Notes under the pieces: generated by a model | Databases searched by the model: none | Told to the model about the DNA's origin: nothing | The model's input: only the letters and a program-made list of their open reading frames with translations | Made by a program: the position numbers and the translations under genes | Part shown: positions 1 to 64,000 of the stretch, one piece after another | Numbering within the stretch: position 1 is the stretch's first letter | Layout of the letters: each line of letters opens with the position of its first letter | From: Anaerolineales bacterium | GTDB taxonomy: Bacteria > Chloroflexota > Anaerolineae > Anaerolineales > Villigracilaceae | Reading direction: 5' to 3' | NCBI GenBank assembly: GCA_020851785.1 | Contig: JADZCC010000034.1 | Location: 62,001 to 126,000, forward strand | DNA length: 64,000 bases

Positions 1-2301
1 CGCGTGCGCGACGTCGTCGCCCGCGTCTCGACCGCATCCGTAGATTTTGACCCCAATCGCATCGAACTCGCGGCGGAAACGCAACAAGTCCTCGAATACG
101 CCGTGGAAGAAGCCCGCCGTCTGGGGCATCACTACATCGGCACGGAGCACATCCTCCTCGGGCTGGTGCGCATCGAATCCACCGCGTTGGAAGCCCTGCG
201 GAGACTCGGCGTCACGCCGGACCAGATCAAACGGCAAACCCGCCGCGTCTTGAACGAATCCGCTTCCTCCTCGCCGACGCCGGCTGGAGCGCAACCGGCC
301 AAAGCCGGCCCCGGAGCCAACCCCAAAACCCCGCTCGTAGATCAACTCGCTTCGGATTTAACCTCCAAAGCGGAAGAAAAGAAACTCGACCCGGTCATCG
401 GCCGTCAAATGGAAATTGAACGCGTCATCCAAATTTTGGCGCGTCGCACCAAAAACAACCCCGCGTTAATTGGCGAACCCGGCGTTGGCAAAACCGCCAT
501 CGTCGAAGGCCTCGCCCAACGCATTATCGAAGGCGACGTGCCCGCCCCGCTGATGCACAAACGCGTCCTGCAATTGGACGTCGGCTCTCTGGTGGCCGGG
601 ACCATGTATCGCGGCCAATTTGAAGAACGGCTCAAACGGATCATTGACGAGTTGAAACAATCCGGCGCGATCCTCTTCATTGACGAAGTTCACATGCTCG
701 TCGGAGCGGGAGCCGCCGGTTCTTCCGTGGATGCGGCCAACATCCTCAAGCCCGCTTTATCGCGCGGCGAATTACAAGTCATCGGCGCCACCACGCTCGA
801 AGAATATCGCAAGCACATCGAATCCGACGCGGCGTTGGAACGCCGCTTCCAACCCGTGCAGGTGGACGAACCCTCGGAAGACGAAACGATTCAAATCCTG
901 CGCGGGATTCGCGGCGCGTATGAAGAACATCATCATCTGGTGATTTCAGACGAAGCCCTCGAAGCCGCCACACACCTTTCCTCACGCTACGTCACCGAAA
1001 GATTTTTACCCGACAAAGCCATTGATCTGATTGACGAATCCTCCTCCCGCGTGCGCATGTATAAAAGCCCGGCCGCCAAACACGCCAAAGATTTATTTAG
1101 CCAACTGCGGCAGGCGCGCCAAAACCGCACGCTGGCGCAGGAAGAAGGCAACAGCGAAGACGTGAAAGAATGGGAAGAGCGCGAAGCCGACCTGGCGCAA
1201 CAGATTGAAAGACTCCGGAGCGGCTGGGATCGCGCCAACAGCCCGGTCGTCTCCGCCGAAGACATTGCCGAAGTCGTCTCGATGTGGACGGGCGTGCCGC
1301 TGATGCAACTCGCCGAAGCCGAGTCGCAACGCCTGCTCAAAATGGAAGAAGAGTTGCGCGGCTCAATCATCGGTCAGGAAGACGCGATTGTGGCCATCTC
1401 GCGGGCCGTGCGTCGCGCGCGCGCCGGGCTCAAAGACCCGAAACGCCCGATCGGTTCCTTTATCTTTTTAGGCCCCACCGGCGTGGGCAAAACCCAACTC
1501 ACCAAGACGCTCGCCAAATTTATGTTTGGAAGCGAAGACGCCGCCATTCAATTGGACATGTCCGAATTTATGGAACGCCACACCGCCGCGCGGTTGGTGG
1601 GCGCCCCTCCCGGATATGTGGGCTACGAAGACGCCGGTCAACTCACCGAAGCGCTACGCCGCCGCCCGTACTCCATCGTCGTCTTTGACGAAATCGAAAA
1701 GGCGCACCCTGAAGTCCACAACATGCTTTTGCAGATTATGGAAGAAGGCCATCTCTCCGACGCGAAAGGCCGCAAGGTGGATTTCCGCAATGCGATTCTG
1801 GTGATGACCTCCAACATCGGCGCGGACGTGATTAAGAATCAATCTTCGCTGGGCTTTGCCTTGAAGCGCGACGAAGAAACCGAAGAACGCCTCTCCTACG
1901 AAGAGATGCGCAAGAAACTCAGCGAATCGCTCAAACGCGCCTTCCGCCCGGAATTTATCAACCGCCTGGATTCAGTCGTTATCTTCCGCTCGTTGAACAA
2001 GGACGACATTCAGAAGATCGTTTCGCTCGAACTGGATAAGGTTGCCGAGCGCCTCAAAGAACACAGCCTGACGCTCACCGCCTCGCCCGAAGCGCTGGCC
2101 TCCATCGCTGAACAGGGCTACGATGCCGAGTTTGGCGCGCGCCCCTTGCGCCGCGTCATTCAACAAAAAGTGGAAGACCCGCTTTCCGACAAATTACTCT
2201 CCGGCGAATTTGCCAACGGCGACGCAGTTGACGTCACCGTCAACGACGACGGAGAAATTACGCTCCAAAAAACCGGCGAAAAAGAAATTGAGCCAGCCTG
2301 A
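1..2301 (+). CDS. clpC: ATP-dependent Clp protease ATP-binding subunit ClpC (5' end cut by window edge)
   Basis: Clp_N repeat ([14 protein letters not shown]), two AAA+ modules ([16 protein letters not shown]), C-terminal D2-small domain. Frame is open to base 1 and only one Clp_N repeat is visible. Confidence 0.95.
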
Positions 2302-2310
2302 GTAAACCCT

Positions 2311-2346
2311 ACAGGCAGACGGGAAATCCAAAACCCGTCTGCCTGT
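2311..2346 (+). terminator. Hairpin terminator downstream of clpC
   Basis: Perfect 13-bp inverted repeat acaggcagacggg / cccgtctgcctgt. Confidence 0.6.
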
Positions 2347-2365
2347 AAATTTCCCCCCGGACCTT

Positions 2366-3394
2366 ATGAATAAACAAGAACTCCTCAAACAGGCCGATAC
2401 AAATTTTCAGCGCGGCAACCGCGCCTTGGCCAAACAATACCTCGCCGACCTGCTCAACGCCTATCCCGATGAAGAAGCCGCCTGGATTTTGCTGGCCAAA
2501 ATTGCGGAAGACAAAGAACACAAAATTGAATGCTACGAACGCGCCTTCAAAATCAACCCGTATAACAGCGAAGTAAAGCTGGCTTTGTTTCGGCTGAAGA
2601 ATCAAAACACCGTCCGCCTCGCGCCGGAAAGTAAGCCCCACCCGCTGATTAAAATTCTAAGCGGCGCTTCCGTTGCGTTGGTTTTGCTGATTGGGCTGGT
2701 GAGCGCTTCTTACGCCGTGGCCAAAAATAACCCGGCTTCTCCGCTGGCCAAACTGATTGACACAACCACCGCCACGCCGGAAGTTGGCCAGCTATCGGAT
2801 GATGTCGCCTCAAAGACGCGGGCCGAAGTCAGCCAGAAATATCCGCAATATGCCTTGTTGGTCGATTCCCTGCTTAGCGTGGCGGTGAACAACGCTGAAA
2901 ATGGCATGGAGGGCGCGCCTGAACGCCCAGGTTCCGAAATCATCCCCTCAGACAAACTCGGGCAGGAAGCCCGCGACCTGGTTGAAAGCTCCCTGCCGCA
3001 ACCCAACACGCTCACCACCGTCACCCTCACCGAGCAACAACTGACCTCGTGGCTGGCGTTGGAGATGAAAAACAGCCCAGACCTGCCGTTGCAGGATGTG
3101 CAAGTCTATTTGCGCGACGGCACGATTCAAATTTGGGGGATGGTCAACGGCGCCTCCAACTCGACCTCCGCGCTGGTGACTGGAACCCTCAGCCTCGACT
3201 CCGCCGGGAAACCGGCCATGCAGGTCGTGTCCGTTCAAATCGGCCAGCAGGTGATTCCGGGCATCCTCACCTCGCAGGCCGAAAGCTGGCTGAACCAGGC
3301 CCTGCAGGAGGAACTTGCGAAACAAGCGCCGGGCGTAACGCTGACAGACATCAAGGTGGATAGCGGTTTGCTGATCATCTCTGGAATGAAGTAA
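2366..3394 (+). CDS. TPR-containing membrane protein of unknown function
   Basis: N-terminal TPR-like helices, one TM segment (LIKILSGASVALVLLIGLVSASYAV), extracytoplasmic C-terminus. Confidence 0.6.
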   Translation: MNKQELLKQADTNFQRGNRALAKQYLADLLNAYPDEEAAWILLAKIAEDKEHKIECYERAFKINPYNSEVKLALFRLKNQNTVRLAPESKPHPLIKILSGASVALVLLIGLVSASYAVAKNNPASPLAKLIDTTTATPEVGQLSDDVASKTRAEVSQKYPQYALLVDSLLSVAVNNAENGMEGAPERPGSEIIPSDKLGQEARDLVESSLPQPNTLTTVTLTEQQLTSWLALEMKNSPDLPLQDVQVYLRDGTIQIWGMVNGASNSTSALVTGTLSLDSAGKPAMQVVSVQIGQQVIPGILTSQAESWLNQALQEELAKQAPGVTLTDIKVDSGLLIISGMK

Positions 3395-3417
3395 TTTTTC
3401 TGAAACCGAACCAACAT

Positions 3418-3442
3418 AAGCCGCGAAATGAAGCGGCTTTTT
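3418..3442 (+). terminator. Rho-independent terminator
   Basis: aagccgc-gaaatga-agcggctt followed by a T tract. Confidence 0.7.
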
Positions 3443-3519
3443 TATTTTTGTAATCTTCTCTTAAGGAAGTTTTTCATCCCCGGCGCGTCTAAATCGCAAA
3501 ACCTAAAGGAGCAAAGCTG

Positions 3520-4071
3520 ATGAATACCAATCTCGAAACGATCACGTTGGCGGGCGGGTGTTTTTGGTGTCTGGAGGCGGTGTACGATGAAGCGAAAGGC
3601 GTGCATTCAGTGGAGTCCGGTTATGCCAATGGGCATGTCCCCAACCCCAGCTATCGCGACGTGTGCAATGGACACACCGGCCATGCGGAAGTCGTCCAGA
3701 TTAAATTTGATCCAACGGTGATTGCCTGCCGCGATATTTTGAACGTGTTCTTTGCCATTCACGACCCCACCACATTGAATCGGCAGGGCGGGGACGTAGG
3801 CTCGCAATATCGCTCGGGGATTTTTTATCACACGCCCGAACAAAAGGAACTCGCCGAAGCGCTGATTGGCGAACTGAACGCCCAAAAAATTTGGAACAGC
3901 CCGATTGTGACGGAAGTGACGGCCTTGAAAAACTTTTATCCAGCCGAAGCGTATCATCAGGAATATTTTGTTAATAATCCCGGCCAGCCGTATTGTCAGG
4001 CAGTGGTGGCGCCGAAGGTGGCGAAGTTCAGAAAACATTATTTGGAATTGCTCAAGAAACAACCTGCGTAA
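3520..4071 (+). CDS. msrA: Peptide-methionine (S)-S-oxide reductase
   Basis: GGCFWCLEAVY active-site motif, GHAEVVQIKFDP, RQGGDVGSQYRSGIF. Confidence 0.96.
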   Translation: MNTNLETITLAGGCFWCLEAVYDEAKGVHSVESGYANGHVPNPSYRDVCNGHTGHAEVVQIKFDPTVIACRDILNVFFAIHDPTTLNRQGGDVGSQYRSGIFYHTPEQKELAEALIGELNAQKIWNSPIVTEVTALKNFYPAEAYHQEYFVNNPGQPYCQAVVAPKVAKFRKHYLELLKKQPA

Positions 4072-4104
4072 ATGCGTCGGTTTTAATTTGTTATACTTTG
4101 CCCC

Positions 4105-5067
4105 ATGAACGCAAGCGCATTACCGAATTTTCACATCCGCGAGATTCCAATTTACGGCGATACTGTCCTCGCGCCCATGGACGGATATTCCGATTGGCCG
4201 TTTCGCTCCGTCTGCCGCGAGTTTGGCTCGGCCATCAGTTACACCGAATTTGTCAAAGTGGAGAAAATCCTCAGCAAATCGAAAGAGCCGGGAAAACGCC
4301 TCTTCTTCAAAGAGCCGGAACGCCCCATCACCTTTCAAATTTACGGCGAAGACCCGGAACTGATTCTCAAAGCCGCCGTCAAAATTCAAGACCTCAACCC
4401 AGACGTGATTGACCTGAACATGGGCTGTCCGGCCAAGACCATCGCCGATCGCGGCGCGGGCGTGGGCATGATGCCCTCGCCCTTAACGATTGCGCGCGCG
4501 TTTAGAAAATTAGTCAAAGCCTTGCGCGTTCCCGTCACCGGCAAAATTCGCCTTGGCTGGGATAAAAACAAAAACTATAAACTCATCGCGCGGATCATCG
4601 AAGAAGAAGGCGGCTCGCTAGTGGCCGTGCATGGGCGCACCAAAGAACAACGCTATGCCGGGCTTTCCAATTGGGATGCGATTGCCGAAGTCAAAGCGCT
4701 GGTCAAAATTCCCGTCATCGGAAGCGGAGACGTGCGAACCGTCGCAGACATTACGCGCCTCAAAAATCACGCTCAGGTGGACGCGGTGATGATCGGGCGC
4801 GGCGCAATCGCCAACCCGTGGATCTTCGCCAGAACCGACCGTCAGCAAATTACGCCGCGCATGATGCAGGAACTGATTCACAAACATTTGGCGCGCTGTG
4901 TCGAATTTTACGGCGACGAAGACGGCTCGCGGCTCTTTCGTAAATACGCCGTGCAATATCTATTAATGCACACGCTCACCCGCGACGAACGCAAAGAAAT
5001 CCTCAAGCCGCGGCCATCCGGCGAGTTTGCTCAAATGCTCGACCAAATTTACGCCGTCGCGCTCTAA
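4105..5067 (+). CDS. dus: tRNA-dihydrouridine synthase family protein
   Basis: LAPMDGYSDWPFR, DLNMGCPAKTIADRGAG, VHGRTKEQRYAG, IGSGDV, MIGRGAIANPWIF. Confidence 0.93.
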   Translation: MNASALPNFHIREIPIYGDTVLAPMDGYSDWPFRSVCREFGSAISYTEFVKVEKILSKSKEPGKRLFFKEPERPITFQIYGEDPELILKAAVKIQDLNPDVIDLNMGCPAKTIADRGAGVGMMPSPLTIARAFRKLVKALRVPVTGKIRLGWDKNKNYKLIARIIEEEGGSLVAVHGRTKEQRYAGLSNWDAIAEVKALVKIPVIGSGDVRTVADITRLKNHAQVDAVMIGRGAIANPWIFARTDRQQITPRMMQELIHKHLARCVEFYGDEDGSRLFRKYAVQYLLMHTLTRDERKEILKPRPSGEFAQMLDQIYAVAL

Positions 5068-5078
5068 CGGAGAACGCC

Positions 5079-5567
5079 ATGCTTTTACGCCTGCCCCTCA
5101 TCCTCGAAACGCGACGCAATCACGCGCTCGAACACGCCACCATCCATTTGCTTTCGCGCCAACGCCCCAACACGCGCATGGCTGGGCATTCCAACCCCAC
5201 CGGCTTTTACCTGCTCGGAGATTTAACCGCGCAAGAGATTTGGGAAGCCGTCACCGAAGCGCGCGAAAGATTGAACAGCGGCGAAAGCGGATTGGCGATT
5301 CATCCGGGTTGCGGCACCAACCTGGCGACGACTGCGCTCCTTTCCGCCACTTTAGCCTGGTTGCCGCTGAGAGGCACAAAGTCCACGCTCTGGCGCTTCC
5401 TGCTGATTCCCTTCGCGCTGATTTTTGCTTTAATTGGCTATCAGTTGAGCAAGCCGCTCGGGCCGTGGCTTCAGCAACACATCACCACCGAAGCGCATTT
5501 AGGCCACCTGCGCATTGTGGATATACTCCGCGTGCGTGCGGGCGTGCATCGCATCATCACCAAATAA
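5079..5567 (+). CDS. Conserved membrane protein (DUF6391-like, starts NHALEHATIH)
   Basis: HALEHATIHLL motif, two hydrophobic segments, tight spacing after dus. Confidence 0.5.
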   Translation: MLLRLPLILETRRNHALEHATIHLLSRQRPNTRMAGHSNPTGFYLLGDLTAQEIWEAVTEARERLNSGESGLAIHPGCGTNLATTALLSATLAWLPLRGTKSTLWRFLLIPFALIFALIGYQLSKPLGPWLQQHITTEAHLGHLRIVDILRVRAGVHRIITK

Positions 5568-5575
5568 ACCGCGCA

Positions 5576-6547
5576 ATGCCCAACCTCTTCTTCCTGCATG
5601 GCAACGACGAATTTGCCATCCACCGTAAACTCAAAGAATATGAAGCCGATTTCGCCGACCCGACCACCGCAGGGATGAATACGGCGCGCCTCGAAGCCAA
5701 AACCATGACCGAGAACGACTTGAATAATGCGGTGAACGCCATGCCGTTCCTTGCGCCTCAGAGACTGGTCCTCCTTTCCAACCCTTCCGCCCGCTATAAC
5801 AACGCGGCCACGCGCAAAAAATTTGAAGAATTTCTCAACGCCGTGCCCGCCAGCGCCAAACTGATCCTGTATGAATTAGTGGAGCCGAAAGAAATTGAAA
5901 AACACTGGTTAATTAAATGGGCGGCGAAGAACCCAACGCTCAAAACGCTGGCTTTCTTTTTGCCCAAACAAAGAGATATGCCCGGCTGGATCGTCAACGA
6001 AGCCAAACGGCAGGGCGGGCAAATTCTGCCGCCTGCGGCCAGCCGCCTCGCGGAAATGGTCGGCGTGGATACGCGTCAGGCGGGGATGGAACTTGCCAAG
6101 TTGTTGGCGTATGTCAATTGGGACCGGCCCGTTCAAGGGTCCGATGTGGAGGCGGTTTGCATTGTCACGTCACAGCAAAGCGTCTTCGACTTTGTGGACG
6201 CGCTATCGCAAGGCAACGGCAAATCCGCTCAAAAATTATTGCATCGCCTTTTGGAAAACGAAGACCCATTTTCATTGTGGGGCATGGTCGTGCGTCAGTT
6301 TCGGTTACTGCTTCAGGCTCGCGAAATTTTAGACGGGCGCGGCAATAAAGACGACGTGGTCCGCGCGTTGGGCGTCCATCCTTTTGTGGCGGAGAAAACC
6401 AGCGGACAGGCGAGCCGTTTTAGCATGGAGGCGCTGGAAGAAATTCACCGCCATCTGTTGCAAATTGACGAAAGAGTCAAAACGAGCCAAATCTCTTTGG
6501 ATCTGGCTCTGGATACTTTGATTGCAGAGTTGGCGGGGAGTCGCTAG
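5576..6547 (+). CDS. holA: DNA polymerase III delta subunit
   Basis: MPNLFFLHGNDEFAIHRKLKEYE; HolA-like three-domain layout (LLEQ-type C-terminal helices LDLALDTLIAEL). Start chosen inside longer ORF 5027-6547. Confidence 0.85.
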   Translation: MPNLFFLHGNDEFAIHRKLKEYEADFADPTTAGMNTARLEAKTMTENDLNNAVNAMPFLAPQRLVLLSNPSARYNNAATRKKFEEFLNAVPASAKLILYELVEPKEIEKHWLIKWAAKNPTLKTLAFFLPKQRDMPGWIVNEAKRQGGQILPPAASRLAEMVGVDTRQAGMELAKLLAYVNWDRPVQGSDVEAVCIVTSQQSVFDFVDALSQGNGKSAQKLLHRLLENEDPFSLWGMVVRQFRLLLQAREILDGRGNKDDVVRALGVHPFVAEKTSGQASRFSMEALEEIHRHLLQIDERVKTSQISLDLALDTLIAELAGSR

Positions 6548-7332
6548 GGAGCGAGTTCTTCGCACGGTTTTAGGTACGGGTCGCTCCCCGGATATAACAC
6601 CACGGTACAACGTAATTGATAGCCATCCGCATAATGTGCGGTCACGTCCACGCCCTCGGTTGAAAATTTGGAGGGCGTCTGACTCAACGTGTAAGGTTGA
6701 GTTTGGCGCTTTGCAAAATCTTTTGTCTCCTGCAACGGGAGCGGCAAAGCGGAAGATGTCGCCACTCCTTGCAACATGGCATGAATCAGGCGCAGGCTTT
6801 CACTTGCCTGCCGGTTGAACTTGGGATATAGGCCCGGTGCAACGCCGAGCGCCACGAGGACGAGGAAGTTGACCGTCAGAATTTGAAAGCGTTTTACGCC
6901 GCGCATGGTTTGGGCTTCTACAAAGCGCCGCGTCAGCCAGATGAAAGCATAAGCGATGGGCGCCATCACGGTTGTAAATGGAAGCGACAGCCCAGCCATG
7001 AGGACGACGTTCAACCAGAAGTTTCCGCCCGCCTGCATAAAGTTGACGACCAAAATAATCGCCGCCATCAAAAAGGCGGAAAAGACCACGCCGCCCCAGC
7101 CGTCTTCGGCATAGACGGCCACGCCAGCCGCAACCGTCAGGCTGAGAACCCAGACCAGCCAACTCCATAAAATTTGTTCCCAATTTATAAATAAGGGCAG
7201 TTCGGGATAGAGCCAAACGTTGATAAAACTGCCCAGCCCCACGCAAATTGTGCCGATCACAAAACCATAGAGGAACGCAAAAGCGATCCGCGTCTTATGT
7301 TCAGGCGTTAACCATGTTCCAAGTTGACTCAT
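6544..7332 (-). CDS. Multi-TM membrane protein, unknown function
   Basis: Several hydrophobic segments; no family recognised. Confidence 0.5.
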   Translation of the reverse strand: MSQLGTWLTPEHKTRIAFAFLYGFVIGTICVGLGSFINVWLYPELPLFINWEQILWSWLVWVLSLTVAAGVAVYAEDGWGGVVFSAFLMAAIILVVNFMQAGGNFWLNVVLMAGLSLPFTTVMAPIAYAFIWLTRRFVEAQTMRGVKRFQILTVNFLVLVALGVAPGLYPKFNRQASESLRLIHAMLQGVATSSALPLPLQETKDFAKRQTQPYTLSQTPSKFSTEGVDVTAHYADGYQLRCTVVLYPGSDPYLKPCEELAP

Positions 7333-7361
7333 CTTTTGATTGTTTCTTTCTTTGAGTAGCG

Positions 7362-7516
7362 TTTAATTGCTCACCTTACGCAGTTTTGCGAAAATTCGTA
7401 AATTTCCCCTCATCCCCAGCCCTTCTCCCGGCGGAGAAGGGAGTCCCCTCTCCCTTTGGGACGTGTGCCCGTAGGGTAGAGGTTTAGGGTGAGGGCGCGT
7501 AAGGTGAGTTAATTAA
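7362..7516. repeat. MITE-like palindromic element, family R1 copy 1
   Basis: Terminal inverted repeats ttaattgctcaccttacgc / gcgtaaggtgagttaattaa around a core cccctcatccccagcccttctcccggcggagaaggga...gggacgtgtgcccgtagggtagagg. Confidence 0.75.
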
Positions 7517-7896
7517 TCGAACAACATTTTCTGCATGGGACGGTCTGTCCCCAGCCAGCCGAATTTTTTCAAATCAATCCGGTCTTTCGCGTCGAACTCC
7601 ACGCCTTCCTGCTCCAGCAATGGGCGCTGACGTTCCGCTCCGGCGCGCGCGCTGATCTTCCCTTGCGCATTCACCACGCGATGCCAGGGCACATCAGCGG
7701 GACAATTGGCCATGGCGCCGCCCACCCAACGCGGCGCAAACGCGGCATAAGCTTCCAACTCCACGCCGTTGGGCGGCGGAAGCATTTTGGCAATCTGCCC
7801 GTAGGCGCAAACTTTACCGGAAGGAATCTGACGAACAAGTTCCCAAACTTGTTCGTAATAAGCCTGCACATTGGGCGGGGAAGAGAAGGATGGCAT
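7513..7896 (-). CDS. Alkyltransferase-like (ATL) protein, MGMT family with PWHR instead of PCHR
   Basis: IPSGKVCAYGQIAKML and PWHRVVNAQGKIS motifs. Confidence 0.88.
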   Translation of the reverse strand: MPSFSSPPNVQAYYEQVWELVRQIPSGKVCAYGQIAKMLPPPNGVELEAYAAFAPRWVGGAMANCPADVPWHRVVNAQGKISARAGAERQRPLLEQEGVEFDAKDRIDLKKFGWLGTDRPMQKMLFD

Positions 7897-7899
7897 AAA

Positions 7900-8187
7900 T
7901 TACAAAACAAACTCTCCGCCGCTGATCTGGCGTTCAAGTAAACTGCGATTTCCCGAAAACTTAAATTCCGCTTCCAGGCGTTGAAAACATTTGCCGCCGC
8001 CCATCAAGGTTTTACGGGCGTAATAAACTTCCGCGTCGCCTTCATATTCCACGCTAAGGTCGTTGTTCAGGTCAATCCGCCCTTCGATGATCTCTGCGCA
8101 CCGTTTGCACTTCACCGAAAAAACATAATAATTTTTTTTAGGGCTGGACGAAGACGGGCCAGAAAACAGTTTTTGTAAAAATCCCAT
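7900..8187 (-). CDS. Conserved small protein of unknown function
   Basis: 95 aa, CxxC (VKCKRCAEIIEGRIDLNNDLSVEYE); adjacent to the ATL gene on the same strand. Confidence 0.55.
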   Translation of the reverse strand: MGFLQKLFSGPSSSSPKKNYYVFSVKCKRCAEIIEGRIDLNNDLSVEYEGDAEVYYARKTLMGGGKCFQRLEAEFKFSGNRSLLERQISGGEFVL

Positions 8188-8323
8188 GAGAACTCCGCTT
8201 TGCGAATCGAGTCAGAACTGGATGCATTCAACTTGTGGAGGAACGTATCGCGTCGTATTATAACTGGATGCGCTGGCGCGCCGCACCTTCCCAAGCGGAA
8301 AGTTGGTCGGCGTGCCGGAGCTT

Positions 8324-9238
8324 TTACTTCACCCGCAGAACGATCCCATTCTGAGACGGGTCATAAATCAGCAAGCCGTGTTCGGTTTGGTTGGAGGGAA
8401 TCCCGGCGCGGTCAACGCGGGCAATGACTTCGTTCAGCGCCGTCGGGTTGGCAAACTCCACGGTGAAATGGCTTAAGCCCACCGCATCCGCAGGCGGAGG
8501 CGGCGCGCCAACGCCCTGCCAGGTGTTCAAGCCCACGTGATGATGATACCCGCCTGCCGAAACAAACGCCATCTGCTGTTCGCGCACGTAGCCCATCAAG
8601 TCAAAACCCAGCGTGTTGTGATAAAACTCCAGCGCTTCAGGAATGTCGCGCACGTGCAAATGGACATGCCCCATCTTCGTCTCCGGCGGGATGGGCGCAT
8701 CGAGTCGGTCGTCTGCCTGTAAATGTTTAAGCAGGGCTTCCACGTCCAGCGCTTCGCGCCCGTCGCTCCATGAACCATCTGCGCGGCGGGTTTCATATTT
8801 CCCATCCTTCAAGGTCCATGTGCCGTCTTCGGGCGATTCGCAATAAAGCTCAATGCCGTTGCCTTCGGGGTCATCCAGATAGGTGGTCTTGGTCATAATG
8901 TGATCGGTGGGCGCGTTACGGTATTTCAACGCAAACAAGCGCCCAAGCGCAATCGCCAGTTGACGGCGATCTGGAAACAACACCGCAAAGTGATACAAGC
9001 CGGTTACGCCGCGATATTTTTTGAGGTCCGGTTTTTCCGTCAGGCGCAACAGGTCTGCGCCGCCCGCGCCCAGCCCGGCCTGCGCGCCTTCGCGCCAGTG
9101 GAGCTTAAACCCAAGCGCCTGCTGATAAAACAAAATCTGATTTTCCAGGTTGGCGACGGTCAGCGAAACGTAGCCCAGCGTTGTGGCCGGGTGAATGGAA
9201 AAGTTGGTTTCAAACCCTAAATTTGGTAAAGCGTTCAT
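8324..9238 (-). CDS. VOC family protein (catechol-2,3-dioxygenase-like, two glyoxalase modules)
   Basis: LGYVSLTVANLENQILFYQQALGF and MGHVHLHVRDIPEALEFYHNTLGFDLMGY repeated modules. Start taken at MNALPNLGF. Confidence 0.9.
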   Translation of the reverse strand: MNALPNLGFETNFSIHPATTLGYVSLTVANLENQILFYQQALGFKLHWREGAQAGLGAGGADLLRLTEKPDLKKYRGVTGLYHFAVLFPDRRQLAIALGRLFALKYRNAPTDHIMTKTTYLDDPEGNGIELYCESPEDGTWTLKDGKYETRRADGSWSDGREALDVEALLKHLQADDRLDAPIPPETKMGHVHLHVRDIPEALEFYHNTLGFDLMGYVREQQMAFVSAGGYHHHVGLNTWQGVGAPPPPADAVGLSHFTVEFANPTALNEVIARVDRAGIPSNQTEHGLLIYDPSQNGIVLRVK

Positions 9239-9296
9239 GTTAATTCTCCTAAAGTTCCGTTTAGACGAATCAACCGCCCGGTTTCTTTCTTGAGAA

Positions 9297-10352
9297 TCAG
9301 GCGAGCGCTTTTTTGAGATTGACGAATAATTCTTCCTCGGCGGGGTTTGCGCCATAAGCCATGGCCAGGTAATAGGCCAGGTAATCGCCAAAGAGCATGA
9401 GCGACCAAATCTGCGCGATCAACGTCTCGCCGCGCGCTTCAATCAAATCGGTGTTTAAGCCTTCGAGCATCAGCGCCTGACGCATCAGGTCTGAACGCAG
9501 GCGGTTGCGCGGATGGTCAGATGGGGCGCACATGAACAAAGTCATGGTTTGCGCGTTGAGGATGGAGGCCGGGTTCACAGTGGCGATCAGCGCGTTATGC
9601 GTGGCTTCGGGGATGATTTCAAAATTCGCCCCGGCTTTTGCCAGTTGATTGATTTGCGTCTTCCAGCGCCGCGCCACCGGAGCCAATTGCTCGGTGGCGG
9701 CCAATGTCACCCAGCGCCCCACCAATTGACCGGCATAGCGCTTGGCGGGATTCGTGGCCGCAGGCATTTCGGCCCACAGCGAAGTTTTATAGCGTTCCAT
9801 CCCGGCCTGCGCTTCAGCCACATCTGCAGAAGGGTCGGGGATTAAGTTCAGGCGGGCAAATAACGCCAGCGTCAGCGCAAACGGATACGCCACGCCCATC
9901 GTGTCGGTTCCGGCGTACCTAAATTTCCAAACGGGGATGTTTTTTGCTTCCGCGCGTTTGGAAATTTCGCCGCCCGTGGAAATGACGAATAAACGACAAC
10001 CCCGCTGTTGAGCAGTTTCAAAGACCGCCAACACTTCTTCCGAATTGCCAGAATGCGAAATGCAAATGACCAGCGTTTTCTTTTCACTTGCGGAAGCGGG
10101 CAGTTCATAACCGCGTAACAAAGTTACGGGGAGGCGCAGGCTTGAGGAAACCGAAGCCAGCGTCAGTTCCGCGCCGATCGCTGAATCGCCCATGGCGGAA
10201 ATGAAAATATTTTGAACGTCTCCAAAATCTGGAAGCGGCAGAGTTTGCCCCAACTCCCAGGCCTGCTGTAACTGATTGGGCAGTCCGTCAATTTGCGCCA
10301 GAAAATTTTGCGGGTCAAGCTGACGAAAACGCTCCAGGTCATCCAGATTCAT
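9297..10352 (-). CDS. SIS-domain bifunctional phosphoglucose/phosphomannose isomerase-like protein
   Basis: SIS domain (AMGDSAIGAEL, ISHSGNSEEVLAVFETA), bact-PGI C-terminal region (PEATHNALIA). Confidence 0.88.
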   Translation of the reverse strand: MNLDDLERFRQLDPQNFLAQIDGLPNQLQQAWELGQTLPLPDFGDVQNIFISAMGDSAIGAELTLASVSSSLRLPVTLLRGYELPASASEKKTLVICISHSGNSEEVLAVFETAQQRGCRLFVISTGGEISKRAEAKNIPVWKFRYAGTDTMGVAYPFALTLALFARLNLIPDPSADVAEAQAGMERYKTSLWAEMPAATNPAKRYAGQLVGRWVTLAATEQLAPVARRWKTQINQLAKAGANFEIIPEATHNALIATVNPASILNAQTMTLFMCAPSDHPRNRLRSDLMRQALMLEGLNTDLIEARGETLIAQIWSLMLFGDYLAYYLAMAYGANPAEEELFVNLKKALA

Positions 10353-11833
10353 TAGCTCGCGTCCTTGATGAATTTGGTCATATCTTTCTTCAGCGTTTTC
10401 AGCGAAGGCATGTGAATGTACATCATGTGCCCAGCTTCGTAATAACTCATGCGGATGTTTTTACGCAAAGACGCATCCAAGCCCAGATGATTGAACGTGT
10501 ATTCGGTGGCGAAGTAGGGCGTGCCAAGATCGTAATAGCCATTGGCGACAAACACTTTCAAATATTTGTTGAAGGTCATCGAGCCGCGTAACGTTTCGGC
10601 GACGTTGACGTATTGATTTTGAAAATAGCCATACGACCAATTCATCCAGACTTTGCCGCTCAAAATTTCGTAAACGCTGTCCGTTTCAAATTTCAATTCT
10701 GTGCGGATGTAGTCATTGAAGGCGGCGGTGTACGGCCCGTTGATTTGAGCAAACAGCGGATCATATTCCGGCATGGCGGTTACGCCGCTTCGATCCGTGC
10801 CCGTGTAACGGCTGTCCAGTCGCCCGACGGTTTTTCCACGCTCGCGCAGGAGTTCTTTGAAATAATGCTGGTCGAGGATGCGTAAGTCGGTGCGTTCGAT
10901 GAACTCGGTTGAAATCCCCGTATATTTGGAAAGTTTGGCCACCACGCTGGCGCGTTCGGCCGCAGTCAGCGCCGCGCCTTTCAACAACGCGGAGGCATAT
11001 TCGCCTTTGGCAAATTCTTCGGCTTCTTTGAGCGCGGCCTGCAAAGTGGATTTAAATTTCAACTGGTCGTGATACCAGGCCGTGGCTGTGTAGGCGGGCA
11101 AAAATAAAATGTAGGGCAGGTCGTTATTTAAGTTGAAATCAATGGTGGTGAAATCCAACACGGCGGAGATGAGCAAAAGCCCATTCAGAAACATGCCATG
11201 CCGTTCCTGTAAATAACCGGAGAGTCCGGCGGCGCGCGTGGTGCCATAACTTTCGCCCGCCAGGAATTTGGGCGAAAGCCAGCGGTTGTAGCGCGTGGTA
11301 TACAAGCGGATGAAATCGCCAACCGATTCGATGTCTTTGCTAAAGCCGTGCCATTCTTTGGATTTTTCGCCTTCGACGGGGCGGCTAAAGCCGGTGCTCA
11401 TCGGGTCAATAAAGACCAGATCAGTTTCATCCAGAATGGAATATTGGTTATCCGTCAGTTGAAACGGCGGCTTGGGCATTTCGCCTTCGTCGGTGAGGAC
11501 GACGCGGCGCGGCCCCAACACGCCCAAATGAAGCCACACGGATGAAGAACCCGGCCCGCCGTTGAAAGAAAAAGTGATCGGACGTTTGGCTTTATTGCTT
11601 ACGCCGTCTTTGGTGTAGGCCACAAAAAAGATTTGGGCGCGGGGTTTTTCCACTTCCGCGTCTTTATCTTTATCGAGGACTTCCTCTTTCAAGATCATGG
11701 TGCCGGTGGTGACGGTGTACTTAATCGTCTGTCCGCCAATTTTGATGGAATGTTTGGTCGTGACGAGGTTGTCTTTGGGGGTGGGCTTCTCTTCTTTTTT
11801 TTCTTCGGGCTTGGCGTCTTTTTTCTCGGGCAT
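10352..11833 (-). CDS. Peptidase S10 (serine carboxypeptidase) family protein
   Basis: FNGGPGSSSVWLHLG, LAGESYGTTRAAGL, C-terminal YEAGHMMYIH. Confidence 0.92.
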   Translation of the reverse strand: MPEKKDAKPEEKKEEKPTPKDNLVTTKHSIKIGGQTIKYTVTTGTMILKEEVLDKDKDAEVEKPRAQIFFVAYTKDGVSNKAKRPITFSFNGGPGSSSVWLHLGVLGPRRVVLTDEGEMPKPPFQLTDNQYSILDETDLVFIDPMSTGFSRPVEGEKSKEWHGFSKDIESVGDFIRLYTTRYNRWLSPKFLAGESYGTTRAAGLSGYLQERHGMFLNGLLLISAVLDFTTIDFNLNNDLPYILFLPAYTATAWYHDQLKFKSTLQAALKEAEEFAKGEYASALLKGAALTAAERASVVAKLSKYTGISTEFIERTDLRILDQHYFKELLRERGKTVGRLDSRYTGTDRSGVTAMPEYDPLFAQINGPYTAAFNDYIRTELKFETDSVYEILSGKVWMNWSYGYFQNQYVNVAETLRGSMTFNKYLKVFVANGYYDLGTPYFATEYTFNHLGLDASLRKNIRMSYYEAGHMMYIHMPSLKTLKKDMTKFIKDAS

Positions 11834-11844
11834 GGGAGGCTCCT

Positions 11845-12669
11845 TTATTTAAGTTGATTGATTAATGAATACACGTCTTTTTTATTCCAGCCGCTGGCTT
11901 CAGCAAGTTCGGCGGAAATTTCCTTTGCGGGTCTGGCGTTCTTCAATTCTTTTTTGATGGCTTTTAGCAATTCCGCTTCTGGCCAGCGTTCTTTTTCCGT
12001 CTCCGGTTTTCCGGCAATCACCAGCGTAAACTCGCCGCGCGGTTCTTTGGATTTGAAATAGGTCAGCGCGGCGTTAATTGATCCGCGCCAGTATTCTTCG
12101 TAGAGTTTGGTCATTTCGCGGGCCACGCAGATGGGACGATCTCCGAGGATGGCAAGCAGGTCTTCCAGCGCATCCAACAGACGATGGGGCGATTCGAGGA
12201 AGATCAGCGTGTAGGTTAAATGGGCCACCTGCGTAATGGATTTTTTGCGTTCGCCGGATTTATGCGGAAGATAACCAAGATATAGAAATGAATCGGTCGG
12301 CAGGCCGGAAACGCTCAAAGCGGAGATCGGCGCCGAGGGGCCAGGAACCGGCCGAACGTCGAAGTTGGCGGCGAGCGCGGCCCGCACCAACTCGTAGCCC
12401 GGGTCGTTAATCGCCGGAGTGCCTGCGTCAGAAACGAGGGCCACATCGCCGCCGATTAAGGCGTTGAGGATCTGATCCAATTTTTTGGTTTTATTATGTT
12501 CAAAATAACTGGTGAGCGGGGTCTCAATCTTAAAATGTTGAAGCAGGGCGCCGGTGTGCCGCGTATCTTCAGCGGCGATCAATTTGACTTCGCGTAAAAG
12601 GCGGAGCGCGCGCGGGGAAAGGTCTTCAAGGTTTCCGAGCGGGGTGGCGACCAAGTATAAAGTTCCCAT
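11845..12669 (-). CDS. rsmI: 16S rRNA (cytidine(1402)-2'-O)-methyltransferase
   Basis: GTLYLVATPLGNLEDLSPRAL, AAEDTRHTGALL, LVSDAGTPAINDPGYELV. Confidence 0.96.
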   Translation of the reverse strand: MGTLYLVATPLGNLEDLSPRALRLLREVKLIAAEDTRHTGALLQHFKIETPLTSYFEHNKTKKLDQILNALIGGDVALVSDAGTPAINDPGYELVRAALAANFDVRPVPGPSAPISALSVSGLPTDSFLYLGYLPHKSGERKKSITQVAHLTYTLIFLESPHRLLDALEDLLAILGDRPICVAREMTKLYEEYWRGSINAALTYFKSKEPRGEFTLVIAGKPETEKERWPEAELLKAIKKELKNARPAKEISAELAEASGWNKKDVYSLINQLK

Positions 12670-12690
12670 GCGTTAATTTTATCATTCCAT

Positions 12691-12722
12691 CAAAAAAAAT
12701 CGCCCGCAGATACTGCGGGCGA
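12691..12722 (-). terminator. Rho-independent terminator of the kinase gene
   Basis: cgcccgca-gatac-tgcgggcg with a T tract on the minus strand. Confidence 0.7.
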
Positions 12723-12740
12723 AATAAAAAATTAAATGAG

Positions 12741-14228
12741 TTAGGGGCATCCGCCAATGCCAACCGCAAAGGTGACGCATCCGGCTTCGGCTGGAGCGAC
12801 CGCCGCGCAACATTGGTTGGCGGAATCAAACGTGGCGTCTGCCGAACATTTGGCCAAATCCGCGTTGGTGAGTTTGGGCGGACTGCAGACTTTCAAATCG
12901 TAGGAAGTGAGTTGTTTGCCTGTGCAGGTGATGATTGTAAAACCATCCTGCGTGACTTCTTCTTCACACTTCAGCGCCGGGTCTGGCATTTGATAGGTGG
13001 AACCGGCGGTGAAGCGCACGGTGGTATAGGGGATTTTTGTAATACAAGCGCGGTTGGTTTCTTTAACTTCGGGAACTGGAAGGTTATTTGCAGAACAAGC
13101 CGCGGCAAACGGAATCGGCGAGGCGGGTTCCAGCGTGGGCGTAACGGGTTCGACAGCGCTTGTACTGGTTGCGGGAGCCACGGTTAAAGTGGGCGGCGCC
13201 AGCGTGGGCGTTAAGGTGGGGACGGGCGCGGGAAAAAGTTGATTTTGCAAAAGGAAAAAGCCAACGATGGCCACCACGGCCACAACCCCGGCCACCACAA
13301 AACCAGTGGAGCGATTTTTACCGCTATTCGTCACGGCCGTTGGCTGGTCGGGCTGATCGGATTTAAAAACGCCAGAACGGATTCCCGTTGGGGCGGCGGC
13401 GGTATTGCCTTCATGCCCCAGCGCAACCAGATTCAAGGCTTTGGCTAAATCATTCGGCGTGGCATAACGGCTTTCTTTATCTTTCGCCAGCGCCTTCTTA
13501 ATCACCGCATCCGCTTCGGGCGGCAGGTCTGGAAGCATTTTCAAAATTTCCGGCACCGGCTCGGTAATGTGTTTGACGACCACGCCCATGGGCGTATCCG
13601 CGCTGTAGGGTTGCTGGCCGCTCAACATTTGATAAAGAATCACGCCCAGCCCATAGACGTCGCTTCGGCCATCCACTTCCTCGCCTTTGGCCTGTTCCGG
13701 GCTCATGTAGGCGGGCGTGCCGATGATTCCGCTTCCCGTCAGGCTGGAGGTGGATTCGGTTACTTTGGCCACGCCAAAGTCTGAAATAAACGGCGCGCCG
13801 GTGTCGTCAAATAAAATGTTATCGGGCTTTAAATCGCGGTGGACGATTTTCTTTTTATGAGCGTAGGTTAACCCCTGGGCAATCTTCTCAATCAGATGCG
13901 CGGCGTCTTCCAAAGAAAATTTACCCTTTTCAATTTCCTTCGCCAGCGAGCCGCTGTTCATATAACGCATGACAAAATACGGCTGACCATCTTCTTCGCC
14001 CACGTCGTACACGGGCACAATCGCCGGGTGTTCCAACGTGGCGACAATTTTCAACTCGCGGTCGAAGCGCGTGCGAAATTGCGGATCGTGCAACATCTCG
14101 CGCGGCAGAACTTTGAGCGCCACTTCACGGTCAAAGCGCGGGTCGTAGGCATGGTACACCGTGGCCATGCCGCCGCGGCCCAGCTCAGATTTGATCTCAT
14201 ATCGTCCAAAGTGTGATGGGATTGCCAT
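12741..14228 (-). CDS. Membrane-anchored Ser/Thr protein kinase
   Basis: LGRGGMATVYHAYD, HRDLKPDNILFDD, DFGVAKVTE, one TM, Cys-containing extracytoplasmic C-terminus. Confidence 0.93.
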   Translation of the reverse strand: MAIPSHFGRYEIKSELGRGGMATVYHAYDPRFDREVALKVLPREMLHDPQFRTRFDRELKIVATLEHPAIVPVYDVGEEDGQPYFVMRYMNSGSLAKEIEKGKFSLEDAAHLIEKIAQGLTYAHKKKIVHRDLKPDNILFDDTGAPFISDFGVAKVTESTSSLTGSGIIGTPAYMSPEQAKGEEVDGRSDVYGLGVILYQMLSGQQPYSADTPMGVVVKHITEPVPEILKMLPDLPPEADAVIKKALAKDKESRYATPNDLAKALNLVALGHEGNTAAAPTGIRSGVFKSDQPDQPTAVTNSGKNRSTGFVVAGVVAVVAIVGFFLLQNQLFPAPVPTLTPTLAPPTLTVAPATSTSAVEPVTPTLEPASPIPFAAACSANNLPVPEVKETNRACITKIPYTTVRFTAGSTYQMPDPALKCEEEVTQDGFTIITCTGKQLTSYDLKVCSPPKLTNADLAKCSADATFDSANQCCAAVAPAEAGCVTFAVGIGGCP

Positions 14229-14423
14229 ACGCGCAAGTATAAACCACCTTTAAGCCGCTGTGCAAGAAATCTGACGCGGGTTATCCAAATACAGTGGGCA
14301 TCCTTTCACTCCTCAAAATGACAATCCACTGGATTCGACTGCATTAAAAACTGTCCTTGTGGCCTGTTTAATTTTGAATTATCATCGCATGGCAGGGACG
14401 TTCCCTGCGGTGGATTACCATTC

Positions 14424-15551
14424 TTGAAAGGAGAAAGTATGAAACATCGTTTTTCGTTCCTGGTACTGGCAATCTTTGTAATTGGCTCGTTAGTATTAAG
14501 CGCTTGTGGCGCCCCCGCCACCGAAGCGCCGACCGTTGTGCCGACGGCCGTTCCGCCGACGGAAGTTCCCCCGCCCACGGCTACCGCCGCGCCAGAAATT
14601 GGCTCGCCGGAGCACCCGATCAAAGTGCTGTTCGTGCCTTCTGTGGATGTGGACTTCATGATTTCGAGCGGCGAGTTGATCTCCACAGCCCTCAACGAAG
14701 CCACTGGCTTGACTTTTGAAGTCAGCGTGCCGACTTCCTACGCCGCCACCATTGAAGAGATGTGCGCCTCCCCAACGGACACCATCGGTTTCATCCCCGC
14801 GCTGGGATATGTGATCGCCAATCAACTCTGCGGCGTGGAACCTGGCTTGGCTTCCGCCCGTCGCGGTTGGAACGTCTACTGGACTGGCTTTTACGTGGCC
14901 CGCGATAGCAAATATCAAACGCTCGAAGATTTAGCGGGCGCGAAATGGGCCTACCCCGAGGCGGGTTCCACTTCCGGATATTTGTACCCCGCCTCAATCT
15001 TCGGCGACTTGGGCGTGACGATTGGCGAAACCATCGAAGCCGGCGGCCACCCGCAATCCATTTTGGCCGTTTACAACGGACAAGCCGACTTCGCCACCGC
15101 GTACTACAGCCCGCCATTGATCAACAACGGCAAATGGGCCATGGGCGACGCGCCTGACGTTCCCGACGATGTGGTTGATTCCTGCGCCGTGAAAACCGCC
15201 GAAAAAGGCGACGAACTCTGGTGCGGCGATTACCGCGTTTTGGACGCGCGCGCGGCGGTGATTAAGGACGCTCCCGACATCGTTCAAAAGGTGCGCATCC
15301 TGACCCTCTCCAAGGAAATCCCGAACGACACCATGTCCTTCTCGCCGGAATTCCCCGAAGCGTTGAGAACCAAAATCATTGACGCCATGACCGCTTTCGT
15401 CTCGCTCGATAACGAAGCCTGCGCGCAATCCCTCTGTAACGAGAACTTCTACAGTTGGACCGGCGTTGGCCCGATTGCCGACGAGAACTTTGACGGCGTG
15501 CGCATTTTGGTCGCCCAACAAGGCATCACGCTCGACAAGCTCGGTAAATAA
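14424..15551 (+). CDS. phnD: Phosphonate/phosphite-type ABC transporter substrate-binding lipoprotein
   Basis: Lipobox LVLSACG; PhnD-like TIGFIPALGYV...GSTSGYLYP; followed by phnC and phnE. Confidence 0.88.
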   Translation: MKGESMKHRFSFLVLAIFVIGSLVLSACGAPATEAPTVVPTAVPPTEVPPPTATAAPEIGSPEHPIKVLFVPSVDVDFMISSGELISTALNEATGLTFEVSVPTSYAATIEEMCASPTDTIGFIPALGYVIANQLCGVEPGLASARRGWNVYWTGFYVARDSKYQTLEDLAGAKWAYPEAGSTSGYLYPASIFGDLGVTIGETIEAGGHPQSILAVYNGQADFATAYYSPPLINNGKWAMGDAPDVPDDVVDSCAVKTAEKGDELWCGDYRVLDARAAVIKDAPDIVQKVRILTLSKEIPNDTMSFSPEFPEALRTKIIDAMTAFVSLDNEACAQSLCNENFYSWTGVGPIADENFDGVRILVAQQGITLDKLGK

Positions 15552-15567
15552 TTTTCAGCATTTCAAA

Positions 15568-15601
15568 AAATCTTGCCCCAGAAATTTCTGGGGCAAGATT
15601 T
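15568..15601 (+). terminator. Perfect palindrome between phnD and phnC
   Basis: aaatcttgccccagaaa|tttctggggcaagattt. Confidence 0.65.
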
Positions 15602-15671
15602 AATATAGCGTACGACAAGCGTACGACAAGGTTTACCTTGTCATGAAGTGTGAGGAAGGCGGTCTTTCAGC

Positions 15672-16424
15672 ATGTTAGAAGTCAGAAATCTTTCCAAAAC
15701 CTATGACGGCGGAATGCAGGCCCTGAAAAACGTCAGCTTTAGCGTCAAGCAGGGCGAGTTTTTGGCAGTGATCGGGTTAAGCGGTTCGGGCAAATCCACG
15801 CTGTTACGTTGCATCAACCGGCTGATTGAGCCAACCAGCGGGCAAATCCTTTGGAATGGGCAAGACATTACCGCCGCAAGTCAGGATGAGATGCGCCACA
15901 TCCGCCGCAAGATTGGCATGGTCTTCCAACATTTCAACCTGGTCTCCCGCTCCAAAGTCCTCACCAACGTTTTGGCTGGGCGGCTCGGTTATGTGAACCC
16001 GATCCTCAGCGCGTTCAATCGTTTCCCCGAAAGCGACGTACAAATGGCCCTCAGTCAACTGGATCGCGTGGGGATTAAAAATCAGGCGTATAAACGCGCC
16101 GACGAACTCAGCGGCGGACAACAACAACGCGTGGGCATTGCCCGCGCCATGATGCAAGAGCCGACGATGGTATTAGCCGACGAACCCGTGGCCAGCCTGG
16201 ACCCGGTGCTGGCGCATTCCATCATGCAACACCTGGAAGAGATTAACAAGCAGGAAGGCGTCACCGTTTTGTGTAGCCTGCATTTTTTGGATCTGGTGCA
16301 TCGCTACGCCGACCGCGCGATTGCGCTCAAAGAAGGCGCGCTGATGTTTGACGGCCCGCCCAACCAAATTAACGACGAAAAGTTTCGGGAAATTTACGGC
16401 AAAGACGCCGAGCGGATTGGCTAG
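15672..16424 (+). CDS. phnC: Phosphonate ABC transporter ATP-binding protein
   Basis: Walker A GLSGSGKST, LSGGQQQRVGIARAM, PhnC-type ITAASQDEMRHIRRKIGMVFQHFNLVSR. Confidence 0.94.
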   Translation: MLEVRNLSKTYDGGMQALKNVSFSVKQGEFLAVIGLSGSGKSTLLRCINRLIEPTSGQILWNGQDITAASQDEMRHIRRKIGMVFQHFNLVSRSKVLTNVLAGRLGYVNPILSAFNRFPESDVQMALSQLDRVGIKNQAYKRADELSGGQQQRVGIARAMMQEPTMVLADEPVASLDPVLAHSIMQHLEEINKQEGVTVLCSLHFLDLVHRYADRAIALKEGALMFDGPPNQINDEKFREIYGKDAERIG

Positions 16425-16434
16425 AGGAAACCTG

Positions 16435-18273
16435 ATGAAGAAAACCACAACCCCACTCAAGTCGCTGGCCACCGGATTCATTACGCTCTTCGTCCTGATC
16501 ATTTTTGCGTATGGGTTTTCCGTTACCAACGTTAACTTTGAAGAGACCCGTTCCGAAAGGCGGCTGGCTTCGCTCACGCGCATTTTGCGGGCGTTGGCGC
16601 ACCCCAAAATTTTTGATTACAACTACGAGACGGTGAACGTCGAAGTCCCTTTTTATTTGGGCTGTCCGGCAGACGGCGTACCCTTCCCGGAGGTGGATCG
16701 TTCGGGAGCGTTCATCCTAATCAACAGCGGATGCGCCGCGCCGAAGGAAACCATCCAGATTGAGGGTCATAACTTTCAGGAAAATTCCAGCGGCTCGATC
16801 AGCTTTGTTGGGTTTAGCCCCGAAGCGCCAGACGGCGTGCCGATTGGAATTGGCAACTTTCAAGCAGACGCTCAGGGGAACTTCAAAGCTGAAGTCAACC
16901 TGCCCAACCGTCAGATTAAGGAAGAACCGCAAGCTATTCGCGCCACGGGACAAATTCAAGTGGGCGCGCCTATGCTCTCGCAAGAATCCAAAGTCACCTG
17001 GGAAAAAATCATCGAGACGGTTTTCATGGCCCTGTTGGCCACCGCCTTCGGGACCTTACTCGCAGTTCCGATCAGTTTCTTCGCCGCGCGTAACCTCATG
17101 GAAGAAGTGAAAAGCCCGCTGAGCAACATCGCCCTCGCGCTGATTGGCTGGCCGCTGGGGATGTGGCTGGGCATCGAAGCCAGCCAGTTCTTTTCCGGTC
17201 TGCTAACTTTGCTGGGCAATTCTTTTCTAATTACTTTTGCGGGCGCAATCATTGTCTCCGCTCTCAGCTTTTTCTTTGCGCGCTGGTTTCTCGCGCATCA
17301 AAGCGAAGATTTGGAATTTCGTTTTAAACAACGGCTGATCAATTTACTCTACGCGTTGATTTTGGCTCTGCTGGCTTTAATTTCCATTCTATTTATCGGC
17401 AAACTTCTGCTTCAAGTTGGCGCGTACCTCACGCCAAGCAAAGACGTGCCGCTGTACTTCCTGCGGAAATTTGTTTCCCAAATCGGGGAGATTATTTCCA
17501 TCCTCGCGCCGGTCTTTGCGGCGCTGGTGGGCGGCGGCGTCCTCGGCGGATTCTTTTCCCAACTCGGGCAGAAGATCAGCGATCGTTTGCCTGCCTCTGC
17601 CGCAAAAACTTTCAACCTGATCCTCGCCCCTCTGGCGGGAGCCACGCTGGGCGTCTTAATCATGCAGGGCTTGGATTGGTTCTATCAATTCAACAACCCG
17701 GCAGTGACGCTGTATTCGCCAGCCTTCATTGGCGCGGCAATCGGGCTGATTCTGGCGATTGCCATTGCGCCCAAGCAGTCGCTTCCGATTGGCATTTTTA
17801 TTTACGGCATCTTCCGCACCTTGCTAAACGGCACCCGTTCCGTGGAAGCGCTGATCATGGCAATCGTCTTTGTGGCCTGGGTGGGGCTGGGCCCGTTTGC
17901 GGGCGCGCTGGCGCTGGGCTTGCACACCGTCGCCTCCAACGCCAAGTTATATTCCGAACAGGTCGAGAGCATCCTCTCCGGCCCGCTGGAGGCGATTCAA
18001 GCCACCGGCGCGAATCGTTTGCAAACGATCATCTTCGCGGTGGTGCCGCAGATCATCCCGCCGTACATTTCCTACACCATGTATCGCTGGGACATTAACG
18101 TGCGTATGTCCACGATCATTGGCTTTGTCGGCGGCGGCGGCATTGGCTTCATCCTCCAACAAAACATCAACCTGCTCAACTACCGCGCGGCCAGCGTCAA
18201 CATGCTCGCGATTGCAATCGTCGTCGCCAGCATGGATTACATTTCCTCGATCCTGCGCGAGAAATACGTCTAA
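16435..18273 (+). CDS. phnE: Phosphonate ABC transporter permease PhnE, enlarged
   Basis: C-terminal PhnE permease signature (SVEALIMAIVFVAWVGLGPFAGALALGLHT, ...EAIQATGANRLQTIIFAVVPQIIPPYISYTMYRWDINVRMSTIIGFVGGGGIG); N-terminal extracytoplasmic insert and extra TMs. Confidence 0.9.
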   Translation: MKKTTTPLKSLATGFITLFVLIIFAYGFSVTNVNFEETRSERRLASLTRILRALAHPKIFDYNYETVNVEVPFYLGCPADGVPFPEVDRSGAFILINSGCAAPKETIQIEGHNFQENSSGSISFVGFSPEAPDGVPIGIGNFQADAQGNFKAEVNLPNRQIKEEPQAIRATGQIQVGAPMLSQESKVTWEKIIETVFMALLATAFGTLLAVPISFFAARNLMEEVKSPLSNIALALIGWPLGMWLGIEASQFFSGLLTLLGNSFLITFAGAIIVSALSFFFARWFLAHQSEDLEFRFKQRLINLLYALILALLALISILFIGKLLLQVGAYLTPSKDVPLYFLRKFVSQIGEIISILAPVFAALVGGGVLGGFFSQLGQKISDRLPASAAKTFNLILAPLAGATLGVLIMQGLDWFYQFNNPAVTLYSPAFIGAAIGLILAIAIAPKQSLPIGIFIYGIFRTLLNGTRSVEALIMAIVFVAWVGLGPFAGALALGLHTVASNAKLYSEQVESILSGPLEAIQATGANRLQTIIFAVVPQIIPPYISYTMYRWDINVRMSTIIGFVGGGGIGFILQQNINLLNYRAASVNMLAIAIVVASMDYISSILREKYV

Positions 18274-18297
18274 CGAATTAGGACTGAACTTGAATCG

Positions 18298-18331
18298 AAA
18301 AAGGCGGACTGTAGAATAGTCCGCCTTTTTT
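18298..18331. terminator. Bidirectional terminator between convergent phnE and the MerR-type gene
   Basis: aaaaaggcggact-gtagaat-agtccgccttttttt. Confidence 0.75.
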
Positions 18332-18337
18332 TGCGCC

Positions 18338-18961
18338 TTAACGGCTGGCGTTCAGCGCTTCAAACGTCTTCAGCAGGTGGATCAAAATATCATCCGTGAA
18401 AACGTGCATCTTATGAAAAATTTCGGCGGTCTGACTGGAAGGCACGTTGGCTTCGCTATAAATTTTAATCACCGATTCAATCAGGCTGTTCCTAAAAAAC
18501 AAAAAGGCTTTGGCCGCGTCCACATAATTCAAGCGATAGCGATGCGCGCGCGAAGCGTATTCATAGCCGATGGCGTAGGCTTCGTTCTCCGCTTCCGCTC
18601 CGTGACTGGCCACGTAATTGATCAGCCCATGAAATAACGAGCGCGCCGTCTGGCGATATTGCATCCGCGCATCTTCATCCAAACGTTGATACCAGGTTTC
18701 GGCTTCCAGACTACCTTCGGAAATTTGCAGGCGGACGTTGCGAATCACTTCCTGCATCAGGCGCTCTGGTTTAAACGCCTCCGCATGGGACTTGGAACTG
18801 GTCTGCGCCCAAAGCGCAATTTCCTCCCGCCGATAACGGCGATGTCCGCCCTGCGTTTTATGCGTGGGCAGGAGGCCTTTATCGGACCATAATCGAACCG
18901 TGCTGGGATGAACGCCCAAGGCTTTGGCGGCGGCGCTCAGGGAAAGCCATTCATCGGTCAT
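18338..18961 (-). CDS. MerR-type HTH regulator with helical C-terminal sensor-like domain
   Basis: LSLSAAAKALGVHPSTVRLWSDKGLLPTHKTQGGHRRYRREEI; 3 bp downstream of the MFS gene. Confidence 0.8.
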   Translation of the reverse strand: MTDEWLSLSAAAKALGVHPSTVRLWSDKGLLPTHKTQGGHRRYRREEIALWAQTSSKSHAEAFKPERLMQEVIRNVRLQISEGSLEAETWYQRLDEDARMQYRQTARSLFHGLINYVASHGAEAENEAYAIGYEYASRAHRYRLNYVDAAKAFLFFRNSLIESVIKIYSEANVPSSQTAEIFHKMHVFTDDILIHLLKTFEALNASR

Positions 18962-18964
18962 GGG

Positions 18965-20269
18965 TTATTCGGCGATTACAGCCACTTTCTCCGTAAAGTG
19001 TGGGTCGTGCGCCTTCTTCTGGAAGGCGTTCACGTCAATGCGATAAAGCAGGATGGCCGCGATGAAGAGCATCAGCGCTTCCAGACTGAAGACGACGAGA
19101 TAGCCGCCGAGGGCGTCTCCCGTCAGGCTGGTGGCCAAGTCAGCGACGACGCCGGCCATCAACAAGCCGGTCAGGCGCGAAAGCCCGTTGGAAAAGCCCC
19201 ACGCGCCAATGTATAAGCCAACCTTTTCCGGCACGGTCAGGTCAAACATCAATGAAAGGTTGGCGATTGTGGAAAGCCCCGTGCCAAAGCCGAGGAGCGT
19301 AATGCCCACATAAAACAGGTGTTTGTTGGCCAGCCAGCCGCTGATGACAATGAGTATAAAGCCAAACAACGCGCCGAGGTTGCCAATTTGCGCGGTGTAC
19401 TTCTTTTTCACGCGGCCATCCAAAAAACCGGCGATGAGAAAGGCGATTAAAGAAAAGCTATTGATGATGGAAACGATCCGCGAGGTTTGCTCCAGCGTCA
19501 TGCCGAAGGCTTGCGCGCCAAACGGCTCGAGCAATACGTCCTGACTTAAGATGGCGGCCAGCAGTAAGAGCAAATAGACGAAGAAGATTTTAGCCACCGG
19601 ATTCTCCGTAATGGCGGAGGTCATTTCTTTGAGGGTATACGTTTCGGACTTGACGGCTGGGGCGGAACGCTCAAAGCGTGGCTCCAGCCTGAAGAGGCCG
19701 AGCAGGCCGAGGGTTAAGGCAGAAGCGGCGACGATGATAAACGCGCGCGAAAGCGTGGCCGGGTCATACGTTTGCGCCAGGCAGCTTAAGCTGATCCCCG
19801 TCACAATCAAGCCCACGACCATGACTGTGAACATCGTGGCGATGGTTTTGCCGCGCTCGCGCTCGCCGGAGAGTTCGGAGGCCAGCGATAAGTAGGAAAC
19901 TGCCGAGAGGTTGTAGCCAATGCCCCACAAGCCAAAAGCCAACACGCCGACGATGATTCCAGCAGTGAAGTTATGACTCATCAGCGTTGCAATTTGCGGC
20001 GAGACGGCCACGCCCACTACGCAACAGATCAGCCCGGCTAGAATGTAGGGCGTGCGTCGAAAGCCAAAAAGCGGGTGACGGTCTGAGAAGGCGCCGATGG
20101 CGACCTGCGCCGGAGCCAGCAAGTAGGGAAAGATGGATAGGGCCGTGAACAGGGTTTTGGAAATGCCGAGGTCAAAGATCATCACACGGTTCAGCGTGCT
20201 GTTGATCGGCAGGAGCGTCATGGCGACGGCCGTGTGAATGAGGGCGAGTTGCAGGCGTTTGAGAAACAT
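18965..20269 (-). CDS. BCD/PucC-like MFS transporter
   Basis: MFLKRLQLALIHTAVAMTLLPINSTLNRVMI..., SDRHPLFGFRRTPYILAG, ELSGERERGKTIATMF. Confidence 0.8.
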   Translation of the reverse strand: MFLKRLQLALIHTAVAMTLLPINSTLNRVMIFDLGISKTLFTALSIFPYLLAPAQVAIGAFSDRHPLFGFRRTPYILAGLICCVVGVAVSPQIATLMSHNFTAGIIVGVLAFGLWGIGYNLSAVSYLSLASELSGERERGKTIATMFTVMVVGLIVTGISLSCLAQTYDPATLSRAFIIVAASALTLGLLGLFRLEPRFERSAPAVKSETYTLKEMTSAITENPVAKIFFVYLLLLLAAILSQDVLLEPFGAQAFGMTLEQTSRIVSIINSFSLIAFLIAGFLDGRVKKKYTAQIGNLGALFGFILIVISGWLANKHLFYVGITLLGFGTGLSTIANLSLMFDLTVPEKVGLYIGAWGFSNGLSRLTGLLMAGVVADLATSLTGDALGGYLVVFSLEALMLFIAAILLYRIDVNAFQKKAHDPHFTEKVAVIAE

Positions 20270-20399
20270 GTTTATCCGGAATAAAAGAGGATGTGAACTT
20301 GCCGCCAAATTTACTGTGGAAATCTACAGAAAGCAATGTAGATTTCCGTAAAATTCCACTAGAGATTTGTGAGCGTTAATTGAAAAAAGCGGGCGAAAC

Positions 20400-20431
20400 A
20401 AAAAGCGACTTCAGAGAAGCCGCTTTTTTAT
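20400..20431 (-). terminator. Hairpin downstream of glyS
   Basis: aaaagcgacttcagagaagccgcttttttatttt. Confidence 0.4.
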
Positions 20432-20432
20432 T

Positions 20433-23432
20433 TTAGAACCCTTCCAGCTTGCTGAAATCCGCAACGCCGGTAGCCTGCGCGGCAATTCTTTGCAGTAAGC
20501 CCAGCCGGTTTTCGCGCACTTTCTGGTCTTCCGCCATCACCATCACCTTTTCAAAAAAGGCGTTGATTTCCGGCGTCAACTTCACCACAACCTTCAAAAA
20601 TCCTTCAACAGAAAACGACTGACTGCTGATGGCTTTTACCTGCGCGTATAAATCCTTTTCTTCTTTTTCAACCAGCCGGGCCTCATCCACTTTGAAAGTT
20701 TGTTTTTGATCGCGGGTGATACGAACACACCGCGCAAACGTGGCGAGGATGGCAGACCAATCTTCGCGCTTCACCCACGCCGAAAGCTGGTCCAACGACC
20801 AGACACAGGCCGCCGGGTTGGAGGCTTGTTCCGCCAAAACCGCTTCTACCTGATCGTGCTTGTAGCCCAGGTCTTTCAGCGTCACCGCCAAACGCCCGGC
20901 AATAAATTCCAGAATTTGTTTCTGCGCTTCATCCGTAACTTCAATCGGCTGAAGGCTCGCCGAAACCTTAACGATGTCTTTCAGATTAAATTGTTTTTTG
21001 TGTTCAATCAAAGGTTGCACCACGCCAATCGCGGCGCGGCGCAAGCCAAACGGGTCTTTGGTTCCGGTGGGCGCTAAACCAGCGGCAAATAAACCAACCA
21101 ACGAATCGATTCGATCCGCCAGCGCGATGGCCAGACCGGCCTGAGTCTGCGGGACGGTTTGATATTGCTCGCTGATTGCGTCTGCCACTTCCTTAGATTC
21201 GCCGCTTCGCAAAGCGTATTCGCCGCCAATGATGCCTTGCAGGGACGTCATCTCAGTGACCATTTGAGTGACAAGGTCGGCTTTCATTAAATAGGCGGCT
21301 CTTTGAGTAATTGGCAATTGGTTATTGGTAATTCCTAATAACGGTGCAATTTCTTTAACTAATTTGGCTATGCGCTCGGATTTATCCAGCATGGAGCCGA
21401 GTTTGGCGTGGAAGGTCAACGTCGCCAGCTTGGGGCGATATTCTTCGAGTTTGAGTTTCACATCTTCACGGACGAAGAAGTTTGCGTCGGCAAAGCGCGC
21501 GCCGAGGACGTGTTCATTCCCTTCGCGGACGGTGTCAATGCCGATGTCGTCGCCGTTGCGAATGGCGATGAAGTGCGGCAACAATCCCTCACCCCGTCTC
21601 GCTCCGCTCAACTCCCCTCTCCCAGCGGAAGAGGGGGCGGGGGTGAGGGGAAAATATCTTTGGTGCTTTTTCATCACCGAAATCAAAACATCTTTTGGCA
21701 GTTGAAGAAATTCAGGGTCGAAGCCGCCCATGACGGCGGTGGGCATTTCAACGAGGTTGGCGACTTCGCTCAGCAAACCTTCTTCAATAATGGCTGTACC
21801 GCCGACTAACTCTGCGGCTTGTTTGGCTTGTTCGATAATCGAATTTTTTCTTTCTTCTTTATCTAAGATGATGCCTGCTGTACGAATCACATCGAAATAC
21901 TGATCCGCAGATGGGATTTTGATTTCAGGAGAATCGTAAGGGCGTAATCCGCGACTGACATTACCTGAAACGACGCCAGCATATTCAAACGGGATGACTT
22001 GGTCGCCGAGTAAGGCAACGTACCAACGAATGGGACGGGAGAACGCAACGCCTGAAGCATTCCAGCGCATGGATTTTTCAAACTTGACGCTTTCCACAAG
22101 TTTGGGCAGGGCTTCCTGCAAAACCTCGGGCGTAGGTTTGCCTTTTTGTTTGACCACAGCGAAGACATATTTGCCTCCGCCCTCTTCGCGAATTTCTAAA
22201 GCAGATGGGTCAATGTTATTTTTCTTGGCGAAACCTAAACCGGCTTGTGTGGGTTTGCCATCTTTATCTATTGCTTTATCGGCAGGCGGGCCTTTGACGA
22301 CTTCTTCGCGGTCGGGCTGATGCGGGGCGAGAGAGTCAATAGAAACAACGATCCGCCTTGGGGTAGTAAAGATGCGGATGTCTTGATGGTCAAGGTGAAG
22401 TTCATCGAAGAGTTGCGAGATACGAGTTATGAGAAACGCGTAAGCGGAGTCCACATCACTAGCTGGAAGTTCTTCGACGCCGATTTCTAAGAGAAAGGTC
22501 GAAGGTCGAAGGTCAAAGGTTGAAGGTAACGATAGACTTGTGACCTGTGACTTGTGACTTTCTTTCAACAACGGATATTCAAGGCTCTTCCTTTGCTCTT
22601 CATAACTTTCGGCGACGCGTTTGGCCAGTTCGCGCATACGACGGAAAAAGGCCTGACGTTCGGCAACCGAAATTGCGCCGCGCGTGTCGAGCACGTTGAA
22701 CATGTGCGAGCATTTCAACACATAATCATGGGCGGGGACGATCAGATTTTGCGCGAGACAGGCATCGGCTTCGGCGGAAAATAAAGCATACATCTGGCGA
22801 ATGCGTTCGACGTCGGCGGTTTCAAAATAATATTTGGAATGTTCAAATTCTTCTTGACGGCGAATTTCACCGTACGTAACGCCCGCGCCGTATTCCTCAT
22901 TCCAAATCGCTTTGGCATTGTTGAGCGCAATTAAAATTCTTTCAAGCCCATACGTAATTTCAACCGAGATGGGGTCCAGCGCCACGCCACCCATCTGTTG
23001 AAAATAAGTGAACTGCGTGATCTCTTGCCCATCGAGCCAAACTTCCCAACCCAGCCCCCAAGCGGAGATGGCGGGCTGTTCCCAATTATCTTCCACAAAA
23101 CGGATGTCATGCTGGCGCGGATCAATGCCGAGGGCTTTGAGCGAATCAAGATACAGTTCCTGCGGATTGCTGGGGTCGGGCTTGAGGATGACTTGAAACT
23201 GGGTGTGGAGTTGAAAACGATTTGGGTTTTCGCCATAACGTCCATCGTCGGGTCGAACAGATGGTTCGACGTAGGCCACGTTCCACGGTTCGGGTCCAAG
23301 GACGCGCAAAAAGGTATTGGGATTCATCGTGCCCGCGCCAACTTGCGTGTAATACGGCTGGGTAATCAGGCATCCGTGCGACGCCCAGAAGTTTTGTAGT
23401 TTGAGGATGATGGATTGGAAGGAGGAAGGCAT
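20433..23432 (-). CDS. glyS: Glycyl-tRNA synthetase, fused alpha+beta subunits (GlyQS)
   Basis: Alpha: [47 protein letters not shown]. Beta: [23 protein letters not shown]...[12 protein letters not shown]. Single 999-aa ORF. Confidence 0.95.
21586..21652. repeat. R1-type palindromic element, in frame inside glyS
   Basis: ccctcaccccgtctcgctccgctcaactcccctctcccagcggaagagggggcgggggtgagggg; translates as [22 protein letters not shown]. Confidence 0.7.
22494..22562. repeat. Low-complexity repeat forming the GlyRS alpha-beta linker
   Basis: gaaaggtcgaaggtcgaaggtcaaaggttgaaggtaacgatagacttgtgacctgtgacttgtgactt. Confidence 0.7.
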
Positions 23433-23480
23433 GAGTTGTTAGTTACCAGTGGTTAGTTGAGTTTTTGAGTACAAAAGGGA

Positions 23481-24035
23481 TTATCTCGCCCGCAGTTTGT
23501 GAAAGTCACGAATCAGCGTGCTATCTGTCAGCGCCTCTTCAAATTGAGCCGGCCAATTCTCGATATAAACATCGTCTAAAGCATCCCCCTGCTTTTGAAC
23601 GACAGATTCAACATCGCCTCGATCTTTGGCGCGGGTGGAGAGCATTTTGTAAATAATCAGATCTTCGGCTGTGCACACGCAAATATTTTTTTCCAAAGTG
23701 AAGTCAATATCACGCGCCCGTTTAATGGCAGTCTCATCAAAGATCGTATCCGCCAGCATCACGTCAATGCGAACGCCGTTAGAATCTCGAAAAAATGCCA
23801 ACCCAAGGCGACGAAACGATTCATCTGAATTATCTTGAAGCGGCGTAAACGCATTCAACAACGTTAACAATTGACTGCGATTTTCACGCGAGACCAAGAC
23901 CTTCATATCAATGTCGCGTGTGAGGCGTGGCTCGCCCCAGATCGCAACAGCAATCCCACCAATGGCCATGACAGGTACGCCTTCCTTTTTCAGGAAGTTT
24001 TGAAAGGCGATCACGGAATCAATCAGGTCGTTCAT
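23481..24035 (-). CDS. Nucleotidyltransferase-fold protein (AbiEii/MNT-like)
   Basis: AIGGIAVAIWGEPRLTRDIDMKVLV NTase motif; TAEDLIIYKMLSTRAKDRGDVESV. Confidence 0.78.
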   Translation of the reverse strand: MNDLIDSVIAFQNFLKKEGVPVMAIGGIAVAIWGEPRLTRDIDMKVLVSRENRSQLLTLLNAFTPLQDNSDESFRRLGLAFFRDSNGVRIDVMLADTIFDETAIKRARDIDFTLEKNICVCTAEDLIIYKMLSTRAKDRGDVESVVQKQGDALDDVYIENWPAQFEEALTDSTLIRDFHKLRAR

Positions 24036-24310
24036 GGCTTATGGGCGTTCAGAATTGCCAACCGCGTCTGGAGTTGAATCAGCGCCTGATTGCGTTCTTC
24101 CCGAAACAAGGTCTCGGTCTCCTGCAACCATGGCTCGAATTCCACCATCAACGCAAAAAACTGCCGCACACCTTCCAGCGGGGATAAGGAGCGCAACAAG
24201 CGTGTCTCTTCGGCATAAATAGCGTCCCAATTTATGGCAGTATTCTTTAACATCTTTTCAATTCCATCCGGCGTGTTTAGTTGATTATACCCGTTCCTGT
24301 TAAACGCCAA
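24032..24310 (-). CDS. Small helical protein of unknown function, 4-bp overlap with the NTase gene
   Basis: Overlapping ORF in the same direction; start uncertain (internal Met LKNTAINWDAIY possible). Confidence 0.55.
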   Translation of the reverse strand: MAFNRNGYNQLNTPDGIEKMLKNTAINWDAIYAEETRLLRSLSPLEGVRQFFALMVEFEPWLQETETLFREERNQALIQLQTRLAILNAHKP

Positions 24311-24329
24311 CGCAGGATATAGTCAAGCG

Positions 24330-24394
24330 CATCCGTGCGACGCCCAGAAGTCTTGCAGTTTGAGGATGATCTCTTGAAAAGATGATTTTGGCAT
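24330..24394 (-). pseudogene. Truncated, diverged second copy of the glyS 5' end
   Basis: Reverse complement reads MPKSSFQEIILKLQDFWASHGCA then stop; compare gly[25 protein letters not shown]. Confidence 0.85.
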
Positions 24395-24533
24395 TCGATA
24401 TTCGCTATTCGATATTCGGATTTTGTTGAAGTGAGGGGATTATAACTGATGGGAAGACCGTGGGCGATTTTTATTGTCTATCGTCCACGGTCTATTGTTC
24501 AAATAGCTTTACGCGCCTCTTTAGGGCGATTTT

Positions 24534-26105
24534 CTACGGGGACGAGCGGGCGCAACGGAAGCCAACGACAGTGCTTGCATACGAAAGACCGCTACTAAGG
24601 CGGTTAATCATACGTATATCGCTAACATCACTCCATGAGCCGCCGCGTAAGATGCGAAATGTACCAGAACCCGGACCTTGTGGGTTTAAAACAGGCGAGT
24701 TTTGATAATATTTTTCAGCATACCAATCCGCCACCCATTCCCAAACATTGCCCGCCATATTGTACATGCCATACGGGCTTTTTCCGCTTTCATAACCCGT
24801 CACTTCGGTTGTATCACCTATGCAACTGGCATAGTTAGCCTGACCACAAGCGCTATTTTCACCCCACGGATACGTCCTGCCGTCCGTGCCTCGGGCGGCT
24901 TTTTCCCATTGAGCTTCGGTGGGTAAACTGGCATCGCGCCACTTGCAGTATGCATTGGCTTGGTTCCAGTCCACGTTGACTACCGGGTAATTATCAAACT
25001 GTGAATTACCGTAATAACTATCACGAGTGGAGGAGCCTATATCTTGTGGCGGGGTACAGCCGCCTGTCTTCACACAGGCTTTGTAAGCGGCGTTGGTCAC
25101 TTCGTAGATATCCATGTAGAAGGCGTCGAGATATACCAAGTGAAGCGGTTTTTCATCTTCTTCGCTGTTATTGCTTCCCATTGCAAATTGGCCTGCCGGT
25201 ACAAGTCCCATTTTTATGTCTTTGTCATCGGTGATTTCAGCAGGCAACGATGTAGGCACAGGTGTTTGAGAAGCGGGTATTTGAGTCTCTGTAGGCGTAG
25301 GTGAAAATATCTTTATAAACCAAGGCGAACTGATCAGCGCGGCAAGGATTGTGCCGACCAGTCCGATCAACGCGACGATGACGGCAGTCTTCGGCTTGCG
25401 GGGTGGGTTTGTTTTCTTCGGTTCAGGTTTGGCGGGCTGAGGTTTTTCAGGCGCTGACTTTTCCTGATTGCCAAAATTGATTACGTTGCCGCTACCTGAA
25501 ACGATCACGCTCCCTTTTACATCGCCGCCAACATCCACGTTATCTGGCGCGGGAGTGGGATGCGTTTGAGGTTTAGGTTTTACTTCTTTTGGTTCGGGGA
25601 ATTTCTTTTCTTCAACAACCGGCTTAATCTCAATAGTTGTTTCACCCGCTTTGGGCAATTGCACTGTGGCGCGTTCCAACTGCGAGGCGCGCAGTTTCAG
25701 AGACTGCATCAGTTTGGTATAGCCCGCCTTTTCATACAAATCCACGGCGTGATATTTTTTCAAACTAAAGGGCAGTTCGCATTCCTCGAGCCGCGCAGGG
25801 ATGATGAAGATGCGTCCATCCGGCATTTCCATCGCTTTGTCTAAAGCGAACTTGATTTCCTTTTGGACGTAGCCCTCTTTATCCACCGAGTTTGGGCTTA
25901 GACAAATGATGATTGCGTCCGAGGAATGCAGAGCCTTCGGGATTTCCACTTCCCAATTCTGCCCGGGAATCAAATCCTCCGCATCCAGCCAGGGTTGGAC
26001 GCCGCGCCGCTTCAAGGCGCGGTACAACTCCCGCACCTTCGGCTTGTCGGCGGAGGCGTGGCAAAGGAAGACTTTGAGGGGGCGTTTTTGGTCAGCGGAC
26101 TTCAT
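24534..26105 (-). CDS. TIR domain - TM - FGE/sulfatase-modifying-factor-like domain protein
   Basis: TIR: KVFLCHASADKPKVRELYRALKRRGVQPWLDAEDLIPGQNWEVEIPKALHSSDAIIICLSPNSV. TM: TAVIVALIGLVGTILAALI. FGE: FYMDIYEVTNAAYKACV, LPTEAQWEKAARG, YPWG, NMAGNVWEWVADWY, LRGGSWSD, VVGFRCA. Confidence 0.92.
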   Translation of the reverse strand: MKSADQKRPLKVFLCHASADKPKVRELYRALKRRGVQPWLDAEDLIPGQNWEVEIPKALHSSDAIIICLSPNSVDKEGYVQKEIKFALDKAMEMPDGRIFIIPARLEECELPFSLKKYHAVDLYEKAGYTKLMQSLKLRASQLERATVQLPKAGETTIEIKPVVEEKKFPEPKEVKPKPQTHPTPAPDNVDVGGDVKGSVIVSGSGNVINFGNQEKSAPEKPQPAKPEPKKTNPPRKPKTAVIVALIGLVGTILAALISSPWFIKIFSPTPTETQIPASQTPVPTSLPAEITDDKDIKMGLVPAGQFAMGSNNSEEDEKPLHLVYLDAFYMDIYEVTNAAYKACVKTGGCTPPQDIGSSTRDSYYGNSQFDNYPVVNVDWNQANAYCKWRDASLPTEAQWEKAARGTDGRTYPWGENSACGQANYASCIGDTTEVTGYESGKSPYGMYNMAGNVWEWVADWYAEKYYQNSPVLNPQGPGSGTFRILRGGSWSDVSDIRMINRLSSGLSYASTVVGFRCARSSP

Positions 26106-26197
26106 AACGGATTCGCGGAGTCAAACGGATTTTAGTCCCATACATGGGGCAATTATACATGCTGAGTCCGGTTTTATCCGCAATTCTACGAGAGCGT

Positions 26198-26447
26198 CAT
26201 TCACAAGTTCAACGCAAAGGCGCAAAGTGAAACTCAACCAACTCATATCTTGAGTCCGTTTTCATCCGCTATTCCGTGAAAAAGTTCGCTTACCTATCCG
26301 CTATTCCGTGAAAGAATCCGCTTACCCATCCGCTACTCCGTAACAGAGTCCATTCACAAACTCAACGCAAAGGCGCAAAGTGAAATTCAACCAACTCATA
26401 TCCTGAGTCCGTTTTTATCCGCTATTCCGTGAAAAAGTCCGTTTACC
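26198..26447. repeat. Tandem duplication of a 97-bp unit (153-bp period) containing R2-type repeats
   Basis: 26198-26294 and 26351-26447 differ at about 7 positions by eye; internal tatccgctattccgtgaaa units. Confidence 0.8.
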
Positions 26448-26486
26448 CGCTTCCATCCGTTCACGTTTATGGTAGCATAAGGGCTT

Positions 26487-27596
26487 GTGATTCCCGGACT
26501 GGACGGCCTCCGCGCCATCGCCTTCTTGGTGGTCTTCTTCTTTCACACGCGCAACCTGCCCTTTGGCTGGCTGGGCGTGCAATTATTTTTTGTGTTATCC
26601 GGCTTTCTAATTACGGACATCCTGCTGAGGATGAAAGACCAACTGCCGCGCCGCGACTTCTTCATCAAGTTTTATGGGCGGCGTTTTTTACGCATCTTCC
26701 CGCTCTATTATTTTTATCTGGCGCTGGTCGTCGTTTTTATTTTCGTCCTGCCTTCGTTAAAATTAAACCTGCTCAACCAGGAATTAAACAAAAGTTATTT
26801 CAATCAGATTTGGGTGGCGGCGTTTTACGTCTACGACTTCTTCCACGCCAGCGCCTTCTTTGAACGCAGTCGCTTCTTCACGCACCTTTGGTCGCTCTCG
26901 GTCGAAGAGCAGTTTTACCTGCTCTGGCCTTTGCTCATCTTCCTCACGCCGCGCGATAAATTCAAACGACTCTGTCTAACCGCCATCGGAGCCGGTTTCA
27001 GCCTGCGCCTGATCATCTCCTTAATCTATCGGACGCAGGCCCTGCCCTGGTTGTTGACCGACCCGCAACAGGCGGTGAACGTCCTGCCGTTTTCGCATCT
27101 GGATGCCTTCGCCTTCGGCGCGTACATCTCCCGCTTTGAACTGCCGCGCCCGCGCCTGCAATTGCTCAGCCTGAGCATTCTCATCCCGCTCCTCGGCCTC
27201 GGCGCCGATTATCTTTCCAAAGGAAGCGTCAGCGCCGCGCTGGGGTATGACCTGCCCCTCACCGGCTACTACAAGGAAGTTTGGGGCTACACTTTATTAA
27301 ACTATTTTTTCGCCGTGTTAATCTATTGCGTGGCCAAGACCAATTTACTAACCAGGTTTCTGGAAAGCCCGCCGCTTAAATACCTTGGAAAAATCTCGTA
27401 TGGTTTATATGTTTACCATTATGGAATCATCGCCATTTTCGTCGCCATTTTTCATAAATATGGATTAGACTATGCCCTGCGTTCGCCGCAAATGTTCGTC
27501 AGCGCCTTCAGCGCCACACTCGCGATCGCCTCGCTCAGTTTTTATTTATTGGAAAAACCGCTGATCTTGCTTAAAGGTAAATACTTCAAAACCTGA
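26487..27596 (+). CDS. Acyltransferase 3 family membrane protein (OafA/YrhL-like)
   Basis: GLDGLRAIAFLVVFFFHTRNL, GVQLFFVLSGFLITDILL, HLWSLSVEEQFYLLWPL, GKISYGLYVYHY; GTG start. Confidence 0.93.
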   Translation: MIPGLDGLRAIAFLVVFFFHTRNLPFGWLGVQLFFVLSGFLITDILLRMKDQLPRRDFFIKFYGRRFLRIFPLYYFYLALVVVFIFVLPSLKLNLLNQELNKSYFNQIWVAAFYVYDFFHASAFFERSRFFTHLWSLSVEEQFYLLWPLLIFLTPRDKFKRLCLTAIGAGFSLRLIISLIYRTQALPWLLTDPQQAVNVLPFSHLDAFAFGAYISRFELPRPRLQLLSLSILIPLLGLGADYLSKGSVSAALGYDLPLTGYYKEVWGYTLLNYFFAVLIYCVAKTNLLTRFLESPPLKYLGKISYGLYVYHYGIIAIFVAIFHKYGLDYALRSPQMFVSAFSATLAIASLSFYLLEKPLILLKGKYFKT

Positions 27597-27628
27597 CAAT
27601 CCACATCGCCGAAAGGGTTTCTGTAGTC

Positions 27629-28399
27629 ATGGGCCTCGCCGACCTTCACATCCACAGCATCTACTCCCCAGATGCCACCATCACCATCCGCGCCATCCTT
27701 AAGCAAGCCTCAGATGTCCAACTCAACGTCATCGCCATTACCGATCACGACGAAATTCGCGGCGCGCTCGAAGCCGCCAAAATCGCGCACGAATACGACC
27801 TGGAAGTCGTCCCCGGCGCAGAAATCTCCACCAAAGACGGTCACCTCGTCGCCTTGTTCATCCACGAAGTTCCGCCCGCCGGTCGTTCCCTCATTGAAAC
27901 GCTGATCGCGATTGGCGAACAAGGCGGGCTGGCCATTGCGCCGCACCCTTTCAACGGCCTGCCCGGAAGCCTGAGCATGGAAGCCGTCGTTGGAGCGCTC
28001 ACCCACCCCTATGCCAAAACCGTCCTCAAAGGCATGGAGACTCACAACATGAGCACGCACAGCTTTAACAGCGCCGCGCAAAAACTTGCCATCTATCTGC
28101 CGCTGGCCAAAATCGCCTCCAGCGACGCGCACCTCTACTGGGCCATCGGCGCCGGGCGCACACAATTTGAAGGCGACACCGCGCAAGACTTACGGTACGC
28201 CATCGAAAACAACGCCACCATGCCCATCCCCTACGAGGAAGAACTCTCCGCCCGGGCCGTCTTCAGTTGGATGCGCAGAATCACCCTCCGTCAGTTTGGC
28301 TACGCCTCCGATTCGCCCTCCGCCTCACAACCGATCAACACGCAAAAAATCGCCAGAACGCTCATCCGCAAAATTAAAAGAAAAGAACCGGCTGAATAA
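27629..28399 (+). CDS. PHP-domain metal-dependent phosphoesterase
   Basis: LADLHIHSIYSPDA, ITDHDEIRGA, EISTKDGHLVALF, SSDAHLYWAIGAG. Confidence 0.9.
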   Translation: MGLADLHIHSIYSPDATITIRAILKQASDVQLNVIAITDHDEIRGALEAAKIAHEYDLEVVPGAEISTKDGHLVALFIHEVPPAGRSLIETLIAIGEQGGLAIAPHPFNGLPGSLSMEAVVGALTHPYAKTVLKGMETHNMSTHSFNSAAQKLAIYLPLAKIASSDAHLYWAIGAGRTQFEGDTAQDLRYAIENNATMPIPYEEELSARAVFSWMRRITLRQFGYASDSPSASQPINTQKIARTLIRKIKRKEPAE

Positions 28400-28410
28400 G
28401 CGGTTCTTTT

Positions 28411-29169
28411 TTAGACTTTGACTTGCTTGATGAAATTCGGCGTATTGAGTTGACGTTCGAGCAGATGCGTAAAATAAGATTGCATTAACTGTTCCGCCTC
28501 TTTCTGGACCTCGAAGTTGGGCCGCGCGCGAGCGGCCTCGCGGTACGTTGACCTTTGGAAGTGCCGCAAATATTTAAGCGCTTCCAGCGAAATCCTCAAC
28601 AGGTTGGGAACGCCATCCCCGCAACGCGAGCAAATGGCGCCGCCCGCCGTAAACGAAAAGAACTGGTCTTCGGGCAAAATCTCCCGCCCACAATTGGCGC
28701 ACGCAAACAACTGCGGACGAAACCCAACCGCGTCCAACAGGCGCATTTCATAATAGCGCAGAGCCAGCCAACTATCGGATTCTTTTTCCAGACGGCTCAA
28801 TGTATCGGTGAGCAATTTGAAAACGGTCGGATTGCCGCCCTCCTCTTCGTAAGAAAAACGGAGCAGTAACTCGGCCGCATAGGCCGCGTAACTAATCTTT
28901 GCCAAATCGTCATGTAAAGCCAAAAAGGCGTTTACCGTTTCCACCTGCGTCACTATCAACAAATCCCGCCCCTTGGCCAACTGCACGCTGATCTGCGTAA
29001 ATGGCTGTAAATGCCCCGCCTTGCGCGAAGTAACTTTGCGCGCGCCCTTCGCCAACGCGCGAAGCAGGCCTTGCTCGCGGGTATATAACGTCAGCAGACG
29101 GTCGGCCTCGCCCCAATCGCCATGCCGCAACACCACCGCCGAAGCGCGAAACGAGCGAAAGTCAGCCAT
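28411..29169 (-). CDS. recO: DNA repair protein RecO
   Basis: RASAVVLRHGDWGEADRLLTLYTREQGLLRALAKGARK; CxxC...CxxC zinc module. Confidence 0.93.
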   Translation of the reverse strand: MADFRSFRASAVVLRHGDWGEADRLLTLYTREQGLLRALAKGARKVTSRKAGHLQPFTQISVQLAKGRDLLIVTQVETVNAFLALHDDLAKISYAAYAAELLLRFSYEEEGGNPTVFKLLTDTLSRLEKESDSWLALRYYEMRLLDAVGFRPQLFACANCGREILPEDQFFSFTAGGAICSRCGDGVPNLLRISLEALKYLRHFQRSTYREAARARPNFEVQKEAEQLMQSYFTHLLERQLNTPNFIKQVKV

Positions 29170-29569
29170 TTTGCAAATGCCTGGGCGTGAACGCCTCAGG
29201 CAATAGTTCTGCGACGGTCAGCGCTTTGTGCAAATGACCTTCGCCATCCGCCAGCAAAACCAGCGTCTCCAGTCCAAATTCAGCCATCACCTGGCGGCAT
29301 CCGCCACAGGGCGAGCCGCCGTTGTTGGTGACCACGGCAATGATCTCAAATTCCGTTTCGCCTTCGGAAACCGCCTTAAAGATCGCCACCCGTTCGGCGC
29401 ACATCGTTTGCGGGTAGGCCGCGTTTTCAACGTTCACGCCGGTATATAAACGTCCACTTTTGGTGCGTAAAGCCGCGCCCACTGGATAATTGGAATACGG
29501 CACATACGCGCGGCGGCGGGCTTCGTTCGCCAAATCAACCAGGGCTTGTTGTTCTTCTTGTTTAATCAT
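29162..29569 (-). CDS. cdd: Cytidine deaminase
   Basis: YVPYSNYPVGAAL, NVENAAYPQTMCAERVAIFKAVSEG, GGSPCGGCRQVMAEF. Confidence 0.96.
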   Translation of the reverse strand: MIKQEEQQALVDLANEARRRAYVPYSNYPVGAALRTKSGRLYTGVNVENAAYPQTMCAERVAIFKAVSEGETEFEIIAVVTNNGGSPCGGCRQVMAEFGLETLVLLADGEGHLHKALTVAELLPEAFTPRHLQNG

Positions 29570-29587
29570 CTTCGCCTACATTAAGTT

Positions 29588-30952
29588 TTATTTCTGCGGT
29601 TTGCGGGTCAGCTTTTTGATCGCGCGCGCGGGCATCCCCACCACCAGCGTATCCTCGGCCACGTCTTTGGTCACAATCGCGCCCGCGCCAGTTCTGGCGC
29701 CCGCGCCAATTTTTAGCGGAGCAACCAGCATCGTATCCGATCCGATGAAAACATCGGCGCCGATTTCCGTTGCGTGTTTCTTCTCGCCGTCGTAATTGCA
29801 AGTGATCGTCCCGGCGCCGATGTTGGTATTTGCGCCAATTTGGGCGTTGCCAATGTAAGAGAAATGCCCCATCTTCACGCCATCCGCCAGATGGGAATCT
29901 TTCACTTCGCCAAAGTTGCCCATGTGAACGTGATTGCCCAAATGCGCGCCCTTCCGCAAACGCGCAAACGGGCCCATGTCCACATCGTCTTCCAAAACGG
30001 CGCCCTCCAAAACCGAAGCCAACACTTTACAGCTGTCGCCAATTTGCGTATCGCGGATGATGGTATTGGGGCCAAGTAAATTGCCTTCGCCAATGTTGGT
30101 TTTTCCATGCAAATACGTGTTCGGCATCACAACCGTATCTTTTCCAATCTTCACGCCTGCTTCAATATAAACCGAAGCGGGGTCGGGCATGGTGACGCCA
30201 TTGAGCAAATGCTCGCAGTTAATGCGCCGCCGCATGGCAACTTCGACTTCCGCCAGATGGATGCGTGTGTTCACGCCAATCGTCTCTTCCCGATCGTCCA
30301 TCGGCATGGCCAGCACGGGTAAGCCATCCTGCACGGCCAGTTCGATTGCATCCGTGAGATAGTATTCGCCTTTTTTCGGGTTTTTAGGAATACGTTTCAA
30401 CGCGCCCCACAACCATTTGGCGTCAAAGCAATAGCCGCCTACGTTCAATTCTTTGATTTGTAACTGCTCCGGCGTGGCGCCATATTCCTCAACGATGGCC
30501 GCCACCGTTCCATCGGCCTTGCGGATAATGCGCCCAAAGCCGCGCGGGTCATCCGCCACCACCGTCAGCATGGAGATTGGGCCCAAATTTTTCTTTTGCG
30601 TCTCTACCAGTTTTTGCAACGTCTCGCCGCGCAAGAGCGGCATATCGCCATAACAAACGACGACCAAATCCGTTTTTCCATTTAAAACAGGTTCAGCCTG
30701 CATTACGGCGTGACCCGTCCCCAACTGCGGCTCTTGTAGCACGGTTTGCGCCGAAGTCTCAAGATATTCCGTCACCGCTTCAGCCCCATGCCCCACCACG
30801 ACAATTGGCTTCTCGGTAGTGGCGGCTTGAATCGCATTCAGGGCATGCCAGAGCATGGGCTTGCCCGCCACTGCATGTAAGACCTTCGGCAGGTTGGATT
30901 TCATGCGCGTGCCTTGTCCGGCGGCCAGTAAAATCGCTGTCACTTTCATCAT
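29588..30952 (-). CDS. glmU: Bifunctional UDP-GlcNAc pyrophosphorylase / GlcN-1-P N-acetyltransferase
   Basis: ILLAAGQGTRMKSNLPKVLHAVAGKPM; left-handed beta-helix C-terminus with GAGTITCNYDG. Confidence 0.95.
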   Translation of the reverse strand: MMKVTAILLAAGQGTRMKSNLPKVLHAVAGKPMLWHALNAIQAATTEKPIVVVGHGAEAVTEYLETSAQTVLQEPQLGTGHAVMQAEPVLNGKTDLVVVCYGDMPLLRGETLQKLVETQKKNLGPISMLTVVADDPRGFGRIIRKADGTVAAIVEEYGATPEQLQIKELNVGGYCFDAKWLWGALKRIPKNPKKGEYYLTDAIELAVQDGLPVLAMPMDDREETIGVNTRIHLAEVEVAMRRRINCEHLLNGVTMPDPASVYIEAGVKIGKDTVVMPNTYLHGKTNIGEGNLLGPNTIIRDTQIGDSCKVLASVLEGAVLEDDVDMGPFARLRKGAHLGNHVHMGNFGEVKDSHLADGVKMGHFSYIGNAQIGANTNIGAGTITCNYDGEKKHATEIGADVFIGSDTMLVAPLKIGAGARTGAGAIVTKDVAEDTLVVGMPARAIKKLTRKPQK

Positions 30953-31048
30953 TCACCTCATAAAGACACAAAAGACAGGGTTGTGCGAAATTCCAGCGCA
31001 ATCCTGTCTTTTTGAGTGTTCCGCTCGGAGCGGAGGTTAAAATTTAAC

Positions 31049-31118
31049 TGGGGTACCTGGATTCGAACCAAGATCCACAGCTCCAAAGGCTGGTGTGCTG
31101 CCGTTGCACCATACCCCA
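31049..31118 (-). tRNA. tRNA-Gln (anticodon TTG)
   Basis: TGGGGTATGGTGCAACGGCAGCACACCAGCCTTTGGAGCTGTGGATCTTGGTTCGAATCCAGGTACCCCA; 7-bp acceptor stem, T arm CTTGG-TTCGAAT-CCAGG, anticodon loop CTTTGGA. Confidence 0.9.
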
Positions 31119-31154
31119 ATAAAAGAGCGGGGCAAATTGTATCACAGTTTTATT

Positions 31155-32249
31155 TTATTTCTTGTCCTGGTCGGGGAAGAGGCCCATTTCCTTGGCCTGC
31201 TCCAGCGAGATCACTTTGGCGTTGGCTGGTTTTTTACCATGCTGTTCCGCCGCCTGATCCCAAAAATCATCCAGGTTGGTTGGCGGCTTGGGTTTGGTTT
31301 TGGAGGCTTCCAACAGCGCTTCCATTTCCGGCGCGGGTGGAGATTCTTTCAACCGCGCGGTCTGCGATTTGCCCGGCTTGCCTTCCGCGTTCTGCCGCGG
31401 GGGCAAAGGCACGGTCTTCGGGGAGATGGAGCGTAGCTCGCCGGTGGCGCCAATGTTGCGTAACGTCTTTTGAACCTCGCGCCTTAAAGCCAGCACGCCG
31501 GTAATCGTGTTAAAAATGTTTTCCTGATTCGCCAGACCATCGCCAGCCACGAGCAAAGCGTATAAAGAATCGACTGGAATAAACAGGAGGTCAGAGTCGC
31601 CCGCTTGAAACACGTGATATGAATCCAGCGCCTCTTGATGGTTATTGCGCGAGACCTTAATGCTCGCTTGATGAATGGCCGTCAGCGCCGAAACGATGGA
31701 GACTTCCAAACTGCTGTCTTTCAAACTTCCAGCGCGAGCTTGCACGCGGCCGCGTTCGCTGATTAAGAAAACGGCCTGGGTGTTGAAATCCTGCCGAAAG
31801 TTGGCCAGCAGGTCCGAGAGGCGCACGTGGCGCGCCTCGGTCTTAACGTCCACCTGCTCGGGCGGAAAGATGGTTTGGACCAGTCCCAGGCCTCTTTCGA
31901 CCGCGTCCAAAAAATCCGCCAGTGGAATGGGCTTGTCAAAGATGGCCATGGCGCCCGCGCCGATCATTTCTTCGCGGGCTTTTTTGTCGGACATGCCAGA
32001 GATGAGGATGACTTTGACTTCGGGATGTTTGGCGCGGATTTTGTGCATGAGTTCCACGCCAGTCATGCCGGGCAATTTGTAATCGGTGATGAGCAGGTCA
32101 ATTTTGCGCCGCGCCGCTTCGAGCAAGGCCTCTTCGCCGGAAGGCGCTTCAAAGGCTTTAATCTCCGGCCTTTTGAGCGTATCCAGCGTATTCTTTAATA
32201 ATTTGAGAATATCGCGGTTATCGTCAACCAGCAGAACGGCGTTTTCCAT
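31155..32249 (-). CDS. Response regulator with C-terminal roadblock/LC7-like region
   Basis: Receiver domain VLLVDDNRDILKLL, LLITDYKLPGMTGVELM, AIFDKPI; C-terminal alpha/beta region judged by eye. Confidence 0.78.
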   Translation of the reverse strand: MENAVLLVDDNRDILKLLKNTLDTLKRPEIKAFEAPSGEEALLEAARRKIDLLITDYKLPGMTGVELMHKIRAKHPEVKVILISGMSDKKAREEMIGAGAMAIFDKPIPLADFLDAVERGLGLVQTIFPPEQVDVKTEARHVRLSDLLANFRQDFNTQAVFLISERGRVQARAGSLKDSSLEVSIVSALTAIHQASIKVSRNNHQEALDSYHVFQAGDSDLLFIPVDSLYALLVAGDGLANQENIFNTITGVLALRREVQKTLRNIGATGELRSISPKTVPLPPRQNAEGKPGKSQTARLKESPPAPEMEALLEASKTKPKPPTNLDDFWDQAAEQHGKKPANAKVISLEQAKEMGLFPDQDKK

Positions 32250-32256
32250 GGCGCAC

Positions 32257-33243
32257 CTATTTCACCAGCCAACAGGCGACAAAATGGCCGGGGTTGTGTT
32301 CGCGGAATTCCGGCTCTTGTTGCGAGCAAATTTCCTCCGCAATCGGGCAACGCGGATGAAAACGACAACCCGTGGGCGGGTTTAATGGGCTGGGCACGTC
32401 GCCCTTCAGGATGGTGCGTTGTTTTTTAGCTTTGGGGTTGGTGGAAGGGATGGCCGACATCAGCGCCTGCGTGTACGGATGTAACGGGTTATTAAATAAT
32501 TCCGTGCGATCGGTCAGTTCCACCATCTTGCCAAGGTACATCACTGCCACGCGGTCGGAGATATGCTCCACCACGCTCAGGTTGTGGGCAATGAATAGGT
32601 AGGTCAACCCAAATTCGGCTTGCAGGTCTTTGAGGATGTTTAAGACCTGCGATTGAATGGAAACATCCAGCGCTGAAACGGGTTCGTCGCAAATGATGAA
32701 GTTGGGGCGCAAGGCCAAAGCGCGGGCAATGCCAATGCGCTGGCGCTGACCGCCGGAAAATTCATGCGGGTAGCGGCGGGCGTGATAACTTTCCAAACCC
32801 ACTTTTTTAAGCGTATCAATCATCAGGTCGTAACGCTCCTGACGACTGCCAATGTTGTGAATGTGCAATCCCTCCATCACTGATTCGCCGATGGGCACAC
32901 GCGGGTCGAGTGAAGCGTACGGGTCTTGAAAGATGATCTGCATGTGGCGGCGCACCTCTTTCAGATCGCGCCCTTTTAATTGCAGGATGTTTTTGCCCTC
33001 ATAGCGAATCTCGCCAGAGGTCGGTTCCACCAGCCGGAGCATGGAGCGCCCGATCGTCGTCTTGCCACAACCAGATTCGCCCACCATCCCCAGCGTCTCG
33101 CCTTTTTTGACGGAAAAAGAGACTTGATCCACCGCCTTAACCTGATTGACCACCCGTTGCAGTAACCCCGCCCGCACCGGAAAGTATTTGACCAGATTTT
33201 CAACTTCGACAATATTTTGAACGCCTGCCTGGGTTTCATTCAT
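32257..33243 (-). CDS. Oligopeptide ABC transporter ATP-binding protein (OppF/DppF-type)
   Basis: [30 protein letters not shown], oligo_HPY tail [15 protein letters not shown]. Confidence 0.94.
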
Positions 33244-33273
33244 AATAAAAAATAACTCCGCAAAAAATTTTAA

Positions 33274-34302
33274 TTACGCCGAGACCTGCAAAGGCGCCGT
33301 ATGCCCGTCCGCATTTTGATACAACCAACACCGCGCCAAATGCCCCGAAGCGGCTTCCTTCAACTCCGGTTTTTGTTCGGTACAAATCTTCAGCCCAAAT
33401 TTTTCGCGCGCCGTGCAACGCGGCGCAAAGCGACAACCCGCGGGTAAATTCACCAGGTTGGGCACCGAGCCGGGAATCACTTCCAATTTGTCTTTAATTT
33501 CGCCCAAAATCGGGATGGAAGCGATCAGGCCTTGCGTGTAAGGGTGAAGGGGTTTTTCAAAGAGCGCGCCAACTTCGGCTTGTTCCACCACCTCGCCTGC
33601 ATACATCACCGCCACGCGTTCGCAGGTCTCCGCCACCACGCCCAAATCATGCGTGATCAAAATGATGGAGGTTCCCAACTTTTCGCGCAGTTCCAGCATC
33701 AGGTCTAAAATTTGCGCCTGAATCGTCACATCCAAAGCGGTGGTCGGCTCGTCGGCAATCAATAACTCCGGCTCGCAAGCCAGGGCCATCGCAATCATCA
33801 CGCGCTGGGCCATCCCGCCGGAGAGTTCGTGTGGGTAGGCCTTGGCGCGGCGTTCCGCGTCTGGAATGCCCACCATCTTCAAGAGTTCAATTGCGCGCGC
33901 GGCCCCCGCCGCTTTATCCAAATTTTTATGAATGCTCAACACTTCGGCAATCTGATCGCCCACCTGAAAGACCGGGTTCAACGCCGTTTGCGGCTGTTGA
34001 AAAATCATCGAAACGCGATTGCCGCGAATCTTCGTCATCGCTTCTTCGGAAAGTCCCAGCAAATCCTGCCCGTTGAGGAGCAGTTCGCCTTCCGCCACTT
34101 TTCCGGGCGGCGCAATCAGGCGCATAATCGAAAGCGAGGTGACGCTCTTCCCGCACCCCGACTCGCCCACAATCCCCAGCACTTCGCCGGGGTACACCGT
34201 AAAATTTACGCCATCTACCGCGCGCACGATGCCGTCTTCCGTATAAAAATAAGTCTTCAAATTTCGAACGTCTAACAAAGGCTGTGGTTTGGTTTCCGGC
34301 AT
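33274..34302 (-). CDS. Oligopeptide ABC transporter ATP-binding protein (OppD/DppD-type)
   Basis: [58 protein letters not shown]. Confidence 0.94.
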
Positions 34303-34342
34303 TGCCTACTCCCATGCAAAATAAATTTGATTATAGCAAAGA

Positions 34343-36235
34343 TTACGGCGCAGGAATAGCTTCGGCGGGCGCGCCATACAAAGCCGTTAACCCGCCCAAC
34401 GCCCACGCAAACGGATATTTCACCTGTTGCGCTTTCACCGCCGTCGTTTCCGCATACAACGGCACAAACGGCAACTCCTCCATGAGGATGGCTTGAATCT
34501 GAAACAGGTAACTCTGCGCCGCAGTCAAATCCGTTTCGGAATTTAACGCCGCGCACCCCGCCTGAAACTGGTCATTGCGATTCTCAAACGGCCCGCCACT
34601 CCCAAACCAATCGCACAAATAGCCCGGGTATTCGCTTAACCGCCAGCCCAACACAGCCAGATCATACTTCCCACTGGAGTACACGGCATAACGTAAGCCC
34701 GCCGCGTCAGTCAGTTGGGCTGAGAGCGGAATGCCCAAATGCAGAGCCTGCTGTTCAATATATTTTGCCGCCTGCGCGCGCGCAGAATCCACCTCCGCAG
34801 AAGTGGAGAGCAAAACCAAACGCGGAAAGGCCTGTCCGTCTGGCGTTTGCAAACCAGAACCAGGTTGTGTAACGCCAGGTTCTTGCGCCCAACGATATCC
34901 GGCAGACTTGAGCATTTCCACCGCCGCAGGAATTCGCTCATCGGCAGAAAGTCCGGCGCAAGGCAAAGCCAAACCTGCATTTTGCCAGGCTGGGCTTGGC
35001 GCAAACCCGGCAGGCATTAAGCCCGGCGCAAATGCGCCGCTGACGCAGGCCAGCGCTTTGCGCAAACTTACATCGCTTAAAATTTCATTGCGCGGGTTAA
35101 AGGCCAAAAAGCGCGCGCTTCGGCTGGGGCTGAGCAAATCGGTTTGACTGCCCTCTGTCGAATTCAAAATTACGTCCACATCCCCGCGCACGAACGCCGC
35201 ATTTGCAGATTCATCGTCGGCAAAAAACGTATAGGTCACGCGGTCATAGTTCGGCTGGCCAAACGGGAAATCGGGGTTGGCTTCGCTCGTCCATTGCGTT
35301 TCATTTTGCTGGGCCAGAGTCCAAACGCCCAGCGTTGGCTCGGCGGAATCTTCCAGCGCATATAAAGCCTGCTGAGCCGCCAAAATTTTGGCGGCGCGTT
35401 CTTCCAGCAGTTTATCCAGGTTGTTTTGGGCGTACTGTAATTCATCGCTCCGCTTGCCCAACTCGCCAGACACCTCGCGGGCGCCTTGGATTCCAGATAA
35501 AAATAACCTTTGCTGTTTCGTCAATTCATCCACTTGCGCTTGCACAGAGTTCAAATAGACTCTGGCGCTGGCGATCTTATCTTCCAGCGCTTGATCAGGC
35601 AGTAACGCGGAGGAATCTTGCAGGCGGGGTTCCCAAAAGGCTTTTTGGACGAGCGGGCCTTGCAACGCGCCATATTGCCAAACGCCCACGTTTGGTTTTT
35701 GCTTGAAATAAAATTTAACTGTCCGCGCGTCTTGCGCTTCGGCATGGTCGAGAAAATTCAACGGGTAGGCGTCAGACCAATCGTAGCCGAGTTCATACTT
35801 CAAGGCGGTGTTGACTGTAAAAGCCACGTCTTCGGCGGTAAAGGGTTGACCGTCCGTCCACTTTAACGCGGCGCGCAGTTTGACAACGGCCGTATAGGCT
35901 TCGCCTTCTTGAAGGATCGGCGCAGGCGAGCCTTCCGCCGCGAGCGGTTGAAATTCAAAATTTGGCGGAACCAGTTGATATAAGCGCGGATAGGTTTGCG
36001 AGCGAAGCGCGTAATTGACATAGCTTGCGCCGCTCTCGTCGAACAAGCGCCAGACGTTCACGTCGGTTGGGTGGCCGATTAATGCAAAGCGCAGTTCTGG
36101 AGCATGGGCAGGCGCGGGAGAATTTGTCGGGGTGGGAATGCCGGTAAAAACAGGAGCAGGCTGGGGCGCGCAAGCGGCGAGGAGCGTCAATCCGAGGATG
36201 AGGGTGAAAATTCTTCGACGCATTAAGGCTGGCAA
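34343..36235 (-). CDS. Peptide ABC transporter substrate-binding lipoprotein (SBP_bac_5)
   Basis: Lipobox LLAACAP; LKWTDGQPFTAEDVAFTVNTAL; coiled-coil-like insert (AQVDELTKQQRLFLSGIQGAREVSGELGKRSDELQYAQNNLDKLLEERAAKILAAQQ). Confidence 0.85.
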   Translation of the reverse strand: MPALMRRRIFTLILGLTLLAACAPQPAPVFTGIPTPTNSPAPAHAPELRFALIGHPTDVNVWRLFDESGASYVNYALRSQTYPRLYQLVPPNFEFQPLAAEGSPAPILQEGEAYTAVVKLRAALKWTDGQPFTAEDVAFTVNTALKYELGYDWSDAYPLNFLDHAEAQDARTVKFYFKQKPNVGVWQYGALQGPLVQKAFWEPRLQDSSALLPDQALEDKIASARVYLNSVQAQVDELTKQQRLFLSGIQGAREVSGELGKRSDELQYAQNNLDKLLEERAAKILAAQQALYALEDSAEPTLGVWTLAQQNETQWTSEANPDFPFGQPNYDRVTYTFFADDESANAAFVRGDVDVILNSTEGSQTDLLSPSRSARFLAFNPRNEILSDVSLRKALACVSGAFAPGLMPAGFAPSPAWQNAGLALPCAGLSADERIPAAVEMLKSAGYRWAQEPGVTQPGSGLQTPDGQAFPRLVLLSTSAEVDSARAQAAKYIEQQALHLGIPLSAQLTDAAGLRYAVYSSGKYDLAVLGWRLSEYPGYLCDWFGSGGPFENRNDQFQAGCAALNSETDLTAAQSYLFQIQAILMEELPFVPLYAETTAVKAQQVKYPFAWALGGLTALYGAPAEAIPAP

Positions 36236-38202
36236 CCTTCTCCATAATCAAACGCTTCGATGTTCCACATGGGGTTGGCGGTTGGATCCAAATCAAAATG
36301 ACAAAAATCCGGGCGGGCGGCGGCGATGCGCATTCGATAATATAACGGAATGGCGGGCAGGTCGTTGGAAAATAAAATTTCGGTCTGACGATAATTTTCG
36401 GCGTAGGCGGGCTCGTCAGGCAGGGCCAGTTGCGCGGCGCGGCAGGCGGCGTCGAATTGCGGGTTTTTATATCCGCTGACGTTGGCGCCGATCCACGCGT
36501 TGGCGGCCGCGGGAATTTCGGAACTGGCGAACCAATTGCAAGGCGGTTCAAAACCGTTGACGCCCATCGCGTATTCGATCAAATCAAAACGGCGGCCGAA
36601 CAAAATGCCGCTTGGGCCGGAGGCGTATAAATCATTCTGGTCGAGGTAGTGCAGTTCCAAGCCCACGCCGCATTGCGCGAGCGATTGGGCCAGAATGTCG
36701 GTGACTTGACGGCGCTGGGTGGCGCCGGTGGTGTAATAACTTAAGTTCAGCGGCGTTCCGGCGGGGACGTTCTTCACCGAGACGGCCAGGCGTGGCGTGG
36801 CGGGGTTACCGTCGGTATCCTTCCAACCGGCCTGTTCGAGCAGGGAAATTCCCAAAGCCGGGTCAAACGGAATGGCGTCTATGTTTTTATCGTAGAGCGG
36901 GTGCTCGACTGGCAGGTAGGTGTTGGGAACTTCCACCAACCCAGACAAAACCTGATTGACGACCGTTTGACGATCCAAACAATAGGCCAGAGCCTGGCGG
37001 GTGTGGGCGTCTGCAAAAATGTCGGGGCGGTCTTTTTGATACAAGGTCTCGTAGCCATCGTCATACGTGGCGGGGACAATCCCCAGCCCCAGCCATTCGA
37101 TGTTCATGCCTTGCGTAAAAAAGGCCTGCGCCTGTTCGCCCGCCTGCATTTCTTTTAGCAGGCTGGCTTGCGCGTCCAGGCGAATCGTTGGGTCGAGCAG
37201 GTCGCAACGTCCGGCGGATAATTCGCTGATGGCCGTGTTTGGGTCAGAGATAAAGCGAAAGGTTAACGAATCAAATTTGGGGTAACCTTCTGCGGCGCGG
37301 AAGTAGTTTGTATTTTTGGTCAGCGTGATGTGGTCGCCCGCGGCCCATTCCTGCACCACATACGGCCCCCAACCCACCGGCGAGCGGGAGGAAACGTCCA
37401 CTTGCGGCAACTGCCCAACCGGAAACTGACTCCACAAATGTTTGGGGAGCGGTTGCCAGAAATTTGTAAAATACGTCGGGTCTATAAAGCCTGGCAAACC
37501 CCACCATTGCGTGGTGTTGGCGTCCGTAGCTTCATAGACGGCGGTGCGATCCAACAGATAAGTATTGGCGATGGCGCCGGGGTCTGAAGCGATGGAATAA
37601 GCAAAGACCGAATCGTCCGCAGTGAGCGGCGTGCCGTCGGACCAACTCAGCCCGGGCTTGAGGCGATAGACGACGATCATTTGATCCATCTGAAGCGGAG
37701 TGGTTCCATCCCAGGTGAGGATGCAATCGTCGGCGCGACAGGCCGAGGGGCGGACACGCACGCCTTGCGCGAGCAAGACGACGTTGCCATCCGCATCCAC
37801 AATCTGACCTCCAGCCTGCACCGGCGTACTGACAATTTGGGCGTCGCCGTTGGAGAGCGAGGGCAGTTGCGTGAGCAAGACGGGTTGATATTCATAGCCG
37901 ACTGTGTCCAGCGGGCCGTCGTAAATTGCGGCGAGGACGCTCCGCGCGGCGGCGTTGGGCGCGCCAAAAGGGTAGAGCGTGTTGGGTTCAGCGCCCAGGC
38001 AAACGGTCAGGTTGTGCGGCGCGGGCGTGGCGGTTGGCATGGGCGGAGCGCTGGTCTCCGTGGGGCTGGGGGTATTCGTCGCCGTGGGGGCAGAAAGCAA
38101 ATTACAAGCCGAAAGCCCGGCCACGAAAAAACAAATCAATAAAAATGCCCAATGTTTGACGATGAAAGGCTTCATATCATTTTCCTTTTTGAACTGCCCC
38201 AT
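36223..38202 (-). CDS. Peptide ABC transporter substrate-binding lipoprotein (SBP_bac_5)
   Basis: Lipobox AGLSACN; LSWSDGTPLTADDSVFAYSIA, DAHTRQALAYCLDRQTVVNQVL. Confidence 0.9.
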   Translation of the reverse strand: MGQFKKENDMKPFIVKHWAFLLICFFVAGLSACNLLSAPTATNTPSPTETSAPPMPTATPAPHNLTVCLGAEPNTLYPFGAPNAAARSVLAAIYDGPLDTVGYEYQPVLLTQLPSLSNGDAQIVSTPVQAGGQIVDADGNVVLLAQGVRVRPSACRADDCILTWDGTTPLQMDQMIVVYRLKPGLSWSDGTPLTADDSVFAYSIASDPGAIANTYLLDRTAVYEATDANTTQWWGLPGFIDPTYFTNFWQPLPKHLWSQFPVGQLPQVDVSSRSPVGWGPYVVQEWAAGDHITLTKNTNYFRAAEGYPKFDSLTFRFISDPNTAISELSAGRCDLLDPTIRLDAQASLLKEMQAGEQAQAFFTQGMNIEWLGLGIVPATYDDGYETLYQKDRPDIFADAHTRQALAYCLDRQTVVNQVLSGLVEVPNTYLPVEHPLYDKNIDAIPFDPALGISLLEQAGWKDTDGNPATPRLAVSVKNVPAGTPLNLSYYTTGATQRRQVTDILAQSLAQCGVGLELHYLDQNDLYASGPSGILFGRRFDLIEYAMGVNGFEPPCNWFASSEIPAAANAWIGANVSGYKNPQFDAACRAAQLALPDEPAYAENYRQTEILFSNDLPAIPLYYRMRIAAARPDFCHFDLDPTANPMWNIEAFDYGEGCQP

Positions 38203-38232
38203 TATATAATACCCGCTGGGTATAAAGGAGAT

Positions 38233-38273
38233 AAAAAAACGTTCCGCAGGCGGGTCGCCTGCGGAACGTTTTT
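38233..38273 (-). terminator. Terminator of minus-strand transporter unit
   Basis: aaaaaaacgttccgcaggcg-ggt-cgcctgcggaacgttttt. Confidence 0.75.
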
Positions 38274-38286
38274 AACCAGACCTGAA

Positions 38287-38490
38287 TTATTTTTTCCCCT
38301 TGCGCCAGTAAAAGGCCACGCCCACGATCCCCAGCATAAAGCCCAACGTGGAAGAGCCATAGGCGAAGAAGTTCAGGAAGAACGTGGACTCAAGGACGTG
38401 AATGACCATGAGGAACGGCAAGATCACGCCCAGCGCCATCAGCAGGCCGGCCAAGATGAGGATGTAAAGCGGATTCCAACGCTCAAGCAT
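38287..38490 (-). CDS. Small two-TM membrane protein linked to the transporter cluster
   Basis: MLERWNPLYILILAGLLMALGVILPFLMVIHV...FYWRKGKK; start chosen inside the ORF. Confidence 0.55.
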   Translation of the reverse strand: MLERWNPLYILILAGLLMALGVILPFLMVIHVLESTFFLNFFAYGSSTLGFMLGIVGVAFYWRKGKK

Positions 38491-39508
38491 TTTTATCGTA
38501 CAGCCAGCACGAAACCTGATGCCCAGGCTCCGGCTCAAACTCTGGCGGGAAATTCACGTCGCACACGCCTTTAATCATCACCGAGCATCGCGGATGAAAG
38601 CGGCAACCGGCAGGCGGGTTGACCAAACTGGGCGGTTCGCCGGGCGGAAGCTCTTTGAAGGTTTCGGCGTTGCGCGCATCCGGCTCGGAAGTTCCGGTGA
38701 GCAGGGCTTTGGTGTAGGGGTGCAAAGGGTTATCCAAAAGCTGGCGGACTTTGCCCTTCTCCACCAGATTGCCCGCGTACATCACAAAAATTCGTTCGGA
38801 GAAGTAACTCACCGTGGAAAGGTCATGCGTGATGTAGATCACTGAAAGGTTATGCGATTCTTGCAGGTTGCGGAGCAGTTTGAGAATTTCAACGCGCACG
38901 GAAGCGTCTAACATGGAGACGGGTTCGTCAGCGACGAGGAATTTCGGATCCATGATCATGGCGCGGGCAATCACGACGCGCTGTTGTTGCCCGCCGCTGA
39001 GCATGTGCGGATATTTTTCGACGAAGTCGGCGGGCGGGGTGAGTTTCACTTCCTCCATCGCCTGACGGACGCGCTGAACGCGCTCCTCTTTGGATTTTAC
39101 GCCGCCGACGATCAGCGGTTCTTCAAGGATGCGCTCAATGGTCATAAACGGCGGGAGGGCGCCGTAAGGGTCTTGTTGAACGTAGCCCACTTTGGAGCGG
39201 TATTCGCGCATGGCTTTGGCGTCAAATTGGGCGACGTCTTTTCCGTCGAAGCTGATTGTGCCGCGCGTGGGTTTGTGCAAGGCCAAAATGGTCTTCATCA
39301 AACTGGATTTACCGCAACCGCTTTCGCCAACCACGGCAATGGCTTCGCCTTCATGCACGTCGAAGGTCACGCCATCCACCGCCTTCACATACCCGGCATG
39401 GCCAAAGCCCAACCGGCGCAGTTCAAACCAGACGCGTAAATCGTCAATGGCAACGATCACATTGCGTTCTTTCTCCATCGTTTCTTGGGGGGAAGCAGAG
39501 GCCATCAT
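38483..39508 (-). CDS. Oligopeptide ABC transporter ATP-binding protein
   Basis: [47 protein letters not shown], oligo_HPY tail. Confidence 0.93.
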   Translation of the reverse strand: MMASASPQETMEKERNVIVAIDDLRVWFELRRLGFGHAGYVKAVDGVTFDVHEGEAIAVVGESGCGKSSLMKTILALHKPTRGTISFDGKDVAQFDAKAMREYRSKVGYVQQDPYGALPPFMTIERILEEPLIVGGVKSKEERVQRVRQAMEEVKLTPPADFVEKYPHMLSGGQQQRVVIARAMIMDPKFLVADEPVSMLDASVRVEILKLLRNLQESHNLSVIYITHDLSTVSYFSERIFVMYAGNLVEKGKVRQLLDNPLHPYTKALLTGTSEPDARNAETFKELPPGEPPSLVNPPAGCRFHPRCSVMIKGVCDVNFPPEFEPEPGHQVSCWLYDKNA

Positions 39509-39509
39509 C

Positions 39510-40478
39510 TTACGCTCCTGAAGAATATAACCAGCATTTAACTTGACGGCCATCCACTTCAACCGTTGGCGGCTCTTCGACGCATTTTTCAAACCGCGAA
39601 GGACAACGATCCGCAAAGCGGCAACCCTTCGGCAGGTTAATCAGGCTGGGCGGGCGGCCGGTGATAAATTCCGGCTCGGTATCGCCATGCAAGCGCGGGA
39701 CGCTGGCCATCAATTTTTTGGAGTAAGGGTGTAAAGGCGCGGTAAAGAAACGGTGCGCGTCGCTCACTTCCACAATCTGTCCGGCGTACATCACGGCCAC
39801 GTCGTCGGCCAATTCGCTGGAGGTGGCAATATCATGCGTGATCAAAATAAAGCTGATGCCCAACTCATGTTTGAGGCGTTTCAACACGTTGAAGATGTTC
39901 GCCTGCGTCAACACGTCCAACGCGGAGGTCGGCTCGTCGAGGATGATCAGATAAGGCGAAGTGACCAGCGCCATGGCAATCGCCACGCGTTGGCGCATCC
40001 CGCCGCTCAACTCAAACGGGTAACGGTTGATAAAATCTTCCGGCACGCCCACATGCTGAAACATTTTCTTCACCAGCGAGAGCGCTTCTTCCTTGCTGAT
40101 GTTCAGGTGAATGATGGCGGGTTCGGCGACTTGTTCGCCGACGCGCAGGACCGGGTTAAGGGAGTTCATGGCGGCTTGCGGAACCATGGAGATGGAAGCC
40201 CAGCGGATGTTCTGCCGGAATTCTTCTTCGTCCAACTGCATAATATCTTTGCCATTCAGGTAGATATGGCCGCCATACGTTCCCGCGTTGCGCGGCAGAA
40301 GGCGCAGGATGGCCTTGGCCAGCGAGCTTTTTCCACAGCCCGATTCGCCCAAAATGACGACTGCGCGATTGCTATCCAACGTAAAGTGAACGCCATCCAC
40401 GGCTTGAACCGGCCCGCGGGCCGTGTTGAAATGCAAGACCAAATCTTCAATTTGGAGAAGTTTTTCAGTTTGATTCAT
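39510..40478 (-). CDS. Oligopeptide ABC transporter ATP-binding protein
   Basis: [50 protein letters not shown]. Confidence 0.93.
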   Translation of the reverse strand: MNQTEKLLQIEDLVLHFNTARGPVQAVDGVHFTLDSNRAVVILGESGCGKSSLAKAILRLLPRNAGTYGGHIYLNGKDIMQLDEEEFRQNIRWASISMVPQAAMNSLNPVLRVGEQVAEPAIIHLNISKEEALSLVKKMFQHVGVPEDFINRYPFELSGGMRQRVAIAMALVTSPYLIILDEPTSALDVLTQANIFNVLKRLKHELGISFILITHDIATSSELADDVAVMYAGQIVEVSDAHRFFTAPLHPYSKKLMASVPRLHGDTEPEFITGRPPSLINLPKGCRFADRCPSRFEKCVEEPPTVEVDGRQVKCWLYSSGA

Positions 40479-40482
40479 AAGG

Positions 40483-41820
40483 CTACATATCCCTCAAGCG
40501 CGGATTAAAGATTCGATCCAGCGCGAAACCCAGCATGGCAAAGCCCAGTCCGGTGAACATCAACAAAACCGCCGGTTCCAAGACCCAATAATAACGGCCC
40601 TGATATAAAGCGCCATCCGCGAAAGCGTCGTTAATCACCTTGCCCCAGGTCGGCAGGAGCGGGTCGCCCAACCCCAGCACGGCCAACGAAGCCTCCAAAA
40701 ACACGTACCCAGGCACGGATGAAACCAGGGTGGGGATGAGCAAGGGAACCATGCGCGGGATGAGATAGGTGAAGATGATACGTCCACTGGAAGCGCCATA
40801 GGCCCGCGCCGCTTCGATGTAACTGGCCTCTTTGGATTGCAGGAAGATGGCGCGATAGGATTTAATCGAGCCTCCAAAAATACCAAGCAAGATTGTGATG
40901 CCCAGCATCAGCCAGATGCTCCGCGAGTAGAACGTGCCGACCATGATCAAAATTGCGAGGAACGGCAGGACCAGGTTCACCTCGGTAATGCGTTGAATCA
41001 ATTCGTCAATCCAGCCGCCATACCAGGTGCCAATCGCGGCGATGATCATCGTCAGAAAGGCGGTGCCCAGAGCGGCCACCAGGCCAAACGCCAAAGCAAT
41101 CGGCGTTCCGTACAACAGGGGTAAAAGCAGGTCGCGGCGATATTTATCGGTTCCAGCCAGCCCGTACAAATCGCCATGCAAGACGAGTTCAGCGTCCATG
41201 CCGGATTTACTCTCGAAGGTTGTGCCTTCAATCCGCAATTGATACGTCCCTTTAACCATCTTGCCGGTATCCGGGTTGGTGAAGAGGGCGTTCATGACTC
41301 GCTCGGTCTTCAAACTCTTTTGCAGTTTCAAGTCCTGGGAAACGCGGTAGGTGGTTTTACGATCCACCGCCATTTTGCCAATTTTTATCTCACGCCCGTC
41401 TGGGGTAACTAAAACAACGGAAGCAAAAGGAAGTTTTTGATCAAACGTCGTTGTAAAGTAGAGGGTGATTTCCTGGGGCGGCGCGTCATAGTCGTATTCA
41501 AATGAATACGCCATATCCACGCTGGAAATATCGGCGCTGGCGGCCGTCACCGTTTTGGTCATGCCTCCATCCACAGTGCTGGCTTTAAATGAGACGGGCT
41601 TTTTCGTTTTGGAAAAAAAGTTGTACCAGGCCGGGGCGGCATACTTTGGATTTTGATACCAGACGTCCTCGCCGCCGCGCCATTGTCGCACCGCTTCATC
41701 ATACGGGATGGTGGCCAGCGCGTAAGCGGCAATGCCCAACAAAAGGAGGATGGTGAGCGTCCCCAGCACAGCCGAAGGGTATTGAATCAGTTCGCGGAAA
41801 GTGTTTTTCAAAGCGGTCAT
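40483..41820 (-). CDS. Oligopeptide ABC transporter permease (DppC-type) with large extracytoplasmic insert
   Basis: TM1 then about 190 aa of beta-rich sequence; BPD_transp EAARAYGASSGRIIFTYLIPRMVPLL. Confidence 0.88.
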   Translation of the reverse strand: MTALKNTFRELIQYPSAVLGTLTILLLLGIAAYALATIPYDEAVRQWRGGEDVWYQNPKYAAPAWYNFFSKTKKPVSFKASTVDGGMTKTVTAASADISSVDMAYSFEYDYDAPPQEITLYFTTTFDQKLPFASVVLVTPDGREIKIGKMAVDRKTTYRVSQDLKLQKSLKTERVMNALFTNPDTGKMVKGTYQLRIEGTTFESKSGMDAELVLHGDLYGLAGTDKYRRDLLLPLLYGTPIALAFGLVAALGTAFLTMIIAAIGTWYGGWIDELIQRITEVNLVLPFLAILIMVGTFYSRSIWLMLGITILLGIFGGSIKSYRAIFLQSKEASYIEAARAYGASSGRIIFTYLIPRMVPLLIPTLVSSVPGYVFLEASLAVLGLGDPLLPTWGKVINDAFADGALYQGRYYWVLEPAVLLMFTGLGFAMLGFALDRIFNPRLRDM

Positions 41821-42956
41821 TGGGGGCTTCCTGCGCCCACTTTAACTCTGGGGTCAACGAGGGCATAGACAAAATCAAGCAACAAGACGGTGAGCGCCAA
41901 AAGGTAGGCGTAGATAATGGTCGAACCAACGATGACCGGCGTATCGTAGGCGCCGATTGCGCGGTAGAGCGTAATGCCCAACCCGGGCCAAACGAAGACC
42001 GTTTCGGTGATGGTAAAGCCCGTCCACAAGGCGATCACCAGCAGGGCGAAATTGGTGATAATGGTGGGGAGGGTGGGGCGTAAAATGTAACGGTTCTCCA
42101 CATCGCGCGGCGGAAGCCCCTTGGCCTTGGCCACTTCCACGTAATCTTCGCTGGAGTAAATCAGGAAGAACGTCCGCCAGCTATAAATGCTCAGGAAGAC
42201 GGAGCTGACGATCAGCGACGAAGCGGGGAGGATTAAATGTTTAAGGACGTTGAGTCCATAATCAAACGAATTCGTGGGCGGCGGGGAATCCACCAACCCG
42301 CCAAACGGCAGGATCTTCAAGATCGCCGCAAAAATCAAAATAAAGAAAATTCCATAAAACCAGGCCGGGACTGAGGAAGTTGGCGAAAGCGCGATGGTTA
42401 ATTTATCGAGCCAACTGCCATACTTTCTGGAAAGCGGCAGGGCGATAAAAATACTTCCAAAGAACAATAAAAGCTGAGAGACGCCCGCTAAAAGCAGGGT
42501 GGCGGGCAGGCGCTCCAATAGAATGAGGCGCACTTCTTTTGAGCCGTGGTCGCTAATCATGCGTTGGGCGCGGCCCAGGTTCAAAACCAGGCTGTTGCCC
42601 AAATAACGCATGGAGCGAATCGCAAACGGCTGATCCAAACCCAGGCGCTTTTCTTCTGAAGCGATCTTCTTTTGAATCAATTCCTGTTTTGCTTCTGTCG
42701 TCAGGTTGCGATATTGGGGGTTGGCTAAAATCCCCATAGTGGTGCCTTCGCGGATTTCGTTCCGCATAATCGTATCCACATAACCGCCCATGTTGGCGAT
42801 CAGAATGGTGAGGTACACGCCAATGGCCACGGTGATCATCATCGTTACGATTCTAATTGCCGTAAATTTCATCACCCGCACAACGGCGCTGTTGGAGGCG
42901 ATCTTTTTAGGAACTGACGAATCCTGAGTTGGGGCAGATAAAGATTCGGTGGACAT
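41817..42956 (-). CDS. Oligopeptide ABC transporter permease (DppB-type)
   Basis: YVEVAKAKGLPPRDVENRYILRPTLPTIITNFALLV; 4-bp overlap with the next permease. Confidence 0.9.
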   Translation of the reverse strand: MSTESLSAPTQDSSVPKKIASNSAVVRVMKFTAIRIVTMMITVAIGVYLTILIANMGGYVDTIMRNEIREGTTMGILANPQYRNLTTEAKQELIQKKIASEEKRLGLDQPFAIRSMRYLGNSLVLNLGRAQRMISDHGSKEVRLILLERLPATLLLAGVSQLLLFFGSIFIALPLSRKYGSWLDKLTIALSPTSSVPAWFYGIFFILIFAAILKILPFGGLVDSPPPTNSFDYGLNVLKHLILPASSLIVSSVFLSIYSWRTFFLIYSSEDYVEVAKAKGLPPRDVENRYILRPTLPTIITNFALLVIALWTGFTITETVFVWPGLGITLYRAIGAYDTPVIVGSTIIYAYLLALTVLLLDFVYALVDPRVKVGAGSPQ

Positions 42957-43057
42957 TTCATCCTCACATTCTTTAGTCTATTACACAAAGGAACCCAAAG
43001 GCGCGCTTAAGTTTCGCTCCGCCCTTCGGGAATCTGTCTAATAGCGTTGCTGGCAAG

Positions 43058-43087
43058 CGGGAGGGGCAAGGGTTGATCCCTTGCCCC
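43058..43087 (-). terminator. Hairpin downstream of SBP gene
   Basis: gaggggcaaggg-ttgat-cccttgcccctc. Confidence 0.5.
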
Positions 43088-43109
43088 TCAGAATTACACG
43101 AGCTAAAGC

Positions 43110-45674
43110 TTACGGTAGAACCACGTAATCGAGCGAGGTGAACGCCGGAATGGCGACGGGGATCATCACACCAGCCACTTCGATTCTGCCGGAGCCTGCA
43201 ACCAGTTTCGCAGAAACGTCCGCCGGGATGGTCAGCGTGTAAACGCCTTCATCGCCCGCCGGAGCGCCTTCGCCGACGTAGACGGTCGCGCCGGTTTCGT
43301 CATAGAGCAGGAACTTCACAGCCTTGATGTCTGCGGTGGGGTAGGCATCGCCAGAGGATTTATAGGTGAAGGTCGCGGTGAAATCTGTGGCTTCGCCAAT
43401 TTTGACTTCGGAAGGTCCATCGAGGGCGGCTTCCGCTAACGGGGCTTGTCCAAACTTGGACCAGCGGTCAGCTAAATCTGGGAAGTCGGCGTTGTTCTTG
43501 ACAACCGCAGAGCCAGCGTTCAAGTCCACAGAGTCCAGATAGTAGGGGCCGGTTCCATCCCAGAAATGACCACGGGCGGCGTACCAGTCTTTGAGGGCGG
43601 TGTAGCGAGCCGCGGCTTCATCCGCAGTCAGGTAGGCGCCCATCACTTCAGGATACGGGATGGTCTTATCGGTAATCGCCTGATCCAGATACTTGGAAAG
43701 GGTTTCCAGGCTCGGGCCGCCAATGAGGCTCATCCATTCCTTCTCAAAGCGGTCGGCTTGGCCGGTTCCCCAGGCCAGTTCTTTGGCGGCCACGGCGGCA
43801 TTGCCAACGGCAATCGTCTGCCAGGGGGCTTCGCCATAACCGTAGTTGGGCCACCAGGTGGCGATATTCAATTCAGCGTCGGAATAGACGTTGTCGTCAT
43901 AGGTCGCAATGACGAGCGGGTCGGCAGAAACGATCTGCACGCCCTTGAAGTGCGAGAGGAAGGCTTCCAGGTTGCCAGCGGTATCTTCGTCGTAGATCGC
44001 GCTACCTTCCTTGCTGTAGTCAAAGCTTTCGATCATAGCCATCACAAAGTCAGCGGCGGAGAGGTTGCTTCCATCGTGCCATTTGACGGTTTTGAACATA
44101 TCGGCCGGGTAGTAAATAACGGATTTGCTCTTGGCGGTTGTGCCATCCGGGAATTTCTCGGCGGCGGTGACGAACTTGCCAGTCGCGGGGTCCCAATCCA
44201 CCCAGGCGTCAGCCGGAACGGGGATTGAATCTTCAAAGGACAGGTTGACCCAGCCCAGGCTGGCTTCGACCGGAATGCCTTTTTCAATCACCAGATCAGC
44301 CTTTTCAGCGCGTAGAGGCCACGCCAAACCGGTATATGGATCGGGCATGATACCGCGGCTACCGGTGGCGTTTTGGATGTAGGTGCTGGTGACCCAGTTG
44401 GAGCCGTTGACTGGATTCCACGGGTCGGTGAAGATCGTGCTGGTGGTGCCGACTTTAACCTGGCCGCCTTCTTTATCCGCAAAGCGCATGGTGTAGGGAG
44501 ACATGAACGTGGTTTCCACGCCTGCGCCCACATCAGAACTCACTTGCAAGTCGCAACGGAATGGAGAATAGCCTTGCAAGTCAACCGTCCAGATCTGAAG
44601 AGAATCTTCAATGGACAACGGCAGAGCTTCAGCCATCAGGTCGTGGCGTTCTTCAAGGGTCTTGTAATTGCCGTTCGCCAAATCATCGCCAACTTGTTGG
44701 AACTTGGCGTCGGACTGATTGGCAGTGAACAGCGGAATGCCTTGTGGGCTATCCGGCAGATACATTTCCTGGAAGATGGTGCGGCTATCGCGGCTTAAGC
44801 CATTCGAGGCCCAACCGCCGGTGTAAATGTCCCATTGCCCTTCGGTTGGATCAGAGCCAATCCAGAGCGGGGAGAGGTCGGAGGATTTGCCTTCTTTGCG
44901 ATCCACCGTGAAGCCGAGGGCTTCCAACTGGGTGGCAAAGTAGTTGCCTTGTGGCAGGCGGGTGCCATCGCCATCGTTGCGGATTAACAAAATGATGGTC
45001 ACTGGAGCGCCGTTATATTGCCACTTGCCGTCGGAGCCTTTAGTCGCGCCCAGTTCGGCCATTTGCGCGTCAACCACTTCCTGCGCCTTGGCCATATTGT
45101 AGGCATATTTGGCTTCCAAACCGCGCGCCACGTCAATCAAGTCGGTGTAGTCCACCAACTGCGTCGCGAGCACGGTGAACTTCGGCAATGCGCCGCCCGC
45201 ATAAATTTCCTGATTGATGTAGTTACGATCCAGCGCCCAGTTCATCGCCTCGCGGATTTTGCGGTCAGAGAACGGGTTCAGCCGTCCATCGGCATATTCG
45301 TGTTTGTCAGAACCATAGGGGTTGAAGATGAAGCCGTAGTACAACCCATAGGACTGGGTGTAGCACAGGTTCGCATCTTTAATTTCGGCAAGTTTATCGG
45401 AAGCGACGCCATAACTGAACAGGTCAATCGCTCCAGCGGTAATTTGCGTGATCGCGGATTGAGTGTCCACGACGGAATAGTCAATTTCATCCAGCCAGCC
45501 GCCATGACGGGTGGTGGGGGCCGCAGTGGGTTCAGCGGTAGGGGCCTCGGTGGCCGGGGCCTGAGTAGCGGGCGCTTCGGTTACAGCCGGGGCCTGGGTG
45601 GCGGCTCCGCCGCACGCAGAGAGGGCCATGCTGGCAATCACCAGAAGCGACAACAAGGTAAACAGTTTACGCAT
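43110..45674 (-). CDS. Oligopeptide ABC transporter substrate-binding lipoprotein, 854 aa
   Basis: MRKLFTLLSLLVIASMALSACGG lipobox; SDRKIREAMNWALDRNYINQEIY; FKTVKWHDGSNLSAADFVMAMI. Confidence 0.85.
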   Translation of the reverse strand: MRKLFTLLSLLVIASMALSACGGAATQAPAVTEAPATQAPATEAPTAEPTAAPTTRHGGWLDEIDYSVVDTQSAITQITAGAIDLFSYGVASDKLAEIKDANLCYTQSYGLYYGFIFNPYGSDKHEYADGRLNPFSDRKIREAMNWALDRNYINQEIYAGGALPKFTVLATQLVDYTDLIDVARGLEAKYAYNMAKAQEVVDAQMAELGATKGSDGKWQYNGAPVTIILLIRNDGDGTRLPQGNYFATQLEALGFTVDRKEGKSSDLSPLWIGSDPTEGQWDIYTGGWASNGLSRDSRTIFQEMYLPDSPQGIPLFTANQSDAKFQQVGDDLANGNYKTLEERHDLMAEALPLSIEDSLQIWTVDLQGYSPFRCDLQVSSDVGAGVETTFMSPYTMRFADKEGGQVKVGTTSTIFTDPWNPVNGSNWVTSTYIQNATGSRGIMPDPYTGLAWPLRAEKADLVIEKGIPVEASLGWVNLSFEDSIPVPADAWVDWDPATGKFVTAAEKFPDGTTAKSKSVIYYPADMFKTVKWHDGSNLSAADFVMAMIESFDYSKEGSAIYDEDTAGNLEAFLSHFKGVQIVSADPLVIATYDDNVYSDAELNIATWWPNYGYGEAPWQTIAVGNAAVAAKELAWGTGQADRFEKEWMSLIGGPSLETLSKYLDQAITDKTIPYPEVMGAYLTADEAAARYTALKDWYAARGHFWDGTGPYYLDSVDLNAGSAVVKNNADFPDLADRWSKFGQAPLAEAALDGPSEVKIGEATDFTATFTYKSSGDAYPTADIKAVKFLLYDETGATVYVGEGAPAGDEGVYTLTIPADVSAKLVAGSGRIEVAGVMIPVAIPAFTSLDYVVLP

Positions 45675-45675
45675 T

Positions 45676-45744
45676 TTATTTTCTCCTCACATTTGTTGAT
45701 AATAAAATCGTGACACGAACCGTGCGAACATCCTTCAACCGCAT
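45676..45744 (-). promoter_or_regulatory. Candidate leader uORF upstream of SBP gene
   Basis: TTAAAGGAGGTGATGCGG; 22-codon frame MRLKDVRTVRVTILLSTNVRRK ending 1 nt before the SBP start. Confidence 0.4.
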
Positions 45745-45842
45745 CACCTCCTTTAATTGCAAATTAGAAAAGGCTACCAGCGCGTACATCTGCCTAATAC
45801 AAGCGCAAGTCGCCATAAGCGACTTGCGGAATGACCAGAAAA

Positions 45843-46829
45843 TTATTGAGAGCCGCGCATGCGAGGGTCCAGCGCGTCGCGCAAGCCGTCGCCGAGGAAG
45901 GTAAAGGAAAGCACGATCAGGGCGACGCAAACTGCGGGAGATAACAAAAGATAAGGCTGGGCATTAATCGAGGTCTGCCCGTCCAGCATCAGCGAGCCCC
46001 AACTGGTGATAAAAAAAGCGTCCGGGTTGGTGGTTGGCTTAAGCCCCAGCCCCAAATATCCGAGGATCGCTTCGGTAATGATCATGCCGGGGATCATAAA
46101 CGAACCTTGCACAATGACCGGACCCCAAACGTTGGGCAGGAGGTGACGGAACATGATTTGCGAATCTTTCACGCCAATGCTCCGCGCCGCTTCGACAAAC
46201 TCCTTTTGTTTCAGCGAAAGCACCTGCCCGCGCACAATCCGCGCAATGCCCACCCAGTTGATCAACGCCAGCGCGAAAAATAAGAGGAAGAGCCCGTTCA
46301 TAAACTGGCCAATCACGGTATCCCGCAGGGAAATCAACGCGATAATAAAAAACAAGAGGTCGGGAAAGCCATACATGATGTCGGTCAGGCGCATCAAAAA
46401 ATTATCCCAACGCCCGCCGTAGTAGCCAGCCATCATGCCCACGAAAGTTCCAAGCGCAATGATGATAAACGTCGGCGCAAAACCCACCATCATCGAAACG
46501 CGCGAACCGTAGAGCACGCGGCTAAAGACGTCGCGCCCAAGGGTGTCGGTACCCAAGAGAAAATCCGCTTCGCCTTTTTTCCCATCTGCGGCTTTTTCAA
46601 CCCAGGCTGGGGGGAGGAACCCCTTGCCGCTATTGAGCTGAATCGGGTTATGCGGGGAAAGGACGTTCGCAAAAATCGCCATTAACAGGAAGGAAACGAT
46701 CAGGATGATTCCCAGCACAGCCACTTTGTTGCGGATCAGACGCCCCCAGGCTTCCTGCGCGGGCGTGCGCGAAACCTTCTTCTGCGTAGCGTCCAACGAC
46801 GCGATGTGATTAACATTGCCAGTAGCCAT
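45843..46829 (-). CDS. Oligopeptide ABC transporter permease (DppC-type)
   Basis: LLGTDTLGRDVFSRVLYGSRVSMMVG, EAARSIGVKDSQIMFRHLLPNVWGPVIV. Confidence 0.94.
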   Translation of the reverse strand: MATGNVNHIASLDATQKKVSRTPAQEAWGRLIRNKVAVLGIILIVSFLLMAIFANVLSPHNPIQLNSGKGFLPPAWVEKAADGKKGEADFLLGTDTLGRDVFSRVLYGSRVSMMVGFAPTFIIIALGTFVGMMAGYYGGRWDNFLMRLTDIMYGFPDLLFFIIALISLRDTVIGQFMNGLFLLFFALALINWVGIARIVRGQVLSLKQKEFVEAARSIGVKDSQIMFRHLLPNVWGPVIVQGSFMIPGMIITEAILGYLGLGLKPTTNPDAFFITSWGSLMLDGQTSINAQPYLLLSPAVCVALIVLSFTFLGDGLRDALDPRMRGSQ

Positions 46830-46833
46830 ACGC

Positions 46834-47835
46834 CTACTCCTCCAACCGAATACGCGGATCAATCAGCACGTATAGAAAGTCCACGCTCAAATTCGCCAAC
46901 GAAACCATTAACACATACAGTAAAGTTGTGCCCAGAATCATGGAGTAGTCGCGCTGGGAAATCGCAGTGACATAAGCGCGACCCATGCCAGGAAAACTGA
47001 ACATCGTTTCAATAATGAAAGAACCGGTCACTAAACCAGCCAAAGCGGGTCCTAAAATTGTGGTGACTGGAATGAGCGCATTCCGTAACATGTGACGCCA
47101 AATCACCACGCGTTCATGCAGGCCCTTCGCGCGGGCAGTGCGGATGTAATCCTGCCGTAAAACCTCGAGCATGGAGGCCCGCGTCAGGCGCGCAGTAAAT
47201 GCCAATGTGCCAAAACCTAAAACGACGGCCGGTAAAACCCAAGCTTTAACTTCGTCCCAGTTTTTAGGGACCACGCTGACCCAATGTAAACCTGTGGCAA
47301 AAATAATAATCAGAAAAATAGCCATCACAAAATTAGGGACGGAGATCCCAATTGAGGAGATAAATCCACTCAAGTAGTCCGCCCAGGAATTTTGCTTTAA
47401 CGCCGCCAAAATGCCCGCTGGGATTCCCAACACGATGGCAAAGGCTAAAGAGATCAGCCCCAGGCGCAGAGAATATCCAAAGCGGCTATATTCGAAGCTT
47501 TTGCCCTTGGGCGGCTTAAAAAGAATATCTTGAACTGAACTCCCCCGCACGCGATAAGAAGGTCCTAAATTACCGCAAATCACCCCACAGACAAACTTGC
47601 CGTCCTTGGCGCTCACGTCTCCGAAGACGTAAGCGGTAAACTGCCTCCAGAGGGGTTTATCCAGACCATAATAGGCATTCAAAACTTTCTGAGTGCCGGC
47701 GTCCACCTGACGGGCGCTTAAATCGCGATCCCACGGTCCACCAGGGGCGGCGTGCATTAAAACAAAAGTAATCAACGCCACGATAAATAATACCGGGAAG
47801 AGCCAAAGAAAACGCCTGATGAAATAGGTGGACAT
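46834..47835 (-). CDS. Oligopeptide ABC transporter permease (DppB-type)
   Basis: MSTYFIRRFLWLFPVLFIVALITFVLMHAAPGGPWD; DYIRTARAKGLHERVVIWRHMLRNALIPV. Confidence 0.94.
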   Translation of the reverse strand: MSTYFIRRFLWLFPVLFIVALITFVLMHAAPGGPWDRDLSARQVDAGTQKVLNAYYGLDKPLWRQFTAYVFGDVSAKDGKFVCGVICGNLGPSYRVRGSSVQDILFKPPKGKSFEYSRFGYSLRLGLISLAFAIVLGIPAGILAALKQNSWADYLSGFISSIGISVPNFVMAIFLIIIFATGLHWVSVVPKNWDEVKAWVLPAVVLGFGTLAFTARLTRASMLEVLRQDYIRTARAKGLHERVVIWRHMLRNALIPVTTILGPALAGLVTGSFIIETMFSFPGMGRAYVTAISQRDYSMILGTTLLYVLMVSLANLSVDFLYVLIDPRIRLEE

Positions 47836-47875
47836 GTTTCAATCTCCTGACGAGCGCTGACGCACAAAATCAAGG

Positions 47876-47904
47876 CAGGCTGGCCCAAAATTTGGGCCAG
47901 CCTG
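47876..47904 (-). terminator. Hairpin downstream of SBP gene
   Basis: aggctggcccaaaatttgggccagcct. Confidence 0.6.
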
Positions 47905-47915
47905 TTTATTACAAA

Positions 47916-49679
47916 TTACTGAGTGGGTTCAGAAACGGTGATGGAAAGCGGGTCGTTATCGCCAATCCAGCCGGAATCCATGGGGGTTTGGTGTAAGCCA
48001 GTCACCCAGGGTTTGACCAGATAGGTGTTCACGTTGTTCCACATGAAGGCCACAGGAGCGCCAGCGACAAGCATATCTTGCGCTTGCTTGTAGAGGTCAG
48101 CGCGCTTGGCAGGGTCGAGTTCGCCGTCAGCTTGCAACAGCAAAGCGTCCAATTCCGGGTTGGAGTAGCCAATGCGTTCGCCGAACGCGCCGGTCTTCCA
48201 ATAGACGCTGAGCCAGTTTTGTGGATCTGGGTAGTCCGCGCACCAGCCGAGGATGAACATTTGCGGAGCGGTGTTCACGTCCTTGGTCAGGCCGGTGTAG
48301 GTGGTGGGTTCAACGGGGTTGAGCGGAATGTCAATGCCCAAAACTTCCTTCCACTTGGCAACCAGCCATTCGTTGCGGGTGCGGTTGCGTGGGGTGTCGG
48401 AGAAGGTGTCGGTGATTTCAATGGCTTTGCCATCGGTACCGATCAATTTGCCGCCTTCAACTTTGTAGCCAGCGTCGGTCAAAGTTTGGAGAGCCTTGGC
48501 GGCATCGTAGCCCCAGCGGGTTTCGCCATCTTGGTAGCCTGGGAAGCCCTTCGGAATCCAGGTCAAGGTGGGGGAACCAAGTCCCTTGAGCACGTCGGTC
48601 ACCCAGCCTTCGCGATCCAAAGCATAGGCAAACGCCTCGCGAACTTTAGGATCGTTGAAGGGGGCTTTCAATTGGTGGAACATCACGGCGAAAGTACAAG
48701 AGCCGGGGTAGATGTTGGCTTCCTTGCTCAAGACCGGGTCCGCTTGCACGGTGGCGAGGTCTTCAGCGGCCAAGCCGTTGATGTCCAATTCGTTGTTCTT
48801 GTAGGCTTCGAAGGCCACTGCGCCGTCGGTGATGAAGGAATAGTCCAAATCATAGGTCGGAACGCCAGCCCAATAGTGTTCGTTGGGGGTGAAGTGAACG
48901 TTCACGCCTTGTTCGAGGTTGGAAACCACGAAAGGACCATTGCCCAAGTGATTGGCGCCGTCTAACCACCAGGTGTCGCCGCCAGCTTCGATCAATTCTT
49001 GCTTGGCGGGGAAGGTCACCCACAAGGAAGCGACGGTGTGGAAGTAAGGAGCAGGTTGCGGGAATTTGAGGGTGAGGGTATTGCAGTCCGCATCTTCATA
49101 TCCAGTACAAGCGGCGCCGTCGGCATGGGAAGCCTTGACGCTTTCCATCACAGCGGCTTTTTCGTCATCGCAACTCTCGGTACAAGTGCGCCAGGCGGCC
49201 GCGCCGAGGATGTCGTCCGTAATCGCGGCGTATTCGCCAGCGGTGGCGGGGTCAATGTTGCGGTGCAGGGAATACTCAAAGCGAGCGGCGTTCAGCAAAG
49301 AACCATCGCTATAAGTCAGGCCTGAGCGCAGGGTGAAGGCCAATTCCGTGGCGTCGTCGTTGTACTTCCAGGATTCCGCGGCGGCCGGGACGGTATTGAG
49401 ATCGCCATCCAAGCGGGTCAAACCTTCGTAAGCCATTTTCAAAACGGCGATTTCATTCACGAAGGATGATTTTTGTGGGTCGAGCATGTCTGGGAAAGAA
49501 CCCAGGTTCACGCGCAGGGTGCCGTGATAGGCAGGCGCTTCGGTCGCGGCGGGAGCATCAGTGGCGACAGGAGCATCGGTGGCGGCTGGGGCCTGGGTCG
49601 CCGGAGCGGGAGTTCCGCACGCGGCGAGGACCATGCTAGCCATCACCAAAAGGCTCAACAGAGTAAAAAATTTACGCAT
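47916..49679 (-). CDS. Oligopeptide ABC transporter substrate-binding lipoprotein (SBP_bac_5)
   Basis: MRKFFTLLSLLVMASMVLAACGT; LRVNLGSFPDMLDPQKSSFVNEIAVLKMAYEGLTRLD. Confidence 0.95.
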   Translation of the reverse strand: MRKFFTLLSLLVMASMVLAACGTPAPATQAPAATDAPVATDAPAATEAPAYHGTLRVNLGSFPDMLDPQKSSFVNEIAVLKMAYEGLTRLDGDLNTVPAAAESWKYNDDATELAFTLRSGLTYSDGSLLNAARFEYSLHRNIDPATAGEYAAITDDILGAAAWRTCTESCDDEKAAVMESVKASHADGAACTGYEDADCNTLTLKFPQPAPYFHTVASLWVTFPAKQELIEAGGDTWWLDGANHLGNGPFVVSNLEQGVNVHFTPNEHYWAGVPTYDLDYSFITDGAVAFEAYKNNELDINGLAAEDLATVQADPVLSKEANIYPGSCTFAVMFHQLKAPFNDPKVREAFAYALDREGWVTDVLKGLGSPTLTWIPKGFPGYQDGETRWGYDAAKALQTLTDAGYKVEGGKLIGTDGKAIEITDTFSDTPRNRTRNEWLVAKWKEVLGIDIPLNPVEPTTYTGLTKDVNTAPQMFILGWCADYPDPQNWLSVYWKTGAFGERIGYSNPELDALLLQADGELDPAKRADLYKQAQDMLVAGAPVAFMWNNVNTYLVKPWVTGLHQTPMDSGWIGDNDPLSITVSEPTQ

Positions 49680-49710
49680 TTTTCTTTCTCCTCATAAAAT
49701 TTGGTAACAG

Positions 49711-49761
49711 TTAACGAACACGACAATTGAGCGAAGGATAAATTAACAACCTGTGTCGCAT
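49711..49761 (-). promoter_or_regulatory. Candidate leader uORF upstream of SBP gene
   Basis: TTGAAAGGAGGTGATGCGAC; MRHRLLIYPSLNCRVR*, same motif and similar position as at 45744. Confidence 0.35.
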
Positions 49762-49788
49762 CACCTCCTTTCAAGGGGGATCTAAAAA

Positions 49789-50781
49789 TTATACAAATCG
49801 TTCGGCAAAGTGACAAGCCACAAAATGGCCCGGCTTTAATTCGCGGAATTCAGGACGTTCTTCGGCGCAAACTTTTTCGGCGATGGGACAGCGCGTGCGG
49901 AAGCGACAGCCCGACGGCGGGTTGACCGGCGAAGGCACATCGCCTTCCAACAAAATGCGCTTGCGCTTTGATTCCAGAATCGGGTCTGGAATTGGCACAG
50001 CGGAAAGGAGCGCCTGCGTATAAGGGTGTAACGGATTGGTGTACAAAGCGTCGCTATCGGCAAGTTCCATCATCACGCCCAAATACATCACCGCCACGCG
50101 ATCGCTGATGTGACGCACCATGGAAAGATCATGCGCGATAAAGAGATAGGTTAAACCAAATTGCTCCTGCAATTCCTGCAAGAGGTTAATCACCTGAGAT
50201 TGAATCGAAACATCCAAAGCGGAAATCGGTTCGTCGCAGACGATGAACGGCGGCTGAAGCGCCACGGCCCGCGCAATCCCAATGCGCTGACGTTGCCCGC
50301 CGGAAAACTCATGTGGATAGCGGCTGGCAAAGGAAGGATTCAGGCGCACCAATTCGAGCAGTTGCGCAACGCGATCCTGCACTTCCGCGCCCTTGGCGAT
50401 TCCATGCACCACCAACGGCTCGCCGATGATTTCGCCCACCGTCATCCGCGGATTTAAACTCGCATACGGGTCTTGAAAGATCATCTGCATTTTTCGCCGC
50501 ATCAGGCGCAATTCTTCGCCTTTTAATTCAACCAGGTTTTTCCCGTCAAAATTGACTTTGCCGCTGTTCGGGCGGTGCAGTTGTAAAATGGCGCGACCCG
50601 TAGTGGATTTACCGCACCCCGACTCGCCCACCAACCCCAACGTTTCGCCTTTATGCACTTCAAAGGAAATGCCATCCACCGCGTGGACTGCGCCAACTTG
50701 TTTGCGAAACAAGCCTTTGTAAATTGGAAAGTGCATTTTTAAGTCTTCGACTTGCAAAAGCGCTTCTGGTTTCGTAGTCAT
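49789..50781 (-). CDS. Oligopeptide ABC transporter ATP-binding protein (OppF-type)
   Basis: [49 protein letters not shown]. Confidence 0.94.
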
Positions 50782-51776
50782 TAACGCGCTCTCCCAGTTT
50801 TAGTATCTACCCAGCAAGCCACACGATGTTCCGTGCCAACCGTTTCCAACATTGGGTTTTCCTTCCAACAGCGCTCCATGGCCCACTTACAGCGCGGCGC
50901 AAACGGACAGGCCGTCGGCTTCTCATACAAGACGGGCGGCAAACCCTCAATCGAAGTTAACTTCTTGCCTTCTTTTTGATCCAAGCGCGGGATACTACCG
51001 AGCAATCCCAGCGTATACGGATGCGTAGGATTGGCGTACAACTCATTCACCGGCGCTTCTTCAACCACAAAGCCGCCATACATCACCACCACGCGTTGCG
51101 CCAGCCCGGCCACAATGCCGAGGTCGTGCGTAATCCAAATGATGGCCATGCCGATCTCGTCGCGCAGGCGTTTTACCAGTTCCACAATCTGCGCCTGAAT
51201 GGTGACATCCAACGCCGTGGTTGGTTCGTCGGCAATCAAAATTTGCGGACTGCAAGACAAGCCCATCGCGATCATCACGCGCTGACGCATGCCGCCAGAA
51301 AATTGATGCGGGTAATCATCCAGCCGGTCTTTCGGATTCGGAATGCCCACCATGGCCAGCAATTCCGCCACGCGATCGCGCGCCTGCGTACGCGACATGC
51401 CCACGTGCAACATCAACGGTTCTTCCAGTTGTTTGCCAACCGTCAAGACCGGGTTCAATGAAGTCATTGGGTCTTGAAAGACCATGCTAATTTGCGCGCC
51501 GCGCACATGCCGCAGTTCCTCAGCGGACATTTTCAAAAGGTCGCGGCCAAAGAACAAGGCCTCGCCAGCCGTCACCTTACCGGGAGGCGACGGAACCAAT
51601 CCCATGACTGATAACATCGTTACGCTTTTTCCACATCCACTTTCCCCCACCACCGCCAATGTTTCGCTTTCCTTCAAACCAAATGAAACTCCATTCACGG
51701 CGTGAACAGTTCCATCTGGCGTCTTGAACTGTGTTTCAAGGCCCTTTATATCCAGCAAAAAATCAGGCATCCGCAA
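50781..51776 (-). CDS. Oligopeptide ABC transporter ATP-binding protein (OppD-type)
   Basis: [50 protein letters not shown]. Confidence 0.94.
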
Positions 51777-52036
51777 GTCCTTCTCTAACTTTAGGATTTT
51801 TTATTTTCGGCGTACTCGGATTCAGGCCCGCGCCTGAAAGCAGGGGAAATTATACCTAATTCTTTTCGAGCGTCAAATGAATTATTTTACCAAACACGCT
51901 CCCCATTGAGCGGGACGCGCCGCGCCGCCCTACCCCAAGCCTGCTCCTACATTAAATGGCATTTCCCCAGCCCAGGCATTGACACGCCTCACCGCATCCC
52001 ATAGAATAAAAAATATCGCTTTACAAGGAGGAGCAA

Positions 52037-52426
52037 ATGCTCAAAGAATTCAAAGCTTTTATCATGCGCGGAAACGTACTGGACCTGGCGATTGCCGTCA
52101 TCATCGGCGGCGCCTTCGGCAAAATCGTCAGTTCGCTCGTAGCCGACATCCTCATGCCAATCATCGGGCTGATCATGGGCGGCGTGGATTTCAGCGGGCT
52201 GGCCCTCACCATCGGCGAAGCCAAAATCACCTACGGCGTGTTCATCAACAATGTGATTGACTTTCTGATCATCGCCTTCGTCATTTTCTTAATCGTCAAA
52301 TCCGCCAACGCCCTCAAAAAGCCGGAACCTGCCGCCGCGCCCACTACCAAAGACTGCCCGTATTGCTACAGCGCCATCGCCCTCAAAGCCACGCGTTGCC
52401 CGCACTGCACTTCAGAAATAAAATAA
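52037..52426 (+). CDS. mscL: Large-conductance mechanosensitive channel with C-terminal zinc ribbon
   Basis: [45 protein letters not shown]; tail [18 protein letters not shown]. Confidence 0.94.
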
Positions 52427-52450
52427 TTTTTAATCGGTTTCAATTTCCAT

Positions 52451-52482
52451 GCTCTGACGCAGGTCGCGGCCTGCGTCAGAGC
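52451..52482 (+). terminator. Perfect hairpin between mscL and the helicase gene
   Basis: gctctgacgcagg-tcgcgg-cctgcgtcagagc. Confidence 0.55.
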
Positions 52483-52497
52483 ATTTATAATACCGAC

Positions 52498-55400
52498 ATG
52501 GATTTCCTCAATAAACTAAACCCTCAACAAAAAAGCGCAGTCACAGCCGGGGAAGGTCCGGTTTTGGTCGTCGCCGGGCCGGGGTCCGGGAAGACGCGCG
52601 TACTCACACAACGCATCGCCTATCTGATCGCCAATCAAGGCGTGCGCCCGTGGCAAATCCTCGCCGTCACCTTCACCAACAAAGCCGCCAAAGAAATGCA
52701 AGAGCGGGTGAAGGCGATGTTAAATGAGCAAGCCATTGAAGGGATGATGATTGGCACGTTTCACTCGATCTGCACGCGCATTTTACGGCGGGAAGCCGAA
52801 CACCTGCCGATCGAATCGAATTTCGTGATTTTTGATTCTGACGATCAGGAACGAATCGTCAAGACGATTATCAAGGAATTTAACCTCAACGAGAAGTTAT
52901 ATCGCGCCAACAGCGTCCACGCTTCAATTTCCCGCGCCAAAAACGAATTAATCCCAGCCGACGATTATCCGATTAACACCTATCGCGATGAAGTCGTCAA
53001 GCGCGTCTATGCCGAATATCAAAAACGGCTGGTCTCCATGAACGCCGTGGATTTTGACGATATCCTCTTCTACGCCACGCGCCTGCTGGAAGACGTGCCA
53101 GCCGTGCGCGAAAAATATGCGCAACGCTTTCGGCATGTGCTGGTGGACGAATTTCAAGACACCAACAGCGCGCAATATGCGCTGGTAAAAAGCCTTTCTT
53201 CGCATCATCGAAATATCTTTTGCGTCGGCGACCCGGACCAATGCTTTCCGGGGGATGTGAAAATTCAGACCCCGCATGGGCAGAAGAAGATTGAAGACAT
53301 TAAACGCGGCGATGAGGTCATCGCCGCCAGCGGACGCGGCTCGGTAATGACGGCTTCCGTAGCCCATGCAGGAAAAAGGATATTTAAGGGCAACCTCGTC
53401 CGCGTTAAAACAAAAAGCGGCCAGATTATCCGCGCAACGCCCAACCACATTATGTTTGCCCGGTTGGGAATGAAGCCGGGCTTGCATTACGTCTATCTGA
53501 TGTACCGCAAAGACAAGGGCTATCGGGTTGGCATTGCCTCGCATGCCCGGAGCGACGGCGCTTCGCTAAAAATTGGATTGCAGGTTCGCAGTAATCAGGA
53601 AAACGCCCACAAAATGTGGGTCCTGAAAGTTTGTTCAGATCGCAACGAAGCCCATTACTGGGAAGCGTACTATTCGACATCGTATGGCGTTCCAACCAGC
53701 GTGTTTCATGTACGCGGACGCCGAATGCGCATGTCGCAAGAATACATCAACCGGCTGTTTACCGAAATTAACACAGATGAAAATGCCCATCAACTATTGA
53801 CCGATCTCGGCATGGATTTAAAATACCCGCACTACATTCCACAAGGCACGTTCAGAAACATTGTTAATTTACGTTACTTTGGCGACGGCAGAATTACCGA
53901 AGAATCCCCCTGGCACGCTCATCGCGTGGACTTGTGGAGTAGCGACGAGCGCCTCGGCAGGCAACTCAAGGCGGATGGCTACAAACCCCGTACGCGCAGT
54001 CGCAACCACTGGCGCATTGGCGTCAACCGCTTGCAGTACGACGATACTCAAGACGTCGCGCAAAAATTAAGCGAAGCCGCCAATGACGCTGAAATTGTGA
54101 CGGGCGCATTCCTTGTAGACAAAGGCGCATCTCCAATCGCCAATAAATTCAACCTCATGCCCGCCAGCCACTTACACCCATCCATGATTGTAGCCATCGA
54201 AAAGCAGGGAAAGATCGTCGAAGACGAGATCGTGGAAGTGACTCACGAGCCCTACAACGGAACCGTCTATGACTTTGAAGTGAAAAATCTGCACAACTAT
54301 ATCGCCAATGGCGTCGTCGTCCACAACTCGGTGTATGCCTGGCGCGGGGCGGACTATCGCAACGTGCGCCGCTTTGAACAGGATCACCGCGACGCCACCG
54401 TAGTTTTGCTCGAACAAAACTATCGCTCGCGCCAAAACATTTTAGACGCGGCCATGAGCGTGATTGACCGCGCTCAAAACCGGCGCAAGAAAAAACTTTT
54501 CAGCGATCGCGGCGCGGGCGAAAAAATCTTCTTCTACGAAGCGCGGGACGATTACGGCGAAGCCGCGTTTGTGGTGGACACCATCGCGCAGTTGGTCGCC
54601 TCCAGCGAGTTTGAGCCGCGCGATTGCGCCGTGATGTATCGCACCAACGCCATGTCGCGTTTAATTGAAGAAGCCTTTTTACAGGCGCGACTTCCCTATA
54701 AATTAGTCGGCGCGCAACGCTTTTACGGCCGCCGCGAAGTGAAAGACATGATCGCCTTCATGCGCCTCGTCCACAACCCAGCGGACGAAGCCAGCCTGGA
54801 TCGCATCATCAACGTGCCGCCGCGCGGCGTGGGCGAAAAAACGTTAACCACGCTCCACGTCGTCGCCCGCCAGAACCACGTCTCGCCTGCCAGCATTTTG
54901 CTCGACCTGGCGCGCGGCTCCGATTCTCCATATTACAAATCCTTCACCGGCCGCGCCGCGCTTCCGCTGGCAGATTTTGGCGGCCTGTTTGCCAACTGGC
55001 GCGCGCTCGCGCAAACCGGCTCCGTTTCCGCGCTGTTCGACCAAATCGCCAAAGACATTAATTATCAAGCCTACATCAAAGACGACGATTCAGAAGAAAG
55101 CGCCGACCGCTGGGAAAACGTGCAAGAACTGCGCCGTCTCGCGCAGGAATACGACACGCGCACAATGGACGAGTTCCTCGAAAACATCGCGCTCATCGCC
55201 GACCAAGACACCATCACCGACAATAACGCGCCCACCTTGCTCACGCTTCACGCCGCCAAAGGGCTGGAGTATGGCGTGGTCTTCATCGTTGGGCTGGACG
55301 ACGGCATCATTCCGCACAGCCGCTCATTCGACGAACCCGAACAAATGGAAGAAGAACGTCGCCTCTTTTATGTCGGCCTCACCCGCGCCAAAGATCGCCT

Positions 55401-55752
55401 CTATTTGCTCAGAGCCATTCAACGCGGCGGGCGCGGCATGAGCGAAGAAACTTTCCCTTCGCGATTTATGGACGACATCCCCGAAACTTTACTGGTAGGC
55501 AAAACCAGAACTGGACGGCCCCTCCGCAGTTCGTCCTCATCAACGACTTGGTCGCGCCCGGCCCCGCCCAAAGTGGATTCTGTTCCAACCGGCCAATACA
55601 AAGCTGGGATTCGAGTCAAACATCCCGTATGGGGCGAAGGCATTATCCTGAACAGCAAGTTACAAGACGGCGACGAAATTGTAGACGTGGTCTTTGAATC
55701 CGTCGGCATCAAACGCCTCGCCGCCAGCTTGGCCAAGCTCACCATCCTCTAA
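52498..55752 (+). CDS. pcrA: UvrD/PcrA-family superfamily 1 DNA helicase, interrupted by an intein
   Basis: LNPQQKSAVTAGEGPVLVVAGPGSGKTRVLTQRIAYLI, AVTFTNKAAKEMQER, VDEFQDTNSAQY, VGDPDQ//SVYAWRGADYRN, TLHAAKGLEYGVVFIVGL. Confidence 0.94.
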   Translation: MDFLNKLNPQQKSAVTAGEGPVLVVAGPGSGKTRVLTQRIAYLIANQGVRPWQILAVTFTNKAAKEMQERVKAMLNEQAIEGMMIGTFHSICTRILRREAEHLPIESNFVIFDSDDQERIVKTIIKEFNLNEKLYRANSVHASISRAKNELIPADDYPINTYRDEVVKRVYAEYQKRLVSMNAVDFDDILFYATRLLEDVPAVREKYAQRFRHVLVDEFQDTNSAQYALVKSLSSHHRNIFCVGDPDQCFPGDVKIQTPHGQKKIEDIKRGDEVIAASGRGSVMTASVAHAGKRIFKGNLVRVKTKSGQIIRATPNHIMFARLGMKPGLHYVYLMYRKDKGYRVGIASHARSDGASLKIGLQVRSNQENAHKMWVLKVCSDRNEAHYWEAYYSTSYGVPTSVFHVRGRRMRMSQEYINRLFTEINTDENAHQLLTDLGMDLKYPHYIPQGTFRNIVNLRYFGDGRITEESPWHAHRVDLWSSDERLGRQLKADGYKPRTRSRNHWRIGVNRLQYDDTQDVAQKLSEAANDAEIVTGAFLVDKGASPIANKFNLMPASHLHPSMIVAIEKQGKIVEDEIVEVTHEPYNGTVYDFEVKNLHNYIANGVVVHNSVYAWRGADYRNVRRFEQDHRDATVVLLEQNYRSRQNILDAAMSVIDRAQNRRKKKLFSDRGAGEKIFFYEARDDYGEAAFVVDTIAQLVASSEFEPRDCAVMYRTNAMSRLIEEAFLQARLPYKLVGAQRFYGRREVKDMIAFMRLVHNPADEASLDRIINVPPRGVGEKTLTTLHVVARQNHVSPASILLDLARGSDSPYYKSFTGRAALPLADFGGLFANWRALAQTGSVSALFDQIAKDINYQAYIKDDDSEESADRWENVQELRRLAQEYDTRTMDEFLENIALIADQDTITDNNAPTLLTLHAAKGLEYGVVFIVGLDDGIIPHSRSFDEPEQMEEERRLFYVGLTRAKDRLYLLRAIQRGGRGMSEETFPSRFMDDIPETLLVGKTRTGRPLRSSSSSTTWSRPAPPKVDSVPTGQYKAGIRVKHPVWGEGIILNSKLQDGDEIVDVVFESVGIKRLAASLAKLTIL
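53242..54327 (+). mobile_element. Intein (362 aa) in helicase motif III
   Basis: Starts CFPGDVKIQTPHGQKKIEDIKRGDEV, block-B-like RATPNHIMFA, ends VYDFEVKNLHNYIANGVVVHN followed by Ser; exteins rejoin as VGDPDQ-SVYAWRGA. Confidence 0.96.
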
Positions 55753-55775
55753 ACGTCACTGTTGGGAAACTACCC

Positions 55776-56228
55776 ATGTACTATCGCCTGCTCTATCTCG
55801 CCTATCGCATTTTCTGCTTCCTCTTTCGTCCCGTCCGCATGGGCGTGCGCGTGATGATGATTCAAGACCAGTGCGTGACGCTCGTCCGTCAGACCTACCT
55901 GCGCGGCTGGTTCATGCCCGGCGGCGGACTCAAACGCGGCGAAACGCTGGAGCAGGCCGCCCGCCGCGAAGCCCGCGAAGAAACCGGCGCCGAATTGGGC
56001 GCGCTCACGCTGATGGGCGCCTACACCAACTTCGCAGACTGGCGCACCGATCATAACCTCGTCTTCGTCTGCCGCGATTTCAAAATCATCGGCACACCCG
56101 ATCAAGAGATCGCCGAGCTAAAAACCTTTCCGCTCGATCAACTCCCCGCAGACCTCTGGCCCGGGCATTCCCGCCGAATTGAAGAATATCGCCAGCAAAA
56201 AAATAGTCCGCAATTTGGAGAATGGTAA
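55776..56228 (+). CDS. NUDIX hydrolase
   Basis: GGGLKRGETLEQAARREAREETGAELG Nudix box. Confidence 0.94.
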   Translation: MYYRLLYLAYRIFCFLFRPVRMGVRVMMIQDQCVTLVRQTYLRGWFMPGGGLKRGETLEQAARREAREETGAELGALTLMGAYTNFADWRTDHNLVFVCRDFKIIGTPDQEIAELKTFPLDQLPADLWPGHSRRIEEYRQQKNSPQFGEW

Positions 56229-56792
56229 ATGCAGATCAAATTACTTTGGGATATTTTCTGGCTCTTTGCGCGCGTGGCCTTGTTTTCATGGGGCGGCGGC
56301 CCGGCTTCGCTGGCCCTAATGCAACGCGAAGTGGTGGACGCCAACTGGATCAGCAACGAAGAATTTGCCGACGCAGTGGCAATTAGCAACGCGCTCCCCG
56401 GCCCGATTGCGCCGCAAGTCTCCGCCTATGTGGGGTACAAACTTTCCGGCATGGGCGGGGCCATCATCGCCACAGCCGGAACCGTCCTGCCCACCACGCT
56501 TCTGATGTTAATCATGATCGCCTACTTCTTCAACATCAAAGATTCGCCCGCGGTGGCCGCCATGCTCAAAGCGGTGCGGCCGGTGGTTGTGGGCCTACTC
56601 CTGTGGACGGCCTACATCATGGCGTATTCGGTTTTCAGCGTCAAAAAACTGGGCTGGGGCGGTGGGCTAATGCAAAACAAAACGCAGGCGCTGATTGCCC
56701 TCGTCGCGTTTGCCTTGTTAACGCTGACGGAACTTAATCCCGTCTGGCTGGTGGTGGCTGGGGCGGCGCTGGGGTTTGCGCTGTATCGTTAA
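56229..56792 (+). CDS. Chromate transporter family protein (single CHR domain)
   Basis: FARVALFSWGGGPASLALMQREVVD, ISNALPGPIAPQVSAYVGYK. Confidence 0.88.
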   Translation: MQIKLLWDIFWLFARVALFSWGGGPASLALMQREVVDANWISNEEFADAVAISNALPGPIAPQVSAYVGYKLSGMGGAIIATAGTVLPTTLLMLIMIAYFFNIKDSPAVAAMLKAVRPVVVGLLLWTAYIMAYSVFSVKKLGWGGGLMQNKTQALIALVAFALLTLTELNPVWLVVAGAALGFALYR

Positions 56793-56841
56793 AGTTTTTT
56801 CATTGGTACAATACCGTTGAAATTCACTACGGAGAAGTCCC

Positions 56842-57867
56842 TTGAAAGAAACGTTGAAAATTGTCATCCCAATGGCTGGCTGGGGCACGCGGATGCGCCC
56901 GCACACCTGGAGCAAACCCAAGCCTTTGGTGAGCGTGGCCGGAAAAACCTCGCTCGAACACCTGCTCGATATGTTCAAAACCGTCCCGAACGCCGAACAA
57001 GCCGAGTTTATTTTTATTGTCGGCCCGTTTCTCGGCGAACTTCAAGTCCCCGCTTTTATTAAAGAAAACTACCCAGACTTAAAGGCCCATTTTGTGGTGC
57101 AACACGAAATGAAAGGCCAGTCCCACGCTTTGGCCTTGGCCCGCAAACATTTAAGCGGCCCAATGATCATGTGTTTTTCGGACACGTTAATGGAAACCGA
57201 TTTCTCCTTCCTCGCGGACGAAACGGCGGACGCGATTGCCTGGGTGATGCCCGTGCCAGACCCACGCCGCTTTGGTGTGGCGGAAGTCAACGCAGAAGGC
57301 TGGGTCAAGCGCTTTATTGAAAAGCCGCAAAGCCTGGAGAACAACCTTGTGGTGGTCGGTTGCTACTATTTCAAAAGCGCCGAAAAACTACTGGAAGCGA
57401 TTGACGAACAAATCGAACGCCAGATCACGCTCAAAGGCGAATACTTCCTCACGGATTCAATCACGCTGATGATTGAGCATGGCGCCAAAGTTCGCACGCA
57501 CGAAACTGCCGTCTGGCTGGATACCGGCACGATTGAAGCGACGCTGGAAACCAATCAGGTCTTATTGGAAAAACTCGGCGGCGCTCCGGCGCAGTTCGCC
57601 GACTCCAACGTGGAAATTATTGCGCCGGTCTTCATTCATCCCAGCGCTCAAGTCTCAAATTCCAAAATTGGGCCACACGCTTCGATTGGCGCAAATTGCA
57701 AGATCGAAAACGCGCAAATTGACTCGAGCATCCTCGAAGCCGGGTGCGAGATCAAAGATGCGGCGCTGACTCGCTCATTGATTGGCCGGCAGGCTTCGGT
57801 TAAAGGAAGAGGCGATTGTCACGCGGCGTCTGTAAACATCGGCGACAATTGCTCAATCGTCTTGTAA
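56842..57867 (+). CDS. Sugar-phosphate nucleotidyltransferase (RmlA/GlmU-like N-terminus plus hexapeptide repeats)
   Basis: IPMAGWGTRMRPHTWSKPKPLVSVAGKTSLEHLLD, hexapeptide-repeat C-terminus. Confidence 0.9.
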   Translation: MKETLKIVIPMAGWGTRMRPHTWSKPKPLVSVAGKTSLEHLLDMFKTVPNAEQAEFIFIVGPFLGELQVPAFIKENYPDLKAHFVVQHEMKGQSHALALARKHLSGPMIMCFSDTLMETDFSFLADETADAIAWVMPVPDPRRFGVAEVNAEGWVKRFIEKPQSLENNLVVVGCYYFKSAEKLLEAIDEQIERQITLKGEYFLTDSITLMIEHGAKVRTHETAVWLDTGTIEATLETNQVLLEKLGGAPAQFADSNVEIIAPVFIHPSAQVSNSKIGPHASIGANCKIENAQIDSSILEAGCEIKDAALTRSLIGRQASVKGRGDCHAASVNIGDNCSIVL

Positions 57868-57868
57868 G

Positions 57869-58090
57869 ATGGAAGTTGTCGAGTGCCGCCGCGACCCAAT
57901 CCGCCGGAGCGGATATGCCGAACGACCGCTTTCGCTCGTCTGGCAGGGCGCGCGTCATGAAATTGCCGAGGTGATCTCGCGCTGGAGCGGGCAGGGCGAA
58001 AAAGGCTTTCAGGTGAAAACGGCGGATGGGCTGGCGTTTGAAATTACCTATTTGGAAGACGCCGACGACTGGCTCGTCGAACCGTTGTAA
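57869..58090 (+). CDS. Small conserved protein, unknown function
   Basis: 73 aa ORF packed between two co-directional genes. Confidence 0.5.
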   Translation: MEVVECRRDPIRRSGYAERPLSLVWQGARHEIAEVISRWSGQGEKGFQVKTADGLAFEITYLEDADDWLVEPL

Positions 58091-58117
58091 AATGATAAAA
58101 AACCATAAGGAGAATCA

Positions 58118-59296
58118 ATGCAAGAAATATCCACCGTGAATCGCTTGTCCAAACGCGTCGCCGGGTTGAAACCCAGCGGCATCCGCAAGTTCTTTGATAT
58201 TGCCGCCACCATGAAAGACGTGATCTCGCTGGGCATTGGCGAACCAGATTTCACCACGCCCAAACCCATTTTGGATGCGGGCATCCGTTCTCTGCAAAAT
58301 GGCGAAACGCATTACACCTCCAATTGGGGCAAAATGGAATTGCGTCAGGCGATTGCCGACAATTTGAAGCGCCTGTATCAAGTTAAATACAACCCGGCCG
58401 ATCAAATCATCGCCACGGTTGGCGGCTCGGAAGCGCTGTATCTTTCCTTCACCGCCATCCTCGACCCGGGCGACGAAGTGATCATTCCCACGCCGTGTTT
58501 TGTTTCCTATCAAGCTGAGGTAATCATGGCGGGCGGCGTGGCGGTGGAAGTCCCCTGCCGCGAAGAAAACCAATTCATGGTGGACCCGGCCGATATTCGC
58601 AAAGCCATTACGCCGCGCACCAAAGCGCTGTTCTTTGGCTTTCCCAACAACCCCACCGGCGCTGTCGTCACCCGCGAAGTGATGTTGGAAATTGCGGCCA
58701 TCGCCGAAGAAAACGACCTGATCGTCGTCTCCGACGAATTGTACGACCGCCTGGTATATGACTTTGAGCACGTCTGTTTTCCATCGTTGGGCGAAAACAT
58801 AAAGAACCGCACCATCCTCATTGGCGGCTTTTCCAAAGACTACGCCATGACCGGCTGGCGTATCGGCTATGCTTGCGGTCCCACCGATTTAATTCAAGGG
58901 TTGGTGCGTATTCATCAATACACCATTATGTCCGCCCCCACCACCGCGCAAGATGCGGCGCTCGCGGCCTTGCTGATTGGCGACCCACACGTGGAAGAAA
59001 TGCGCGTGGAATATGATCGTCGGCGCAAGCTTTTAGTAGGCGGATTAAACCGCCTCGGGCTGACGACCTTTGAGCCGCGCGGCGCTTTTTACGCATTTCC
59101 CAACATCCGGGCCTCCGGCATGGACGATGAAACCTTCTGCCAAAAATTATTGGAAGAAGAACACGTAGCCGTTGTGCCAGGCAGTTCGTTTGGACCCGGC
59201 GGCGAAGGTTTTGCCCGCGCCTGTTACGCCACCTCCTACGAAAAAATTGAGGAAGCCCTGCGCCGCATGGAAAGATTTATGAGCAGGCATGGGTGA
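58118..59296 (+). CDS. Class I/II PLP-dependent aminotransferase
   Basis: LGIGEPDFTTPKPILDA, FPNNPTGAVVTREVM, IGGFSKDYAMTGWRIGYACGP. Confidence 0.95.
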   Translation: MQEISTVNRLSKRVAGLKPSGIRKFFDIAATMKDVISLGIGEPDFTTPKPILDAGIRSLQNGETHYTSNWGKMELRQAIADNLKRLYQVKYNPADQIIATVGGSEALYLSFTAILDPGDEVIIPTPCFVSYQAEVIMAGGVAVEVPCREENQFMVDPADIRKAITPRTKALFFGFPNNPTGAVVTREVMLEIAAIAEENDLIVVSDELYDRLVYDFEHVCFPSLGENIKNRTILIGGFSKDYAMTGWRIGYACGPTDLIQGLVRIHQYTIMSAPTTAQDAALAALLIGDPHVEEMRVEYDRRRKLLVGGLNRLGLTTFEPRGAFYAFPNIRASGMDDETFCQKLLEEEHVAVVPGSSFGPGGEGFARACYATSYEKIEEALRRMERFMSRHG

Positions 59297-59310
59297 GAAT
59301 TAGAGAGTAG

Positions 59311-59356
59311 AAAAATCGTGCAGAGTTTGGACAAAACTCTGCACGATTTTTTTTTT
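59311..59356. terminator. Rho-independent terminator between convergent genes
   Basis: aaaaatcgtgcagagttt-ggac-aaaactctgcacgattttttttt. Confidence 0.85.
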
Positions 59357-59361
59357 GCCGA

Positions 59362-59727
59362 TCACCCGCCTGCAATTTTGACTTTATATCCCAGCTTAAT
59401 CAAAATCTCTGCAATTTTTTGGCGGTGTTCGCCTTGAATTTCAATCACGCCATCTTTAATCGTCCCGCCCGTGCCGCATTGTTGCTTCAACTTCTTTGCC
59501 AGGGCCTTCATATCCTCTGCATTTAATGCAAGATTCTTCACCAAAGAAACAGGCGTGCCATTCCGCCCGCTGGTCTCACGGTGCAGATAAATCGTCTGTT
59601 GTTGTGGCGGCAGAGATTCCCCTCTCCTCAAAGGACGTGTGCCCGTTAGGGTAGAGGGGTTAGGGGTGAGGTTTTGTTTTTTTCTTAAATCTCCAGATTC
59701 AGAAGACCAAACCGTTTTATTTGACAT
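59362..59727 (-). CDS. yciH: SUI1/eIF1-like translation factor YciH with repeat-derived N-terminal insert
   Basis: MKALAKKLKQQCGTGGTIKDGVIEIQGEHRQKIAEILIKLGYKVKIAGG. Confidence 0.9.
   Translation of the reverse strand: MSNKTVWSSESGDLRKKQNLTPNPSTLTGTRPLRRGESLPPQQQTIYLHRETSGRNGTPVSLVKNLALNAEDMKALAKKLKQQCGTGGTIKDGVIEIQGEHRQKIAEILIKLGYKVKIAGG
59618..59675. repeat. R1-type palindromic element, in frame inside yciH
   Basis: ttcccctctcctcaaaggacgtgtgcccgttagggtagaggggttaggggtgaggtttt; shares ggacgtgtgcccgt(t)agggtagagg with 7458-7482. Confidence 0.8.
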
Positions 59728-59741
59728 AAATCCATTATAAA

Positions 59742-59795
59742 CGTCCCGCAGGTTAGGCTCAATGATTAAAGTTAACTTGAGAAACCTGCGGGACG
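59742..59795 (-). terminator. Hairpin between yciH and the DEAD-box helicase gene
   Basis: cgtcccgcaggtt ... aacctgcgggacg. Confidence 0.5.
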
Positions 59796-59801
59796 ATTTA
59801 A

Positions 59802-61487
59802 TTAATTTGCCTTCACGGCGCTAAATTTTTCTTTGCCAATTTTGTAGTTGCCGCTGTGTTTAATCACCTGGTCAACCACATCGGCGGGCACATCTACAAA
59901 TGAATGTTTTTCTTCAATGCGGATTTTCCCAATGGTATACCCGGGGATGTTGGCGTGAAAGGCAATCTGGCCGACGATGTCGCTGGGACGGATGTTGTGC
60001 ATTTTGCCCTTATTGATTTTGACTCGCACCATGCCTTCTTCATGCGACGTTGCGCCACGACCGCGCTCGCGCTTGCCCCGGCTCCCGGACTCATCTCTAC
60101 GCCCGAACGACTCTTTGCGCCCGAACTTTTCATTTCGTCCACCACGCTCATCTCTGCGATTGAAATCGGGCTTCACATCCGACACTTCGGCAATCGGCCT
60201 TTGCTTTTCGTCGCCACGGGAAATCTTAATCGCGGCGGCGGCAATGTTCATTGGGTCATGCCCGGCTTCAATTAATTCCTGAACCATCTCCAACTCGCGC
60301 TTGAAACGTCCGCGACCAAGCCAAACCTTCAAATTTTCAACGGTTTGCGTTTCGCGGTGTTTAATAATTTCAGCGGGCGTGGGCAGTTCCAATTGCTTGA
60401 CCGGCTGTTTGGTGAGCGCTTCCACTTCGCGCAAACGCCTTTTTTCTTTGGGAGCGAGCAATGTGATCGCAATTCCGGTTTTGCCTGCGCGGCCGGTTCT
60501 GCCGATTCTGTGAACATAGACTTCGGCGTCATCTGGCAGGTGATAATTGAAGACGTGCGAAATATCGTCAATGTCCAAACCGCGCGCGGCGACGTCGGTG
60601 GCGACCAAGACTTTCACCTGGTTGGCGCGGAAACGGCCCAAGACGCGTTCGCGGGCGTTTTGATCCAGGTCGCCATGAATGGCTTCGGCGGGGATGCCGC
60701 GAATCACCAGTTCGTTTGCCAGCGTGGCGGTTTCCGCTCGGGTGCGGGCAAAAATCAGCGCGGAATGAATCGGCTCAATTTCAAAAAGACGAGTGAGCGC
60801 ATTCGTTTTATCGCGATCATGCACAAGGTAGTAGCGCTGATCAATGGCTGAGGCGGTGAGCGTGCTTCTTTTCACCGCGACCGTTTGCGGGTCACGCATG
60901 AAGCGGTCTGCCAGTTTGCGAATCCGCTGGGGCATGGTGGCGCTGAACAAGGCGGTTTGTCGCTCGGAGGGAGTCGTCGCCAGAATTTTTTCAACTTCTT
61001 CCACGAAGCCCATGTTGAGCATTTCATCGGCTTCATCCAGCACAACGGTTTTGATATCGCTCAAAACCAAAACGCCGCGTTCAAGCAAGTCATTGAGACG
61101 GCCGGGCGTACCCACGACCACATCCACGCCGCGCCGCAGGTTGTTGATTTGCGGGCCGTACGGTTGACCGCCATACACGGCCAGCACGCGCGCATGCAAA
61201 TGTTTGCCATATTCGTTCATCGAATCGGCGACTTGCAAAGCCAGTTCGCGCGTGGGCGCCAACACCAGGGCTTGCGGGTTTTTCTGCTTTTGAAAATTAT
61301 TTAAGATGGGGAGAGAAAACGCGGCTGTTTTGCCGGTGCCGGTTTGAGCCTGACCAATTACGTCCACGCCGGTGAGCATGAGGGGAATCATGCCTGCTTG
61401 AATGGGCGTCGGTTCGGCATAGCCAAGTTCGCTAATGGCTTGCGTCAGCTCGCTACGCAAGTTTAAAGAAAGAAAATCGGTTGTCAT
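59802..61487 (-). CDS. deaD: DEAD-box RNA helicase with C-terminal DbpA/CsdA-type RNA-binding domain
   Basis: GQAQTGTGKTAAF, PTRELALQV, LDEADEML, SATMP, HRIGRTGRAGKTG; RRDE/GGR-rich linker. Confidence 0.94.
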   Translation of the reverse strand: MTTDFLSLNLRSELTQAISELGYAEPTPIQAGMIPLMLTGVDVIGQAQTGTGKTAAFSLPILNNFQKQKNPQALVLAPTRELALQVADSMNEYGKHLHARVLAVYGGQPYGPQINNLRRGVDVVVGTPGRLNDLLERGVLVLSDIKTVVLDEADEMLNMGFVEEVEKILATTPSERQTALFSATMPQRIRKLADRFMRDPQTVAVKRSTLTASAIDQRYYLVHDRDKTNALTRLFEIEPIHSALIFARTRAETATLANELVIRGIPAEAIHGDLDQNARERVLGRFRANQVKVLVATDVAARGLDIDDISHVFNYHLPDDAEVYVHRIGRTGRAGKTGIAITLLAPKEKRRLREVEALTKQPVKQLELPTPAEIIKHRETQTVENLKVWLGRGRFKRELEMVQELIEAGHDPMNIAAAAIKISRGDEKQRPIAEVSDVKPDFNRRDERGGRNEKFGRKESFGRRDESGSRGKRERGRGATSHEEGMVRVKINKGKMHNIRPSDIVGQIAFHANIPGYTIGKIRIEEKHSFVDVPADVVDQVIKHSGNYKIGKEKFSAVKAN

Positions 61488-61776
61488 GTTTGTCCTTTTT
61501 ATTTCGTCATTATGAATGTGGTTTCGATACGCCGCAACCCTGAAAATCATCAGGGCAAGCAAACAAGAACGCGGCTACTCAACCACCAATTTCACGATGA
61601 CATGTCATTGGGACGTTTTGACAACTCTGTTTTACTTCTTTCTTGCTATTCAAGATTGCTTTTTCAAGCAATCTCACCCAACAAAAAAGCCCGATGATTT
61701 CAGCGGGCTTGGCGTTTAGAGCGGGTCAAAACATTTTCCCAGAAAATTACAACGGGCTGAGTTTACCACAGAATTT

Positions 61777-61882
61777 GTAAACGGACTCTATCACGAATTC
61801 ACGGAAACAAACGGATTTGTGGGAGCGAATGGAAACCGATTTGTCCGTTATTGTCCGCGAATCCGCGACAAAGTCCGTTTAC
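61777..61882. repeat. MITE-like element, family R2
   Basis: Inverted termini gtaaacggactctatcacgaattcacgga / tccgcgaatccgcgacaaagtccgtttac. Confidence 0.75.
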
Positions 61883-62724
61883 ATGGTCATTAATACAATC
61901 GCAATCAAAGCGGAGACTACGCCCACCCATTGATTGCGGTTGAGTCTTTCTTTGAGGAAGATGGACGCGAGCAACACCGTTGCGCCCGGGAAGAGCGAGC
62001 TTAACACCGCGGCGACATCCAATCGGCCGGTTTGGGTGGCGAGGATGAAAAAACCGTTGCCGGTCAAATCCAGGATGCCGTTGAGAAAGATCGCCGGCAA
62101 GACGGTCGCTTTTTCAAGTTGAAAGGATGTTTTTGTAATCAGCATATAAATCAACAAAAAGGAAACGCTGGCCACGCGGGAAATCACCATGGGCCAAATC
62201 ACTCCGCCCGCGCCCGTGGCCTGATGGACAAAGACAAAGTAACAGCCAAATCCAAGGCCGGCCAGCAGAGGCAGCTTCAGGTCTACAAGGTGCGAGCGGA
62301 TATTTTTGATTCCATCTTCGCCTTGTGAAATCACCCAAATGGACAGGAGCGCAAAGACGAATCCAACCAATATCAAATAATTTGGCAAGCCCTGTGTGAC
62401 GATGCCGACGATGACGGGAATGAGCGCCGCCAATAACGCTGAGACTGGGGCGGCTATGCTCATCAACCCTTTGGACATGGCGGCGTAAAGAAAGATCAGG
62501 CCCATTACGCCAAACAGCCCGGCCATGAACGCCAACCCAACATCTCGCGGAGATGGAAACGCTTCATTGCTCCTGAGCGCTAAAAGGCCAACTGCAACCA
62601 GCCCAACCACAGACGCATAAAACACGGCGCGGACTGCGCCAACGCTTCGCGCCGCCAGCCCGCCGGTAAAATCGCCTGCGCCCCAACTGAACGCGGATAA
62701 TAATCCGTAAACGATGGATAACAA
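61879..62724 (-). CDS. EamA/DMT-family transporter
   Basis: Ten hydrophobic segments in two repeats; TTG start preceded by GAGGAGCTACC. Confidence 0.85.
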   Translation of the reverse strand: MLSIVYGLLSAFSWGAGDFTGGLAARSVGAVRAVFYASVVGLVAVGLLALRSNEAFPSPRDVGLAFMAGLFGVMGLIFLYAAMSKGLMSIAAPVSALLAALIPVIVGIVTQGLPNYLILVGFVFALLSIWVISQGEDGIKNIRSHLVDLKLPLLAGLGFGCYFVFVHQATGAGGVIWPMVISRVASVSFLLIYMLITKTSFQLEKATVLPAIFLNGILDLTGNGFFILATQTGRLDVAAVLSSLFPGATVLLASIFLKERLNRNQWVGVVSALIAIVLMTM

Positions 62725-62794
62725 GGTAGCTCCTCTAATTTGGAACGTGGATTTCAGTCGCAGGTAACAAACGCAGACTAAAGCCTGCGTTACG

Positions 62795-63652
62795 TTACTC
62801 CTTTGCTCGCGCCAACACTTTTTGCGCGTTGCGTAGCAATGGCATATCAATCATCTTGCCATCTAACGAATACGCGCCTTTCCCCTCTTTTTGACTGGCC
62901 TCAAACGTCTCGACGATTCTTTTTGCATATGCAACTTCTTCGGCGGATGGAGTAAACGCCGCTTGCACCGCCGCAACCTGATTCGGGTGGATGATTTGTT
63001 TGCCGCTGAAGCCCAGCCGCGCACCAAACTCAGATTCCGCTTTCAGCGCTTCTGAATCTTTATAATCAATGGTGACAATATCAATGGCTTGCAAATCATG
63101 GGCGGCGCAGGCCACAACGACTGCCTGACGGGCGTACAATAATTCAGTTGCGTCTTTTGTGCGTTTTGCGCCAATGGATGCGGCAAAATCCTCGCCACCG
63201 AAAATCAGGGCGTCCAAACGCGGGTGTGACGCAATTTCTTTGAGGTTCAAAATCCCTTTGGCGGTTTCAATGCCAATCAGAATGCGCATGGAGTTAACCT
63301 TCCAGCCGTATTTGAGTTCGGCAGATTCGATAATTTCGCTCGCCCATTCAATCTGTTCATAGGACTCAACTTTGGGAATCACAATGCCATCCGGCCGATA
63401 TGGCAGGACCGCTTCAAGATCGTCCTGCTCCCAGCCTGAGCCAACGGAATTAATGCGGGCCAGCTTTTCGCTTTGGCCAAAATCCAGTTCGCGCAAGGCT
63501 CTGGCAATCGTTTCGCGGGCTTCGGCTTTTTTGTTAACCGCCGCGCCGTCTTCCATATCCATACAAATGGAATCGACTCCCAGGGTGATGGATTTTGTAA
63601 TCATCTTCCAGTTGTCGCCGGGCATGTAAAGCAGGGCTCGTCTTGGGTACAT
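62795..63652 (-). CDS. HpcH/HpaI aldolase / citrate lyase beta-subunit family (CitE-like)
   Basis: RRALLYMPGDNWKMITKSITLGVDSICMDMEDGAAVNKKAEAR, GIETAKGILNLKEIASHPRLDALIFGGEDFAASIGAKR. Confidence 0.93.
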   Translation of the reverse strand: MYPRRALLYMPGDNWKMITKSITLGVDSICMDMEDGAAVNKKAEARETIARALRELDFGQSEKLARINSVGSGWEQDDLEAVLPYRPDGIVIPKVESYEQIEWASEIIESAELKYGWKVNSMRILIGIETAKGILNLKEIASHPRLDALIFGGEDFAASIGAKRTKDATELLYARQAVVVACAAHDLQAIDIVTIDYKDSEALKAESEFGARLGFSGKQIIHPNQVAAVQAAFTPSAEEVAYAKRIVETFEASQKEGKGAYSLDGKMIDMPLLRNAQKVLARAKE

Positions 63653-63733
63653 GGAATGCTCCTTTGCCAGCCGATGATAGCATTAAAAAGAAAACCGCCA
63701 AAGATTTGGCGGCTTGGGAAGCAAGCTTCAGCG

Positions 63734-64000
63734 TTATGGATGCCGATCGTAAACGGCAACCAGTTTCAAGCGTCCCAACTGGAGCGTGCTTCCGCTGGGA
63801 AGTTGCGCGGCCTGACTGGGCGGGAGAATCTTTCCATCCAGCCAGGTTCCATTGGAACTGTTTAAATCCATAATTTCATAGCCCTGAGCAGTTGCGCGAA
63901 CTTTGGCATGTCGCCTGGAGACGCCCATGCCGAAACCATCCGGAGTGGATAAATCCACCAGCGTTTCGGTCGCGTCGTCCGCTTTGCGCCCGAGGACGAA
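63734..64000 (-). CDS. FHA-domain protein (5' part lies beyond the window)
   Basis: Reverse frame open to base 64000: FVLGRKADDATETLVDLSTPDGFGMGVSRRHAKVRATAQGYEIMDLNSSNGTWLDGK. Confidence 0.88.
   Translation of the reverse strand, partial: FVLGRKADDATETLVDLSTPDGFGMGVSRRHAKVRATAQGYEIMDLNSSNGTWLDGKILPPSQAAQLPSGSTLQLGRLKLVAVYDRHP

Follow-up and report, generated by a model that had tools for sequence, protein, structure and literature searches.

Rickettsia, Wolbachia and some Proteobacteria are the main bacteria in which palindromic repeats have been found in frame within protein-coding genes. Such repeats are established for the first two genera (RPE and WPE; Ogata et al., 2000, 2005; reviewed in PMC2229807), and a Gmk enzyme bearing an RPE has been shown to be active (PMC2229807). 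Intragenic REPs with a GTAG/CGTC tag, which are 20–40-bp palindromes, single or paired, coding for 20–30 amino acids in genes for DNA repair and tRNA synthetases, among others, include a case in which two recB genes of Xanthomonas species were hit at approximately the same site (PMC3733652).

Here, we analyzed a 64,000-nucleotide stretch of the draft genome of an Anaerolineales bacterium (hereafter, the window), in which a repeat of this general kind lies in frame within yciH. Similar to RPEs and WPEs, it belongs to a set of selfish palindromes that occupy intergenic DNA and also lie in frame in conserved housekeeping genes, in exposed segments of the proteins. The likeness is one of kind and no membership of the Rickettsia families is claimed: the host is a member of the Chloroflexota, the C/G-rich sequence appears unrelated by inspection, the units are ~35–55 bp long whereas those of RPE/WPE are 100–150 bp, and some members of the Anaerolineales family reside in a MITE that has target duplications. 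As in Rickettsia, sites are common to relatives and a hotspot explanation is debated against an old insertion; however, all orthologues are filled there, which made the two explanations difficult to distinguish (PMC3767692), whereas filled and empty yciH orthologues are interleaved here. Unlike the intragenic REPs, the unit lacks a GTAG/CGTC tag at the foot of its stem, which by inspection of the aligned units reads CCTCACCCC / GGGGTGAGG, and no RAYT lies near the listed copies in the same genome. Finally, the intergenic copy at 7370-7508 and ~20 others have inverted ends like bacterial MITEs (PMC2229807, PMC10969869), but the copy in yciH and most other coding copies consist of the inner hairpin alone. 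Judged from the open-licence literature, with an earlier report on the same repeat being possible, this is a new phylum for a known kind of element, in which empty sites occur alongside filled ones. The interleaving of filled and empty orthologues in one genus, across dozens of genomes, makes recurrent insertion directly testable. In addition, housekeeping proteins of a wide group may carry repeat-coded peptides, which annotation and structure prediction should expect.

A palindromic repeat in frame within yciH

The minus-strand ORF listed first in Table 1 translates without a stop as MSNKTVWSSESGDLRKKQ-NLTPNPSTLTGTRPLRRGES-LPPQQQ..., and its product was identified as a YciH/SUI1 protein by matches to PDB 1d1r (E. 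coli YciH; 9e-17) and to NCBIfam TIGR01158 (100 bits, under the curated cut-off of 111.65). The SUI1 core starts at approximately residue 39 and runs to its C-terminal GYKVKIAGG end, and residues ~19–38 are repeat-coded; the repeat thus lies in frame, with the native N-terminus on one side and the core on the other, as the initial annotation had proposed. One predicted tryptic peptide across the repeat is QNLTPNPSTLTGTR.

Table 1. Coordinates, strand and supporting evidence of the features analyzed in the window.
Feature	Position	Strand	Evidence
yciH/SUI1-family gene with in-frame repeat, 121 aa	59362..59727	-	ORF; PDB and NCBIfam matches
Palindromic repeat, 53 bp, coding strand CCTCACCCCTAACCCCTCT...AGGAGAGGGG	59619..59671	-	covariance-model match
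18-nt expansion ACGTGTGCCCGTTAGGGT in the hairpin, marking the 'R1' variant	59635..59652	.	unit alignment
TATAAT box, 6 nt before the yciH ATG	59734..59739	-	kept in most genus members
Intergenic MITE with terminal inverted repeats CTCACCTTACGC (7370-7381 / 7497-7508), two hairpins inside and flanking duplication TTAATT	7370..7508	+	
R1 core inside the MITE, lacking one base relative to the yciH copy	7458..7482	+	
Second in-frame family copy in the window, in glyS (ORF 20433-23432, minus)	21614..21648	+	

The 25-mer GGACGTGTGCCCGTTAGGGTAGAGG is located at 59633-59657 (+), and chance can be excluded as its source (none of 100 shuffles gave a hit, even when 3 mismatches were allowed). As RNA, the yciH repeat is predicted to form a hairpin of -22.2 kcal/mol (z -3.6), with a CCCCUCU/AGAGGGG stem that is made longer by the 18-nt ACGTGTGCCCGTTAGGGT. 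Other copies read GGG^AGAGGG where this expansion sits, and its length is a multiple of three. No Rfam match was found at the yciH locus. Although the genome is a draft, an assembly artefact is unlikely, because inserts at the same site occur in independent assemblies.

In the AlphaFold model of YciH (mean pLDDT 61.6, a modest value), a SUI1-like core is present past residue 44, and pLDDT is ~50 or less for the N-terminus and the repeat-coded residues; the model puts the repeat-coded segment in a disordered state next to a core that folds. Outside the repeat, yciH is under strong purifying selection in the filled lineages: dN is 0.04 against a dS of ~1.6 between the window and its nearest relative, and filled-site lineages compared with near relatives gave dN values of 0.016–0.06 and dS values of 0.85–1.7.

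The repeat family in this genome and beyond

The tally of copies in the draft genome (3.2 Mb, 114 contigs) was made from covariance-model searches and extracted stretches. The family unit of its copies is CCCYTCTCC-loop-GGAGARGGG-NTRGGGRTGAGG, present singly or in head-to-head pairs. The covariance model gave 170 matches, which merged with pattern hits into at least 85 loci, so that the family is a dispersed many-copy palindrome as RPE-like repeats are. Long open frames contain 26 of these loci; three (C17:50922, C55:8839 and C77:33262) proved on inspection to be spurious or to lie upstream of the real start and were discarded, and ~23 loci in 21 genes were kept. MITE ends were found nearby, by a loose criterion, at 35 of the at least 85 loci, and 24 are bare intergenic copies. 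Across 57 genomes of the genus, matches per genome range from 0 to 144 (lower bounds because of the filters applied), a spread as expected for a mobile repeat that is active or was so recently. In a sample of 201 genomes from the phylum, 121 match the repeat model. Two further copies were observed along the way: the 18-nt 'R1' variant in frame at the C-terminus (LTPTPSTLTGTRPARRGE) of an MBL-fold-like protein of another species (L225, G010), and a MITE-ended copy in frame within a 524-aa, membrane-protein-like open frame of the same genome as the window (L019).

The initial annotation had described the yciH repeat as the second in-frame capture within 64 kb. The copy in glyS does belong to the same family, but it lacks the 18-nt expansion of the 'R1' 25-mer, so that this 25-mer represents one variant within a larger family of hairpins and not the unit itself. 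The accompanying suggestion that coding capture is frequent is borne out by the genome-wide tally, and the many other coding copies remove the objection that yciH might stand alone.

Based on PDB, NCBIfam or Pfam matches, the hosts of coding copies include dihydropyrimidinase, GGT, kynureninase, GatB, GlyS, YciH, a GAF protein, MetH, MutS, acyl-CoA dehydrogenase, HsdR, KdpB, PyrC, LysK, ArgH, UvrD, TrpC and a GFO/IDH oxidoreductase. Alignments with homologues continue on both sides of the repeat, opposite which the homologue shows a gap, for example in ArgH (17 aa) and KdpB (13 aa), and PDB, Pfam or NCBIfam alignments likewise traverse the inserts in GatB, MutS, GGT and others. For yciH, compared with its relatives, and for ArgH, GatB, KdpB and MutS, compared with PDB sequences, a repeat in frame in a conserved gene is missing from the counterparts, as is typical of RPE-like elements. 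Frames and strands vary among the host genes (LTPNPSP.., SPLTPLP.., SPLLLGEGPGVR.., PSPFGRGVRGEG.., PHPQPFSQ..), indicating that no single peptide is reused and that a stop-free frame is what survives. With no peptide conserved across the coding copies, these sequences speak for tolerance of selfish DNA in flexible segments, not for domestication.

MITE form and mobility

MITEs with both ends are 96–141 bp long. Terminal inverted repeats are present in the 7370-7508 copy and ~20 others, most of them flanked by A+T-rich direct repeats (target duplications) of 7–9 bp. Judging from these ends and duplications, some transposase that acts on CTCACCTTACG ends must move the MITE form. The genome, in which inverted ends mostly pair at ~100–140 bp without a conspicuous IS-sized pair, yielded no autonomous parent, and no transposase lies next to copies among the matches listed. 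A RAYT was considered as the mobiliser and rejected: the five PF01797 (Y1 transposase-like) genes of the genome are at least 7 kb from the listed copies or on copy-free contigs.

The relation proposed initially between the yciH repeat and the intergenic element at 7458-7482 holds at the level of sequence, as the match is nearly exact with one T missing from the intergenic copy. It does not extend to the form of the two copies, since the intergenic one lies inside a MITE with inverted repeats and a target duplication and the one in yciH, though from the same family, is a hairpin alone. No CTCACCTTACG end occurs within 110 bp of the yciH copy and no flanking direct repeat was seen at its insertion site, which points to a mode of insertion other than that of the MITE. 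Bare hairpins in other genes likewise have neither inverted ends nor target duplications.

Empty and filled yciH sites among relatives

To place the insert, YciH was searched in 61 genomes, of which 41 gave a match (a few via the repeat peptide or a fragment alone), and the set was extended by 20 named Anaerolineales/Chloroflexota loci. The alignment with relatives that the initial annotation had called for revealed both states of the site. The closest relatives (G014, G023 and G004) are repeat-free and have a short linker, e.g., QSASHTK, and most further relatives also keep the short form, empty sites having linkers of 6–8 residues with ..SHTK/SHAK... Five other genomes carry copies of their own at the same place (G033, G005, G032 and the named genomes L073 and L074), giving six filled sites in total. 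Loop sequences vary among the inserts, and the window copy is the 18-nt variant common in its own genome. The YciH insert of L073 (1495-1863) has a further sequence, ACTTCGACAAGCTCAGCGCGGCG, within its palindrome, which looks like a nested insertion at this hotspot.

In the protein tree, the YciH of the window nests among empty relatives, and its grouping with G023 and G004 has a support of 100/86. On trees built without the linker, from protein as well as DNA, the distribution of the repeat takes five changes by parsimony. The AU test rejected a single clade of all six filled sites (p = 3e-80) and a clade of the window with G033, G005 and G032 (p = 4e-4); the mutual separation of the latter three was supported on protein (p = 0.003) and less firmly on DNA (p = 0.07). 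These trees suggest that the repeat was gained at yciH independently at least three times on a safe count, and five times by parsimony.

The right junction, 2 nt from GAGAGGGG to a Ser codon, is identical in all six filled sites, as are the orientation and the frame of the right arm, and the left junction is exactly common to four of the six. A toy null model gave this coincidence of junctions in 0 of 100,000 cases, a figure that is not a probability because frame and linker length limit which real insertions persist. The native SH(T/A)(K/R) motif is present in empty sites of both main clades and missing from all filled sites, indicating that the repeat replaced the linker. The identical junctions and the lost linker suggest that the replacement may have come about by template switching or by a directed event.

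Origin of the yciH insert

The explanation that we favor, with a probability of about 0.8, is that the yciH insert stems from a short, selfish palindrome multiplying in this genome and genus, a copy of which entered the gene recently and is tolerated as a disordered linker. The repeat would have entered recently, because the closest sequenced relatives have an empty site, and would have taken the place of the native linker of 6–8 codons, its orientation and phase creating no stop. The protein would then carry ~19 disordered residues between its N-terminal segment and the SUI1 core, with selection holding the remaining YciH unchanged. Copies would spread at the DNA level, most likely through mobilisation in trans or through template switching, and the repeat-coded peptide would be translated and tolerated.

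This explanation could be extended if the linker DNA itself, through a target sequence or through microhomology with the repeat ends, directs the insertion, an addition that we put forward tentatively. Targeted or recurrent replacement would account for the five changes and the rejected clades, for the shared orientation, right-arm frame and junctions, and for the loss from filled sites of an SH(T/A)K linker that empty sites of different clades have in common. However, the microhomology of the linker to the repeat end is weak (5–7 of 8 bases) and equal matches occur elsewhere in yciH, and selection for a frame-keeping, linker-sized insert could by itself narrow the junctions.

Identical junctions in several species might also reflect one ancestral insertion into yciH, followed by loss in most lineages or by recombination of yciH between lineages; the RPE-4/6/7 sites of Rickettsia have been explained by ancestral insertion and divergence (PMC3767692). 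Such a history is already disfavoured and appears improbable here, as the native linker motif of empty sites in different clades could hardly be restored after loss, the filled alleles lie apart on the gene trees (the split among G033, G005 and G032 alone being less certain, with the DNA AU value given above), and the inserts differ in their loops, that of the window matching the common variant of its own genome.

Domestication, which the initial annotation had suggested, is just as improbable in our view. A selected function of the repeat peptide, such as a longer linker, contact with RNA or the ribosome, or an mRNA hairpin that slows translation, would fit the recurrent gain at one site, the right arm that is always read in the same frame (..RGE) and the stability of the mRNA hairpin. 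Yet most relatives, including the closest, lack the insert, other genes read the repeat in other frames and in both orientations, and the AlphaFold model shows no structure for the insert. The selfish repeat tolerated in a flexible linker remains our preferred reading on these grounds.

The idea that the repeat is an untranslated leader, with YciH starting downstream of it, can be set aside almost entirely: almost 40 residues do precede the SUI1 core, and the PDB and NCBIfam matches begin past the repeat, but the N-terminal MSNKTVWSSESGDLRKK is conserved throughout the genus and beyond, a TATAAT box stands at a constant distance from the upstream ATG, and the first alternative in-frame start is, by inspection, already within the SUI1 core. 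The use of a downstream start had been raised initially as what would undo the in-frame claim; the conserved TVWSSESGDLRKK N-terminus and the TATAAT box, both upstream of the repeat, instead place the start codon of yciH (59727) ahead of it, and the repeat is almost certainly translated. From the position of the TATAAT box, the yciH mRNA is probably leaderless. The spacing from TATAAT to ATG (59728-59739 in the window; loci L151-L171) is fixed at 6 nt in most genus members, and a leaderless yciH would suggest that the message for a translation initiation factor itself lacks a leader.

A DUF559 domain within MetH and other repeats

Outside the window, MetH of the same genome (L221 1611-5738, contig C60) is a 1376-aa protein with an in-frame DUF559 domain (PF04480) between its pterin- and B12-binding domains, and a further repeat is present in its homocysteine-methyltransferase domain. 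DUF559 occupies the same site in MetH of eight species of the genus (this one and seven others), and repeat-coded peptides flank it on both sides in all eight. The insert has a dN of ~0.08–0.29 against a dS that is >1.3 or saturated, indicating that the nuclease-like domain is conserved, with purifying selection acting on it; the structure model of the insert is weak (mean pLDDT 42.5). In the open-licence literature, we found no paper linking DUF559 with methionine synthase, and the matches to DUF559 together with 'palindromic' were unrelated by title. DUF559 was rejected as a general partner of the repeat, as none of 30 standalone loci had repeats on both sides and 3 of 30 had one on either side.

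The repeat family might enter coding linkers by a directed, replacement-type mechanism, with at least three and probably five Anaerolineales lineages having independently exchanged the yciH linker for different copies at identical or near-identical junctions; the framing of DUF559 in MetH of the same genus could then point to a nuclease-assisted route, although we regard this reading as doubtful.

DUF559 fragments also occur in tandem over ~1.8 kb elsewhere in the genome (L181-L183; C10:55165-56930), and similar clusters were observed in G016 (C1:964-978 kb), G028 (C5), G001 and G074. In addition, the window contains a separate repeat family, GTCCGTTTTTATCCGCTATTCCGTGAAAAAGTCCGTTTAC and its inverse, at 26091-26446 and 61776-61883, with six direct copies and a 40-nt inverted pair, the latter at 61776-61883.
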